From: a virus | IMG/VR virus record: IMGVR_UViG_3300020457_000001 | Coordinates: 1-42,160 of that record | Reading direction: 5' to 3' (one strand) | DNA: 42,160 nt | Part shown: positions 1 through 42,160 of the stretch, one piece after another | Layout of the letters: each line of letters begins with the position of its first letter | How positions within the stretch are numbered: the stretch's first letter is position 1 | Notes under the pieces: model-generated | Seen by the model: only the letters and a program-made list of their open reading frames with translations | Database searches by the model: none | Told to the model about the DNA's origin: nothing | Translations under genes and position numbers: made by a program

Positions 1-77
1 ATCATCGGAGCTGGTGCATCTGTCATCGTTATGGGTATCAGTAACATGAGTACCCGTAGAGATAGAGACACCAGAGA
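1..77. repeat. Left copy of 77-bp terminal direct repeat (circle junction)
   Basis: These 77 bases are identical to 42084-42160. A reading frame continues through the join without a break, so the two ends are the same place on a circular molecule. The length of 77 matches a common assembler k-mer, which suggests an assembly overlap rather than a physical terminal repeat of the virion DNA. Confidence 0.95.
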
Positions 78-156
78 GCTATTTAAGCGAATTAATGAAT
101 TGGAGAAATTAGTAGCGGGTTATCATCCTCCTCAACGGAATTGGCGAAAGCAGTGA
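1..156 (+). CDS. Small membrane protein, 3' part (gene starts at 42063)
   Basis: This is the downstream part of a 58-residue gene that begins with ATG at 42063 and crosses the circle junction; the TGA stop is at 154-156. The complete protein starts M-P-E-V-I-A-A-I-I-G-A-G-A-S and has one hydrophobic segment at about residues 3-20. A charged, mostly helical tail follows (R-R-D-R-D-T-R-E-L-F-K-R, then I-N-E-L-E-K-L). One transmembrane segment with a cytoplasmic coiled tail is the simplest reading. It overlaps the end of the 41879-42070 gene by 8 bases, so the two are probably co-translated. The function is unknown; small one-helix phage proteins include spanins and holin-like proteins, but nothing here proves such a role. 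Confidence 0.75.
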   Translation: MIGAGASVIVMGISNMSTRRDRDTRELFKRINELEKLVAGYHPPQRNWRKQ

Positions 157-160
157 AAAA

Positions 161-188
161 CCCCTAGCGTCCTCTAAGAAACTAGGGG
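161..188 (-). terminator. Rho-independent terminator for leftward transcription
   Basis: The inverted repeat CCCCTAG (161-167) / CTAGGGG (182-188) has a 14-base loop. On the minus strand it is followed by TTTTTC. It fits termination of leftward transcripts coming from the gene at 356-571. Confidence 0.7.
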
Positions 189-355
189 CTTCCCTGATAC
201 ATCAAGTCCCACCTCGATGGTTAATAACTTACTTGTGTGAGTAGTAAATTACTTTAAAAGTCTAATTAGTTTTGATTTTTTGGGAACTGGCGAAATAAAA
301 AAGATTAGCTAACTTTGAAATGGGTCTGCATTAGATCTGCGATTAAGAGGAATGT

Positions 356-571
356 TCAATCCCGCCTTACCCATAGCGGGATTTTTTTTAGGTTAGCTTC
401 GTAAGCTTTTTCAATTCTTTCTTCTAATTCAAGTCTTTTACTGATCGCAAATAAACCTGTATAAACGCCATGAAATTTGTGCGTCTTTTTTGCTCTTCCA
501 TCCCTCAAATACCATTTGTCCATATCCCTTGTTCGTTGTCTATCTTCTTCCAACCATTCGGGTTGATACAT
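356..571 (-). CDS. Hypothetical early protein, 71 aa
   Basis: The 71-residue soluble protein is rich in charged residues (W-L-E-E-D-R-Q-R-T-R-D-M at the start, R-L-E-L-E-E-R-I-E-K in the second half), with a helical, possibly coiled C-terminal half. I do not recognise a family. Its last codons overlap the rightward terminator at 358-389, so the convergent transcripts overlap here. Its ATG lies two bases from a possible plus-strand ATG at 570 (shared CATG), which is one reason to start the rightward neighbour further in. No clear operator palindrome is seen upstream. Confidence 0.6.
   Translation of the reverse strand: MYQPEWLEEDRQRTRDMDKWYLRDGRAKKTHKFHGVYTGLFAISKRLELEERIEKAYEANLKKIPLWVRRD
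358..389 (+). terminator. Rho-independent terminator for rightward transcription
   Basis: AATCCCGC (358-365) pairs with GCGGGATT (376-383) around a 10-base loop, and a run of eight T ends at 389. It is the likely end of the rightward transcript that crosses the circle junction. It lies inside the 3' end of the opposing 71-residue gene. Confidence 0.85.
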
Positions 572-614
572 GACTTTAAATAAATTAGTTGATTGGTTAA
601 TAGTTGAACCCTCT

Positions 615-902
615 ATGGAGCAAGAGTTAAAACTCGAACTCGAAGAGAGGGCTATTTTAATATCTGAAGACCACCAAGAGACAGCAAATTTGTGTGCTTC
701 TTTATGGAGACAGAATTGGTATAAAGACGAAATATTAAAAAATTGTCTTGGAAGAATTGGAGAGCTAGAAGGAAAATTAGTTCACATGGAAATGCAAAAA
801 TCTAGCTCTTGTTGGCAGCGTTTACTTAAAAAGGTATTTCCTCAGAAGAAGATCTCCTCCCATCCTGAGCTTGACGCTGTGCTTCAGTCTTTTGTGGATT
901 GA
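615..902 (+). CDS. Small hypothetical protein (M-E-Q-E-L-K-L-E-L type)
   Basis: The protein has 95 residues when started at ATG 615. An in-frame ATG at 570 would add 15 residues but collides with the start codon of the opposing gene. The N-terminus from 615 (M-E-Q-E-L-K-L-E-L-E-E-R-A-I-L) followed by A-N-L-C-A-S-L-W-R-Q-N-W-Y resembles a family of short helical proteins that I have seen in marine cyanophages, with no known function. The core is helical, ends in a coiled segment (R-I-G-E-L-E-G-K-L) and has a basic tail. Its 3' end overlaps the convergent SSB-like gene by 77 bases. It is one of only two rightward genes in the left block. Confidence 0.6.
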   Translation: MEQELKLELEERAILISEDHQETANLCASLWRQNWYKDEILKNCLGRIGELEGKLVHMEMQKSSSCWQRLLKKVFPQKKISSHPELDAVLQSFVD

Positions 903-1191
903 TGTTTCCAAAAGATCCATATTGACCTTCTTTACCTTTGCCGTTAACCCAGACAACTTTTACTTCTATTTCTTTTTGCTGCTCATAGTTCCAAACTGTT
1001 CCATCAACAACTTTGTCTGGATCATCCAGCAAACTCATTAAGTAATTGCAAAAAGGAGTAATTGATTCAGCAGGAATTTTTAGTCCTAGCTGACTAGGCC
1101 AATCTCCTTCTGTGTCATATTTGTTCTGTCCTACTGACCAAGTAATTGGATGAGGAAGAGCAGGTTGGAATTTGTACTCGTTTCTTGGCAT
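826..1191 (-). CDS. ssb: Probable single-stranded DNA-binding protein (SSB-like)
   Basis: The 121-residue protein ends in S-S-S-E-E-I-P-F. The acidic tip ending in I-P-F is the hallmark of bacterial-type SSB proteins and docks partner enzymes of replication and recombination. The body (about residues 1-95) is beta-rich, with aromatic residues suited to DNA stacking and a K-V-V-W-V-N-G-K-G strand pair; a flexible Q/R/S-rich linker (about 96-115) joins it to the tip. I do not recognise a standard OB-fold SSB sequence, so the call rests on the tail, the domain layout and the position directly after the ERF annealing protein in the same leftward operon. It would coat single-stranded phage DNA during replication and recombination. 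Confidence 0.7.
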   Translation of the reverse strand: MPRNEYKFQPALPHPITWSVGQNKYDTEGDWPSQLGLKIPAESITPFCNYLMSLLDDPDKVVDGTVWNYEQQKEIEVKVVWVNGKGKEGQYGSFGNINPQKTEAQRQAQDGRRSSSEEIPF

Positions 1192-1270
1192 TTTTTTGAT
1201 TGGATAAATTGCGGTTTTTTAGTTGATGAAGAACTTGCTGTGCAGCATGTTCGGCTGCTTCTGGTGTCAT
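1115..1270 (-). CDS. Possible 51-aa protein between ERF and SSB-like genes
   Basis: ATG at 1270 lies 4 bases after the ERF stop codon, close enough for coupled translation. The first part is helical (M-T-P-E-A-A-E-H-A-A-Q-Q-V-L). The second half is read out of frame with the SSB-like gene and becomes serine-rich and atypical. It could be a genuine short gene or a chance frame filling the 83-base gap. Confidence 0.25.
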   Translation of the reverse strand: MTPEAAEHAAQQVLHQLKNRNLSNQKNAKKRVQIPTCSSSSNYLVSRTEQI

Positions 1271-1274
1271 TTGC

Positions 1275-1973
1275 TCAAGCTAATTTTTCAATAGCTTGCT
1301 GCAAAAATTGACCATGTGAAGCAAGTGTTATGTGTTGTGGCGAAATTTGGTCTGCTGAAATGTTGAACTCCTGTTTAAAGGCACTCAACACCCTTGCTTT
1401 GTTTGAATCGTTTAGGGCAGAAATCTTGCCACCTATTTCTTCTCTGGCTGCTGGAGTCATAAATTTATTGTTCTTTACTTCTGTTTTTTTACCTTGTGAA
1501 TCTGGTCTGGTTGGTGTTCTGCTGATACCTGTTTTTTTTGGTAGTGGCTCTTTTACATCACCTAATTCTGTATCTTGCTCAGTGTTAGTATCCATATCTG
1601 GCTCAATCCCAAGCAACATTTTTATTGCATATCGTCTTCCATAGGTCAATCCGCCACCCCATGCAAATTGTGGTTTTGATCCCATGTTCTCAGGTAGGAA
1701 AAGAGGCATTTCGCTTTTAATTTCTTCTCCAGACTCAACATGAATTAAACGGGTAACAATTAAAGTTTGACCATGATCGTTATAAGCTTGAGGCTGAATA
1801 AGAATCAGACCATTAGCATGTAGAACAGGTTGAATTGATGAAATTAAATTTTCTAATGAGCAATATTTATATTGATACTTACCCATCCCTGCTGTCTTGT
1901 CTTTTTTAAGATCAGGCAGTTGTTTTTGAAAGTTTAGAAGTGACTCATAGAGAGTCTTGTTTTTTTGTGCCAT
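1275..1973 (-). CDS. erf: ERF-family single-strand annealing protein
   Basis: The 232-residue protein matches the ERF (essential recombination function) family of phage single-strand annealing proteins, which pair complementary strands during recombination-dependent replication and genome circularisation. Features seen are Y-Q-Y-K-Y-C-S-L-E-N-L-I at about 33-44, H-A-N-G-L-I-L at 51-57, and the signature G-G-G-L-T-Y-G-R-R-Y-A-I-K-M-L-L-G-I near residues 105-122. A charged linker and a small C-terminal helical domain follow. It is first in a leftward unit with its own operator-bearing promoter (1995-2025), and the leader carries the TCAACCACA element one base before ATG with no Shine-Dalgarno sequence. 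An SSB-like protein follows downstream. Confidence 0.9.
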   Translation of the reverse strand: MAQKNKTLYESLLNFQKQLPDLKKDKTAGMGKYQYKYCSLENLISSIQPVLHANGLILIQPQAYNDHGQTLIVTRLIHVESGEEIKSEMPLFLPENMGSKPQFAWGGGLTYGRRYAIKMLLGIEPDMDTNTEQDTELGDVKEPLPKKTGISRTPTRPDSQGKKTEVKNNKFMTPAAREEIGGKISALNDSNKARVLSAFKQEFNISADQISPQHITLASHGQFLQQAIEKLA

Positions 1974-1974
1974 G

Positions 1975-2025
1975 TGTGGTTGAAGTGAACTATTTAATCT
2001 TAATAAGCTAAATACTTATTGTCAA
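1975..2025 (-). promoter_or_regulatory. Early promoter/operator and leader element of ERF gene
   Basis: Reading the minus strand: TTGACA (-35, 2025-2020), a 17-base spacer, TAAGAT (-10, 2002-1997) inside an operator-like palindrome (1995-2010, one arm slightly degenerate). The leader element TCAACCACA (1983-1975) follows, almost touching the ATG. The -35 box overlaps the last codons of the upstream RusA gene. Confidence 0.75.
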
Positions 2026-2480
2026 TAAGATAAAGCAAAAGGTGTTATAAAAATGTTTGCTCCCAATAGTTCATCTTCCTTTGCATATTTTTTTATGGCT
2101 TTTAATGATACCACTAAACTGTCATCCTTAATAACAGTTCCTCCTGCTTTAGCTGATAAGCCATCTAAAGTTGATCTGCATAATTTATCTATGTCTCCTG
2201 TTGCGGAACTTGTTACAAACTCAGGTGCTTTTTGTTTTAATTTGTTTGCATTTTTTCCTGTTCCAAAATGACTCTTTGGTCTAGCAAATAAAAACACAAT
2301 TTCTATTTCTACAGCTCTATCAATTACTGATCCTTCATAATGATCTATGGCAGCAGCTCGGACATCTTGCCGCCACGGTTTAACTTTCTTGCTGTTCTCA
2401 ATCATAATTCCATGACCAATATGTCTCTTGCTTCCTTGTGGAGCTGGAAGACCTCGAACAGGAATAAAAATCTTATCCAT
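2022..2480 (-). CDS. rusA: RusA-type Holliday junction resolvase
   Basis: The 152-residue protein has the RusA endonuclease pattern: an N-terminal strand with G-L-P-A-P-Q-G-S-K, a central F-L-F-A-R-P-K-S strand, then G-D-I-D-K-L (D96, D98, K99), S-T-L-D-G-L, and K-D-D-S-L-V-V (D119/D120). These acidic residues match the metal-binding catalytic set of RusA, which cuts four-way junctions. Length is near that of the family (about 120-150). The start codon overlaps the stop of the nuclease gene upstream by one base, so it belongs to the leftward replication operon. It would resolve branched DNA before packaging. Confidence 0.9.
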   Translation of the reverse strand: MDKIFIPVRGLPAPQGSKRHIGHGIMIENSKKVKPWRQDVRAAAIDHYEGSVIDRAVEIEIVFLFARPKSHFGTGKNANKLKQKAPEFVTSSATGDIDKLCRSTLDGLSAKAGGTVIKDDSLVVSLKAIKKYAKEDELLGANIFITPFALSY

Positions 2481-3157
2481 TAAAAAACTTCAACCTTTTC
2501 TTCAAAAGCTTCCCAAGCTTCTTTCCATTTCAATCGACAAGTTAAAGGATCTTGCTCTTCTCCAAAAACACATTTCCCCGGTCTTGCCCAAACTGTTCTG
2601 CAACTATCAACCACAATTCCATGATGGTTTGCAAGTGCGTCAACGTAACTTCCTAATTGAGCATCTGTTGAATAGGGTCTGGCGTTTTTCTTTGATTGCG
2701 TTTTTAGATCAATTAAAACTAGCTTTTGCAATTTGTGGTCATAACCCAAAAGATCAAATTGACCGCCTACTGACTTTTCTAAATCAGCCAGCATATATTC
2801 AACTGCGAGAGGTTCAAAGTTCAACCAATATTCATTTTCTAAAAGTGGCTTTGTCCATTCTTCATAATCACCGGGATCAGGATTCTTTTCACCCAACATC
2901 CTTTGCTGTAAACACCAATGCACCTTTTCGCCTCTGGGCTGCCAGATGTGTCTGTATCTTTCAATGTTTGCTAAAGCCTCTGGACTTTTTTGACTTGCAA
3001 TTTGTGTTGTAGAAAAAGCTAACCATTCGCCTGTTGGTTCCCAACAATACTGGTGGCGTTCTTCATCCCGATACATGGGCAGTGGTTTTAGGTTTAGATG
3101 ACTCCAAGCAGGATTGCGGTACAAGCTCGGATTGTTACCTAGTTCTTGATATTTCAT
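2480..3157 (-). CDS. PD-(D/E)XK nuclease (RecB/Cas4-like exonuclease)
   Basis: The 225-residue protein carries the core of the PD-(D/E)XK superfamily: E120 in a helix (E-P-L-A-V-E), D135 in G-G-Q-F-D-L-L-G, D150-x-K152 in L-I-D-L-K-T, and a Q-x-x-x-Y motif at 167-171 (Q-L-G-S-Y). That last motif is typical of RecB/Cas4/lambda-exonuclease-type enzymes. Next to an annealing protein it probably supplies 5'-end resection, making the single strands that ERF and the SSB-like protein handle. It overlaps the winged-helix gene upstream by 4 bases (ATGA). A long open frame lies antisense to it but lacks any domain. Confidence 0.85.
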   Translation of the reverse strand: MKYQELGNNPSLYRNPAWSHLNLKPLPMYRDEERHQYCWEPTGEWLAFSTTQIASQKSPEALANIERYRHIWQPRGEKVHWCLQQRMLGEKNPDPGDYEEWTKPLLENEYWLNFEPLAVEYMLADLEKSVGGQFDLLGYDHKLQKLVLIDLKTQSKKNARPYSTDAQLGSYVDALANHHGIVVDSCRTVWARPGKCVFGEEQDPLTCRLKWKEAWEAFEEKVEVF

Positions 3158-3498
3158 TGTTCAACTCCATGCTGGGTTGCAAAATAAACTCTTGCAGTTC
3201 GACCACTGCTTGTCGTTCTTCTTAGTGGTTTGTCTGTTTCTGGATCGTTTTGAAATTCAACATAAGGCGGTTGGCATGTAATTAAATCTCGTAAACGTGC
3301 AGAAGCCGTTTGATGTTTCATGCCAAGAATTTTTTCAACTTCATCACAAGTCAATCCAAAAGGACTCGACTTAACGGCATGTAAAACATCTCGGCACATT
3401 CCGTTGAGTTGATCAGCAATGCTTTCGGCTGCATCAATTGATGGCTCTGTGTGATTATGCGGAGCTGTCGAATAATTAAAAAGGTCTGTTTGGTTCAT
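3154..3498 (-). CDS. Winged-helix DNA-binding protein
   Basis: The 114-residue protein has an N-terminal acidic stretch and a helix-turn-helix at about 50-80 (G-L-T-C-D-E-V-E-K-I-L-G-M-K-H-Q-T-A-S-A-R-L-R-D-L). A wing-like beta hairpin rich in R and T follows (R-R-T-T-S-S-G-R-T-A-R-V-Y). This is the MarR/replication-protein type of winged helix found in many phage early operons. It could bind the replication origin or act as a regulator. Overlaps of 4 bases on both sides show translational coupling with the nuclease and the 90-residue protein. Confidence 0.7.
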   Translation of the reverse strand: MNQTDLFNYSTAPHNHTEPSIDAAESIADQLNGMCRDVLHAVKSSPFGLTCDEVEKILGMKHQTASARLRDLITCQPPYVEFQNDPETDKPLRRTTSSGRTARVYFATQHGVEQ

Positions 3499-3767
3499 GC
3501 TGGAAAATCTTTAGGGTCTACAAGTTCTACTGATTCAGATGGTGGTGTTTCTTCACGTGCCAAGTTCCGAAACCTGACACCTTCGTAACCTCTGGGGAAG
3601 ATCGCTAGGTTTGAATTTGCATCATCAATACATCTCTGAGCACCCGGACTTGGTTGATCTAAATCTTCCAATGTCCATTCTGTTCTTTCAGGATTTGAAG
3701 GATTAGGAGCTTTAAGCCCTCTCTTAAGCAATTTGATGACTGATGCTCTGTCATATAGCGGTTCCAT
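3495..3767 (-). CDS. Hypothetical early protein, 90 aa
   Basis: The 90-residue soluble protein begins with a helix suited to binding (Y-D-R-A-S-V-I-K-L-L-K-R-G-L) and continues with a Pro/Asp-rich, poorly structured part. No family is recognised. It is tightly packed between the replication-type protein (1-base overlap at the start) and the winged-helix protein, so a role as an accessory replication factor is plausible but not shown. Confidence 0.65.
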   Translation of the reverse strand: MEPLYDRASVIKLLKRGLKAPNPSNPERTEWTLEDLDQPSPGAQRCIDDANSNLAIFPRGYEGVRFRNLAREETPPSESVELVDPKDFPA

Positions 3768-4348
3768 TATTCAAAGCCTCTGGACGCTGTAAAGACTCTC
3801 TGAGCTGGATGTCCTGTTGTTGGTTCAGGATTCCATGAAGTTGTTTTTGCTTTTGCAAAAGTTTCGTAATTTTGCAACGTGATACTTTGCCACTCGTTTG
3901 CAATTGCCAAAGTGATTTGATCTTTCACAGCATCTTCACCATATTTCTTTTTTATCCCTATCAAACCTTTTTCACCCATCAACAAATTGAAAGCTGCTTC
4001 TGTCTTTTTCCCTTTCTTTGAGTGCCAAAAATCAACAATCAAACTAGATGCAGATTCAAGTTCAAAAGGGATCAGGTCAGCACTAAACTTAAACCTCTTT
4101 TTTTTCAAATTTTCTTTTTCCTTATTTATACTATTAGGTACTCTATTAGTATTAGATAAAATACCTCCCTCTTTTTTTGTTTCTCTCTCTCTTTCGTTCG
4201 GTATTTTAAGGGTATCACATGCGTCAACCCCTAAAAAATGGGTTTCTAGTGAATAGTTTATAAAAGCAGTCATTGACATGTAGCTGGGCTTTTTAGCTAA
4301 ACAATGCTGCATCACTTTGTGTTTAATTCGTATACTGTTTGTGGTCAT
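3767..4348 (-). CDS. Probable phage replication protein (initiator/loader type)
   Basis: The 193-residue protein is the first gene of the large leftward replication operon. It has an N-terminal helical part with a possible ribbon-helix-helix or HTH element (residues 1-40), a Lys/Asn-rich linker (60-85) and a C-terminal domain (about 90-190) with F-W-H-S-K-K-G-K-K-T-E-A-A-F and I-T-L-A-I-A-N-E-W-Q-S-I. That C-terminal pattern is seen in uncharacterised replication-block proteins of phages. No helicase, primase or polymerase exists elsewhere in the genome, so a protein that recruits the host replisome to the origin is expected, and this is the best candidate. Function is inferred from position. 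The leader carries TCAACCACA 13 bases before ATG. Confidence 0.55.
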   Translation of the reverse strand: MTTNSIRIKHKVMQHCLAKKPSYMSMTAFINYSLETHFLGVDACDTLKIPNERERETKKEGGILSNTNRVPNSINKEKENLKKKRFKFSADLIPFELESASSLIVDFWHSKKGKKTEAAFNLLMGEKGLIGIKKKYGEDAVKDQITLAIANEWQSITLQNYETFAKAKTTSWNPEPTTGHPAQRVFTASRGFE

Positions 4349-4361
4349 TGTGTACTCAGTT

Positions 4362-4418
4362 TGTGGTTGATTTGTGTAAGAAGCGTACTAATTATGCTAC
4401 ATGCAGTTTTAATGTCAA
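4362..4418 (-). promoter_or_regulatory. Promoter and leader element of the replication operon
   Basis: Minus strand: TTGACA (4418-4413), 16-base spacer, CATAAT (4396-4391), leader element TCAACCACA (4370-4362). Unlike its relatives it lacks the palindrome over the -10 box. It keeps a TAATCCTA half-site just before the -35 box. The leader and start region form an imperfect tandem repeat (about 4335-4357 and 4358-4380). Confidence 0.65.
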
Positions 4419-4452
4419 TAGGATTATCTGATAAGAAAGTTATTTGTTTTTT

Positions 4453-4480
4453 TTGAGGGGTTTGCAACAATGTGTATAAT
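4453..4480 (+). promoter_or_regulatory. Rightward promoter, divergent from the replication operon
   Basis: TTGAGG (4453-4458), 16-base spacer, perfect TATAAT (4475-4480) on the plus strand. It points at the 51-residue gene starting at 4513, which has AGAGG about 9 bases before its ATG. A short hairpin AGCTT/AAGCT lies in the leader. Confidence 0.65.
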
Positions 4481-4512
4481 TAGCTTGACCTGAAGCTCAG
4501 AGGCATTTGCCA

Positions 4513-4668
4513 ATGACCACTAGGACGCAACAAATAAAAAAAGACCTCCAATGCTATGGAGTAGACCCTTTTCAAATTGCAGCAGAAGCAATTGAACGGG
4601 GTGATCGTTTAGCCCTTCAAGTCAAACGATTAGAAGCAATAGTCAATCAGGCTTCATTCAACGCTTGA
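4513..4668 (+). CDS. Small rightward early protein, 51 aa
   Basis: The protein starts M-T-T-R-T-Q-Q-I-K-K-D-L and is one helical domain with a coiled C-terminal part (L-A-L-Q-V-K-R-L-E-A-I-V). A good promoter and Shine-Dalgarno sequence precede it. It runs against the RHH gene, and the two overlap by 22 bases at their 3' ends. It is the only rightward gene in the middle of the leftward early block, a position often held by a regulator, but no DNA-binding motif is convincing. Function unknown. Confidence 0.6.
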   Translation: MTTRTQQIKKDLQCYGVDPFQIAAEAIERGDRLALQVKRLEAIVNQASFNA

Positions 4669-4808
4669 TCTATTAGACCTCTAACAATTTCGCTATTGCT
4701 TACACCAGCAGCAACAGCCAACTGGTTGACTTTATTTTTTACTTCTGGTGTGACGCTGGTTTGTAGGATCTCGCTCCAAAGTTCAGATCCTCTTGCTTTG
4801 TTTGGCAT
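4647..4808 (-). CDS. Ribbon-helix-helix (CopG/Arc-like) regulator
   Basis: The 53-residue protein has the layout of an RHH transcription factor: a strand (I-L-Q-T-S-V-T-P, about 14-21), helix 1 (E-V-K-N-K-V-N-Q-L-A-V-A-A-G), a turn with S-N-S-E, and helix 2 (I-V-R-G-L-I-D-Q-A-L). Such proteins dimerise and bind short palindromes with the paired strands in the major groove. It is the best candidate in the genome for the protein that reads the repeated TAATCTTAnTAAGATTA operators. Its own -10 region contains TTAATCTTAA, so self-regulation is likely. Binding to these sites is inference. Confidence 0.75.
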   Translation of the reverse strand: MPNKARGSELWSEILQTSVTPEVKNKVNQLAVAAGVSNSEIVRGLIDQALNEA

Positions 4809-4823
4809 AATTAGTTCCTGTTA

Positions 4824-4852
4824 ATCTTAATAATATAATAAAAAACCTGAAA
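4824..4852 (-). promoter_or_regulatory. Weak promoter with operator half-site before RHH gene
   Basis: TAAGAT (4829-4824 on the minus strand) sits in TTAATCTTAA. A 17-base spacer leads to TTTCAG (4852-4847), a poor -35 box. It resembles the other early promoters but is weaker and lacks the TCAACCACA leader element. Confidence 0.45.
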
Positions 4853-4873
4853 AGCTATTGCCTCGCAGGTTTT
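4842..4873 (-). terminator. Terminator after the 76-aa early gene
   Basis: AAAACCTG (4842-4849) pairs with CAGGTTTT (4866-4873) across a 16-base loop. On the minus strand a T-rich stretch follows. It ends the leftward transcript of 4884-5114 and abuts the RHH promoter. Confidence 0.7.
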
Positions 4874-4883
4874 GGTGTTTTGT

Positions 4884-5114
4884 TTAGTAGTTCAATCCTA
4901 CTGTGTGCTTAGTGCAAGACCAGGTAAGACCTTCTTTTTTTGCGTCTGCAATAAGTTCGTTCTTCTCGTCTTCTGAATAAGCATGTTCATCCCATTTGTT
5001 AGTTGTGATGAACCAGTAGTAACTTGGATTCTCTTCCGCATATTTTTCCTCTCTTGCTTGGATGTCAAGTTGTTCGAGGTGGCGGTTTAAATCTGATTCA
5101 ACTGGGCAAGACAT
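4884..5114 (-). CDS. Hypothetical early protein, 76 aa
   Basis: The 76-residue acidic, soluble protein has a helical N-terminal half (L-N-R-H-L-E-Q-L-D-I-Q-A-R-E-E) and a W/Y-rich centre (P-S-Y-Y-W-F-I-T-T-N-K-W-D). No family is recognised. It is a single-gene unit with its own operator promoter and terminator, a pattern typical of phage early host-takeover genes. The leader element TCAACCACA touches the ATG directly (5123-5115), and no Shine-Dalgarno sequence is present. Confidence 0.65.
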   Translation of the reverse strand: MSCPVESDLNRHLEQLDIQAREEKYAEENPSYYWFITTNKWDEHAYSEDEKNELIADAKKEGLTWSCTKHTVGLNY

Positions 5115-5167
5115 TGTGGTTGATGTGTAACTGATTTAATCTTATTAAGATTATTGGATAATGTCAA
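5115..5167 (-). promoter_or_regulatory. Early promoter/operator and leader element
   Basis: Minus strand: TTGACA (5167-5162), 17-base spacer, TAAGAT (5144-5139) within the perfect palindrome TAATCTTATTAAGATTA (5137-5153). A second half-site TAATCTTA lies directly upstream of the -35 box. TCAACCACA (5123-5115) is the whole gap to the ATG of the 76-residue gene. Confidence 0.8.
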
Positions 5168-5201
5168 TAAGATTAATTATTTATTACGGATCCGTCATAT
5201 T

Positions 5202-5267
5202 AGGGGCTTGTTCTGAAGTGGCTTAAGAAGAACCTCAACCACGGGATTCTTCAAATCAGCAAGCCCC
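5202..5267 (-). ncRNA. Candidate structured small RNA with GUGGUUGA loop
   Basis: This non-coding stretch folds into one long hairpin. The outer stem is GGGGCTTG (5203-5210) with CAAGCCCC (5260-5267), continued by CTGA/TCAG (5213-5216, 5256-5259). The upper stem is GAAGAACC (5227-5234) with GGxxTTCTTC. The apical loop (5235-5242) is TCAACCAC on the plus strand, so a minus-strand RNA would show GUGGUUGA. That is the exact complement of the leader element UCAACCAC of six early mRNAs. A minus-strand promoter (5274-5302) would start transcription at the foot of the stem. If the plus strand is transcribed instead, the loop would copy the leader element and could act as a decoy. No terminator T-run follows the stem. 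Confidence 0.5.
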
Positions 5268-5273
5268 GTTCTT

Positions 5274-5302
5274 ATTCTAATTGAGATTAGAAGAATTTCC
5301 AA
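5274..5302 (-). promoter_or_regulatory. Promoter for the candidate hairpin RNA
   Basis: Minus strand: TTGGAA (5302-5297), 17-base spacer, TAGAAT (5279-5274). Start of transcription is expected about 7 bases further, at 5267, the first G of the hairpin. The -10 region overlaps a palindrome TTCTAAT-TGAG-ATTAGAA, a variant of the early operator. Confidence 0.5.
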
Positions 5303-5311
5303 TAATCCTTA

Positions 5312-5506
5312 TTAATCCCATTCCTTTATTTGTTGGATCAAATCATAATATTCAGATTTTAATTCGATATATCTGCTAAGAGCCAATTCTTTTTCAATCG
5401 GATCGTCTTCTGGTGTCTCCTTCCATTTCTTTCTGTGTTCTTCGTAGGCTATTTTTTTTATTAAAGCGTTGAGCTTGATTTTTTTAAGTTTAAGATCGTT
5501 GTTCAT
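5312..5506 (-). CDS. Hypothetical early protein, 64 aa
   Basis: The ATG at 5506 follows the stop of the gene upstream by two bases (TAAAAATG). The frame extends further 5', but that part overlaps the neighbour in another frame and looks artificial. The protein is highly charged and helical (N-D-L-K-L-K-K-I-K-L-N-A-L-I-K-K, then Y-I-E-L-K-S-E-Y-Y-D-L-I-Q-Q-I), probably a coiled coil. Function unknown. It is the last gene of the unit beginning at 5724. Confidence 0.6.
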   Translation of the reverse strand: MNNDLKLKKIKLNALIKKIAYEEHRKKWKETPEDDPIEKELALSRYIELKSEYYDLIQQIKEWD

Positions 5507-5508
5507 TT

Positions 5509-5724
5509 TTATGGTGCAGGAATAAGCATGTGTTGGGCGTGTTCTGATGTTCTCCCGTCTTTCCATTTGACGGTGCAATAAATACAGGGAGTTCCTTTTT
5601 TATTGGATTTCTCCCTCATTGATATGACCTGCCCAACAGCAGGGCCGATTTCTAAAAACATTCCTGCGGTGGTTCTTCTCTTGTTTACAGAATCCCCTTC
5701 TTTGTATTTGGCGGTTGCTGGCAT
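5509..5724 (-). CDS. Small SH3-like/KOW-like hypothetical protein
   Basis: The 71-residue protein reads K-E-G-D-S-V-N-K-R ... G-P-A-V-G-Q-V-I-S-M-R ... I-Y-C-T-V-K-W-K-D-G-R ... H-M-L-I-P. The alternation of strands with G-D, G-x-V and V-K-W-x-D-G is typical of small SH3-like barrels (KOW or chromo-like), which bind nucleic acid or protein. Similar small proteins occur in marine phages. It lies just after a strong terminator (5742-5766), and I see no clear promoter in the short gap, so it may depend on read-through. Confidence 0.6.
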   Translation of the reverse strand: MPATAKYKEGDSVNKRRTTAGMFLEIGPAVGQVISMREKSNKKGTPCIYCTVKWKDGRTSEHAQHMLIPAP

Positions 5725-5741
5725 TGGTTTTATAAATAGGT

Positions 5742-5766
5742 AAAAAAAAGCCCCTTTTACGGGGCT
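5742..5766 (-). terminator. Terminator after the tail-anchored small protein gene
   Basis: AGCCCC (5749-5754) and GGGGCT (5761-5766) form a stem with a 6-base loop. On the minus strand eight T residues follow. It ends the short transcript carrying 5773-5955, with possible read-through into 5724. Confidence 0.85.
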
Positions 5767-5772
5767 GTGTAG

Positions 5773-5955
5773 TTAGAAGATGAACGCCCATGCAGATGCT
5801 AATCCTGCGATGGCAAATAGAACGGTTACTTCCTGTTCTAAATTTTTAACCCTGCGGCTTAGACCTTCATTTGTTGCTTTTAAAGTTTGGTTCTTGTTAT
5901 AAAGAACTGTTCTTGTTCCAGCGTTTGAAGGAATCTTGGCGGTGGTTGATGTCAT
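5773..5955 (-). CDS. Coiled-coil, C-terminally anchored membrane protein, 60 aa
   Basis: The 60-residue protein has a polar N-terminus, a heptad-like segment (L-S-R-R-V-K-N-L-E-Q-E-V, about 32-43) and a C-terminal hydrophobic helix (V-L-F-A-I-A-G-L-A-S-A-W-A-F-I-F). It is a probable tail-anchored inner-membrane protein with an N-in coiled coil. The leader has TCAACCACA at the very 5' end of the predicted mRNA (5978-5970). A second TCAACCAC copy occurs inside codons 2-5 (5949-5942), the only gene with two copies. Function unknown; a membrane role such as lysis control or exclusion is possible. Confidence 0.65.
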   Translation of the reverse strand: MTSTTAKIPSNAGTRTVLYNKNQTLKATNEGLSRRVKNLEQEVTVLFAIAGLASAWAFIF

Positions 5956-5969
5956 GGGATAAATCCATT

Positions 5970-6014
5970 TGTGGTTGACTTCGTAATCTTAGTAAGATTA
6001 TTCCATAATGTCAA
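5970..6014 (-). promoter_or_regulatory. Early promoter/operator and leader element
   Basis: Minus strand: TTGACA (6014-6009), 17-base spacer, TAAGAT (5991-5986) inside TAATCTTAGTAAGATTA (5984-6000), then TCAACCACA (5978-5970). The leader element lies 7 bases after the -10 box, at the expected 5' end of the mRNA. Confidence 0.8.
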
Positions 6015-6019
6015 TAAGA

Positions 6020-6199
6020 TTAATCCCATTTCTTTTCATAGATCAGCTTTCCTGCTTTTACAATTTCTTTCCCAAGTTGTTCATTAGTCCATTGTCTTTT
6101 GAAAGCCAAGCCTGACCAGTCTTCTGTTGTCAGAGCTTTTAAAACTTTCGTATTAAAAAACTCAATTGGCATTGAGTCAGGAATTTTGCTTAGATCCAT
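6020..6199 (-). CDS. Hypothetical early protein, 59 aa
   Basis: The open frame from ATG 6199 to TAA 6020 starts two bases after the stop of the upstream gene, so coupling is likely. The protein (M-D-L-S-K-I-P-D-S-M-P-I-E-F-F start, K-K-W-D end) is helical with several aromatic residues, and the segment N-E-Q-L-G-K-E-I-V-K-A-G-K-L-I could be a helix-turn-helix-like pair. No family is recognised. Its stop codon touches the next early promoter. Confidence 0.6.
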   Translation of the reverse strand: MDLSKIPDSMPIEFFNTKVLKALTTEDWSGLAFKRQWTNEQLGKEIVKAGKLIYEKKWD

Positions 6200-6201
6200 T
6201 T

Positions 6202-6621
6202 CTATTTGACCTCGGCAGCGATAACTCTTAAAGCGTTCAAGTACATCAAATCATTCATTGCTGCACCTATTCGGGTTTGAATAACACAATTAGCTTCTGC
6301 CTCAGAATAGACTTTTGCCTTCAGCTTTTCGGGTCGTTTTAAGTAATAAGAATCCTCCAAAACAAGCTTTTTCCATGCGTAAGGAAGATTGTTTTGTAAT
6401 GACTGATAAAAAGTTAGATCTTTTTCTACACGTTGAAGACATTCTTCAATTCTTGTAATTGGATAAATTTCTAAATCCTTTGTTCTTGCAAAAGTACGTT
6501 TAGAAACACAAGCAAATAAAAGTCTTGTTAAAGCCTTGTCAACATCACTTGTTTTCTTGTGGGCAGAATCGGCAAAGAAAATAGAGTCTTTGCCAATTTT
6601 TTTAAAGGCTCTTCCTGACAT
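6202..6621 (-). CDS. Hypothetical early protein, 139 aa
   Basis: The 139-residue protein is mostly alpha-helical (for example E-C-L-Q-R-V-E-K-D-L-T-F-Y-Q-S-L and E-A-N-C-V-I-Q-T-R-I-G-A-A-M-N) with a basic N-terminus. No motif points to an enzyme. The ATG overlaps the stop of the 159-residue protein, so the two are probably made together and may act together. The unit is driven from the operator promoter at 7231-7278. Confidence 0.6.
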   Translation of the reverse strand: MSGRAFKKIGKDSIFFADSAHKKTSDVDKALTRLLFACVSKRTFARTKDLEIYPITRIEECLQRVEKDLTFYQSLQNNLPYAWKKLVLEDSYYLKRPEKLKAKVYSEAEANCVIQTRIGAAMNDLMYLNALRVIAAEVK

Positions 6622-7100
6622 TATTTTTTTATCCCCTTTCTTGCTCTTTCAAATGCTCTTTCAATTTTTCTTTCTGTATTTGCTTGAACGTCAAATCCGG
6701 GCTGAGAAAAAGTTTTATAATCCACTTCATGCAGTACAAGGCAAGTGCGGTTGAGGTCATACCAAACTGCATTGGGTCTTGGATATTTACCTGTTGCATA
6801 ATGGAAATCTTTTCTTAGACCGCCAGCCATTTCGTGTGTGTTGCGTAAAGCTCTTAAGTCTGATTCTTTTACTTTTAGTTTTTTAGCTGTTTGAGCTGTT
6901 GAAGAAGTGAAATGAAAATCACCAACTTTGTAAGTTGGAACCATTGTTTCAACAATAGGATCTTTTTCTATTGTTTTTTTTGCAAACTCAACGCTTAACT
7001 TGTTTAAAAGTGTTTTGTGCAGGTCTAAGGATTGATTGTGCATATTGGCATCCAAAACAAGTTCTAAAAGCCTTTGCAGTTCAGTTTGAGTTAAATTCAT
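6621..7100 (-). CDS. Hypothetical protein with possible HTH, 159 aa
   Basis: The 159-residue protein has a helical N-terminal part (residues 1-45), then a central segment (about 66-90) that could be a helix-turn-helix (S-S-T-A-Q-T-A-K-K-L-K-V-K-E-S-D-L-R-A-L-R), a C-terminal beta part (N-A-V-W-Y-D-L-N-R-T-C-L-V-L) and a basic tail (R-A-F-E-R-A-R-K-G-I-K-K). DNA binding is plausible but unproven. Its ATG overlaps the stop of the 42-residue exported protein. Confidence 0.6.
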   Translation of the reverse strand: MNLTQTELQRLLELVLDANMHNQSLDLHKTLLNKLSVEFAKKTIEKDPIVETMVPTYKVGDFHFTSSTAQTAKKLKVKESDLRALRNTHEMAGGLRKDFHYATGKYPRPNAVWYDLNRTCLVLHEVDYKTFSQPGFDVQANTERKIERAFERARKGIKK

Positions 7101-7225
7101 TTTAGGGATTCACAAGCAAGTTGGATTTTGTTGACTTCGCAATCGTGCTTAGTCATGTCAGAAAGGGATGAACTAACACCCCAGAAAAGGATTGCTCCAA
7201 AGGAAGCAAAAAGTAAAAATCTCAT
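7097..7225 (-). CDS. Small exported or membrane-anchored protein, 42 aa
   Basis: The frame runs from ATG 7225 to TGA 7097. The N-terminus R-F-L-L-F-A-S-F-G-A-I-L-F-W-G-V is a signal peptide or single membrane anchor. A short polar tail with two cysteines (D-C-E and A-C-E) follows, which could form a disulfide outside the membrane. It opens the transcript from promoter 7231-7278 and overlaps the next gene by 4 bases. The leader contains TCAACCACA (7239-7231) with AAGG close to the start. Function unknown; candidates include superinfection exclusion or lysis regulation. Confidence 0.65.
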   Translation of the reverse strand: MRFLLFASFGAILFWGVSSSLSDMTKHDCEVNKIQLACESLK

Positions 7226-7230
7226 GGCCT

Positions 7231-7278
7231 TGTGGTTGACGGCTTTCTAATCTTAATAAGATTATTGCTTAATGTCAA
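7231..7278 (-). promoter_or_regulatory. Early promoter/operator and leader element
   Basis: Minus strand: TTGACA (7278-7273), 17-base spacer, TAAGAT (7255-7250) in the perfect palindrome TAATCTTAATAAGATTA (7248-7264), TCAACCACA (7239-7231). The -35 box lies inside the 3' end of the upstream gene 7262-7642. Confidence 0.8.
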
Positions 7279-7642
7279 TAACATTATTTATTTTTGCTTC
7301 TGCGATTGATTTCTTTGGTACTTCAAAATACTCATCAAATAATTCTCCATCTGCATTTGCAGCTTCCAGCCATCCTTTCGGGTGCAGCTCTTCTTCTAAA
7401 GCTTTCTGTTCAATATTCTTTATTGCTTGAAGTGTATCAAGTGCTTCAACTAAAGGATTCAATTCAGATCGAGTTAATCCAGCTTTTTTAATTTCAATAT
7501 CATTGATTGATAAAAGCAATCTCTGGATTGATCTATAGGCAACACCAGCATCATTAATTGCGGTTGTTTCCATTGGTTCCCAATTTCCAGCAGATTCTTC
7601 TTTATACAATTTGCCTTTGATCATTCTGACTTCTTTTGACAT
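7262..7642 (-). CDS. Hypothetical early protein, 126 aa
   Basis: The 126-residue protein starts with a strand pair (V-R-M-I-K-G-K-L-Y-K-E), then has two long helices (Y-R-S-I-Q-R-L-L-L-S-I-N-D-I-E-I and L-V-E-A-L-D-T-L-Q-A-I-K-N-I-E-Q) and an acidic C-terminus. No family is recognised. It lies beyond the UUCG-loop terminator, without a clear promoter of its own, so expression may rely on read-through from 7845. Its last codons contain the next promoter. Confidence 0.6.
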   Translation of the reverse strand: MSKEVRMIKGKLYKEESAGNWEPMETTAINDAGVAYRSIQRLLLSINDIEIKKAGLTRSELNPLVEALDTLQAIKNIEQKALEEELHPKGWLEAANADGELFDEYFEVPKKSIAEAKINNVIDIKQ

Positions 7643-7681
7643 GGTTCTTAAATAGGGGTGGGGTGGATGTAGGAAAAATAA

Positions 7682-7699
7682 AAAAGCCCCGAAGGGCTT
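7682..7699 (-). terminator. Terminator with UUCG tetraloop
   Basis: Minus strand: AAGCCC, loop TTCG closed by C-G, GGGCTT, then a T-rich tract. The C(UUCG)G tetraloop is unusually stable. It separates the 46-residue gene from 7262-7642. Confidence 0.85.
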
Positions 7700-7704
7700 G
7701 CTAA

Positions 7705-7845
7705 TTAATCTTTGATTAATTTCTTTTCTGATTCTGCAATTGCTTTAACTGATTCTTCAACTTCTTTGATATTAAGTTGGAAAACTTCGTCTCCTGCTTT
7801 CATTGTTTCCACAATTCCTTGCAGTGCGTCAGCGAATTTGCCCAT
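7705..7845 (-). CDS. Small helical early protein, 46 aa
   Basis: The open frame from ATG 7845 to TAA 7705 codes for a single long amphipathic helix pattern (M-G-K-F-A-D-A-L-Q-G-I-V-E-T-M-K, then E-V-E-E-S-V-K-A-I-A-E-S). It is preceded by AGGA about 9 bases before ATG and by the leader element TCAACCACA (7867-7859), and closed by the UUCG terminator. Function unknown. It is the first early gene next to the late operon and shares its operator region with a possible rightward promoter. Confidence 0.65.
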   Translation of the reverse strand: MGKFADALQGIVETMKAGDEVFQLNIKEVEESVKAIAESEKKLIKD

Positions 7846-7987
7846 GAATTAAGTCCTGTGTGGTTGACTTGCTAATCTTAATAAGATTATATGATTTAGT
7901 CAATCCCCTCTTTATCCATTCTCCATGTTTAACTTGCTGTTCTCTTATCTTCTGGCAATGCTCGCAATTACATAAATAATCCTGCAT
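7829..7987 (-). CDS. Possible 52-aa protein with C-x-C-x-x-C cluster
   Basis: The frame from ATG 7987 to TGA 7829 starts M-Q-D-Y-L-C-N-C-E-H-C-Q-K. The C-x-C-x-H-C spacing suggests a metal-binding knuckle. The second half is read through the operator promoter and the start of the 46-residue gene, so it is sequence under other constraints. It may be a real short gene in an otherwise empty 150-base gap or a chance frame. Confidence 0.3.
   Translation of the reverse strand: MQDYLCNCEHCQKIREQQVKHGEWIKRGLTKSYNLIKISKSTTQDLIHGQIR
7859..7903 (-). promoter_or_regulatory. Early promoter/operator overlapping a rightward promoter
   Basis: Minus strand: TTGACT (7903-7898), 17 bases, TAAGAT (7880-7875) in TAATCTTAATAAGATTA (7873-7889), TCAACCACA (7867-7859). 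The same DNA read rightward gives TTGACT (7864-7869), 17 bases, TTATAT (7887-7892), aimed at the late operon at 8057. A protein on this palindrome would block both. Confidence 0.7.
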
Positions 7988-8056
7988 TGGCTTGGATAGT
8001 TTCTTGCCTTACACTAATGGCCTATTAAACTCAAAGCATTTAAGCTTCTTTTATTT

Positions 8057-9256
8057 TTGACTTCAATACAAGATTTAAAAAGCGATCATAAAAACGCTCG
8101 TAAAAGGACAGACCGTTCTTCTTCCTTAATCAAAGAATCCTTAGAGAAATTTGGGGCGGCTCGTTCAATAGTTATAGATGAAGAAAACAGAATCCTTGCT
8201 GGTAATGGAACCATAGAAGGAGCAAAAGCAGCAGGCATAAAAAACCTTCGAGTAATAGAAACAGACGGTAAAGAAATTATTGCTGTCAAAAGAACTGGAC
8301 TAACAGAAGAGGACAAAGTTGGTTTAGCTCTTGCTGATAATAGAACTTCTGATTTATCCGAATGGGATGCTGAAATGCTTAAACAGCTTTCAGAAGAACA
8401 AGATTTAAATCCTTGGTTTAATGAAGGTGATCTTACTGAACTGATAGGAGAACCAGAAAAAGATGAAGGCTTAACCGATCCTGATGATGCTCCTAAAGCA
8501 CCAGAAGAACCAATAACAAAAGAAGGTGATTTATATATTCTTGGAAACCATCGTCTTCTCTGTGGTGACTCTACAAATATTGAGCATGTAGAAACTTTAA
8601 TGAATGGAAAGAAAGCAGATATGGTTTTTACAGATCCTCCTTATGGATGCAATATTAAGGGAGGAGCCAATAGTAGTAATTTAATTGCAGGAGATTTAAC
8701 TCAAGTAGCTATTCCATTTTCTTTTGATTTAGCAGTTGAAAGAGCAACAAAAGATGATGCTAGATTTTATTTTTGTGGTTCAGAAGGAAATATCTCTTTA
8801 TATGGCAAATTGTTTGATCGGTTTTTACATCAACTTCCAAGACATTTGATTTGGGTAAAAAATGGTTTTGTAATGAAACCTAATAATTACCATAATCAAT
8901 ATGAGATTATTTTCTTTGGTTACAAACCAAAAGGCGGTGGATTGAACCATTGGTATTCAGGCCGTACAGAATCAGAAGCTTCTGATATTTGGCTTATTAA
9001 AAGAGATCCATCAAAAGGATATTTACACCCAACTCAAAAACCGATAGAACTGCCAGAAAGAGCAATTACCAATAGTTCGCCTATTAATGGTCTGGTTTAT
9101 GAACCTTTTGGTGGTTCTGGCTCGACTCTGATTGCTTGTCAAAAAAATAATAGAGGATGTTATTCGATGGAGTTAGATCCTAAATATTGCGATGTCATCG
9201 TCAAAAGGTGGGAGGATTTTACTGGCAATAAAGCAAAACATGTAATATCTAATTAA
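8057..9256 (+). CDS. ParB-like domain fused to DNA methyltransferase
   Basis: The 399-residue protein has an N-terminal ParB/sulfiredoxin-like domain (about 1-125; signature I-L-A-G-N-G-T at 47-53) and a beta-class DNA methyltransferase domain (about 155-395). The catalytic D-P-P-Y is at 193-196, H-P-T-Q-K-P at 324-329, and the S-adenosylmethionine site F-G-G-S-G-S-T at 351-357. Such fusions are common in phages and methylate adenine N6 or cytosine N4. No cognate restriction enzyme is present, so roles in self-protection or marking DNA for packaging are likely. No ATG fits; TTG at 8057 is the best start (frame closed by TAA at 8015). It opens the late operon and overlaps the small terminase by one base. 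Confidence 0.9.
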   Translation: MTSIQDLKSDHKNARKRTDRSSSLIKESLEKFGAARSIVIDEENRILAGNGTIEGAKAAGIKNLRVIETDGKEIIAVKRTGLTEEDKVGLALADNRTSDLSEWDAEMLKQLSEEQDLNPWFNEGDLTELIGEPEKDEGLTDPDDAPKAPEEPITKEGDLYILGNHRLLCGDSTNIEHVETLMNGKKADMVFTDPPYGCNIKGGANSSNLIAGDLTQVAIPFSFDLAVERATKDDARFYFCGSEGNISLYGKLFDRFLHQLPRHLIWVKNGFVMKPNNYHNQYEIIFFGYKPKGGGLNHWYSGRTESEASDIWLIKRDPSKGYLHPTQKPIELPERAITNSSPINGLVYEPFGGSGSTLIACQKNNRGCYSMELDPKYCDVIVKRWEDFTGNKAKHVISN

Positions 9257-9576
9257 TGGCAACAAAAGGAACCCAAGCTGAAACCGTAATTCGAGCACAG
9301 AAGTTTGCTCGAATTATTGCTAATGGAGGAAGGAGGTCAGATTGTGTGCGTTTTGCGGCTGAAAACTGGGGGGTACAAGAAAGAGCCGTAGACAAGTACT
9401 TACAGATAGCTAGGGATCAACTGAAGGCCGATTGGGACTTGGAGCGACCACAAATGGTGGCAGATCTTTTGAGCCAATGCAGCACCTTACAGATGGAAGC
9501 CAGAAGGGCGGGGCAATATCACATTGCTCTTGGGGCAATTAATACAGCAGCTAAATTAGCTTCTCTTTGCTCTTGA
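9256..9576 (+). CDS. terS: Terminase small subunit
   Basis: The 106-residue protein is all-helical. An N-terminal helix-turn-helix (about 15-50: I-I-A-N-G-G-R-R-S-D-C-V-R-F-A-A-E-N-W-G) resembles the DNA-recognition part of small terminases, and a C-terminal oligomerisation helix follows. It sits directly before the large terminase, overlapping it by 10 bases, and starts in the TAATG overlap with the methyltransferase stop. The small subunit recognises phage DNA and regulates the motor. Assignment rests on size, fold pattern and position. Confidence 0.85.
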   Translation: MATKGTQAETVIRAQKFARIIANGGRRSDCVRFAAENWGVQERAVDKYLQIARDQLKADWDLERPQMVADLLSQCSTLQMEARRAGQYHIALGAINTAAKLASLCS

Positions 9577-10937
9577 ATATTCTCGAAGAATTACCAACAG
9601 GGCACGTTTTACATCCGCAAGGTTTTACTGCCTTCAACTATTCCCCAGAAGAAAAGCAAACTCAAAGCGATTTAATTAAGCAACGTATCTTTGACGGTTT
9701 ATTAAATTATCAGCAAAAAATCTGTGAGAATGTAGAAAAGAGAATTGTTGGATTCTGTGCAGGTTATGGAGCAGGTAAAACAAGAACCCTTTGTGCATGG
9801 TCTACCCTTTGTGCTCTTGATAATCCCAATACGGTTGGGGCTGTTTTCGCTCCTACTGGGGCTTTGGTTCGTGATGTTTTGCAGCGTTCTCTTGAAGAAT
9901 TTTGGGAAAATCATGCAGTTAAATTTGAATACAGGGCTTCCCCACTCCCTGAGTACAAATTAAATTTACCCAATGGTGAAGTTACTATTCTTTGCCGTTC
10001 AATGGAATCTTGGCAGAGGATAGTAGGCGTGAACTTGTCTTTTATTGCGTCAGACGAGTTAGATACTACAAAACCAGACATAGCTCAAAAAGCTATTGAA
10101 AAATTCTTAGGTAGATTAAGAGCAGGAAATAGAAGACAATTAGGTCTTTTTTCTACTCCCGAAGGCTTTGGAACCTTCTATAATTTGTTTGTCCGAGAAG
10201 GTCACAAGCAAGACAGAGCACTCTTCAAAGCTCGAACGGCTGACAACCCTTACTTGCCTCCTGACTTTCTACAAGCATTACTTGAAAATTATCCAGCTTC
10301 TTTAGTTAAAGCCTATACAGAAGGCGAATTTTGCAATCTTCAAACGGGAGCCGTTTATGACCGTTTTGATCGAGCAAAGCATGTAACTGAAGAAATGCCC
10401 GACCACTCAGAAGAAATTATTAGAGTTGGTTGTGACTTTAACGTTGGAAATTGCAACGCAGCAATTGGAGTAATCAGTAAAGGACATCTATACATTTTTG
10501 ATGAAATTGGAGGGGCACATGATACCGACAGCATGGCAGACCAATTGCGAGAAAAATTTCCGCACAGTACGATCTACGCATATCCAGACGCTTCAGGTGG
10601 AAACAGATCAACAAATGCTGCTAAGACCGACATCCAGTTATTGCAGCAAAGGAAAATTGTCAACTTGTCAGGCGCAAGCAATCCTTACGTCAGGGATAGA
10701 GTTGCAGCAGTTCAGGCAATGTTGCTTAATGGGAAAGAAGAAATAAGATTGCATATTCATCCACGTTGTAAGAAAACAATTGAATCTTTAGAGCTTCAAG
10801 CGTATGCAGAAGATGGAACTCCAGATAAGACGATGAATCTGGATCACATGGCAGATTCTCTGGGTTACTTAATATGGAAGGAGTTCAATCCATTACACAT
10901 GAACTCAGGAAGAGGTACGGGTATTAGGATTTACTAA
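9567..10937 (+). CDS. terL: Terminase large subunit
   Basis: The 456-residue packaging motor has an N-terminal ATPase with Walker A G-Y-G-A-G-K-T at 66-72 and Walker B L-S-F-I-A-S-D-E at 157-164 (catalytic E164). The C-terminal RNase H-like nuclease has D290 (V-G-C-D-F-N-V-G), D341 (Y-P-D-A-S-G-G) and D426/D430 (L-D-H-M-A-D-S). It cuts concatemers and pumps DNA into the prohead. All key residues are intact and length is normal. The start is TTG at 9567 (a second TTG at 9573), inside the end of the small subunit gene, so translation is coupled. Confidence 0.95.
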   Translation: MLLNILEELPTGHVLHPQGFTAFNYSPEEKQTQSDLIKQRIFDGLLNYQQKICENVEKRIVGFCAGYGAGKTRTLCAWSTLCALDNPNTVGAVFAPTGALVRDVLQRSLEEFWENHAVKFEYRASPLPEYKLNLPNGEVTILCRSMESWQRIVGVNLSFIASDELDTTKPDIAQKAIEKFLGRLRAGNRRQLGLFSTPEGFGTFYNLFVREGHKQDRALFKARTADNPYLPPDFLQALLENYPASLVKAYTEGEFCNLQTGAVYDRFDRAKHVTEEMPDHSEEIIRVGCDFNVGNCNAAIGVISKGHLYIFDEIGGAHDTDSMADQLREKFPHSTIYAYPDASGGNRSTNAAKTDIQLLQQRKIVNLSGASNPYVRDRVAAVQAMLLNGKEEIRLHIHPRCKKTIESLELQAYAEDGTPDKTMNLDHMADSLGYLIWKEFNPLHMNSGRGTGIRIY

Positions 10938-10978
10938 AACTATTGTCTAAACTGTTTACATAACCAAAGAGGCTCATC

Positions 10979-12415
10979 GTGTATAGCGGATTTTATAAAA
11001 GTGAAAAAGCTGGAACAACAGCAGCTATTAACGATCCAAATAGTGCTTGGGAGAATATGGAACCCCATTGGGTTCTGATTGAGAATTTATTGGGCGGTTC
11101 ATATCAGATGAGAAAACGCCATCGAGATTTTTTACCTCAAGAACCTCGTGAGTTAGATGAGGCATACGACAACAGACTATCCCGTTCAGTTTGTCCTCCT
11201 TATTATCAGCGACTTGAAAGAATGTTGGCTGGAATGTTGACAAGAAAGCCAGTTAGATTAAATGACGTTGCTGATGTTATTCGGGAACAATTATTTGATG
11301 TAGACCTTCAGGGAAATGATCTAAATATCTGGACATACGAAACCGCTAGAAAAATGATCCGCTATGGACACGTTGGTGTCCTTGTTGATGCTCCTGCTGA
11401 TGCAAACGGAAGACCTTATTGGTGTACTTACACCCCAAGAGACATTCTTGGTTGGAGAACAGAATTAAAAGATGGGGAACAGAAATTCACTCAACTTCGA
11501 TTAATGGAAAAAGTTGTTGAGCCTGATGGAGATTATGGTGAAAAAATTGTTGAGCAAGTTCGATTATTAACACCCGGAGCTTTTGAAATCCACCGCAAAA
11601 ATAATGACGGTGATTTTCAATTGTTTGATGAAGGCTCTACAACATTGCCTGAGATTCCTTTTTCTGTGGCCTATTCCAACAGAGTTAACTTGATGGAATC
11701 ACGTCCACCGATGGAAGATATCGGGGAACTTAACTTGAAGGCCTATCAATGTGGGTCTGATCTTAGTAATCAATTACATATAAGTTCGGTTCCTTTATTG
11801 GCTTTTTATGGCTATCCACAAACGTCAGAAGAAGTTTCTGCTGGCCCCGGTGAAGCAATAGCTTTTCCCGCTGAAGGTCGTGCTGAATATATAGAACCAA
11901 GTGGAAAAAGTTTTGATGCTCAATACAAGCAATTAGATCGAATAGAACAACAAATTAATGAGTTAGGACTTGCTGCAATTCTTGGGCAAAAATTATCGGC
12001 AGAAACAGCAGAAGCAAAACGAATAGATAGGTCACAAGGCGACAGCACGATGCAGGTAGTCGCACAACAGATGCAAGACATGATAGATAACTCTTTAATA
12101 TTCCATGCACAGTATTTAGGCAATAATTCAGCAGGTAGTAGTTTTGTTAATCGTGACTTCTTAGCGGCTCGTTTAGATCCTCAAGAAATTGGTAGCTTGT
12201 TGCAACTTTATACGGCTGGAACAATTACACAAGAAACTCTTTTAAAGCAACTTGAAGCCGGGGAGGTATTAGGCGATGAATTTGACGTTGAGGAAGAGTT
12301 GGAGGCAACGCAACAGGCTTCCTTAATAGAAGTGGATCAACCTCTGGAGGAAGAGGAAGAAGCGGAACCTGAAGAATCAGCAGAACCAGAAGACGAAAAC
12401 GACCAAGCTGAATAA
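10979..12415 (+). CDS. Portal protein (DUF4055 type)
   Basis: The 478-residue protein resembles the DUF4055 group of phage portal-like proteins: N-terminal W-x-x-x-x-x-L-L-G-G and Y-x-x-R-L-S-R-S-V, then a central domain with G-H-V-G-V-L-V-D and Y-T-P-R-D-I-L-G-W, then a helical stem with A-E-T-A-E-A-K-R-I-D-R-S-Q-G-D-S. The C-terminal 50 residues are extremely acidic and probably flexible. As a ring of twelve it forms the DNA gateway and binds terminase and head-tail connectors. The start is GTG at 10979. It lies between terminase and the MuF protein, the standard portal position. Confidence 0.9.
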   Translation: MYSGFYKSEKAGTTAAINDPNSAWENMEPHWVLIENLLGGSYQMRKRHRDFLPQEPRELDEAYDNRLSRSVCPPYYQRLERMLAGMLTRKPVRLNDVADVIREQLFDVDLQGNDLNIWTYETARKMIRYGHVGVLVDAPADANGRPYWCTYTPRDILGWRTELKDGEQKFTQLRLMEKVVEPDGDYGEKIVEQVRLLTPGAFEIHRKNNDGDFQLFDEGSTTLPEIPFSVAYSNRVNLMESRPPMEDIGELNLKAYQCGSDLSNQLHISSVPLLAFYGYPQTSEEVSAGPGEAIAFPAEGRAEYIEPSGKSFDAQYKQLDRIEQQINELGLAAILGQKLSAETAEAKRIDRSQGDSTMQVVAQQMQDMIDNSLIFHAQYLGNNSAGSSFVNRDFLAARLDPQEIGSLLQLYTAGTITQETLLKQLEAGEVLGDEFDVEEELEATQQASLIEVDQPLEEEEEAEPEESAEPEDENDQAE

Positions 12416-14980
12416 ATGGCAAAAACTGTTCCTGTCGGTGATGGAATACCGCCTGAGTTTTATCGCAATGCGATAGACCTTAATCGGTTTAGTAATAGCG
12501 TTTCCAAAAAGCTGGTTACTTCATATAACAATGTGATGTTAAAAGCTGTTGAGAAATTAAAAATCATTGAAAGACAACCATTAAACGAAAGACCTGCTTA
12601 TAAGACTGCAAGATTAAGAGCGTTAATAAAACAAACAAAGGAGAGTTTAAATTCTTGGGCTAATGGAAGTGTTGATGATTTAATTGCTGAGCTTGAAGGG
12701 GTTGCGAAAGTACAGGCAGGATTTGTTGAGAATCAATTAAAGAAATCAATTCCCAAAGGCATGGCTGAAAAGATCCATGACCAAATTGGTTATTCTTTTA
12801 GGTCTGTTGCTGTTAGTCCGTCATTTGCTAAGTCTGTTGTAACTACAGATCCAACTGCTATTAACCTTGCTGTTTTAAAAAGTGAGTTAGCAGGAATTAC
12901 GAAAGATAAGAAAGCAAGGACAAAAGGAACTTTTAAATTAACTGCCAAAGAAGGCCAGACAATAACGCTACCTAATGGAAACACGGTTAAGAAATCATTT
13001 TTAGGGATAGCAGAGGCAGAAGCAAAACGATTAAACCAAGTGGTTAGGAGTGGGCTTTTGTCTGGTGATACAACTCCCGAAATTGTTAGAGAGTTAGTTG
13101 GAAATTTAAAGAAAGACCAAAAAGGAAGTTTAAGTCAGCTACTTGCACAAGGAGGAGCTGCAACTAAAAGTGCAAATAATCAGGTGATGACGATTGTTAG
13201 AACTACTGTCAATCAGGTCACGAATACAGCAAGCCAAGCTGTTTATAAAGCTAATCCTGATGTAACGGAGGAATATCGTTATGTTGCTACGCTTGATTCT
13301 CGAACTTCTCCTGTTTGCAGAGATCTAGATGGTCAAGTTTTTAAATATAATCAGGGGCCAGTACCGCCTCAACATTTTGGTTGTAGGTCAACAACTGTAG
13401 CTGTTGTTAATTATAAGAAATGGGATTTCACACCGCCTCCTGCTGGAAAAAGGGCAAGCGTTGGTGGGCCTGTTCCTGCTAATACAACTTATGGAAAATG
13501 GTTATATGGTGAACGTGCAAAAGGGTCAAAATTTAAACCCGGAGCAGAACAAATAAAAGCATTAGGAGAACAAAAGGCCAAATATTTTAATCGACTGTCT
13601 AATAAATATGGCCCTGACCAAGCACTAAAGAAATTAATTAGAGAAGACAATACAGAAGTTTCTTTGGGTCAGTTACAAAAGAGATATGGCAACCCTGAAG
13701 ACATAAAACCAAAAGCTAAAAAGACAAAACTGCTTTCAGATAAAGAGAAAAAATCACTTGCTGCATTTGAAAAAATCAAACCACCTTCAAAAGCTTTGAT
13801 AGCTAAAGAAGGAAAATATATGACTGCGGCAGAAAAAGCAGGAACAGTTAAATACACCCCTTTGACAACAGCACAAAAGAAATTAGTTGATCAGTCAATT
13901 TCTGAAACCAAATTCAAAAAATCTGTTCAAGATATTGTTCCTGAAGTTGCTACGTTTGAAAAACTTCCTAAAGGTGAACAAAGTACAATCAAATTCTTAG
14001 ATAATCTAAAACTAAATTCTGAAGCAGAACAAAAATATTGGAAATCAGCTAAAGCTTTTAACTCTAAATTAATTCCTAAAAATCAATTTAAAACAATTAC
14101 TCCAAAGCAATTAGCTCGCAGGATTGAAGATGACAAGATTGCAAAACTACAAAAGAAATTTGATAACAAAGCCAAGAAAGCTTTGCAGCCTAAGAAAGAA
14201 ATCAAAAAACGAGATCTAAGAAAATGGGACGATCCAAGTTTCCTTGATAAGAAACTTGCAGGTGAATCAAAAACAAGTGCAGTTCGTAAAAGTTCAGGTT
14301 TAGGAAAGAAAACATCTGAAGATTTGATGTTTAAGCCAAAGCCAGAAGAAGTTGGTTTGACAAAAGCTAAATTTAAGCAAACGGAGGAAACTATAGGGCA
14401 ATGGGCAGGAAGTGATTATGTTCAACTTCGTGGTGTTCAGTTAAATCAAGCACAAGCGGTAGGTGCTCAACTCAATCCTGCTCAAGTTAAGCATTTAAAA
14501 CGATATAGAGATATAAGGGCAAGAACTGAAGGAGTTCGAAATCAATGGGCTAGATATGCAGATCAGATGGAAGACTATATTTCAAAGGCTCCAAAGTGGA
14601 AAGGAAAGCCGCAAGGTTTAATGGCAGGAAATAAAGATATAAATGTTGATGGAACAATTTTTAGAGGAATGGGTTTTGATGATAAAAAAATAATTGAGTC
14701 AATTGTTGAATCTTATAAAAGAGGTGATGCTGGTTTGACAATGGAAAGTTGGACTGCTAACAGGCAAATAGCAAGTGGGTTCTCAGGTAATAAACATTCT
14801 GTAATAATTAAACAAGTCAACAAATATGGAACATCTATTGAACCGTGGAATGGATTACAAGAAAGAGAAATACTTCAACCTAGAGGAGTTCGTTATAAAG
14901 TTCTTTCTGCGGAAACAAAACAATGGGCAGAAGGAGGCATTGAGAAATCTTTTACAGAAATCACTTTAGAAGCGTATTAA
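12416..14980 (+). CDS. MuF head morphogenesis protein with C-terminal ADP-ribosyltransferase-like domain
   Basis: The 854-residue protein begins one base after the portal stop. Residues about 1-255 are helical. Residues 255-332 are a MuF (SPP1 gp7-like) minor head domain with T-L-D-S-R-T-S-P-V-C and P-P-Q-H-F-G-C-R-S. A long Lys-rich region (about 350-690) follows. Residues about 700-854 resemble an ADP-ribosyltransferase: R750 in F-R-G-M, S778-W-T780 in the position of the S-T-S motif, and E816-R-E818 as the E-x-E motif. That set (R-S-E) is the catalytic signature of arginine-targeting toxins such as the C2/iota group. MuF proteins sit inside the capsid near the portal and can be ejected with DNA, so the tail domain may modify a host protein at the start of infection. 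Confidence 0.85.
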   Translation: MAKTVPVGDGIPPEFYRNAIDLNRFSNSVSKKLVTSYNNVMLKAVEKLKIIERQPLNERPAYKTARLRALIKQTKESLNSWANGSVDDLIAELEGVAKVQAGFVENQLKKSIPKGMAEKIHDQIGYSFRSVAVSPSFAKSVVTTDPTAINLAVLKSELAGITKDKKARTKGTFKLTAKEGQTITLPNGNTVKKSFLGIAEAEAKRLNQVVRSGLLSGDTTPEIVRELVGNLKKDQKGSLSQLLAQGGAATKSANNQVMTIVRTTVNQVTNTASQAVYKANPDVTEEYRYVATLDSRTSPVCRDLDGQVFKYNQGPVPPQHFGCRSTTVAVVNYKKWDFTPPPAGKRASVGGPVPANTTYGKWLYGERAKGSKFKPGAEQIKALGEQKAKYFNRLSNKYGPDQALKKLIREDNTEVSLGQLQKRYGNPEDIKPKAKKTKLLSDKEKKSLAAFEKIKPPSKALIAKEGKYMTAAEKAGTVKYTPLTTAQKKLVDQSISETKFKKSVQDIVPEVATFEKLPKGEQSTIKFLDNLKLNSEAEQKYWKSAKAFNSKLIPKNQFKTITPKQLARRIEDDKIAKLQKKFDNKAKKALQPKKEIKKRDLRKWDDPSFLDKKLAGESKTSAVRKSSGLGKKTSEDLMFKPKPEEVGLTKAKFKQTEETIGQWAGSDYVQLRGVQLNQAQAVGAQLNPAQVKHLKRYRDIRARTEGVRNQWARYADQMEDYISKAPKWKGKPQGLMAGNKDINVDGTIFRGMGFDDKKIIESIVESYKRGDAGLTMESWTANRQIASGFSGNKHSVIIKQVNKYGTSIEPWNGLQEREILQPRGVRYKVLSAETKQWAEGGIEKSFTEITLEAY

Positions 14981-15138
14981 TAAGCTTCAGGTGGTTTCTC
15001 TGAAACACGGGTTATTTTGATGCCTAATTTTTTCATGTCTTTGGTTACTTCTTCATCCGTTCTTTTGTCTTCAGGGTCTATTGAATAACCCATACTAAGA
15101 TCCGTAAACCTTTCGGAGGCTCTGTCTTTTTTTTGCAT
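14977..15138 (-). CDS. Opposite-strand 53-aa gene inside the late operon
   Basis: The frame runs from ATG 15138 to TAA 14977 and overlaps the MuF stop codon by 4 bases on the other strand. The product is highly charged with almost equal acidic and basic residues (M-Q-K-K-D-R-A-S-E-R-F start, then D-P-E-D-K-R-T-D-E-E-V). It has its own early-type promoter with operator (15158-15187) but lacks the TCAACCACA leader. It is the only leftward gene between 8057 and 39736, so it behaves like an inserted early gene. Position next to the ADP-ribosyltransferase domain makes an immunity or regulator role worth testing; nothing in its sequence shows this. Confidence 0.65.
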   Translation of the reverse strand: MQKKDRASERFTDLSMGYSIDPEDKRTDEEVTKDMKKLGIKITRVSEKPPEAY

Positions 15139-15157
15139 TGTTTTTTAGTCTTAGACC

Positions 15158-15187
15158 TATCTTAATAAGATTAGTGCTTTTTGTAAA
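15158..15187 (-). promoter_or_regulatory. Early-type promoter/operator inside the late operon
   Basis: Minus strand: TTTACA (15187-15182), 17-base spacer, TAAGAT (15164-15159) in a shortened palindrome (15158-15173). The design and spacing equal the early promoters 7-13 kb away. Confidence 0.7.
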
Positions 15188-15225
15188 TTATGTTGATAAG
15201 ATAAGCAATAACCTTGTGGGTTTCC

Positions 15226-15906
15226 ATGTCTGACGAAACAACTGCTCCTGTGGAGCAAGCTGTTGATTCTGAAAAAGAGAATCTTAAAGCTGAAATTGAA
15301 GCAATGCGTAAAAAAAACGCTGAGCTTATAGATGAATACAAAAAAGCAAAAGAAAGATCAAAAGCTGTTCCTGCTGATGTTGATGTTCAAGCCTTAATTG
15401 ATTTCAAAAACAATGCAGAACAAGTTGAACTTGAAAAGCAAGGAAAATATACAGAAGCAAGATCAAAACTTGAAGAACAATACAGAGAAAGATCAGCCGA
15501 AAAGGACAAAAAAATTACAGAACTTGAAACAAAAGTCCGAGAGCTGGAACTTATTTCCCCTGCCTTACAAACCTTGGCGGAGATAGTGCATGACCCAAGT
15601 TTAGTATTAAATAATTTCCTACCTAAAGATAAAATTGAAGTTGATAATGGTGTTCCTGTTGTTGTTGATGGATACGAAAGAACGCCTGTTAATGAGTGGG
15701 CAAAAGGGAAGTTACCTGATTACATTTTAAAGCAACCAAAACCTCAAGGTGGTGGTGCTCCTGCTGGTAGATCTAGCGGCGGTGAAATTCCTGCTGGAAC
15801 TAAAAACCCATTTGCACAAGAAACTTTTAATATTACTGAACAGATGAGACTTTATAGAACAGACAAAGATTTATATGATCGCTTGAAAAATGCAGTTAAA
15901 CGCTAA
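15226..15906 (+). CDS. Capsid scaffolding protein
   Basis: From ATG 15226 the protein has 226 residues; an upstream in-frame TTG at 15214 would add four. It is acidic and helical with a long coiled coil (about 15-110: K-E-N-L-K-A-E-I-E-A-M-R-K-K, E-L-E-T-K-V-R-E-L-E) and a Gly/Pro-rich linker near 175-195. The C-terminal helix is basic (M-R-L-Y-R-T-D-K-D-L-Y-D-R-L). This is the standard build of phage scaffolds, which chaperone capsid assembly and bind the capsid protein with the C-terminal helix. It lies directly before the major capsid gene. Confidence 0.85.
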   Translation: MSDETTAPVEQAVDSEKENLKAEIEAMRKKNAELIDEYKKAKERSKAVPADVDVQALIDFKNNAEQVELEKQGKYTEARSKLEEQYRERSAEKDKKITELETKVRELELISPALQTLAEIVHDPSLVLNNFLPKDKIEVDNGVPVVVDGYERTPVNEWAKGKLPDYILKQPKPQGGGAPAGRSSGGEIPAGTKNPFAQETFNITEQMRLYRTDKDLYDRLKNAVKR

Positions 15907-15987
15907 TATGGTTGCATAAGGCAAGGCTGTGCTGAGCCGTAAGGGTTTGTGACCCACACCGTAAAACTAATTTTTAGGTAATTTTTC

Positions 15988-17013
15988 ATGGCAACCGTAA
16001 GGTCTGACGTGATTATCCCCGAAATTTTTACGCCATATTTAATTGAGCAATCTACTAAGCGTGATGCCTTCTTGGCTAGCGGTGTGGTTCAGCCTATGGC
16101 GGAATTAAATGCAACAGAGGGTGGTGATTTCGTTAACGTTCCTTTCTGGAAAGCAAACCTTTCTGGAGATTTCGAGGTATTAACTGACAGTAGTTCTTTA
16201 ACACCCGGAAAGATTCAAGCTGATAAGCAGATTTCTGTGATCCTTCATAGAGGTCGTGCATGGGAAGCAAGAGATTTAGCTGCTTTGGCTGCTGGCTCTG
16301 ATCCTATGGCTGCTATTGGTGCAAAAGTTGGGAATTACATTGCTCACCAAAGACAAAAAGATTTGCTTTCAGCATTGTCTGGTGTGTTTGGTTCAATTAA
16401 TGCAAATGACAGCAACTCTGCTTTGTTTGCTAATTGCATCGACTCAGAGAGTGGTGATACTCCAACTGCTTTAAGTCCAAAGCACGTTGCAAAAGCAAAA
16501 TCAATTCTTGGTGATGCTGGCGACCAACTTTCTGCTGTTTGTATGCACTCAAAAGTGTATTACGACTTAGTAGAACGTAAGCTGGTTGATTATGTTCTTG
16601 CCTCTGACACAAACGCAACTGCAACTGCTTCTGGTGGTTCTATTGCTCCTGCTTACGGCGGCAATGGCTCGGTTCCTACATATTGTGGGCTTCGAGTTAT
16701 CGTTTCTGACGATGTGGCAAAAACTGGTTCTGGTGCTTCTACTGAGTACTCAACCTACTTCTTCACACCCGGAGCTATTGCTTCTGGCGAACAGGCAGGT
16801 TTAACAACAGAAACAGATAGAGACATCCTTGCAAAATCAGATGCAATGGCTGTTGATCTTCATTACACATATCACCCTGTTGGTACTAAGTGGGCTGTTA
16901 CAACAACAAACCCAACTCGTGCTCAACTTGAAACCGTAGCCAACTGGTCGAAGGTGTATGAACAAAAAAATATAGGGATTGTTCGTGCAACTAACGTTTC
17001 CAATCAGGATTAG
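15988..17013 (+). CDS. Major capsid protein
   Basis: The 341-residue protein is of the HK97-fold group related to Gp13/P22-like coat proteins. It starts with an N-terminal arm (I-I-P-E-I-F-T-P-Y-L-I-E-Q-S) and has G-G-D-F-V-N-V-P-F-W (E-loop region) and R-A-W-E-A-R-D-L-A. The long backbone helix A-K-A-K-S-I-L-G-D follows, then C-M-H-S-K-V-Y-Y-D-L and a C-terminal beta part with Y-H-P-V-G-T-K-W. It forms the icosahedral shell. A short GGGT/ACCC stem-loop occupies the 81-base gap before its ATG. It is preceded by scaffold and followed by a probable decoration protein, a standard head order. Confidence 0.92.
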   Translation: MATVRSDVIIPEIFTPYLIEQSTKRDAFLASGVVQPMAELNATEGGDFVNVPFWKANLSGDFEVLTDSSSLTPGKIQADKQISVILHRGRAWEARDLAALAAGSDPMAAIGAKVGNYIAHQRQKDLLSALSGVFGSINANDSNSALFANCIDSESGDTPTALSPKHVAKAKSILGDAGDQLSAVCMHSKVYYDLVERKLVDYVLASDTNATATASGGSIAPAYGGNGSVPTYCGLRVIVSDDVAKTGSGASTEYSTYFFTPGAIASGEQAGLTTETDRDILAKSDAMAVDLHYTYHPVGTKWAVTTTNPTRAQLETVANWSKVYEQKNIGIVRATNVSNQD

Positions 17014-17025
17014 AGGTAACTAACT

Positions 17026-17391
17026 ATGGCATCACAATTTGAAGCCGTTGCTGGTAAAGCTATTGGTTACACAACTGGTGGAACTGTTACTCAAGCAACT
17101 AACAAATCAACGGCTGTAACTCTAAATACGGAGTCAGGCCAGGTAACAATGAACGCTGCTGCTTTAGCAGACGGCGCAGAAGTTACATTTCAAGTTAACA
17201 ATGATCGTGTAGCTGCAACTGACGTTGTAGTTGTTAACCACGGATCAGGTGGAACTGCGGGTGCTTATTGGCTCGTTGTTTCTACTGTTGCTGCTGGTTC
17301 TTTTAAAGTTACTGTTGGAAATCTTTCTGGCGGTTCTTTGAGCCAAGCAATTGTCATTAACTATGCTCTTGTAAAAGGTGCATCTAGCTAA
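17026..17391 (+). CDS. Probable capsid decoration protein
   Basis: The 121-residue beta-rich protein has V-T-L-N-T-E-S-G-Q-V-T-M-N-A-A-A-L-A, V-V-V-N-H-G-S-G-G-T-A-G-A-Y and F-K-V-T-V-G-N-L-S-G-G-S-L-S. This sequence type recurs next to the major capsid gene in marine phages and has the size of head-stabilising decoration proteins. It would sit on the outside of the capsid. No enzyme motif is visible. Confidence 0.7.
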   Translation: MASQFEAVAGKAIGYTTGGTVTQATNKSTAVTLNTESGQVTMNAAALADGAEVTFQVNNDRVAATDVVVVNHGSGGTAGAYWLVVSTVAAGSFKVTVGNLSGGSLSQAIVINYALVKGASS

Positions 17392-17549
17392 TGGGAATGT
17401 TCGCATTTAGGCGAATGAAGGAAAGGGAGGCTGCCGCACAGGTGGCCTCTACTCCTGTTGAAGCTGTCAAGCCAAAACAAAAACGCAAGCGTAAACCTAA
17501 AGTTTCTTCTAATGGCAATAACGATAGTAGCGACAGCAGGAGCAGCTAA
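17391..17549 (+). CDS. Basic 52-aa head-region protein
   Basis: The ATG overlaps the previous stop (TAATG), and the frame runs to TAA 17547-17549. The protein starts M-G-M-F-A-F-R-R-M-K-E-R-E-A-A-A and has a very basic centre (K-P-K-Q-K-R-K-R-K-P-K) and a Ser/Asn-rich tail. Its last 38 bases are also the first codons of the connector gene in another frame. Small basic proteins of this kind occur next to capsid genes of several phages; DNA binding inside the head is possible. Confidence 0.6.
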   Translation: MGMFAFRRMKEREAAAQVASTPVEAVKPKQKRKRKPKVSSNGNNDSSDSRSS

Positions 17550-18072
17550 CGCTAACAGCTATTTAACTCTTTCTGATACACAAGATCTAATTGATGGTCT
17601 TGTAGAAGATGATGATGTTGCTGCATGGGCATCTGCTACAACTGACCAAAAAAATAGAGCTTTATATTCAGCAACTCAACGGATTGACCGAGAAAGATTT
17701 TTAGGAGCAAGAGCAACAGATACTCAAGCATTGCAATGGCCTCGAACAGGAGTAAGAAAGCCTGATACTTATATCAATACTTATGCAACTGGTTTTCCTT
17801 TTCGTATAACAACAGATTATTTTACAGATACAGAAATTCCAGACCAAATAAAAAAAGCATTAGCTGTTTTATCTGTTTATTTGAATAACAATAAAGACGG
17901 TCTTGGGCTTAGTGGATTAGAGGATTATCAGAATATTAAAGTTGGATCTTTGGATGCAACTCCTAATTCTTATGGTGCTGTTGGTGCTGATCGTGTCCCA
18001 CCAATGTTTGAAAGATACTTCACAGGCATTAGAATTAGTGGACCCGGTAACATCGCTGTAAAAAGAAGCTAA
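17512..18072 (+). CDS. Head-tail adaptor (DnaT-like/gp6-like connector)
   Basis: Started at ATG 17512 the protein has 186 residues and reads M-A-I-T-I-V-A-T-A-G-A-A-N-A-N-S-Y-L-T-L. This is the start seen in the phage family labelled DnaT-like, in fact head-tail adaptors: after N-S-Y comes a helix with W-A-S-A-T-T-D-Q-K-N-R-A-L, then Q-W-P-R-T-G and P-D-Q-I-K-K-A-L-A. A longer frame upstream overlaps the basic 52-residue gene and is unlikely. The adaptor ring binds under the portal. Confidence 0.85.
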   Translation: MAITIVATAGAANANSYLTLSDTQDLIDGLVEDDDVAAWASATTDQKNRALYSATQRIDRERFLGARATDTQALQWPRTGVRKPDTYINTYATGFPFRITTDYFTDTEIPDQIKKALAVLSVYLNNNKDGLGLSGLEDYQNIKVGSLDATPNSYGAVGADRVPPMFERYFTGIRISGPGNIAVKRS

Positions 18073-18308
18073 TGGGAATGTCTTATCCTGCTGCAATCAT
18101 CATCACAGACACAAACGCCCATACTGGGAGGTTTGGAAAAATAACTTGCTTAACAGATTCAACTGTTACGTTGGTTTCTTCAAATGTCACGAAGAATGGT
18201 TCTTCAACTGTTTCTGGGATTGATCTAAAAGCAAGCACAGAGATTGAAGGAGTTTTTACCAGCATCACTCAAACAAGTGCAGGGTCAGTTATTGCTTATA
18301 GGATCTAA
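18072..18308 (+). CDS. Small beta-structured head protein, 78 aa
   Basis: The 78-residue protein has G-R-F-G-K-I-T-C-L-T-D-S-T-V-T-L and G-V-F-T-S-I-T-Q-T-S-A-G-S-V-I-A-Y. This compact beta design recurs in phages as a small head or neck-associated protein, possibly a trimeric fibre or decoration module. It starts in a TAATG overlap and ends in another with the next gene, so it belongs to the connector cluster. The exact role is unknown. Confidence 0.65.
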   Translation: MGMSYPAAIIITDTNAHTGRFGKITCLTDSTVTLVSSNVTKNGSSTVSGIDLKASTEIEGVFTSITQTSAGSVIAYRI

Positions 18309-18667
18309 TGGCTGTAAAACCTAAAGGCTTTAGGAAAGCTGCAAAGAAAGTTCTTAAAGCCGTTGGTGGTGATGTAACAATTCGTAAAGTTACAGGAAGT
18401 GCTTATAACACAACTACAGGAACAGTTGGAGAGACAACAGCAGATACAACTGTTAAAGGTTTTGTTGAAGGTGTTATTGCAAGACAAGTTGATGATTTAG
18501 TAAAAGCAACTGATAAGCGTTTAACAATTGCTGCTTCTGATTTGGATTACACTCCAACAGTTTCAGATCGTGTTGTTATTAGTTCTAAGGTTTATCAAAT
18601 AATTCGAGTTGAAACAACAGAACAAGGTAATACTGCTATTAGTTATGAACTGATTTTGAGGTTGTAA
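18308..18667 (+). CDS. Head-closure / neck protein
   Basis: The 119-residue protein has a basic helical start (K-G-F-R-K-A-A-K-K-V-L-K-A) then a beta barrel (D-V-T-I-R-K-V-T-G ... V-K-G-F-V-E-G-V ... D-R-V-V-I-S-S-K-V-Y-Q-I-I-R-V-E). The order of strands with a late S-K-V-Y-Q-I-I is typical of head-closure proteins (SPP1 gp16/HK97 gp9 type), which stop DNA leakage and bind the tail. It stands between adaptor and tail completion genes with one-base overlaps. Confidence 0.75.
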   Translation: MAVKPKGFRKAAKKVLKAVGGDVTIRKVTGSAYNTTTGTVGETTADTTVKGFVEGVIARQVDDLVKATDKRLTIAASDLDYTPTVSDRVVISSKVYQIIRVETTEQGNTAISYELILRL

Positions 18668-19077
18668 TGGCTGCTAAATGGAAAGGCCCAAAGCCTGAAA
18701 AGTTTGCATTTGTAATTGAGCAAAGAATGAACGCTTTGCTTAGTCAGGCTGTCTTACATACAGACACAATGCTGAAGCAAGAAAGCCCTGTAGATTTAGG
18801 AACTTTCCAGAATAGTTGGCAGGTTGGAGAGAATGGAACAGGGGAATACGAAGGAGAAGCAGGTTTAAGTGTTCCAGATATTAGAGGTATGAATTACAGA
18901 CCCGGAAATGAAAAAATTGGTAATACTTATACAATTCATAACTCACTTCCTTATGCAGAAGCATTAGCAGCAGGTCATAGTAAACAAGCAGACCCCGGTT
19001 GGATTCAACAAATTGCAAAAGATATGCAAGGCTGGATTCAAATTAATGCAAAACGAATTGGTAAGGACAGCGTATGA
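18667..19077 (+). CDS. Tail completion protein (HK97 gp10-like)
   Basis: The 136-residue protein contains the HK97 gp10-family mark E-S-P-V-D-L-G-T-F-Q-N-S-W, followed by a beta part and Y-T-I-H-N-S-L-P-Y-A-E-A-L-A-A-G-H-S. Such proteins cap the head-proximal end of the tail. It overlaps its neighbours by 1 and 4 bases, which fits the fixed order of head closure, gp10 and tail terminator. Confidence 0.85.
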   Translation: MAAKWKGPKPEKFAFVIEQRMNALLSQAVLHTDTMLKQESPVDLGTFQNSWQVGENGTGEYEGEAGLSVPDIRGMNYRPGNEKIGNTYTIHNSLPYAEALAAGHSKQADPGWIQQIAKDMQGWIQINAKRIGKDSV

Positions 19078-19499
19078 GCAGCACTTTCAACGATGTTAGG
19101 GCCGCAATAGAAGGACGTATTGCCACAGAAATGGCATTAAGTCCTGCTTATCCTGTTGCTTATCAAAACGCTCCTTTTACTCCACCAAATAACACACCTT
19201 GGGTTCAAGTATTTATTAGATTTGGGTCTAACAATTATGCAACATTACAAGCACCAGCCACAGGGGAATCGTTTAACCGTCAGACAGGTACTTTGGTTAT
19301 TAATGTATTTAGTCCTGCTGGTGTTGGGGCAGGTGCAAACCTAACAATTGGAGAACGTATTAAAGATAAATTTGACAGAGCGAAATTTAGCAGTATTATT
19401 TTTGATCCTTGTTCAGGATTAGCTACAATACAACCAGCAGAGCAAGAAGCGTTTTATCAAACGCAATTCTCAGCTACATTTGACGCATACTTAGACTAA
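19074..19499 (+). CDS. Tail terminator protein
   Basis: The 141-residue protein has the pattern of tail terminators (lambda gpU-like, DUF4128): an N-terminal helix (V-R-A-A-I-E-G-R-I), P-W-V-Q-V-F-I-R-F-G-S, then R-Q-T-G-T-L-V-I-N-V-F-S-P-A-G-V-G and a long helix with R-I-K-D-K-F-D-R-A. A final strand Q-T-Q-F-S-A-T-F-D-A-Y follows. A hexamer closes the tail tube at its chosen length. It lies just before the major tube gene. Confidence 0.85.
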   Translation: MSSTFNDVRAAIEGRIATEMALSPAYPVAYQNAPFTPPNNTPWVQVFIRFGSNNYATLQAPATGESFNRQTGTLVINVFSPAGVGAGANLTIGERIKDKFDRAKFSSIIFDPCSGLATIQPAEQEAFYQTQFSATFDAYLD

Positions 19500-19508
19500 T
19501 TTAATTCA

Positions 19509-20267
19509 ATGGCTGTCACTGTTCTGTCTGGTACTTCAGGCGCACTTTATTACAAACCTGCTGGTACCACTGGTACGTTCGGGACTGGAGACGTGACCAT
19601 TGGGACTGAAACTATGGTTGTTCAAGCTTACTTAAATTTGAAAGTAGGCGACCCAGTTAAGTTTCAAGTAGTTGATTCTTCTACAGGTGGATCAGGGACA
19701 GGAACTTTACCTGCTGGTTTAACTGCTGGAACGACTTATTACATTAAAACTTATACAGCAAGTACTGGAGCAATGACTGTCTCAGCTACTAACGGTGGTT
19801 CTGCTGTGAACCTAACTGATGTGGGAACAGCCGCAGCTCCTAATGAGTTTGAGGTTTATTACAACGATTACGCTTCAGTTGGTCAAGTTCAATCTTGGTC
19901 GTTTGAAGTAACAAGAAGTGAAATTGACGTAACAACAATTGGTCAAACAGTTGGGCAATACGCACCATTTAAAACTTACATTTCTGGCTTTGCTGATGGA
20001 TCAGGTAGTGCAAGTGTTTACGTTACTGACGAGGATGCGGCTTTATCTAACAGACTTGTAGAAGATGTTTTGCAACGTCAGCAAGTGGGGGCAGCGTTTA
20101 GGCTTTATCAAGATAAGCAAGGAACAGAAGCATTAAGTAGAAGCATTTCAATGGATGCTGTTTTGCTTTCTGCAAGTTTCACTGTTAATCCAGATGATGC
20201 ACAAATGGTTGAGGTTGCCTTTAGACCTAATAATGCACCAACTTTTGACTTAAGCACTTCTTCATAA
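19509..20267 (+). CDS. Major tail tube protein
   Basis: The 252-residue protein has an N-terminal Thr/Gly-rich insert (about 20-115) and a tube-protein core from residue 116. It reads Q-V-Q-S-W-S-F-E-V-T-R-S at 126-137, then I-D-V-T-T-I-G-Q at 139-146, and ends with the strand F-T-V-N-P-D-D-A-Q-M-V-E-V-A-F. Its position between tail terminator and tail assembly chaperone is the canonical one for the tube. Two other genes (28723 and 29220) carry the same core motif, so the genome holds three tube-like proteins; this one is the likely main tube. Confidence 0.85.
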   Translation: MAVTVLSGTSGALYYKPAGTTGTFGTGDVTIGTETMVVQAYLNLKVGDPVKFQVVDSSTGGSGTGTLPAGLTAGTTYYIKTYTASTGAMTVSATNGGSAVNLTDVGTAAAPNEFEVYYNDYASVGQVQSWSFEVTRSEIDVTTIGQTVGQYAPFKTYISGFADGSGSASVYVTDEDAALSNRLVEDVLQRQQVGAAFRLYQDKQGTEALSRSISMDAVLLSASFTVNPDDAQMVEVAFRPNNAPTFDLSTSS

Positions 20268-20269
20268 GA

Positions 20270-20446
20270 GTGTTAAAAGCAATTGGGTCTTTGTTTGTTT
20301 ATCGAAGTCCCAAACCCGGACAGGGTTTTGCTTCCTTTTTGCGTTATTTGCCAAATAGGAAATTAAGGCACTTAGCAGGAACAACGAGCCATTACGACAA
20401 GACAAGATTAATTCACATGATCTTGGTAGATAGAAATAAAGGCTAG
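20270..20446 (+). CDS. Possible 58-aa protein after the tube gene
   Basis: GTG at 20270 opens an uninterrupted frame to TAG 20444-20446. The product is basic (F-V-Y-R-S-P-K-P-G-Q-G-F, R-Y-L-P-N-R-K-L-R-H-L). It fills the gap between the tube gene and the terminator-like hairpin, with an A-A-G-A-G type ribosome site almost touching the start. Codon use looks similar to its neighbours. Function unknown; it could also be the chance content of a leader region. Confidence 0.4.
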   Translation: MLKAIGSLFVYRSPKPGQGFASFLRYLPNRKLRHLAGTTSHYDKTRLIHMILVDRNKG

Positions 20447-20466
20447 CTGTATGGCTGGCCTTTATT
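20435..20466 (+). terminator. Strong hairpin between tube and chaperone genes
   Basis: A 13-base stem (20435-20447 with 20454-20466, one G-T pair) encloses the 6-base loop TGTATG. AT-rich sequence but no pure T-run follows. It may act as a partial terminator or RNA-processing and stability element that keeps tube mRNA more abundant than downstream messages. Confidence 0.65.
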
Positions 20467-20500
20467 ATTATTGATATAATTCATGCAACTGGATTTTTTT

Positions 20501-20854
20501 ATGTCTGCTAGTCAAAGAAAAGTTAGTCCTTTAGAGCGTTTAAAAAAAGCATCTAATCTAACTCCTGTTAAAAAAGCAGTAAAACTTAGTGATGGCACAG
20601 ATTTCGAGTTTTGGTGTACTCCTTTAACAATGGCAGAAAGAGAGCAAGCCATGAAAGGAGCAAACGATGACGCTAATCTTTTTGCTGTTCGTTTACTTGT
20701 TCGTAAGGCAATGTTTGAAGATGGCAGAAGAATGTTTGCAGCAGGTCAAATTGACGAGTTAAAAAATGATGTTAGTGCCGAAAACATGGACAAGCTTTTA
20801 GTTTCAATGTTGCCAAGTCAAGGGGAGGCAGATGATCTTGACCCAAAAGACTAA
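20501..20854 (+). CDS. Tail assembly chaperone, unshifted product
   Basis: From ATG 20501 the protein has 117 residues; an in-frame ATG at 20483 lacks a ribosome site, whereas GGA lies about 8 bases before 20501. It has P-L-E-R-L-K-K-A-S-N-L-T-P-V, a beta part (V-K-L-S-D-G-T-D-F-E-F-W-C-T-P-L-T) and a helical end. This is the usual pattern for the G-type tail assembly chaperone upstream of the tape measure gene. It ends shortly after a -1 slippery site (20842-20848). Confidence 0.8.
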   Translation: MSASQRKVSPLERLKKASNLTPVKKAVKLSDGTDFEFWCTPLTMAEREQAMKGANDDANLFAVRLLVRKAMFEDGRRMFAAGQIDELKNDVSAENMDKLLVSMLPSQGEADDLDPKD

Positions 20855-21036
20855 AAGAAGAACTAAGAAAAGATAATTTTTTATTACTTCAGTTGGGAGT
20901 GGCTAAAGAGCTTGGATATACATTGCAGGAATTGAATCAAAAAATTACACAAGAAGAGCTAGTTATTTGGTCTGCTTATTTTGAATATTTAAACGAAGAA
21001 CAGAAAAATGAGATGAGAAGGTCAAAGTATCGCTAA
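20501..21036 (+). CDS. Tail assembly chaperone, -1 frameshift fusion
   Basis: Slipping back one base at CCCAAAA (20842-20848) joins the upstream protein to a second frame that continues as R-L-K-E-E-L-R-K-D-N-F-L-L-L-Q-L-G and ends at TAA 21034-21036 (tail of 62 residues). The downstream frame has no good start of its own and sits exactly between chaperone and tape measure, as in lambda gpG-gpGT. The fused form would bind the tape measure protein while both forms coat it during tail assembly. Total length is 178 residues counted from 20501. Confidence 0.85.
20842..20848 (+). other. Programmed -1 ribosomal frameshift site
   Basis: The heptamer CCCAAAA is in the required phase (C CCA AAA in the zero frame), two codons before the zero-frame stop TAA at 20852-20854. 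After slippage the next codon is AGA. It fits the X-XXY-YYZ rule for tandem slippage. Confidence 0.85.
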
Positions 21037-21062
21037 GATCTAAACATAACTGAAAGATAGAT

Positions 21063-23234
21063 GTGTCTGCTTTAATCTCAACTGTTGGAATTAAATATGA
21101 TGACTTTGGGACACCAGCCAAATTAAAGAAGACTGCTCAAGCTGCAAAGCAAACAGAGAAAGCATTTAATAATTTAGGAGGCAAATCAGCAGCAGCAGGT
21201 AAAAAATTAGGTTTATTTGGGAAGGCAGCGTTAGGAGTTGGGGCGAGTTCAAGTATTGGAGCTGTTGGAGTTAAGGCTTTAGGGACTGCAATTAAAAGCA
21301 CTTTTGCTCCATTACTGGCATTAAGTGGAGCAGTTGCAGGTTTAGGAACTGCATTTAATACGCTTAAAGAAATTGACTTTGCAAAAGCAAAACTGGATTC
21401 TTTAGGAGTAGAAAGTGATGAACTTGTTGGAAAGTTAAAAGTTTTAAGTATTGAATTAAATCAATCTCAAAGCATAGCCCAATTATCTGCGGCAGCTTAT
21501 GACGTTGCTTCTGCTGGTTTTACTGATGCGGCTGATGCTACTGAGGTCTTAAGGGCTGCAAGCATGGGAGCAACAGGTGGTTTTGCTGATCTAAATACAA
21601 CAGGAAATGCTTTAACAAGTGTTTTAAACGCTTATGGGATTGAAGCGAAACAAGCAACTTTAATAATGGATCAGTTTATTCAAACGCAGAATGATGGAAA
21701 AATAGTTGTCCAAGAATATGCTGACAATATTGGTAAAGTTGCTTCTGTTGCTTCTTTGATGAAAGTTCCTTTAACAGAGGTTAATGCTGCGATTGCTTTG
21801 GTAACTAAGAATGGTGTTAAGTCTGAGGTTGCCTTTACTGGAATGAAGACGGCTTTATTAAGACTAGGTGGAGAAGCAGGTGGAAAGAAATTAAAAGCTC
21901 TTGGGATTGATATTAGTGCCGCCACTCTTGAGTCTGAAGGATTACTTGCCAATTTGAAAAAGCTTGAAGGTTTAGATGTTACTGCTCTTGAACAAATCTT
22001 TGGACAGGAAGCTATACAAACAATGGCTCCAGTTCTGAATAATTTAAAAGAATACGAACAACTAATTAAGAATCAAGAAGAAGCTGCTGGAAATTCAGCG
22101 TCAGCACAATTCAAAGCAAATGACACTCTTTTAGGATCGTGGAAAAGAATAGTTAATGCTTTTTCTAATTTATTTGGAGAACAAACAGAATTAGGCGAAG
22201 CTCTTAAATTTACCTTGTTTGGCGTTTCTGCTGCAATTGATGTTATTGGAGCAACAATAAAATTAGTGATGGCTCCTTTCCGTGTTGTTTTTGAAACTGT
22301 AAAAGGAATAGCTGAAGAAATAGGTGAAGCATTAGGAATAAAACAAGTTAAATTAGTTAAAGATTTTACTGAAGCGTGGAGCAAATCATTTTCAGATCTT
22401 GAAGAAAATATTCAAAGCTCAATGGAGTCAGCAAAAATATTTGGACAAAATCTTGTTATTGCTCTTAAAAATGCTTTTATTAATTTTCAAAATTGGTTGC
22501 CAAATTGGGCCAAAACATTATTTGGAATAGATACAAAAACAGATATTCCAACAATTAAATTTAAAGTCAGAGTAGTAAAAGTAGATGAAAACGGAGATGG
22601 GGATGGGGACACTAAAACAATTGTAGAAGACACCAAAGAAGCAATCAAATGGGCCGAGCTGTTAAAAGGAGCTTGGGACGACATTAAGGGAGTTGTTGCT
22701 GACGGATTACATAATGCAATTATGGGTTTATTAGATGGCACTAAATCTTTAAAAGAATCGTTAGCTGGAGTTGCTAAACAGATTGCAAGCATGTTCTTAC
22801 AAAAAGCAATCATGGGTCTTCCTATCTTTGCCGCTGAAGGAGCTTATGCACCTGGAGGATTTAGAGCATTTGCTTCAGGAGGTATGGCTACGAGACCCAC
22901 ACTTGGCCTTGTGGGAGAAGCTGGAGAGGACGAGTATATAATTCCAGCCTCTAAGATGGCTCAGTCAATGCAACGCTACTCAGCAGGTGCTAGAGGTGAA
23001 GCTGTAATCCCTGGTACTGGTTCGTCTGCTAGTGGTGGAGCAGCAGGTGGAAGTTCTACTACTGTTAATTACTCTGGCCCTATTCTTAATTTCAACTCTG
23101 AAGAGTTTGTTCCTAAGTCTGCTGTAGGACAAATCATTGCAACTGCAACATCTCAAGGTGCTAGAGCTGGAGAAGCTAGAACATTATCTAGCCTTAAAAA
23201 TTCACGTAGTCGCCGCTCTACTTTAGGATTATGA
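21063..23234 (+). CDS. Tail tape measure protein
   Basis: The 723-residue protein belongs to the TP901-type tape measures. Residues about 1-45 are a coiled start, 50-100 include hydrophobic segments (V-G-A-S-S-S-I-G-A-V-G-V and L-L-A-L-S-G-A-V-A-G-L-G). About 105-290 is the conserved minimal domain with A-A-Y-D-V-A-S-A-G, L-N-T-T-G-N-A-L-T-S-V-L-N-A-Y-G and T-G-M-K-T-A-L-L-R-L. The C-terminus has G-G-M-A-T-R-P-T-L-G-L-V-G-E-A-G-E-D-E-Y-I. It sets tail length and passes into the cell envelope at infection. At roughly 0.15 nm per residue it predicts a tail near 110 nm. The start is GTG 21063. Confidence 0.92.
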   Translation: MSALISTVGIKYDDFGTPAKLKKTAQAAKQTEKAFNNLGGKSAAAGKKLGLFGKAALGVGASSSIGAVGVKALGTAIKSTFAPLLALSGAVAGLGTAFNTLKEIDFAKAKLDSLGVESDELVGKLKVLSIELNQSQSIAQLSAAAYDVASAGFTDAADATEVLRAASMGATGGFADLNTTGNALTSVLNAYGIEAKQATLIMDQFIQTQNDGKIVVQEYADNIGKVASVASLMKVPLTEVNAAIALVTKNGVKSEVAFTGMKTALLRLGGEAGGKKLKALGIDISAATLESEGLLANLKKLEGLDVTALEQIFGQEAIQTMAPVLNNLKEYEQLIKNQEEAAGNSASAQFKANDTLLGSWKRIVNAFSNLFGEQTELGEALKFTLFGVSAAIDVIGATIKLVMAPFRVVFETVKGIAEEIGEALGIKQVKLVKDFTEAWSKSFSDLEENIQSSMESAKIFGQNLVIALKNAFINFQNWLPNWAKTLFGIDTKTDIPTIKFKVRVVKVDENGDGDGDTKTIVEDTKEAIKWAELLKGAWDDIKGVVADGLHNAIMGLLDGTKSLKESLAGVAKQIASMFLQKAIMGLPIFAAEGAYAPGGFRAFASGGMATRPTLGLVGEAGEDEYIIPASKMAQSMQRYSAGARGEAVIPGTGSSASGGAAGGSSTTVNYSGPILNFNSEEFVPKSAVGQIIATATSQGARAGEARTLSSLKNSRSRRSTLGL

Positions 23235-23719
23235 GTTTAGTAGCATTAACTAATTTTATTACCGTTACAAATCCAAATGGATCAGTAGCAATAAGCCACG
23301 ACAAATTTCAAAACGGAAGACATTCTCCTGCAATTAGTGGGTTTAAATATCTTTCTTTTATTTATCAAGGGGCTACTCGTAATAGAACAGGGGATAATAT
23401 GACTTCTTCTGTAATTCTTGCTAATAATGAATTGAGTATGAACTATGCACAGCAAATTGTAAAAAGTAAATATCACATTAGGGTCGAAACTTGTTTAATG
23501 ACAGAAGATTTTGAAAAGAAATTAGATCCTGTCGATAACAAACCAATAGTAGTAACAGATGAACAATGGTTGGCTTCTTCTATGAGTTACGATCCTGAAA
23601 CCATTGAAATTATATTAACAAGTGCTATTGATGCTGTAGGAGCACAGTCTTCTAATCGAGTCTTAACAAGAAAAATGGTGGGATATTTGCCTGTCACTGG
23701 TACGTTACAGAACAGATGA
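23231..23719 (+). CDS. Distal tail / minor tail protein
   Basis: The 162-residue protein (M-S-L-V-A-L-T-N-F-I-T-V-T-N-P, Y-L-S-F-I-Y-Q-G-A-T-R-N-R-T-G, M-S-Y-D-P-E-T-I-E-I-I-L) lies between the tape measure and an NlpC/P60-like protein. That is the place of lambda M/L-type tail-tip proteins, and its repeated beta strands fit such a role. It overlaps the tape measure stop by four bases (ATGA). No specific family is claimed. Confidence 0.7.
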   Translation: MSLVALTNFITVTNPNGSVAISHDKFQNGRHSPAISGFKYLSFIYQGATRNRTGDNMTSSVILANNELSMNYAQQIVKSKYHIRVETCLMTEDFEKKLDPVDNKPIVVTDEQWLASSMSYDPETIEIILTSAIDAVGAQSSNRVLTRKMVGYLPVTGTLQNR

Positions 23720-24099
23720 AGCCGCATCATTTAATTGGATTACCTTATCGTTTAGGTGCTGATCCTGTAAAACATGGTGCTGGCGATTGTTTATCGTTAT
23801 GTCGAACAGTTTTAAAGAGTTATGGAATAAGTTCTCCAGAACCAGAGCGTTCTTGGTATCGAAGACTAAAGAAAAAAGACTATAGTATCTTTTTTGAAGA
23901 ATTAAATAGGTGGGGAGTTGATTCACCCCCTAAACTAGGAGCAATTGCATTATGCAAATCAGAAGATGACTCTTACGGTATGGCTGCATGGTATGAGGAA
24001 GGATGGCTGAATTACCAAAAAACATTAGGAGGCCAGGTGGTGATTTGGTCGCCCCTAAACGACCTTATGGTAGAAGGCTGTTATTTCCAACGGAAGTAG
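23716..24099 (+). CDS. NlpC/P60-like tail tip protein
   Basis: The 127-residue protein has the NlpC/P60 nucleophile motif H-G-A-G-D-C-L-S-L with C25, and Y-R-L-G-A-D-P before it. It stands between the minor tail protein and the J-like protein, as lambda gpK does; such domains cut peptidoglycan during DNA entry or only scaffold the tip. The usual catalytic histidine motif after the first strand (S-H-V-G type) is replaced by S-Y-G-M-A-A-W, and no histidine follows C25, so hydrolase activity is doubtful. It overlaps the J-like gene by 97 bases. Confidence 0.75.
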   Translation: MKPHHLIGLPYRLGADPVKHGAGDCLSLCRTVLKSYGISSPEPERSWYRRLKKKDYSIFFEELNRWGVDSPPKLGAIALCKSEDDSYGMAAWYEEGWLNYQKTLGGQVVIWSPLNDLMVEGCYFQRK

Positions 24100-27000
24100 A
24101 ATTATGTAAGGTTTTAGGAATTAGTGAAGATGAATATTGGTATTTTCAAGATACGATTGCCACGTATAACGGGCAAAGACCAAAAGGATATGAATTAATT
24201 CCTGATATACAAGCAGGACAGTTATTAGCAATGAAAGCTGTCCAAACATTTTTAATTAATTTAGGAATAGCTATTGCTGCTTCATATGTCACAACTCTAT
24301 TAACAGACAAGCCAAAAGGACCAGGGGATTCAAGGAGAACTGCTGATGTTATTGGTAATAGAAAATTTGCTCCACAAGCTTCTTTTAATTCAATACAAGA
24401 GTTAGCAAATATAGGAGATTCTATTCCTCTTATTTTTGCTAATCAATCTGTAGATAACAATGGTATTGCTTATGGTGGAGTAAGAGTTAATAGCCAACTT
24501 TTATGGTCGCAATTTGTAAGTCTGGGTAGGTTTCAACAATTAAAAGCACTTGCTTTATTTTCTTATGGGAAAATAGTAGAACAACCTGAGTATGAAGGAT
24601 TTGCTATAGGAGATTCTCTTATAGATACTTATAACGCTTACAAGGTTGGCCTTTATTTTAGAGATGGAAGTGTATCAGGATTAAATCGAATAATTGAAAG
24701 TGATAAATATGACGAAGCTAAATTACCTTATGAGGGAGAAGGTAAGGAGCCTTTTGTTGTTGGTGTTCCTGACTCTCTAGCAGAAAATGATACGAATAGA
24801 AGCGGAACAAAAGTAAGTAAAGCTTTTAGCGGAGCCAGAAACCCTTCAACACAAACTATTTTTGGAGCGTATTCACCTGTACCTAATGCTCAAATTTGTA
24901 GACTTCCCTATGAATTTGTACGTTCTAGTAGAGGACAAGAGCAAGATCCCACGCAAGACTTAGCAAGGAAAAGAAAAAAAGTTGAGTTTGCCAGATGGCC
25001 TACTAGAGCTGGACTTCTGAGTATCTATAGTCTTCAGTCTGATGGTTCTTTTCAACAAGTAAAAACAAAGGGTAGTTATGCAGTAAAGGAAGGAGATAAA
25101 TTTGACTATCAGATAGTTGGTACAGATACTGGATCTGGAGAACAAATTGTTTATGGAAGCATTAATACTACTGCAGGGGATGCTTTTAATTACCATCCTC
25201 ATGGAGTTGAAGATGTCAATAGCATGACAATTTCAATTAGAGAAAATGCGGATAATGTTTTAGCAGTTGGAGAACAATATTTATTTGGAACTGCTCTTGC
25301 TGTCTGTGAAGAAAGCTCGGCTTCTAATGATAGAGATAACGCACCTTGGGTTTTAGAAACAACAAAAGGATACAAATTTAAAGTTATTGAAGCAGGTTTT
25401 ATAGATATTCCTGTCAATGATGCTCAATTAGCTACTCATGGTGCTAACCCTGTTTGGTATGACCCTACAGTCGGAGGGTTTCACACTGGAAGAACTTCTA
25501 CTACAGATGCCCTCTATAGCCTTAATGACAGGTCGCCTGTTTTTTGGCAGCAATATGTAAGTGGAACAGTACTTGAATTTCCTCGTGGGGAGAGAGATCT
25601 ATATTATGGACATAATATCTATACTGGTATGAAAGTTGCATTAGCAACGGTTTCAAATAACAGAGCATGTGATGTTACAGAAATAGGACTTAAGTCAAAA
25701 GTTTTTAAAAGAATTAGCTTTGCAAATGTACAAAGTCAACCAAGTTTTGCAGTATTTGAAGCAGCTTATTGGGATCGGACACAAATAACATTAGGACAAG
25801 TTAATACTTATGCAAATAGACTTTCTTTCTTCATGTTGCAAGCAAGAAAATTAGGAGATTCGACATGGTTAGATCTAATTAATACGAAAGAAAATAATCA
25901 TAGTGGCTTATTTGCGATCAGAGGAAACTCACCAGAAGATCAATATAATGCAATCACTATTTCTCATCCTACGACTGGTCAATATGAATTTAGGTTTAAA
26001 CCTTATCCTGGAAATTATCTAATAAGAGGAAACGCTTTAGGTCAAAAATTTAATTTATTATCTTCCAGTGGAAATCCTACTGAGGAGGCTGATTATTTCC
26101 AATCTCATGATTTTGAAGTAGCTTTTATAGGAAATGAACAGTATTTAGTTGATACAGAAGAAGCTAGTAATCCCCATTGGCAGTTAGGAAATAGTACGGC
26201 TACGACAACAACAAAAGTTACTGCTGCAACAAACAATGGACAAAACAAATGGGAGTCAAATCCAGGAGCAATAGTAACTAGAGGCGTTGCAGCTTGGAGG
26301 GATTTTGCAGTTCACACGGCAGGTTCAAAATATCTGATTGTTTTATGGAACTCACTTAACGAGCCGCATACTGGTTGGGCTGAGAGCAGAAGGGCTGCGG
26401 GACTTAAAGATTACACTTGGGCGTTATATGACGGAGTAAGAACTGATTGGTCAGATGATTCTTTTCCAAATGGTAATGGGAATTGGGAACAAGTTTATTT
26501 TGATGATCCTTTCACTAATTCAAGGTTTGTAGTTGCAAGTCCTAAAACTTATTTTCATCCTGATAATAATCCTCGTCATTTCTGGGTTATTGAACAAAAA
26601 TGGCTAACTAAAGATCAAAATATTAGTCCTACACTTCATTCTAGTGGAGTAGTAGATGCTGTTTATCCAGCAGGTGTAACTGGATCAGGTTTAAAGTTTA
26701 ATGTGGAAGTTTGGAAGGTAGAAACAAATGTATCGGGTGAATATTATTACACAGTTAATTGGACTATCAATGCCATAGGAGTAAATCACACAAATGGTTC
26801 ACAAGTTGAAATTCCTTGGACAGATGCTGGTGGAACACAACGAGAGGTACTTGTTACTTTAGCAGTTCAAGAATCTACTATTACAGCTATAGATACCTAT
26901 GGATTTAATCAGAATTTCAATCCTTTTGATGTTATATCAGATTGGAACGTATACCAAGGAGATGAAAATAGTAATAGGGATAACCCAGAGCACGAAATTG

Positions 27001-28211
27001 TTTATGTAAATGAAATAGTAAAACCAAGATCAGAGGAGAATACAACTGGACTTTCTCCTGCTGAATATAATAATTTAGCTTTTGCTGGAATAAGAATTAA
27101 CAGTTCAAAAGAATGGGCAAATTTTACTCAATTTTCTGCTTATTTTAAAAAAGGAATAGAGATAGAAAAAATAAATCAGAATGGAACTTCAGGAGGTCAA
27201 GGAGCTTCTAATTTGTTTCCTGAGATTGCGTATGCTTTATTAACGGATGTAGAACTAGGTGCAGGAAAACTTGTTGGTGTTGATTCTGTAGATAAAGAAG
27301 CAATGGGTAATGCTGCTGATTTTTGTAATAAGAATCAGTTCTTCTGGGATGGTGTTATTAGTTCTAAGACTAATTTAAGAAGTTTAATTTTTGAACAAGC
27401 AGGTTATTGTTTATTAGATTTCACAATTATCGGAGGTAAATTTAGTCTTAAACCTTCTGTTCCTGTTAGAAATAATGTAATTGATAGAACAGTATTACCA
27501 GAAATTAAATGTTTATTTACTGATGGCAATATTAATGAATTACAAGTTAGTTTTTTAAATGCAGAAGAGAGACAACCTATCAGAGCAAATGTTCTTTTTA
27601 GAAAAGAAAAGCCAAATGGATTTCCAGAAACAGAATCTTTATTAATAGAGGAAGTTTCAAGTGATATAGAAAACCCACCTTCTTCTACTGATCCTATTGA
27701 AACTTTTGATTTATCAGGCTTTTGCACATCTCGTCAGCAAGCAACTTATTTTGGTTACTTTGCTATAAAATCAAGGCGTTTAATTGATCATGGTTTAACA
27801 TTTAAGACTGCTCCTCAATATGTAAAAAATCTCAGTCCTGGGGATTATTTTAGATTAGTTTCAGAAGTGACGCATACCAGTCGTTTTAATAATGGAGCCA
27901 AATTAGAGGATGGAACAATTGTAAGTAAAGATGATATGACTGGATCTGAATCTGTTTATTATTGGGAGCCAGGAACTGTAGGAGTTCATTCAGCACAATT
28001 GTCTCAAGTTCCTAACGGCTCTTTATTTACCGAAAAACATGCAACGACAGAAAATAAAGTTTATAAATGTGAAAGCATCTCTTATTCTGAAGATGGTTTG
28101 TTAGAAATAGCTGGTAGCCATGCTCCTGTTGAAACAAATGGACAACTTTCTATTATGCAAGGATGGGGACTGAACGATCTTCCAGATTTCGAGATTAATA
28201 AAAACCGATGA
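24003..28211 (+). CDS. Central tail tip / host-specificity protein (J-like)
   Basis: The 1402-residue protein follows the K-like gene and takes the place of lambda gpI plus gpJ. Residues about 1-60 are basic and polar. A hydrophobic segment at about 80-97 (F-L-I-N-L-G-I-A-I-A-A-S-Y-V-T-T-L-L) resembles the gpI membrane-like segment. About 120-260 resembles the J N-terminal domain (I-Q-E-L-A-N-I-G-D-S-I-P-L-I-F). Large insertions of beta structure (350-1000) precede a J core with Q-F-F-W-D-G-V and P-E-I-K-C-L-F-T-D-G. It forms the tail tip and probably contacts the receptor. ATG 24003 has GAGGAAGG just before it. Confidence 0.85.
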   Translation: MAELPKNIRRPGGDLVAPKRPYGRRLLFPTEVELCKVLGISEDEYWYFQDTIATYNGQRPKGYELIPDIQAGQLLAMKAVQTFLINLGIAIAASYVTTLLTDKPKGPGDSRRTADVIGNRKFAPQASFNSIQELANIGDSIPLIFANQSVDNNGIAYGGVRVNSQLLWSQFVSLGRFQQLKALALFSYGKIVEQPEYEGFAIGDSLIDTYNAYKVGLYFRDGSVSGLNRIIESDKYDEAKLPYEGEGKEPFVVGVPDSLAENDTNRSGTKVSKAFSGARNPSTQTIFGAYSPVPNAQICRLPYEFVRSSRGQEQDPTQDLARKRKKVEFARWPTRAGLLSIYSLQSDGSFQQVKTKGSYAVKEGDKFDYQIVGTDTGSGEQIVYGSINTTAGDAFNYHPHGVEDVNSMTISIRENADNVLAVGEQYLFGTALAVCEESSASNDRDNAPWVLETTKGYKFKVIEAGFIDIPVNDAQLATHGANPVWYDPTVGGFHTGRTSTTDALYSLNDRSPVFWQQYVSGTVLEFPRGERDLYYGHNIYTGMKVALATVSNNRACDVTEIGLKSKVFKRISFANVQSQPSFAVFEAAYWDRTQITLGQVNTYANRLSFFMLQARKLGDSTWLDLINTKENNHSGLFAIRGNSPEDQYNAITISHPTTGQYEFRFKPYPGNYLIRGNALGQKFNLLSSSGNPTEEADYFQSHDFEVAFIGNEQYLVDTEEASNPHWQLGNSTATTTTKVTAATNNGQNKWESNPGAIVTRGVAAWRDFAVHTAGSKYLIVLWNSLNEPHTGWAESRRAAGLKDYTWALYDGVRTDWSDDSFPNGNGNWEQVYFDDPFTNSRFVVASPKTYFHPDNNPRHFWVIEQKWLTKDQNISPTLHSSGVVDAVYPAGVTGSGLKFNVEVWKVETNVSGEYYYTVNWTINAIGVNHTNGSQVEIPWTDAGGTQREVLVTLAVQESTITAIDTYGFNQNFNPFDVISDWNVYQGDENSNRDNPEHEIVYVNEIVKPRSEENTTGLSPAEYNNLAFAGIRINSSKEWANFTQFSAYFKKGIEIEKINQNGTSGGQGASNLFPEIAYALLTDVELGAGKLVGVDSVDKEAMGNAADFCNKNQFFWDGVISSKTNLRSLIFEQAGYCLLDFTIIGGKFSLKPSVPVRNNVIDRTVLPEIKCLFTDGNINELQVSFLNAEERQPIRANVLFRKEKPNGFPETESLLIEEVSSDIENPPSSTDPIETFDLSGFCTSRQQATYFGYFAIKSRRLIDHGLTFKTAPQYVKNLSPGDYFRLVSEVTHTSRFNNGAKLEDGTIVSKDDMTGSESVYYWEPGTVGVHSAQLSQVPNGSLFTEKHATTENKVYKCESISYSEDGLLEIAGSHAPVETNGQLSIMQGWGLNDLPDFEINKNR

Positions 28212-28684
28212 CAACACCAAAATCATTTCCCTTAATCAAACCAAGTTCCAGAAGTTATAACCCTGGGACGTATCCAAGTACTACGTTTGAATCATTAGAC
28301 GGTACAAAGACACATATTCGTTATGGTAATAAACGAGTAAATGCCACATTGCAACTAGGTTTTTCAAATATTTCTGATCAACAGGCAGCGGAAATTTTAG
28401 ATCATTACGAGGAAGTTAATAGTGATTGGGACTATGTAACTTTTGGAAATAATGACGCTTTATCTGGTGTGGGTTTTGTTCAAGGAAGTCAATACACCCA
28501 ATTTTTAAGAAATTACATGAAAGAAGGCGATAACAAAACAAAAAGAGCAAAAGATGGTTCTTCTGCTGAACCTTCCGGCTTAAGATGGAGATATTCAAGC
28601 CCTCCAACTGTTACAAGTATTTTTAAGGGAAGAAGTAATGTTAGTTGTTCTTTTATTGCTTGCTTAGATGCTCCTGTTCCATAA
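28208..28684 (+). CDS. Tail protein after J-like gene, 158 aa
   Basis: The 158-residue protein (S-F-P-L-I-K-P-S-S-R-S-Y-N-P-G-T-Y-P, then L-Q-L-G-F-S-N-I-S-D-Q-Q-A-A-E-I-L-D-H-Y) and G-L-R-W-R-Y at the end has the look of small distal tail components found in marine phages next to fibre genes. It overlaps the J-like stop by four bases. A structural role at the tail tip is inferred from position only. Confidence 0.65.
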   Translation: MTTPKSFPLIKPSSRSYNPGTYPSTTFESLDGTKTHIRYGNKRVNATLQLGFSNISDQQAAEILDHYEEVNSDWDYVTFGNNDALSGVGFVQGSQYTQFLRNYMKEGDNKTKRAKDGSSAEPSGLRWRYSSPPTVTSIFKGRSNVSCSFIACLDAPVP

Positions 28685-28722
28685 TTCGTATAGAATAAAG
28701 TCAATATTTTCTAATTAGAGTT

Positions 28723-29217
28723 GTGGCACATTTTTATAGTGGAAAAGATGGAGTCTTGAAAATTGACGATAAAGAAGTAGCACGTTTGCAAAACTGGAGT
28801 TTTTCAATGTCGATGGCTGTTATTGAATCGACTTCAATGGGAGATACAGACAGAGTTTTACATAATGGACTAAGAAGTTATTCTGGATCTGCAAGAGCGT
28901 TTTATTACAACGACACTACTGGTGGAATAGCACAAGATGGTGCGAAGTCTGGGCTTAGTGAGATTTTGACAGCAGCAATAAAAACTGGAAATGATGCATT
29001 TTCTGCTACTACCCCTGGGGACGGAGAGACTACTGAGTCATCTAAAGTTAAACTTCAATGTGTTTTAGTAGATGGTTCTACTTCTAGAGTGATTGAATTT
29101 GGAGCATGGATTACTTCTGTTGGCATGAGTAGTTCAGTTGGAGAAGTTTCTTCTGTTGATTTTTCTTGGGAAGCTGACGGTGCTCCTACTAATGCAAGTG
29201 CTGTTTTAATAAGCTAG
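28723..29217 (+). CDS. Tail tube-like protein (second paralogue)
   Basis: The 164-residue protein starts at GTG 28723 and is a bare tube-fold core: G-V-L-K-I-D-D, R-L-Q-N-W-S-F-S-M at 21-29, I-E-S-T-S-M-G-D at 34-41, and a final strand S-S-V-D-F-S-W-E-A-D. The central motif aligns without gaps with the major tube protein at 19509 and with the next gene. Situated after the J-like gene it may build a different ring at the tail tip or a fibre attachment collar. Confidence 0.75.
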   Translation: MAHFYSGKDGVLKIDDKEVARLQNWSFSMSMAVIESTSMGDTDRVLHNGLRSYSGSARAFYYNDTTGGIAQDGAKSGLSEILTAAIKTGNDAFSATTPGDGETTESSKVKLQCVLVDGSTSRVIEFGAWITSVGMSSSVGEVSSVDFSWEADGAPTNASAVLIS

Positions 29218-29219
29218 TT

Positions 29220-30080
29220 GTGGCGATTTATTTTGGTCAAAATGGTGATGTTGAACTTAAAAGAGAAAACCTGAACTCTCTTTTGCAATCGACATTAGAC
29301 CCTTCTGATGTCAATACATCGAAGAAAAGATTTTCAATTGATGGTGCAAGACGATCCATCATTACAGGAGACAGAATTGAAATAGCAACGGTCGATGGAA
29401 GTACTTTAGAACTTGTTAGTGGTCATTCTCATCCAGATGTAACTGCTTATGCTTATGTTGATCAGATGGGAGGAATACGTTTATACGATACTTTTGGAGC
29501 GTCTATTACTGGTGAAGTTGCTTCTGCTAAGGCATTAGTTACTCCAAGTGCTTCTAAAGCAATAACAGTTCAGACAACCAACTCTAGGTTTAGACATTTA
29601 GCAACAGTCAAAAACTTTGAAATTAGTACTAGTAGAGATCAAATAGATTTAACTTCATTAGGTAGTCAGTTTAAGCAGCAGTACGAAGCAGGATTAGTAA
29701 GTGGTCAAGGATCACTTGATTGTTTATGGGAACATTCAAGTAATTTGGCTGATAAAACAAATAGAACCGATCCAGAATTTTGTTTTTATTTAGCACAATT
29801 AGCTGTTCGTTTAGAGCAAGGAGCAGATTTTGCAGGACGTTTTTATCTTTACAAAGATCCAAATGTTAATGCAAATACTGTTTGGTACGAAGCAAGTTGT
29901 GTTGTAACCAATGTTGCGATAAATGTAGAAGCTTCCGCTGAAATCAATACACGTATTGACTTCATTACTAATGGAGCAATCACATTAGCAACAGGAGCAG
30001 CACCTTCAGCATTACTACAAGAAGATCAATATAAAATTCTTCAAGAAAGTGGAAGTCCTATATTGCTCGATCAGGATTAA
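29220..30080 (+). CDS. Tail tube-like protein (third paralogue)
   Basis: The 286-residue protein starts at GTG 29220. Its central part has T-V-K-N-F-E-I-S-T-S at 129-138 and I-D-L-T-S-L-G-S at 142-149, then Q-Y-E-A-G-L-V-S-G-Q-G-S. The last strand is E-I-N-T-R-I-D-F-I-T-N. The first 115 residues are an extra domain unlike the other two tube-like proteins. The C-terminus (I-L-Q-E-S-G-S-P-I-L-L-D-Q-D) is a short hydrophobic peptide often seen at protein-protein joints. It lies between the second tube-like gene and the long fibre, suggesting a link between tip and fibre. Confidence 0.75.
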   Translation: MAIYFGQNGDVELKRENLNSLLQSTLDPSDVNTSKKRFSIDGARRSIITGDRIEIATVDGSTLELVSGHSHPDVTAYAYVDQMGGIRLYDTFGASITGEVASAKALVTPSASKAITVQTTNSRFRHLATVKNFEISTSRDQIDLTSLGSQFKQQYEAGLVSGQGSLDCLWEHSSNLADKTNRTDPEFCFYLAQLAVRLEQGADFAGRFYLYKDPNVNANTVWYEASCVVTNVAINVEASAEINTRIDFITNGAITLATGAAPSALLQEDQYKILQESGSPILLDQD

Positions 30081-30110
30081 GATGTGTCCATTGGTTCTTA
30101 GTTAAGGGAA

Positions 30111-33100
30111 ATGCCTGATTTAGAAATCTCGAATCTGCCTGCAATTGCAGAAGCCGCAGTTCAAGGTACAGATCCACTAGCGATAGCTGATTTATCAGCC
30201 TCAGAAACAAAAAAAGTAACTGTTAAAGATTTAGTTGCTGCGGGTGTTGCTTTAATTGATGATGCTGATATACCTGCTGCAAAAGTTGCTGGTCCGTTTG
30301 CTGCTAACACGGTTGCAACCGCCACGATTCAAAATGATGCTGTTAATGCAGATAAACTTGCGACTGATTCAGTAACGGCTGATGCTATTGCTGCCAATGC
30401 TGTAGGTGCTAGTGAGTTAGCCGATAACGCCGTTGATAGTGCTGCTATCGCAACAAATGCAGTTATAACAGCGAAGATAACTGATCTAAATGTAACAGCA
30501 GATAAGCTTGCTAGTAATTCAGTAACGACTGTTAAAATTCTTGATGGAAATGTAACTTACGCAAAACTAAATTTAAGTAACGGAGATATACCTGGAGTTA
30601 AAATTGCATCAGGTGGAATTACAGCAACTCAATTAGCTACTGATTCCGTTACTGCTACTGAGTTAGCAGATGATGCAGTTGATACAAATGCGATTGCTAA
30701 TTTAGCAGTTACTGGAGGAAAAATAGCTGCTACAACAGTCACTGGTTCTAATCTTGTTAACAATACAATTACAGCAACACAGCTTGCAGATAATACAATT
30801 ACTGCGACTCAAATAGCAGCAAATGCTGTTGGTGCGTCAGAACTAGCAGATGATGCTGTCGATACAGATGCAATCGTTGATGGTGCTGTTACAGGTGCAA
30901 AGTTAGGTTCTGCCTCTATTGCGTATGCAAAATTATCTATAGCTGATGGAGATATTCCAGGAGCAAAGTTAACAAGTGCAAGTGTTACTGCAACTCAAAT
31001 AGCTAATACAACGATAACCGGAGCGAAATTAGTTAATGACACTATTACTGCAACACAAATAGCAGCTAATGCAATCACGGCTTCTGAACTTGCTGATAAT
31101 GCTGTAGATGAAGCAGCTATAGCTTCTAATGCTGTCACTGTTAATAAAATTGCTAATACAACTGTTACTTATGCGAAATTAAATTTAAGTGATGGAGATA
31201 TACCTGCTGCCAAGCTTGTTGCTAATTCTTTAACTGCTGGTCAGATAGCTGCTGATGCGATAGGTGCAAGTGAACTGGCTAACGATGCAGTTGATACCGC
31301 TGCTATTGCGGATGGGGCTGTCACCGGAGCGAAGATTGCTAATACAACTATTGCTGCTGGAAATATTGTTAACAACACAATTACTGCAACACAACTTGCT
31401 AACAATGCTGTTGGATCAGCTCAAATAGCAGATGGAGCTGTAACGGCTGCAAAGCTTTCTGGTACGTTAGCTGCTGCTTCAATTGCAGATGATGCGGTAA
31501 CAACTGCCAAGATTGCAGATGATGCTGTTGATAGCACAAAACTTGCTGCAAATGCTGTTGATGCAGCAGCTTTAGCTGACAATGCTGTTGATTCTGGAGC
31601 AATAGCTACTGGTGCTGTTATTGAAGCAAAGCTTGCAGCAAATGCTGTTGTTAATGCCAAGATTGCTGATGGAACGATTACAGCAGCCAAGTTAAATACA
31701 ACGAATATTGATAGGTCATTAAATGTCGCAAGTGGAAATCTTGGGATTAACAATGCTATTACTGCTGCCACTCGTTCAGGAATTACATACAACGCTCAAG
31801 GCTTAATTACAGGAACAGTTGCCCTTGCTGCTGCTGATTTGCCTGTTGCTACTGCATCTGCTGTTGGAGGTGTTTCTGTAGGGACTGGATTAAGTGTTAG
31901 TGGAGCAGGTGCCTTATCACTTACAAATAGTGTTACAGGTGGAGCATCGACAGTTAGCGGAATCACTTTCAATGCACAGGGCATGATAACCGCTGCAACT
32001 GCATTAACAGCAGCAAACTTGCCGATAGCAACAACCAGTGCAAAAGGTGCAGTTTTGATAACGTCAGGAGGAGGGTTAACTGTTGATGGTTCAGGCGGTT
32101 TAACAACCTCTACAAGTGGAATTAGTGCAGGAACATATCAGTCAATTACTGTTAACAATAAGGGTGTCGCAACAGCAGGAGCAGCATTAACCGCTGCGTT
32201 AATTCCTGATCTTGCTGCTAGTAAAATAACAAGTGGAAGTATAGATGCTGCAAGAATTGGAGCCGATTCAATTGATGGAACCAAATTAAGTAATAGTTCA
32301 ACAGCATTATTCCAATCAGTTCAACAGACTGGGACTTATCCAACAGCCCAGTACAATGGTCAGCTACTTTTTGACACTGTAACGGAAGATTGTTTTATCT
32401 GGGACGGAAATGCTTGGCAGGCAATTACCACACTGACAAAAGGAAGTCTGGTTTTTGGAGGCACCTTTAACGCAACGACCTCGAAAATGGTGAGTACAAC
32501 CAGCGCAGGAATTGCGGCTGGATTAGCTGTTGGATCTAACCTGCCTACTGCTTCAGCAACAACTGACGGTGTTTATGTTGTTGTATCTACTTCTGGAACG
32601 CCTAGTTCTCCAGCTCCTGTTGTTGCTCTTGCTCCTCCTGATTACATTCTTGGAGTTACAAATAGTGCTGGATCGTCATGGAATGAGATCGACTTATCGC
32701 AGACCGTAGCAGGCCAGGTAGCAAGTAATATCACCTTCACACCTTATGGTCAGATTAGCTCGACCAACGTGCAGGATGCACTTCAAGAATTAGAGACAGA
32801 AAAACTAGCACTTGCAGGTGGTACTGTCACAGGTCAGATACTAATTGGTAATGCTGGAAGTCTTGTATTTGAAGGAGCAACAGCAGATGCCTATGAGACA
32901 AAATTAGCAGTTGTTGATCCCACCACATCAGACAAAACACTTCTTTTGCCTAATGAAAATGGCACTTTGATCAGCTCTGGAGGAACTGGAACTGTTACTG
33001 GCACAATGATTGCCAATGACACGATCCAAAACGTAGATATAAAAAGTGATGCTGCTATTGCGTATAGCAAACTTCAAGCGTTGCCCGATGGTCAAATTCT

Positions 33101-35156
33101 TATTGGTAGTTCTGGAACGGTTGCAACTCCAAGAGCAGTAACAGGAGACATAAGCATAAATAATGCTGGCCTGACAGCAATTGCAAGCGGCGTAATTGTT
33201 GATGGTGATATATCTGGATCGGCTGCAATCACAGGATCAAAAATTGCCACTGGAACGACAAGTGCTGTTGGCGTTCTTCAGTTAACAAACGCAGTAGATA
33301 GTGCAAGTGCAACTACCGCTTGTACTCCTGCTGCTGTTAAGACTGTCAATGATGCACTAACAACTACAACTGCTACAGCCAATGCTGCGTTGCCTAAAGT
33401 TGGTGGCACAATGACAGGCAATTTGATAATTGATAATGCAAAAGAAATTAGATTTAGCGAGGCAGATTCAAACGGTGCAAATTATTTAGCTTTAAAAGCT
33501 CCTGCTTCTGTAACTGCTGATATTACTTGGACTCTTCCAGATGGTGATGGTAGTGCCAACCAATTCTTAAAAACAGATGGATCTGGAAACTTAAGTTGGG
33601 CAACTGACTCTGCCACAGACTCAACCAAGATGCCTCTTGCTGGTGGCACGTTCACAGGAGATGTCACATTTACTGGGGATGCCAGTAATGGGTTATGGGA
33701 CAAGAGTGCAAGTGCCTTTGTTGCTGATCTAACTGGTACCGCTTCTATAGCAACATCAATTACTGTTGCTGATGAATCAACAGATACAACTTGCTTCCCA
33801 TTATTTGCGACTGCTGCAACAGGAAACTTAGGAGCTAAATCAGGAACAAATTTAACCTTTAACTCTAGTTCTGGAGCGTTAACAGCTACATCCTTTGTTG
33901 GTGCGTTAACAGGTAACGCTGATACTGCAACAGCGTTAGCTACTGCAAGGACAATTGGTGGAACAAGTTTTGATGGATCGGCAAATATAGCCGTAGCTTT
34001 ATCTGCTACTGCTACAGCACTTGCAACTGCTAGAACTATTAACGGAACAAGCTTTGATGGTACTGGAGATATAACGGTAACGGCTGCTGCTGGCACACTT
34101 ACAGGAACAGAATTAAAAAGCACAGTTGTCACATCAAGTTTGACCTCTGTGGGAACGCTTACTGGTTTAACTGTTGATGGTGATGTCACATTTACGGGTG
34201 CAAGTTCTAACGGCTCATGGGATAAATCAGCTAATGCGTTTGTAGGGAATTTAACTGGTACTGCTTCTAATAATGCTGTTCTTACAGGTTCAACTAATAA
34301 CACGATTGCAACGGTTACAGGAGCTAATGCTTTAACTGGCGAAGCAAATCTTACTTTTAATGGCTCTGGAGATTTAACAGTAAAAGGTAATGATAACGTC
34401 AGTGCAAATTTATATCTTATTGCTGATTTAGGGGAACATGATGGAGATGGATGGAGAGTCGGTTCAAATCAAGACGCTAACGATTTAACTTTTGCAAATA
34501 ATACGTCTGGTTCGTATGTAGATAAATTGACATTACAAAACGATGGAGATTTATACACTACAAGTGATGTTTATCTGAAAGATGGTAAGAGGTTAATTCT
34601 TGGGGATGCCAGTGATGTCAATATCAAACATCAGTCAGGTCATTTTGAAATTAATAATAGTACTGGCAACACCTATTTCCAGTCTAATGGCGAGTTCAGA
34701 TTAAGAGGTAATCATAGTGGCTCAACGGAAGAGATGCTTAAAGCTGTTGCTGGTGGGGCTGTCACTTTGTATTACGATAATACTGCAACTTTAGCCACTA
34801 CTACTTCAGGCGTTACTGTCACTGGAGCGGTATCAGACAGCAAAGGCAACCTGCGTTCTATACCTTCTAATGCTCAGTCATCAGCTTATGTAGCAGTTGC
34901 AGCCGATGCTGGTAAAGCTATTTATATTTCAACTGGTGGGGTCACTATTAATAACTCAGTATTTTCTGCTGGTGATGCGGTGACGATTATCAATAATAGT
35001 GGATCGGACCAAACAATCACGAAAGGTAGCGGCGTTACTTTATACAACACCGCCGATGCTACAGATGCGAATCGTACGCTTGCACAAAGAGGAATGGCTA
35101 CTATTTGGTTTGCTGCTGCTGATACTGCCTACATCTCAGGTGCAGGGTTGTCATAA
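30111..35156 (+). CDS. Long repetitive tail fibre
   Basis: The 1681-residue protein is the largest gene. The N-terminus (M-P-D-L-E-I-S-N-L-P-A-I) is typical of marine cyanophage fibres. Residues about 40-540 are degenerate 10-12-residue repeats of the type A-V-G-A-S-E-L-A-D-D-A-V-D-T-x-A-I and T-I-T-A-T-Q-L-A, probably a thin beta-helical or trimeric shaft. Later parts have N-G-L-W-D-K-S-A-S-A-F-V and its near copy N-G-S-W-D-K-S-A-N-A-F-V (about 1200 and 1365). The C-terminus has Y-V-A-V-A-A-D-A-G-K-A-I-Y-I-S-T-G. No autocleavage domain or lytic motif is seen. A Shine-Dalgarno-like AAGGGA precedes ATG. Confidence 0.9.
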   Translation: MPDLEISNLPAIAEAAVQGTDPLAIADLSASETKKVTVKDLVAAGVALIDDADIPAAKVAGPFAANTVATATIQNDAVNADKLATDSVTADAIAANAVGASELADNAVDSAAIATNAVITAKITDLNVTADKLASNSVTTVKILDGNVTYAKLNLSNGDIPGVKIASGGITATQLATDSVTATELADDAVDTNAIANLAVTGGKIAATTVTGSNLVNNTITATQLADNTITATQIAANAVGASELADDAVDTDAIVDGAVTGAKLGSASIAYAKLSIADGDIPGAKLTSASVTATQIANTTITGAKLVNDTITATQIAANAITASELADNAVDEAAIASNAVTVNKIANTTVTYAKLNLSDGDIPAAKLVANSLTAGQIAADAIGASELANDAVDTAAIADGAVTGAKIANTTIAAGNIVNNTITATQLANNAVGSAQIADGAVTAAKLSGTLAAASIADDAVTTAKIADDAVDSTKLAANAVDAAALADNAVDSGAIATGAVIEAKLAANAVVNAKIADGTITAAKLNTTNIDRSLNVASGNLGINNAITAATRSGITYNAQGLITGTVALAAADLPVATASAVGGVSVGTGLSVSGAGALSLTNSVTGGASTVSGITFNAQGMITAATALTAANLPIATTSAKGAVLITSGGGLTVDGSGGLTTSTSGISAGTYQSITVNNKGVATAGAALTAALIPDLAASKITSGSIDAARIGADSIDGTKLSNSSTALFQSVQQTGTYPTAQYNGQLLFDTVTEDCFIWDGNAWQAITTLTKGSLVFGGTFNATTSKMVSTTSAGIAAGLAVGSNLPTASATTDGVYVVVSTSGTPSSPAPVVALAPPDYILGVTNSAGSSWNEIDLSQTVAGQVASNITFTPYGQISSTNVQDALQELETEKLALAGGTVTGQILIGNAGSLVFEGATADAYETKLAVVDPTTSDKTLLLPNENGTLISSGGTGTVTGTMIANDTIQNVDIKSDAAIAYSKLQALPDGQILIGSSGTVATPRAVTGDISINNAGLTAIASGVIVDGDISGSAAITGSKIATGTTSAVGVLQLTNAVDSASATTACTPAAVKTVNDALTTTTATANAALPKVGGTMTGNLIIDNAKEIRFSEADSNGANYLALKAPASVTADITWTLPDGDGSANQFLKTDGSGNLSWATDSATDSTKMPLAGGTFTGDVTFTGDASNGLWDKSASAFVADLTGTASIATSITVADESTDTTCFPLFATAATGNLGAKSGTNLTFNSSSGALTATSFVGALTGNADTATALATARTIGGTSFDGSANIAVALSATATALATARTINGTSFDGTGDITVTAAAGTLTGTELKSTVVTSSLTSVGTLTGLTVDGDVTFTGASSNGSWDKSANAFVGNLTGTASNNAVLTGSTNNTIATVTGANALTGEANLTFNGSGDLTVKGNDNVSANLYLIADLGEHDGDGWRVGSNQDANDLTFANNTSGSYVDKLTLQNDGDLYTTSDVYLKDGKRLILGDASDVNIKHQSGHFEINNSTGNTYFQSNGEFRLRGNHSGSTEEMLKAVAGGAVTLYYDNTATLATTTSGVTVTGAVSDSKGNLRSIPSNAQSSAYVAVAADAGKAIYISTGGVTINNSVFSAGDAVTIINNSGSDQTITKGSGVTLYNTADATDANRTLAQRGMATIWFAAADTAYISGAGLS
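30300..31700 (+). repeat. Degenerate tandem repeats inside the long fibre gene
   Basis: Units of roughly 30-36 bases encode G-A-S-E-L-A-D-D-A-V-D-T-A-A-I and G-A-K-I-A-N-T-T-I-T-A-T-Q type segments. Stretches such as ATTACTGCAACACAAATAGC recur with few changes (for example near 31040 and 31380). This is a likely hotspot for recombination and length variation. Confidence 0.8.
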
Positions 35157-35194
35157 ATGTACCTACTAACTAACACACACGGAGGTTATTAATT

Positions 35195-37804
35195 ATGAGT
35201 CCTATACAACAAATGCTTTTAGGTGCAGGTGCAGTTGCTACGAAGACCTACGTTGACAATATTTTTAACACTCAAGTCTACGCAGGAAATGGTACGAGTA
35301 GCAATACTCAAACCACAGGAATTGATATGACTGAAGACTTTTTGCTTTGGACTAAAAGAAGAAGCGCTACCGAGGCGCATTATCTTTTCGACTCAAAAAG
35401 GACGAGTGGATCTAATTATATTAGTGCTTTCACTAATTCTTCAGCCAATGGTAATTCTAGGAACTGGATTACACCAACCAGTACGGGGTACCAGATCAAT
35501 GACAATGATCAAGCTATAAATGCGTCTGGAAGTACCTACGTTTCATTCTCCTTTAAACCTACAAAAGGGTTCTTCACATGCCTGACCTATGTCGGGAATG
35601 GTACGGCTGGTAGGCAAATTTCACATGACCTTAAAAGCAAACCCGGATTAATTCTTATAAAGAGAACTGATGGGGCTGCAAAATGGATTGTTTACCATCG
35701 TGATACAGGAGCATCAAAATCAGCTAATTTAAATAACACAAATGCGTTTGAAACGGATACATATAGTTTTAATCAAACTGAGCCTACTTCTACTCATTTT
35801 TCGGTAGGTAGTCTTTATACAAATGTAAATAACGAAGATTATGTAGCTTATATTTTTGCAGGAGGTGAGGATCAAACAACGGCTACAGCAAGGTCTGTTG
35901 ATTTCGATGGGTCGGGTGATGTTTTATCTATTCCTGATAGTAGTGATTTTAATATTGACGGAACTAATTTTACTTTAGAATGTTGGTTTAAAGCTGATGA
36001 TCTTAGTGGTAATCAAGCAATTGCAGGTCAATGGGAATTAGCAGGAGGTACAGACAGGAATTTTGATTTTTATTTAGTGGGTTCAACTTTATATTTTGAA
36101 AATTGCAGGGGATCAACTAATTATTCAGTTACAACAACTGTAGAGGTTGGTCAGTGGTATCACATAGCAGGAGTATTAGATGGTACAACTTTAAAATTAT
36201 TTGTTAATGGAAATCTTGCTGGCACGACAACTGTTTCAGGAAGTGCAAATAATAGCACTGCAAATTTTGGAATTGGTGGTTATGCCACAGGTACAGCAGA
36301 CGAGTTTCATGGAAAAATTTCTAATCTACGTTTTGTAAAAGGAACAGCAGTTTATACATCATCATTTAGACCACCAACTGAGCCATTAACAAACATAACT
36401 AACACTAAGCTTTTATGTTGCAATAACTCATCTACTACAGGTTCAACCGTAACCCCTGGAACGATTACCGCTAATGGAGATCCAACAGCAAGCACAGATA
36501 GCCCCTTCGATGACCCTGCTGGTTTTGTCTTTGGAGACGCAGGGGATCAAAACGTAATATCTACTGGATCGTACATTGGAACAGGCTCCGCAGGTATAGA
36601 GGTAAACATCGGATGGGAGCCTCAGTGGATCATGGTTAAATCAGCTACATCTGCAGAAAATTGGGAAATTTATGACACAATGCGTGGTTTAGCTGTTGGT
36701 GGTGATGCTGAAAGATTAAAAGTTAATACAAATGATGCTGAAGATACAAATTCTAATTGGTTTGCCTTAACAGCCAATGGTTTTATAGTTAATAGTACCT
36801 CTGGTTCAGCAAATTCATCCGGACAAACCTATATATTTTTAGCAATCCGAAGACCTGATGGCTACGTTGGCAAGCCTTACGGTGCAGGGGAAGGTACGGA
36901 TGTATTCGCTATGGATACGGGTAATGGATCAACAACTATTCCTGCCTTTGATAGTGGATTTATTGTTGATATGGTTCTTAATAGAAAATATGCTTCAACT
37001 TGGGCTTGGCAGCTAGGTACGAGGTTACAGGGAAAAGATCAGTTAAATCCAAATACAACCGCTGCTGAAGGAGGAGAATTAGATAAATATGTGTGGGATT
37101 CCAATGCAGGCTTTGGAGCAGATAGTGGTTATAATTCAAGCTTCCAAGCATGGATGTGGAAACGCCACGCTGGGTTTGATGTGGTAGCTTATAAAGGGAA
37201 TGGAAATATAGCAGGTGATCAAATAGCACATTCATTGAACGCCGTTCCTGAGATGATTTGGATAAAGAATAGAGACGAAACAAGAAATTGGCCTGTATAC
37301 CACAAAGGATTAAATGGAGGGACTGATCCTGCGGACCATTATATTTATTTAAATGGTGATGGAGCTGAGTCTAATGATGCTGGTTTCTGGAATGACACTA
37401 TGCCGACATCAACTCATTTCACTTTAGGTACTTATGGAGAGGTGAGCAATGCTCAAAATTACATAGCCCTACTCTTCGCCAGCGTTGACGGCATCAGCAA
37501 GGTTGGTAGCTATACAGGAAATGGAACAGGTGCCTCTTCTACACAAACCATAACGCTTGGTTTCCAACCAAGATTTTTAATTGTAAAAAAAGCAAGTGGT
37601 ACTAATCATTGGGCGGTATTCGACACTACAAGAGGCTGGGGATCTGGAACTAATGACGCTGTTTTGGAATTAAATGAAACTGGAGCGCAGTCAACTTCAT
37701 TTGGCGATGTGACAGAACCTACATCAACAGGTTTTGTTATAAGAAACAACTACGGAATGATTAATACAAACAATGCTAATTATATCTATTATGCCCACGC
37801 TTAG
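35195..37804 (+). CDS. LamG-domain tail fibre / receptor-binding protein
   Basis: The 869-residue protein has a strong ribosome site (GGAGGT, 10 bases before ATG). Residues about 25-225 and 450-869 contain repeated units with V-G-N-G-T-A-G-R-Q-I-S-H-D-L, P-G-L-I-L-I-K-R and P-T-S-T-H-F, then Y-V-A-Y-I-F-A or N-Y-I-A-L-L-F-A. Residues about 230-400 are a concanavalin A-like LamG domain (D-F-D-G-S-G-D-V-L-S-I-P, F-T-L-E-C-W-F-K-A-D-D, W-Y-H-I-A-G-V-L-D-G-T-T-L). LamG folds bind sugars, so this is the best candidate for binding the host surface polysaccharide. It is the last large tail gene. Confidence 0.88.
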   Translation: MSPIQQMLLGAGAVATKTYVDNIFNTQVYAGNGTSSNTQTTGIDMTEDFLLWTKRRSATEAHYLFDSKRTSGSNYISAFTNSSANGNSRNWITPTSTGYQINDNDQAINASGSTYVSFSFKPTKGFFTCLTYVGNGTAGRQISHDLKSKPGLILIKRTDGAAKWIVYHRDTGASKSANLNNTNAFETDTYSFNQTEPTSTHFSVGSLYTNVNNEDYVAYIFAGGEDQTTATARSVDFDGSGDVLSIPDSSDFNIDGTNFTLECWFKADDLSGNQAIAGQWELAGGTDRNFDFYLVGSTLYFENCRGSTNYSVTTTVEVGQWYHIAGVLDGTTLKLFVNGNLAGTTTVSGSANNSTANFGIGGYATGTADEFHGKISNLRFVKGTAVYTSSFRPPTEPLTNITNTKLLCCNNSSTTGSTVTPGTITANGDPTASTDSPFDDPAGFVFGDAGDQNVISTGSYIGTGSAGIEVNIGWEPQWIMVKSATSAENWEIYDTMRGLAVGGDAERLKVNTNDAEDTNSNWFALTANGFIVNSTSGSANSSGQTYIFLAIRRPDGYVGKPYGAGEGTDVFAMDTGNGSTTIPAFDSGFIVDMVLNRKYASTWAWQLGTRLQGKDQLNPNTTAAEGGELDKYVWDSNAGFGADSGYNSSFQAWMWKRHAGFDVVAYKGNGNIAGDQIAHSLNAVPEMIWIKNRDETRNWPVYHKGLNGGTDPADHYIYLNGDGAESNDAGFWNDTMPTSTHFTLGTYGEVSNAQNYIALLFASVDGISKVGSYTGNGTGASSTQTITLGFQPRFLIVKKASGTNHWAVFDTTRGWGSGTNDAVLELNETGAQSTSFGDVTEPTSTGFVIRNNYGMINTNNANYIYYAHA

Positions 37805-37867
37805 TGCTGGCCGAACAGGTCAGGGATAGACAGTAGGTTTATAATTTGAGGGCAATGTATTATTTTT

Positions 37868-38035
37868 ATGGCTGATCGTTTAACTCTTACTGCTGAAATC
37901 AAGCAATTAAAGGCAGATCAAGAGCGTAGAGCTAGTGAGTGGAAAGAAAATCAGCAACTTCTAGAAACCAAAGCCGCAGAATTGGTTCAAGCAAATTTAG
38001 ATGAGCTTGATAGTGGTGAGGCTTGCCCTGCATGA
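37868..38035 (+). CDS. Small coiled-coil protein, 55 aa
   Basis: The frame from ATG 37868 to TGA 38035 codes for a soluble helical protein (L-T-A-E-I-K-Q-L-K-A-D-Q-E-R-R, L-L-E-T-K-A-A-E-L-V) with an acidic end. It overlaps the following membrane protein gene (ATGA). A TATAAT lies about 25 bases upstream, but no matching -35 box is clear. Function unknown. Confidence 0.65.
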   Translation: MADRLTLTAEIKQLKADQERRASEWKENQQLLETKAAELVQANLDELDSGEACPA

Positions 38036-38238
38036 TGAAAATAATAACTTGGATTAATTTTGCAGCGTTTATCCTTGGCGTTGCAGGATTAGGTGGTGCG
38101 TTTCTTTTTAGATCAAAAATCTTTGATGCTGTTTTAGATGGTGTTAAAAAAGAACTTCCTGCTTTAGTCGGAGACGCTATGCCGGAAATGCCCAAGATGC
38201 CGTCCTCCACTGGCAATGTAAACCCGTTTGCCAGATGA
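38032..38238 (+). CDS. Small membrane protein, possible holin-like
   Basis: ATG 38032 (or 38035) overlaps the stop of the previous gene. The 68-residue protein has one hydrophobic segment (W-I-N-F-A-A-F-I-L-G-V-A-G-L-G-G-A-F-L-F) near the N-terminus, a short basic stretch, then an amphipathic and proline-rich tail (E-M-P-K-M-P-S-S-T-G-N-V). Close relatives by appearance occur in marine cyanophages next to fibre genes. A one-helix pinholin or a structural membrane protein are both possible. It may be part of the missing lysis module. Confidence 0.65.
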   Translation: MMKIITWINFAAFILGVAGLGGAFLFRSKIFDAVLDGVKKELPALVGDAMPEMPKMPSSTGNVNPFAR

Positions 38239-38792
38239 TCCAATTTAAGTCATTGAATGGACTAAGTACGTTGGTGCTTGCCTCTGGATTAATTGCAAGT
38301 AATTTTATGAGCTTAAATATGCTTGCTAAAAAAGATGGAGGCATCCCTGACATCGCCAAGCTTTCTAACACTCCTTATAGCTCAATTCAAATCAGGAGTG
38401 AGAAAAAGCCTGATGGTGCTGAAGAGTGGATGTTTAATTCTAAACAACACGATCCAAAGTTAATTACAACTATTGTTGATGATGAAAAGCCTACTTTTAG
38501 TGGCAAAGTTAAAAAGAGGTATACACATAAACAATCTGTTGCTCAATTTGCAATTTACCCTCAAGGAGCAGGAGGGAAACTTACTGATAAACAAATTGAA
38601 TGTATTGAAAAAATGGCTCAAGGTAGAAGTAATGGACAACTAATTGCTGATAGTGCAAGCGTTTCAGTTAGCCCTGCTATTGCGAGCGTTCCAATCGTAG
38701 GGCCAGTATTGGCTGGAATTTTCTTTGGTCAATCTAGAAAACAGTTAGGAAGTGTTGCAAGTGATCTTGCTGAACAATGGAACGACTGCTAA
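38235..38792 (+). CDS. Hypothetical protein with N- and C-terminal hydrophobic segments
   Basis: The 185-residue protein starts with a signal-anchor-like segment (L-S-T-L-V-L-A-S-G-L-I-A-S-N-F-M). A beta-rich central part (residues 50-115) is followed by Q-I-E-C-I-E-K-M-A-Q-G-R-S and a second hydrophobic segment with S-V-P-I-V-G-P-V-L-A-G-I-F-F-G. A final Cys is two residues from K-free E-Q-W-N-D-C. The type is found in marine cyanophages with unknown function. It ends the main late operon, ahead of a strong terminator. Confidence 0.6.
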   Translation: MIQFKSLNGLSTLVLASGLIASNFMSLNMLAKKDGGIPDIAKLSNTPYSSIQIRSEKKPDGAEEWMFNSKQHDPKLITTIVDDEKPTFSGKVKKRYTHKQSVAQFAIYPQGAGGKLTDKQIECIEKMAQGRSNGQLIADSASVSVSPAIASVPIVGPVLAGIFFGQSRKQLGSVASDLAEQWNDC

Positions 38793-38795
38793 TAT
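38767..38795 (+). promoter_or_regulatory. Possible promoter for the intergenic small RNA
   Basis: TTGCTG (38767-38772), 17 bases, TAATAT (38790-38795), at the 3' end of the preceding gene. Four of six bases match in each box, so this is a moderate candidate. Confidence 0.35.
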
Positions 38796-38801
38796 ATTTT
38801 T

Positions 38802-38972
38802 ACGCTTATGAACTGTTTAACCTTTTGCGGTTGCACGTCATTGAAGCAGATGCGATTTTTTCACACCAGTCCAGCCACGGTGAAGCCCTGCTTCGGCCAA
38901 CTGTCCCTGAGACTGACAATCGGTCAATTCAGAACCCTTTAACATTACTAGTATGTTAGGGGGTTTTGTTTT
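38802..38972 (+). ncRNA. Candidate small RNA ending in a strong terminator
   Basis: This 180-base intergenic stretch has no convincing gene but holds a GC-richer, structured block. It contains AACC/GGTT and GAAGC-CCT-GCTTC hairpins, flanked by GCC/GGC and CAGTC/GACTG pairings (about 38868-38915). A 13-bp terminator hairpin ends it. A moderate promoter lies just upstream. It could be a discrete small RNA or a structured 3' end of the late mRNA. Confidence 0.35.
38933..38972 (+). terminator. Strong terminator of the late operon
   Basis: AACCCTTTAACAT (38933-38945) pairs fully, with two G-T pairs, with 38953-38965 around a 7-base loop, followed by TTGTTTT. The next gene's GTG starts at 38973, directly after the T-tract. 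Confidence 0.85.
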
Positions 38973-39806
38973 GTGGAAATAGATGACATATCAATACAAG
39001 AAATACCTGAAGCCTCAATAGATACAACTTTAATTGCTGCACCTGAACCATTAATACCTAGCAATATAGGTTTCCCTGTTATTCAAATGCCTGGCTGTGT
39101 AAGAGCTAGGACGTTAAAAAATAAGAATTTAGTAACTTCAGATCCTAAAGGAAATTTTTATGTATGCGATGGAAACGTACCAACACTTGAAAGCATGGCT
39201 GTTGACTGGGACGGGCTATCTGCTGTTGGACCTGAGCAAGAAAAAATAAAACAAGAGCCTCCAAAGATTGTTCCTCCTGTCTTGCCAAAGAAATCAAAAA
39301 GGAATAAGAGAAAGGAAGTGGAAGAAGAGGATAGCGAAGATAACGAGCAGGGAGATACCAATGTAGGGCAACAAGATTTTAAAGTCCCAGATATTGATGG
39401 ACAGTTTATTGCAGATATAATCCCATGCCCATCTGTTAATCAAATGCAAAACAGTCCCATTGGGAGCTTAGGAAAGGGAGGTTTATCTTTAGTTAAGGGA
39501 TTTAAACGAAATGAACTTACAAATAAATGCGAAATTGTTTGGGAAGGTCTTAGTGCGATTGAGATAGCTGGCAACTACAGTCCAGAACCTACCGTAATAA
39601 TTAACACGTCAGTCATTGCAATTTCATCTGTTGTTGGCGTGACTTTGGTAGGACAGCCTCTAGCCAAATTCTTTCAAAAGCAGCTTAAAGGAAAGGCCAA
39701 AAGCTTTTCCAAGAAACTGGCTAAAAAATTGCTTGCTATTCGGAAGGAGAAGCCTCCTGTGAAGAGTTTATCTCAAAGGCGAAAGGATCAACGCCTGAAT
39801 CGTTAG
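38973..39806 (+). CDS. Cyanophage-type tail-associated protein with C-terminal membrane segment
   Basis: The 277-residue protein has a proline-rich N-terminus with S-N-I-G-F-P-V-I-Q-M-P-G-C-V, D-P-K-G-N-F-Y-V-C-D-G and a Lys/Glu-rich spacer (about 90-130). Near the C-terminus is a hydrophobic segment (V-I-A-I-S-S-V-V-G-V-T-L-V-G-Q-P-L-A) followed by a very basic tail. This M-P-G-C ... D-P-K-G ... C-D-G pattern recurs in marine cyanophages; the function is unknown. The start is GTG, placed immediately behind the late terminator, so it depends on read-through. It overlaps the convergent gene by 71 bases. Confidence 0.7.
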   Translation: MEIDDISIQEIPEASIDTTLIAAPEPLIPSNIGFPVIQMPGCVRARTLKNKNLVTSDPKGNFYVCDGNVPTLESMAVDWDGLSAVGPEQEKIKQEPPKIVPPVLPKKSKRNKRKEVEEEDSEDNEQGDTNVGQQDFKVPDIDGQFIADIIPCPSVNQMQNSPIGSLGKGGLSLVKGFKRNELTNKCEIVWEGLSAIEIAGNYSPEPTVIINTSVIAISSVVGVTLVGQPLAKFFQKQLKGKAKSFSKKLAKKLLAIRKEKPPVKSLSQRRKDQRLNR

Positions 39807-40596
39807 TAGCAGCTCCTACTTCAATACTATGGCTGTGGTCTATTAACTGATTAGGAGGCGTGATTAGGGTCACGTCCTCGCATACAACAAACGATGGTGA
39901 GCTAGGTAAATATGACACTCCAAGCTTTAGCTGCTCTGCACATACTTTTAAACGTCCCAAAGCATAATCTAATTTTTTGGCTTTATAAGCTTGTTCTAAA
40001 TATTTAACACGGGTATTCATTGCTGCCACGCAGTTATTAGTCATGCGTCTATCTAGTGGTACAGCGACCGTGGCAGTTATACCGTAATTGAAGCTTAAGT
40101 TATTACGTGCTTGACCAGTTCGGATGGGCTTGGTGAAAAGGATTCCCCCAGGATTTACTAAATTTCCATCTGCATCTGTGCTATCATCATATACATTTTC
40201 TTGGTACGTTGGCTCAAATGGATCTTTCCAAGTGTTCACTTTTGAGATGAATGGATTAATGGTAAGAGTCGTTCCACTGCAACGGATTCCATCACCTACT
40301 TCTTGAAACATAAAGCTACCACTTTGAACCTGAATACCCTGGTTAATCACTGATCCCTGTGATGTAGCTGAAGGCGATGCTATTGTTGTAGCGTTTGCAA
40401 ATACTGGCTGACTAAATGTTATTGAGTAAAGACAGACACCGATTCCACAATAGAGTCTGTTGTAGTGGTTCGGTTGATTGTTGTTACATTTGAAAGGCCA
40501 GGATTGGCTAGAGTTTCTGTGAATGAAAAAGCGTTGCCAGCAGTTTTGATTCCCCAATCGGGTTTGTTTGCTGGTGTTACATCTACTGATGTCCAT
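39736..40596 (-). CDS. Exported cyanophage structural-type protein
   Basis: The conserved part begins with a signal-like segment (C-L-Y-S-I-T-F-S-Q-P-V-F-A-N-A) and continues with S-P-S-A-T-S-Q-G-S-V-I-N-Q-G-I-Q, G-D-G-I-R-C-S-G-T-T-L-T-I-N-P-F, R-T-G-Q-A-R-N-N-L-S and L-D-R-R-M-T-N-N-C. This pattern recurs in marine cyanophages. From ATG 40596 the frame gives 286 residues, but the first 50 overlap the previous gene in another frame and look meaningless. The real start is probably near 40443, where no ATG, GTG or TTG exists in frame (ATC is available). It is the last of four leftward genes. Function unknown; export to the envelope or virion surface is likely. Confidence 0.65.
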   Translation of the reverse strand: MDISRCNTSKQTRLGNQNCWQRFFIHRNSSQSWPFKCNNNQPNHYNRLYCGIGVCLYSITFSQPVFANATTIASPSATSQGSVINQGIQVQSGSFMFQEVGDGIRCSGTTLTINPFISKVNTWKDPFEPTYQENVYDDSTDADGNLVNPGGILFTKPIRTGQARNNLSFNYGITATVAVPLDRRMTNNCVAAMNTRVKYLEQAYKAKKLDYALGRLKVCAEQLKLGVSYLPSSPSFVVCEDVTLITPPNQLIDHSHSIEVGAATNDSGVDPFAFEINSSQEASPSE

Positions 40597-40865
40597 GTAA
40601 AGGTGATGTTATCAACTGTTTGAGGTGCATTTAATACAGCTTTAGGTGAAATAGTATTGGTTCCAATTGGCTCTATATTGTGACCTGAGACAACATATTC
40701 ATAGCCAGATCTATAATCTACCGAAGTTATAGATTCCGTGACCACAGTTTTGGTTTCTTGGCGTGAATTAAGAGTTCCTGTAGAAAATGTGGGGACCACG
40801 GGAACAGCAGAAACGCTAGTCCCTGTAAAGGATATAAGTAGTAATAACTTATATATTTTATGCAC
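40419..40865 (-). CDS. Exported cyanophage protein, 148 aa
   Basis: The 148-residue protein has a clear signal peptide (M-H-K-I-Y-K-L-L-L-L-I-S-F-T-G-T-S-V-S-A) and a beta-rich mature part with Y-R-S-G-Y-E-Y-V-V-S-G-H-N, I-T-F-T-W-T-S-V-D and S-V-S-V-F-T-Q at the end. The family is familiar from marine cyanophages, where it lies beside the other exported proteins. The ATG overlaps the preceding stop, so the cluster is translated as a unit. Function unknown. Confidence 0.75.
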   Translation of the reverse strand: MHKIYKLLLLISFTGTSVSAVPVVPTFSTGTLNSRQETKTVVTESITSVDYRSGYEYVVSGHNIEPIGTNTISPKAVLNAPQTVDNITFTWTSVDVTPANKPDWGIKTAGNAFSFTETLANPGLSNVTTINRTTTTDSIVESVSVFTQ

Positions 40866-41362
40866 TATTTAACAGTTATTTCTGAACTTGTTTGACCTGT
40901 AGCTGTAGTACCTGCTCCTCCAGCAGTGATCGTAACAACACCTGCACTTGTGACCGTTCCAGCAAGATTTCCAGCTACACCTCCAGATGTGACAACTGTG
41001 TTACCGAAGGCTGGCATATCAGCTACAACTCCTGCTGAGACATCCACTCCTGATCCTATTGCTGGTATGGCATCTCCTTGGAGCCAGCTTTCCTCGAAAG
41101 AATAAGCACTTCCTACAGTATTCATCTCGTAAACACCAACATCAAGGGTTGCTGCTGCGGAAGAAGATCCTGCTGTTAATTTTCCAAAGTGTTCTCCAGT
41201 AGTAACTTTCATGTTATTACCAGAGACAGCATAAGTAGATGGAACTCTAATGGCCTGTACTGCTGCTCCATCAACTTTTAAGCTTGCCGATTGAGTATGC
41301 TTGATTGCTATATCAGCACTGGCTGGTGATGCTAATAAAAGCAAAAGAAGAAATCGTTTCAT
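40865..41362 (-). CDS. Exported cyanophage protein, 165 aa
   Basis: The 165-residue protein starts with a textbook signal peptide (M-K-R-F-L-L-L-L-L-L-A-S-P-A-S-A) and continues with S-A-S-L-K-V-D-G-A-A-V-Q-A-I-R-V-P-S-T-Y, then G-V-A-G-N-L-A-G-T-V-T-S-A-G. This is a well-recurring cyanophage family of unknown role; a beta-sandwich that coats the virion or the cell envelope is likely. It is the second gene of the leftward unit and overlaps its neighbours by 1 and 4 bases. Confidence 0.75.
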   Translation of the reverse strand: MKRFLLLLLLASPASADIAIKHTQSASLKVDGAAVQAIRVPSTYAVSGNNMKVTTGEHFGKLTAGSSSAAATLDVGVYEMNTVGSAYSFEESWLQGDAIPAIGSGVDVSAGVVADMPAFGNTVVTSGGVAGNLAGTVTSAGVVTITAGGAGTTATGQTSSEITVK

Positions 41363-41862
41363 TGAAGCTTGCCGTCTCCACCGATAGGGCGGTTAGTGAT
41401 TGGATCAACCCTTTGGACTTCAGCTTGTTTGGCTATAAGTTCCAATGGCTGTTTAACAATAATAGTTTGATAACCTCCTGCTGTTGGTATAGCACCTGAC
41501 CCTTCTCCCTCTTTTTTCTTTTTCTTGCTGCCACCATTAGCTCCTACGCTAATTCCCCATCCAGCTAAAATATTTCCAAGCAATCCAGCCGCAAATGTAC
41601 TATCAATTCTAGGCTGGTCTGGAATATCCATTCCAAACATCCTTGTTGGGAGCTTGATGTATCCCATGCTCAGAACTAGCAAGCACCAAGTGACAATAAT
41701 TGACTGAAAAATTGTAGAGGTCAGAAAAACAATTTTTTCTTGATATTCAGGCTTGTCATCATCATCTAATACTTTTTCAATTTTTTCTTCTTGCTTGGCT
41801 TGGTTTTTGACTTTTTCTTTGGCATCCATAGAAAAACGAGTAAACATGTCTACATTAGACAC
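41359..41862 (-). CDS. Membrane protein of the exported-protein cluster
   Basis: The frame starts with GTG 41862 (167 residues); ATG 41847 is an alternative that removes five residues. A charged cytoplasmic part (K-E-K-V-K-N-Q-A-K-Q-E-E-K) precedes a membrane segment (I-F-Q-S-I-I-V-T-W-C-L-L-V-L-S-M-G-Y). A second weakly hydrophobic part follows (F-A-A-G-L-L-G-N-I-L-A-G-W-G), then a basic run (S-K-K-K-K-K) and a polar tail. It opens the leftward unit, divergent from 41879 with only 16 bases between, so promoters must lie inside the genes. Function unknown. Confidence 0.7.
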   Translation of the reverse strand: MSNVDMFTRFSMDAKEKVKNQAKQEEKIEKVLDDDDKPEYQEKIVFLTSTIFQSIIVTWCLLVLSMGYIKLPTRMFGMDIPDQPRIDSTFAAGLLGNILAGWGISVGANGGSKKKKKEGEGSGAIPTAGGYQTIIVKQPLELIAKQAEVQRVDPITNRPIGGDGKLQ

Positions 41863-41878
41863 AAATGGTTAAAAAGTA

Positions 41879-42070
41879 ATGAAATTCCTAAGCCAAAGCC
41901 AAAAAGAAGTAATAGCCAAGGCCCACGGCCTCACCATTGAATCAATTAATCAAAGAATAGAAATATGGAGCGTTCTTAATGATCCAGATGTATCAAAAGA
42001 AGATTTAGTAATTGCTCAACGCCAATGGATAGAATTGCAAAAATCAACATGGCCTAATGTAAATGCCTGA
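41879..42070 (+). CDS. Small helical protein, 63 aa
   Basis: The 63-residue protein begins M-K-F-L-S-Q-S-Q-K-E-V-I-A-K-A-H-G and has a possible helix-turn-helix (H-G-L-T-I-E-S-I-N-Q-R-I-E-I-W) followed by D-V-S-K-E-D-L-V-I-A-Q-R-Q-W-I. It is soluble and mostly helical. The next gene (42063) starts inside its end. Function unknown. Confidence 0.65.
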   Translation: MKFLSQSQKEVIAKAHGLTIESINQRIEIWSVLNDPDVSKEDLVIAQRQWIELQKSTWPNVNA

Positions 42071-42160
42071 AGTTATTGCTGCCATCATCGGAGCTGGTGC
42101 ATCTGTCATCGTTATGGGTATCAGTAACATGAGTACCCGTAGAGATAGAGACACCAGAGA
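42063..42160 (+). CDS. Small membrane protein, 5' part (continues at 1-156)
   Basis: ATG 42063 overlaps the previous gene by 8 bases. The first seven residues (M-P-E-V-I-A-A) precede the repeated 77 bases, and the same frame continues at position 1 to a stop at 156, giving 58 residues with one membrane segment. Confidence 0.75.
   Translation, partial: MPEVIAAIIGAGASVIVMGISNMSTRRDRDTR
42084..42160. repeat. Right copy of 77-bp terminal direct repeat (circle junction)
   Basis: Identical to bases 1-77; joining the copies restores one complete gene. One copy should be removed for a circular map of about 42,083 bp. Confidence 0.95.

Follow-up and report, generated by a model that had tools for sequence, protein, structure and literature searches.

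The stretch of DNA analysed here, hereafter the window, is a virus record of 42,160 nucleotides. Its terminase is most similar, at approximately 52% identity, to those of S-H1, KBS-S-2A, MED4-184 and MED4-117, all of which are phages of marine Synechococcus and Prochlorococcus, and given this kinship the host is probably a picocyanobacterium. The first 1-8 kb contain a block of minus-strand genes that includes genes for ERF, RusA and an exonuclease, along with a replication O-like gene. A search of the window for tRNA and tmRNA genes identified none. The region of the element described below had no match to isolated phages in a BLAST search, and the neighboring gene was not found in any isolated phage; the relatives used for the comparisons were metagenomic contigs (IMG/VR).

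Six leaders on the minus strand share an identical short sequence, TCAACCACA, which we refer to as the leader tag. It is located at positions 1975-1983 before the ERF recombinase gene (1275-1973), at 4362-4370 before the replication O-like gene (3767-4348), at 5115-5123, where it abuts the ATG of the gene at 4884-5114 (MSCPVESD...), at 5970-5978 before the gene at 5773-5955, and before two small genes at 7231-7239 and 7859-7867, the latter of which begins with ATG GGCAAATTCGC. The tagged genes with predicted targets are thus those for ERF and the O-like protein as well as small genes of unknown function. Beyond these leaders, the exact sequence was found only once, at position 2607 on the plus strand, within a gene on the opposite strand. 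If one mismatch is allowed, the 9-mer tag occurs 14 times in the window as compared to 11.8 expected occurrences, and it is not over-represented by itself. A second copy on the minus strand, TCAACCACC, which contains the 8-mer TCAACCAC, is located at 5941-5949, just past the start codon of the gene at 5773-5955. The second TCAACCAC inside the start of this gene is present in the relatives too, and the gene may therefore have two target sites.

A two-part stem presenting an 8-base loop, as described in the sequence-only reading, was confirmed at positions 5203-5267, where both strands can fold. On the minus strand, the 65-nt hairpin RNA is composed of an outer stem, GGGGCTTG/CAAGCCCC, a second stem, CTGA/TCAG, and an inner hairpin, GAAGAATC/GGTTCTTC, with a fold energy of -26.2 kcal/mol against a mean of -16.5 for shuffled sequences (z -3.56); the fold energy of the plus strand is -23.1 kcal/mol (z -2.68). 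The inner stem is formed by GAAGAACC and its partner, and the loop reads TCAACCAC on the plus strand and GTGGTTGA on the minus strand. This minus-strand loop, at positions 5235-5242, is the exact complement of the tag TCAACCAC, and the claim that it is complementary to all six early leaders holds, since each of them contains an exact TCAACCACA. In the window, 101 hairpins combine a stem of 8 bp with a loop of 6-12 nt and offer 247 loop 8-mers in total, among which 0.004 matches to the motif were expected and one was seen, this element being the only one of the 101 with the motif in its loop. Matches to at least five gene starts were obtained with a P of ~0.001 when the loop of the window element was shuffled. 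No U-run follows the hairpin, CAAGCCCC being succeeded by TAATAT, and no terminator-like site is listed there. Searches against Rfam with positions 1-9000 of the window and with contigs L011, L101, L102, L105, L095 and L168 identified no family, only weak chance matches.

The minus-strand promoter-like sequence TTGGAA-17-TAGAAT that had been noted upstream of the hairpin is present at 5302-5274. A distance of 6 nt separates the end of its -10 box from the first G of the stem, and it overlaps with an operator-like sequence, TAATCTCAATTAGAAT. Its -10 region is invariant in the relatives, and the -35 box is not kept in L033. A further operator/promoter core, AATCTTAATAAGATT, is located at 5138-5152 on the minus strand and belongs to the gene that follows the hairpin. 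Most other tagged operons are preceded by similar cores, and most tagged operons open with the common promoter core AATCTTATTAAGATT. The gene at 4647-4808 on the minus strand encodes a CopG-like ribbon-helix-helix protein, as indicated by weak matches to Pfam RHH_1 (E 0.0048) and to a PHROG CopG-like repressor (E 0.002). It sits behind a variant operator-like core and is without a tag in both clades of relatives described below. The protein is a candidate for the repressor that binds the core operator. The head scaffolding gene is immediately preceded by a near-perfect operator core, at 15158-15172, and has no leader tag, which hints that the transcription control of the early genes, and not their RNA control, may extend to late genes. 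A listing of promoters across isolated cyanophages was too noisy and was set aside.

The hairpin is kept in 12 related contigs (L006, L007, L008, L010, L011, L012, L014, L015, L016, L018, L032, L033), which together with the window are referred to as clade 1. In this clade the loop is invariant, and the 3' unpaired arm and the flanks are variable. The sequence ATCTCAATTAGAATA upstream of the element is invariant in the aligned clade-1 set, even where the preceding gene is different, and in L033 the conservation stops at this box. A new operator-promoter follows the hairpin in the inspected clade-1 contigs. A long version, at 5733-5912 in L011, spans 180 nt and accommodates an extra structured arm of ~115 nt within the same outer stem. 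Stems in clade 1 are nearly uniform, and the test for compensatory changes was confined to the second clade and to a wider group of hairpins with a similar scaffold.

In the second clade, represented by G001, G003 and G005, the same core is followed by the tag AAAAACCAC instead of TCAACCAC. A GTGGTT-type search of these three showed that each has a hairpin of the form GGGGC...GTTAGTGGTTTTTC...CCCC in a gap past a stop codon, the loop of which, UUAGUGGUUUUU, is the complement of the clade-2 tag. A search with the exact 18-nt core recovered the element also from L095, L100, L101, L102, L104, L105, L107 and L108; the loop is fixed by this search, while the outer stems were free to vary. The elements are 40 to 137 nt long in all, with arms of differing length before or after the loop hairpin. 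Among nine distinct clade-2 cores, 97% of cells pair, and compensatory changes on both sides were observed in 6 of the 16 pairs, with a covariation score that was reached by none of 500 shuffles. The stem is thus kept among the relatives, with a constant loop in clade 1 and compensation in clade 2, as the antisense interpretation had anticipated. The clade-2 elements are located in 3' untranslated regions, some of them just ahead of an intrinsic terminator, and no promoter of their own is evident; they would thus need to be released by processing. As a side observation, the -35 element of most clade-2 promoters (e.g., in L077 and L079) is TGTACA, as compared to TTGACA in clade 1, with the same operator-like core.

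We compared the leaders of the two clades. Among distinct operator-to-start leaders, 37 in clade 1 contain TCAACCAC and none contains AAAACCAC, with the corresponding numbers in clade 2 being 0 and 35. Among the listed leaders, NTCAACCAC was identified in 78 of 80 in clade 1 and AAAAACCAC in 51 of 58 in clade 2. The tag has switched in at least nine orthologs (MTTTILQPL, MKLLTKAL, the O-like gene, MSCPVESD, ERF, MIHDDPN, MSDFHET, MNNNLTDY and MTTITAKN). For three of the window genes, the clade-2 counterpart of the tag is AAAAACCAC (ERF and MSCPVESD) or TAAAACCAC (the O-like gene). Almost the same sequence surrounds the tag in the two MTTITAKN leaders (TCAACCACACAGGAGTTTTCCAAATG versus AAAAACCACGGAGTTTTCCAAATG), and in the MIHDDPN pair the tag is switched within a closely similar leader, the 14 nt displayed upstream of it containing no operator. 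The 7-mer shuffled-loop test yielded P values of 0.02-0.12 for clade 2 and is weak since the loop is U-rich, for which reason the case for this clade rests on the partition of the tags and the switches among orthologs. The predicted duplex energies are -12.9 and -10.8 kcal/mol for the cognate combinations and -8.7 and -8.2 kcal/mol for the non-cognate ones. This discrimination between clades is not absolute, as the clade-1 loop paired with a clade-2 leader that has GG after the tag gives -14.4 kcal/mol. Cofolding, which cannot score kissing-loop pairs, was set aside.

The loop and the tags thus differ jointly between the clades. The nine switches and the loop separate two clades and may phylogenetically represent one event; a joint difference at nine targets and one loop would be hard to explain without pairing. 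The proposal that a minus-strand RNA pairs through its loop with the early leaders is supported by the finding that complementarity has been kept though both sides have changed, and we regard loop-leader pairing as very likely. The tag ends 0-15 nt ahead of the start codon, and the distance from operator to tag ranges from 6 to 30 nt. The variable distance to the core and the closeness to the start codon therefore favor a role at the RNA level.

Searches with GTCATGTAAGNCCCC and with GGGGCRTTGA...TCATGTAAGNCCCC recovered the clade-2 scaffold in other phages, with different loops. These hairpins are mostly located directly after an ssb-like gene, so labeled here from a reading of the gene and not from a family search, and before a U-run. 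The second helix of the scaffold group also covaries. The scaffold, GGGGCATTGA...TCATGTAAGACCCC, was seen with varied loops in L119, L131, L135, L140, L144, L150, L157, L162 and L165-L175, and no scaffold was found in bacterial genomes. CCUCCUU, the complement of the AAGGAGGAT before the gene starting with MNELITSD, forms part of the loop in several of these phages, among them L119, L135 and L140. When the loops of the scaffold group were compared to the gene starts of their own phages, there was no match beyond chance; the scaffold may have a further role, as a terminator or processing signal, or targets may have been missed.

Signs of additional tags were also seen. In L196 (3587-4003), ATACCAC is present in two leaders after the same operator, and is a possible third tag allele that would predict the loop GUGGUAU. 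This 4-kb contig contains no partner hairpin, and a scaffold search with the loop GTGGTAT, using one pattern, found none. The more distant relatives L197 and L198 have ACACCAC near gene starts, with no convincing partner hairpin. The related phages L181 and L183 have another repeated palindrome, TGGCATGCCATAAT, before genes, and leaders that end with ACCAC before the start codon.

Taken together, we favor with moderate confidence a trans-acting antisense RNA, the loop of which would pair with the start regions of many early mRNAs and most likely repress their translation. The minus strand of 5203-5267 would encode this small structured RNA, the apical loop of which, GUGGUUGA, would form 8 base pairs with UCAACCAC close to the 5' ends of the early mRNAs. 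Such pairing would cover the landing site of the ribosome, so that translation of many early genes would be lowered together. Transcription of the RNA probably begins at a promoter of its own in clade 1, and in clade 2 the RNA would have to be released from 3' untranslated regions by processing. The probable function of the RNA would be that of a shut-off, or of an additional layer of control atop a repressor that binds to the common AATCTTATTAAGATT operators. From its anatomy, the element could plausibly switch early translation on or off. We infer the direction of control from this anatomy: the tag lies within the footprint of the ribosome and, given that pairing occurs, repression is the likely outcome.

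The opposite direction is less probable, although it is the alternative that fares best. Pairing could activate the leaders, either by shielding their 5' ends from nucleases or by aiding the start of translation on leaders that are mostly poor in Shine-Dalgarno sequences. The tag is indeed close to the predicted 5' end, and a Shine-Dalgarno match was identified in only 8 of 51 tagged genes in clade 1 and 13 of 43 in clade 2. However, such matches are also scarce in the other open reading frames of the window (14 of 45), and the tag is located within 4 nt of the start codon in 19 of 51 genes in clade 1 and 24 of 43 in clade 2, a position at which pairing would interfere with initiation. We therefore consider activation to be unlikely.

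Two further explanations have a low probability. In the first, the RNA would pair with the nascent leader and thereby stop transcription prematurely instead of blocking translation, which is the mechanism of the CI RNA of phage P4 (PMC4825925). The predicted transcripts have the tag within approximately their first 20 nt, as would suit such a mechanism, but the leaders are short, and with 0-15 nt between the tag and the start codon there would be little room for a decision on termination before translation starts. It is equally improbable that a DNA- or RNA-binding protein recognizes the tag and that the hairpin holds another copy of this site, as a decoy or for autoregulation. The tags adjoin operators, and at the level of duplex DNA the hairpin loop and the tag are one and the same site. 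Arguments against this reading are the variable spacing between operator and tag, the tagged ortholog pair that has no operator in the 14 nt displayed upstream of its tag, the covariation of the stems, and the display of the complement, rather than the tag itself, by the hairpin in the sense of the transcript. The plus-strand decoy that the sequence-only reading had offered as an option is likewise disfavored, since the conserved -10 box and the orientation relative to the neighboring early genes predict the antisense strand. A conventional role of the hairpin in termination or processing, with a match to the leaders by chance, is suggested by the wider scaffold group, which precedes U-runs in a terminator-like manner, but is very improbable given the probability of ~0.004 for the loop match in the window, its recurrence with another sequence in a second clade and the lack of a U-run after the window element.

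The antisense RNA that we favor has close analogues, and the earlier statement that no phage system of this kind has been described was too strong. The c4 RNA of P1 and P7 is a structured phage antisense RNA with complementary loops that pairs around the ribosome binding site and blocks translation (PMC12197685); it is described as a processed RNA of 77 nt (PMC8546580), and its precursor as a substrate of RNase P (PMC4919922). As in c4, the loop of the element studied here is an antisense sequence complementary to phage mRNA near the start of translation, and the position of the clade-2 elements in 3' untranslated regions is compatible with processing of the c4 type. In contrast to c4, which targets the ant mRNA, one loop here faces at least nine separate leaders, with no ant mRNA among the targets seen, and there was no match to an Rfam covariance model. 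The CI RNA of P4 is short and processed and, by pairing with complementary sequences in transcripts of the phage, keeps replication genes from being expressed (PMC4825925). It pairs with seqA and seqC up- and downstream of itself and causes premature termination, whereas the tags here are found in scattered operons beside start codons. VpdS of phage VP882 is a small RNA that acts in trans on both phage and host mRNAs (PMC12197685). It is bound by Hfq, while the element here forms a closed hairpin, in clade 1 with no U-run at the 3' end, and its targets, so far as they were seen, are phage leaders. Cyanophage S-PM2 also encodes an antisense RNA, CfrI (PMC12197685), which is tied to psbA and the neighboring homing endonuclease gene, as compared to the regulon with a common tag predicted here. 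Coordinated change of RNA and target, along with conserved secondary structure (in clade 2 and the scaffold group), are general characteristics of trans-acting antisense RNAs and were both observed. As judged from these comparisons, the predicted mode of action is that of the c4 and CI RNAs with a regulon of many genes, and the element is not assigned to either family, given the lack of a covariance-model match and the differences in targets and layout.

On a tentative note, the constant stem scaffold with an exchangeable loop may represent an RNA family that addresses a whole regulon of early genes, with loop and tags co-evolving as matched alleles. Related phages might then regulate the early genes in their own genomes, and perhaps the early genes of competitors with the same allele, but not those of the other allele, thereby forming RNA-based immunity groups. 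The loop-leader switch makes direct predictions for base swaps in its two partners, which are open to testing in a model bacterium in the absence of the phage. Antisense RNAs such as those of c4 and CI each have a single phage transcript as their target. One loop serving at least nine early genes, with matched alleles of loop and tag in sister phages, would give marine phages a compact master switch that acts after transcription.
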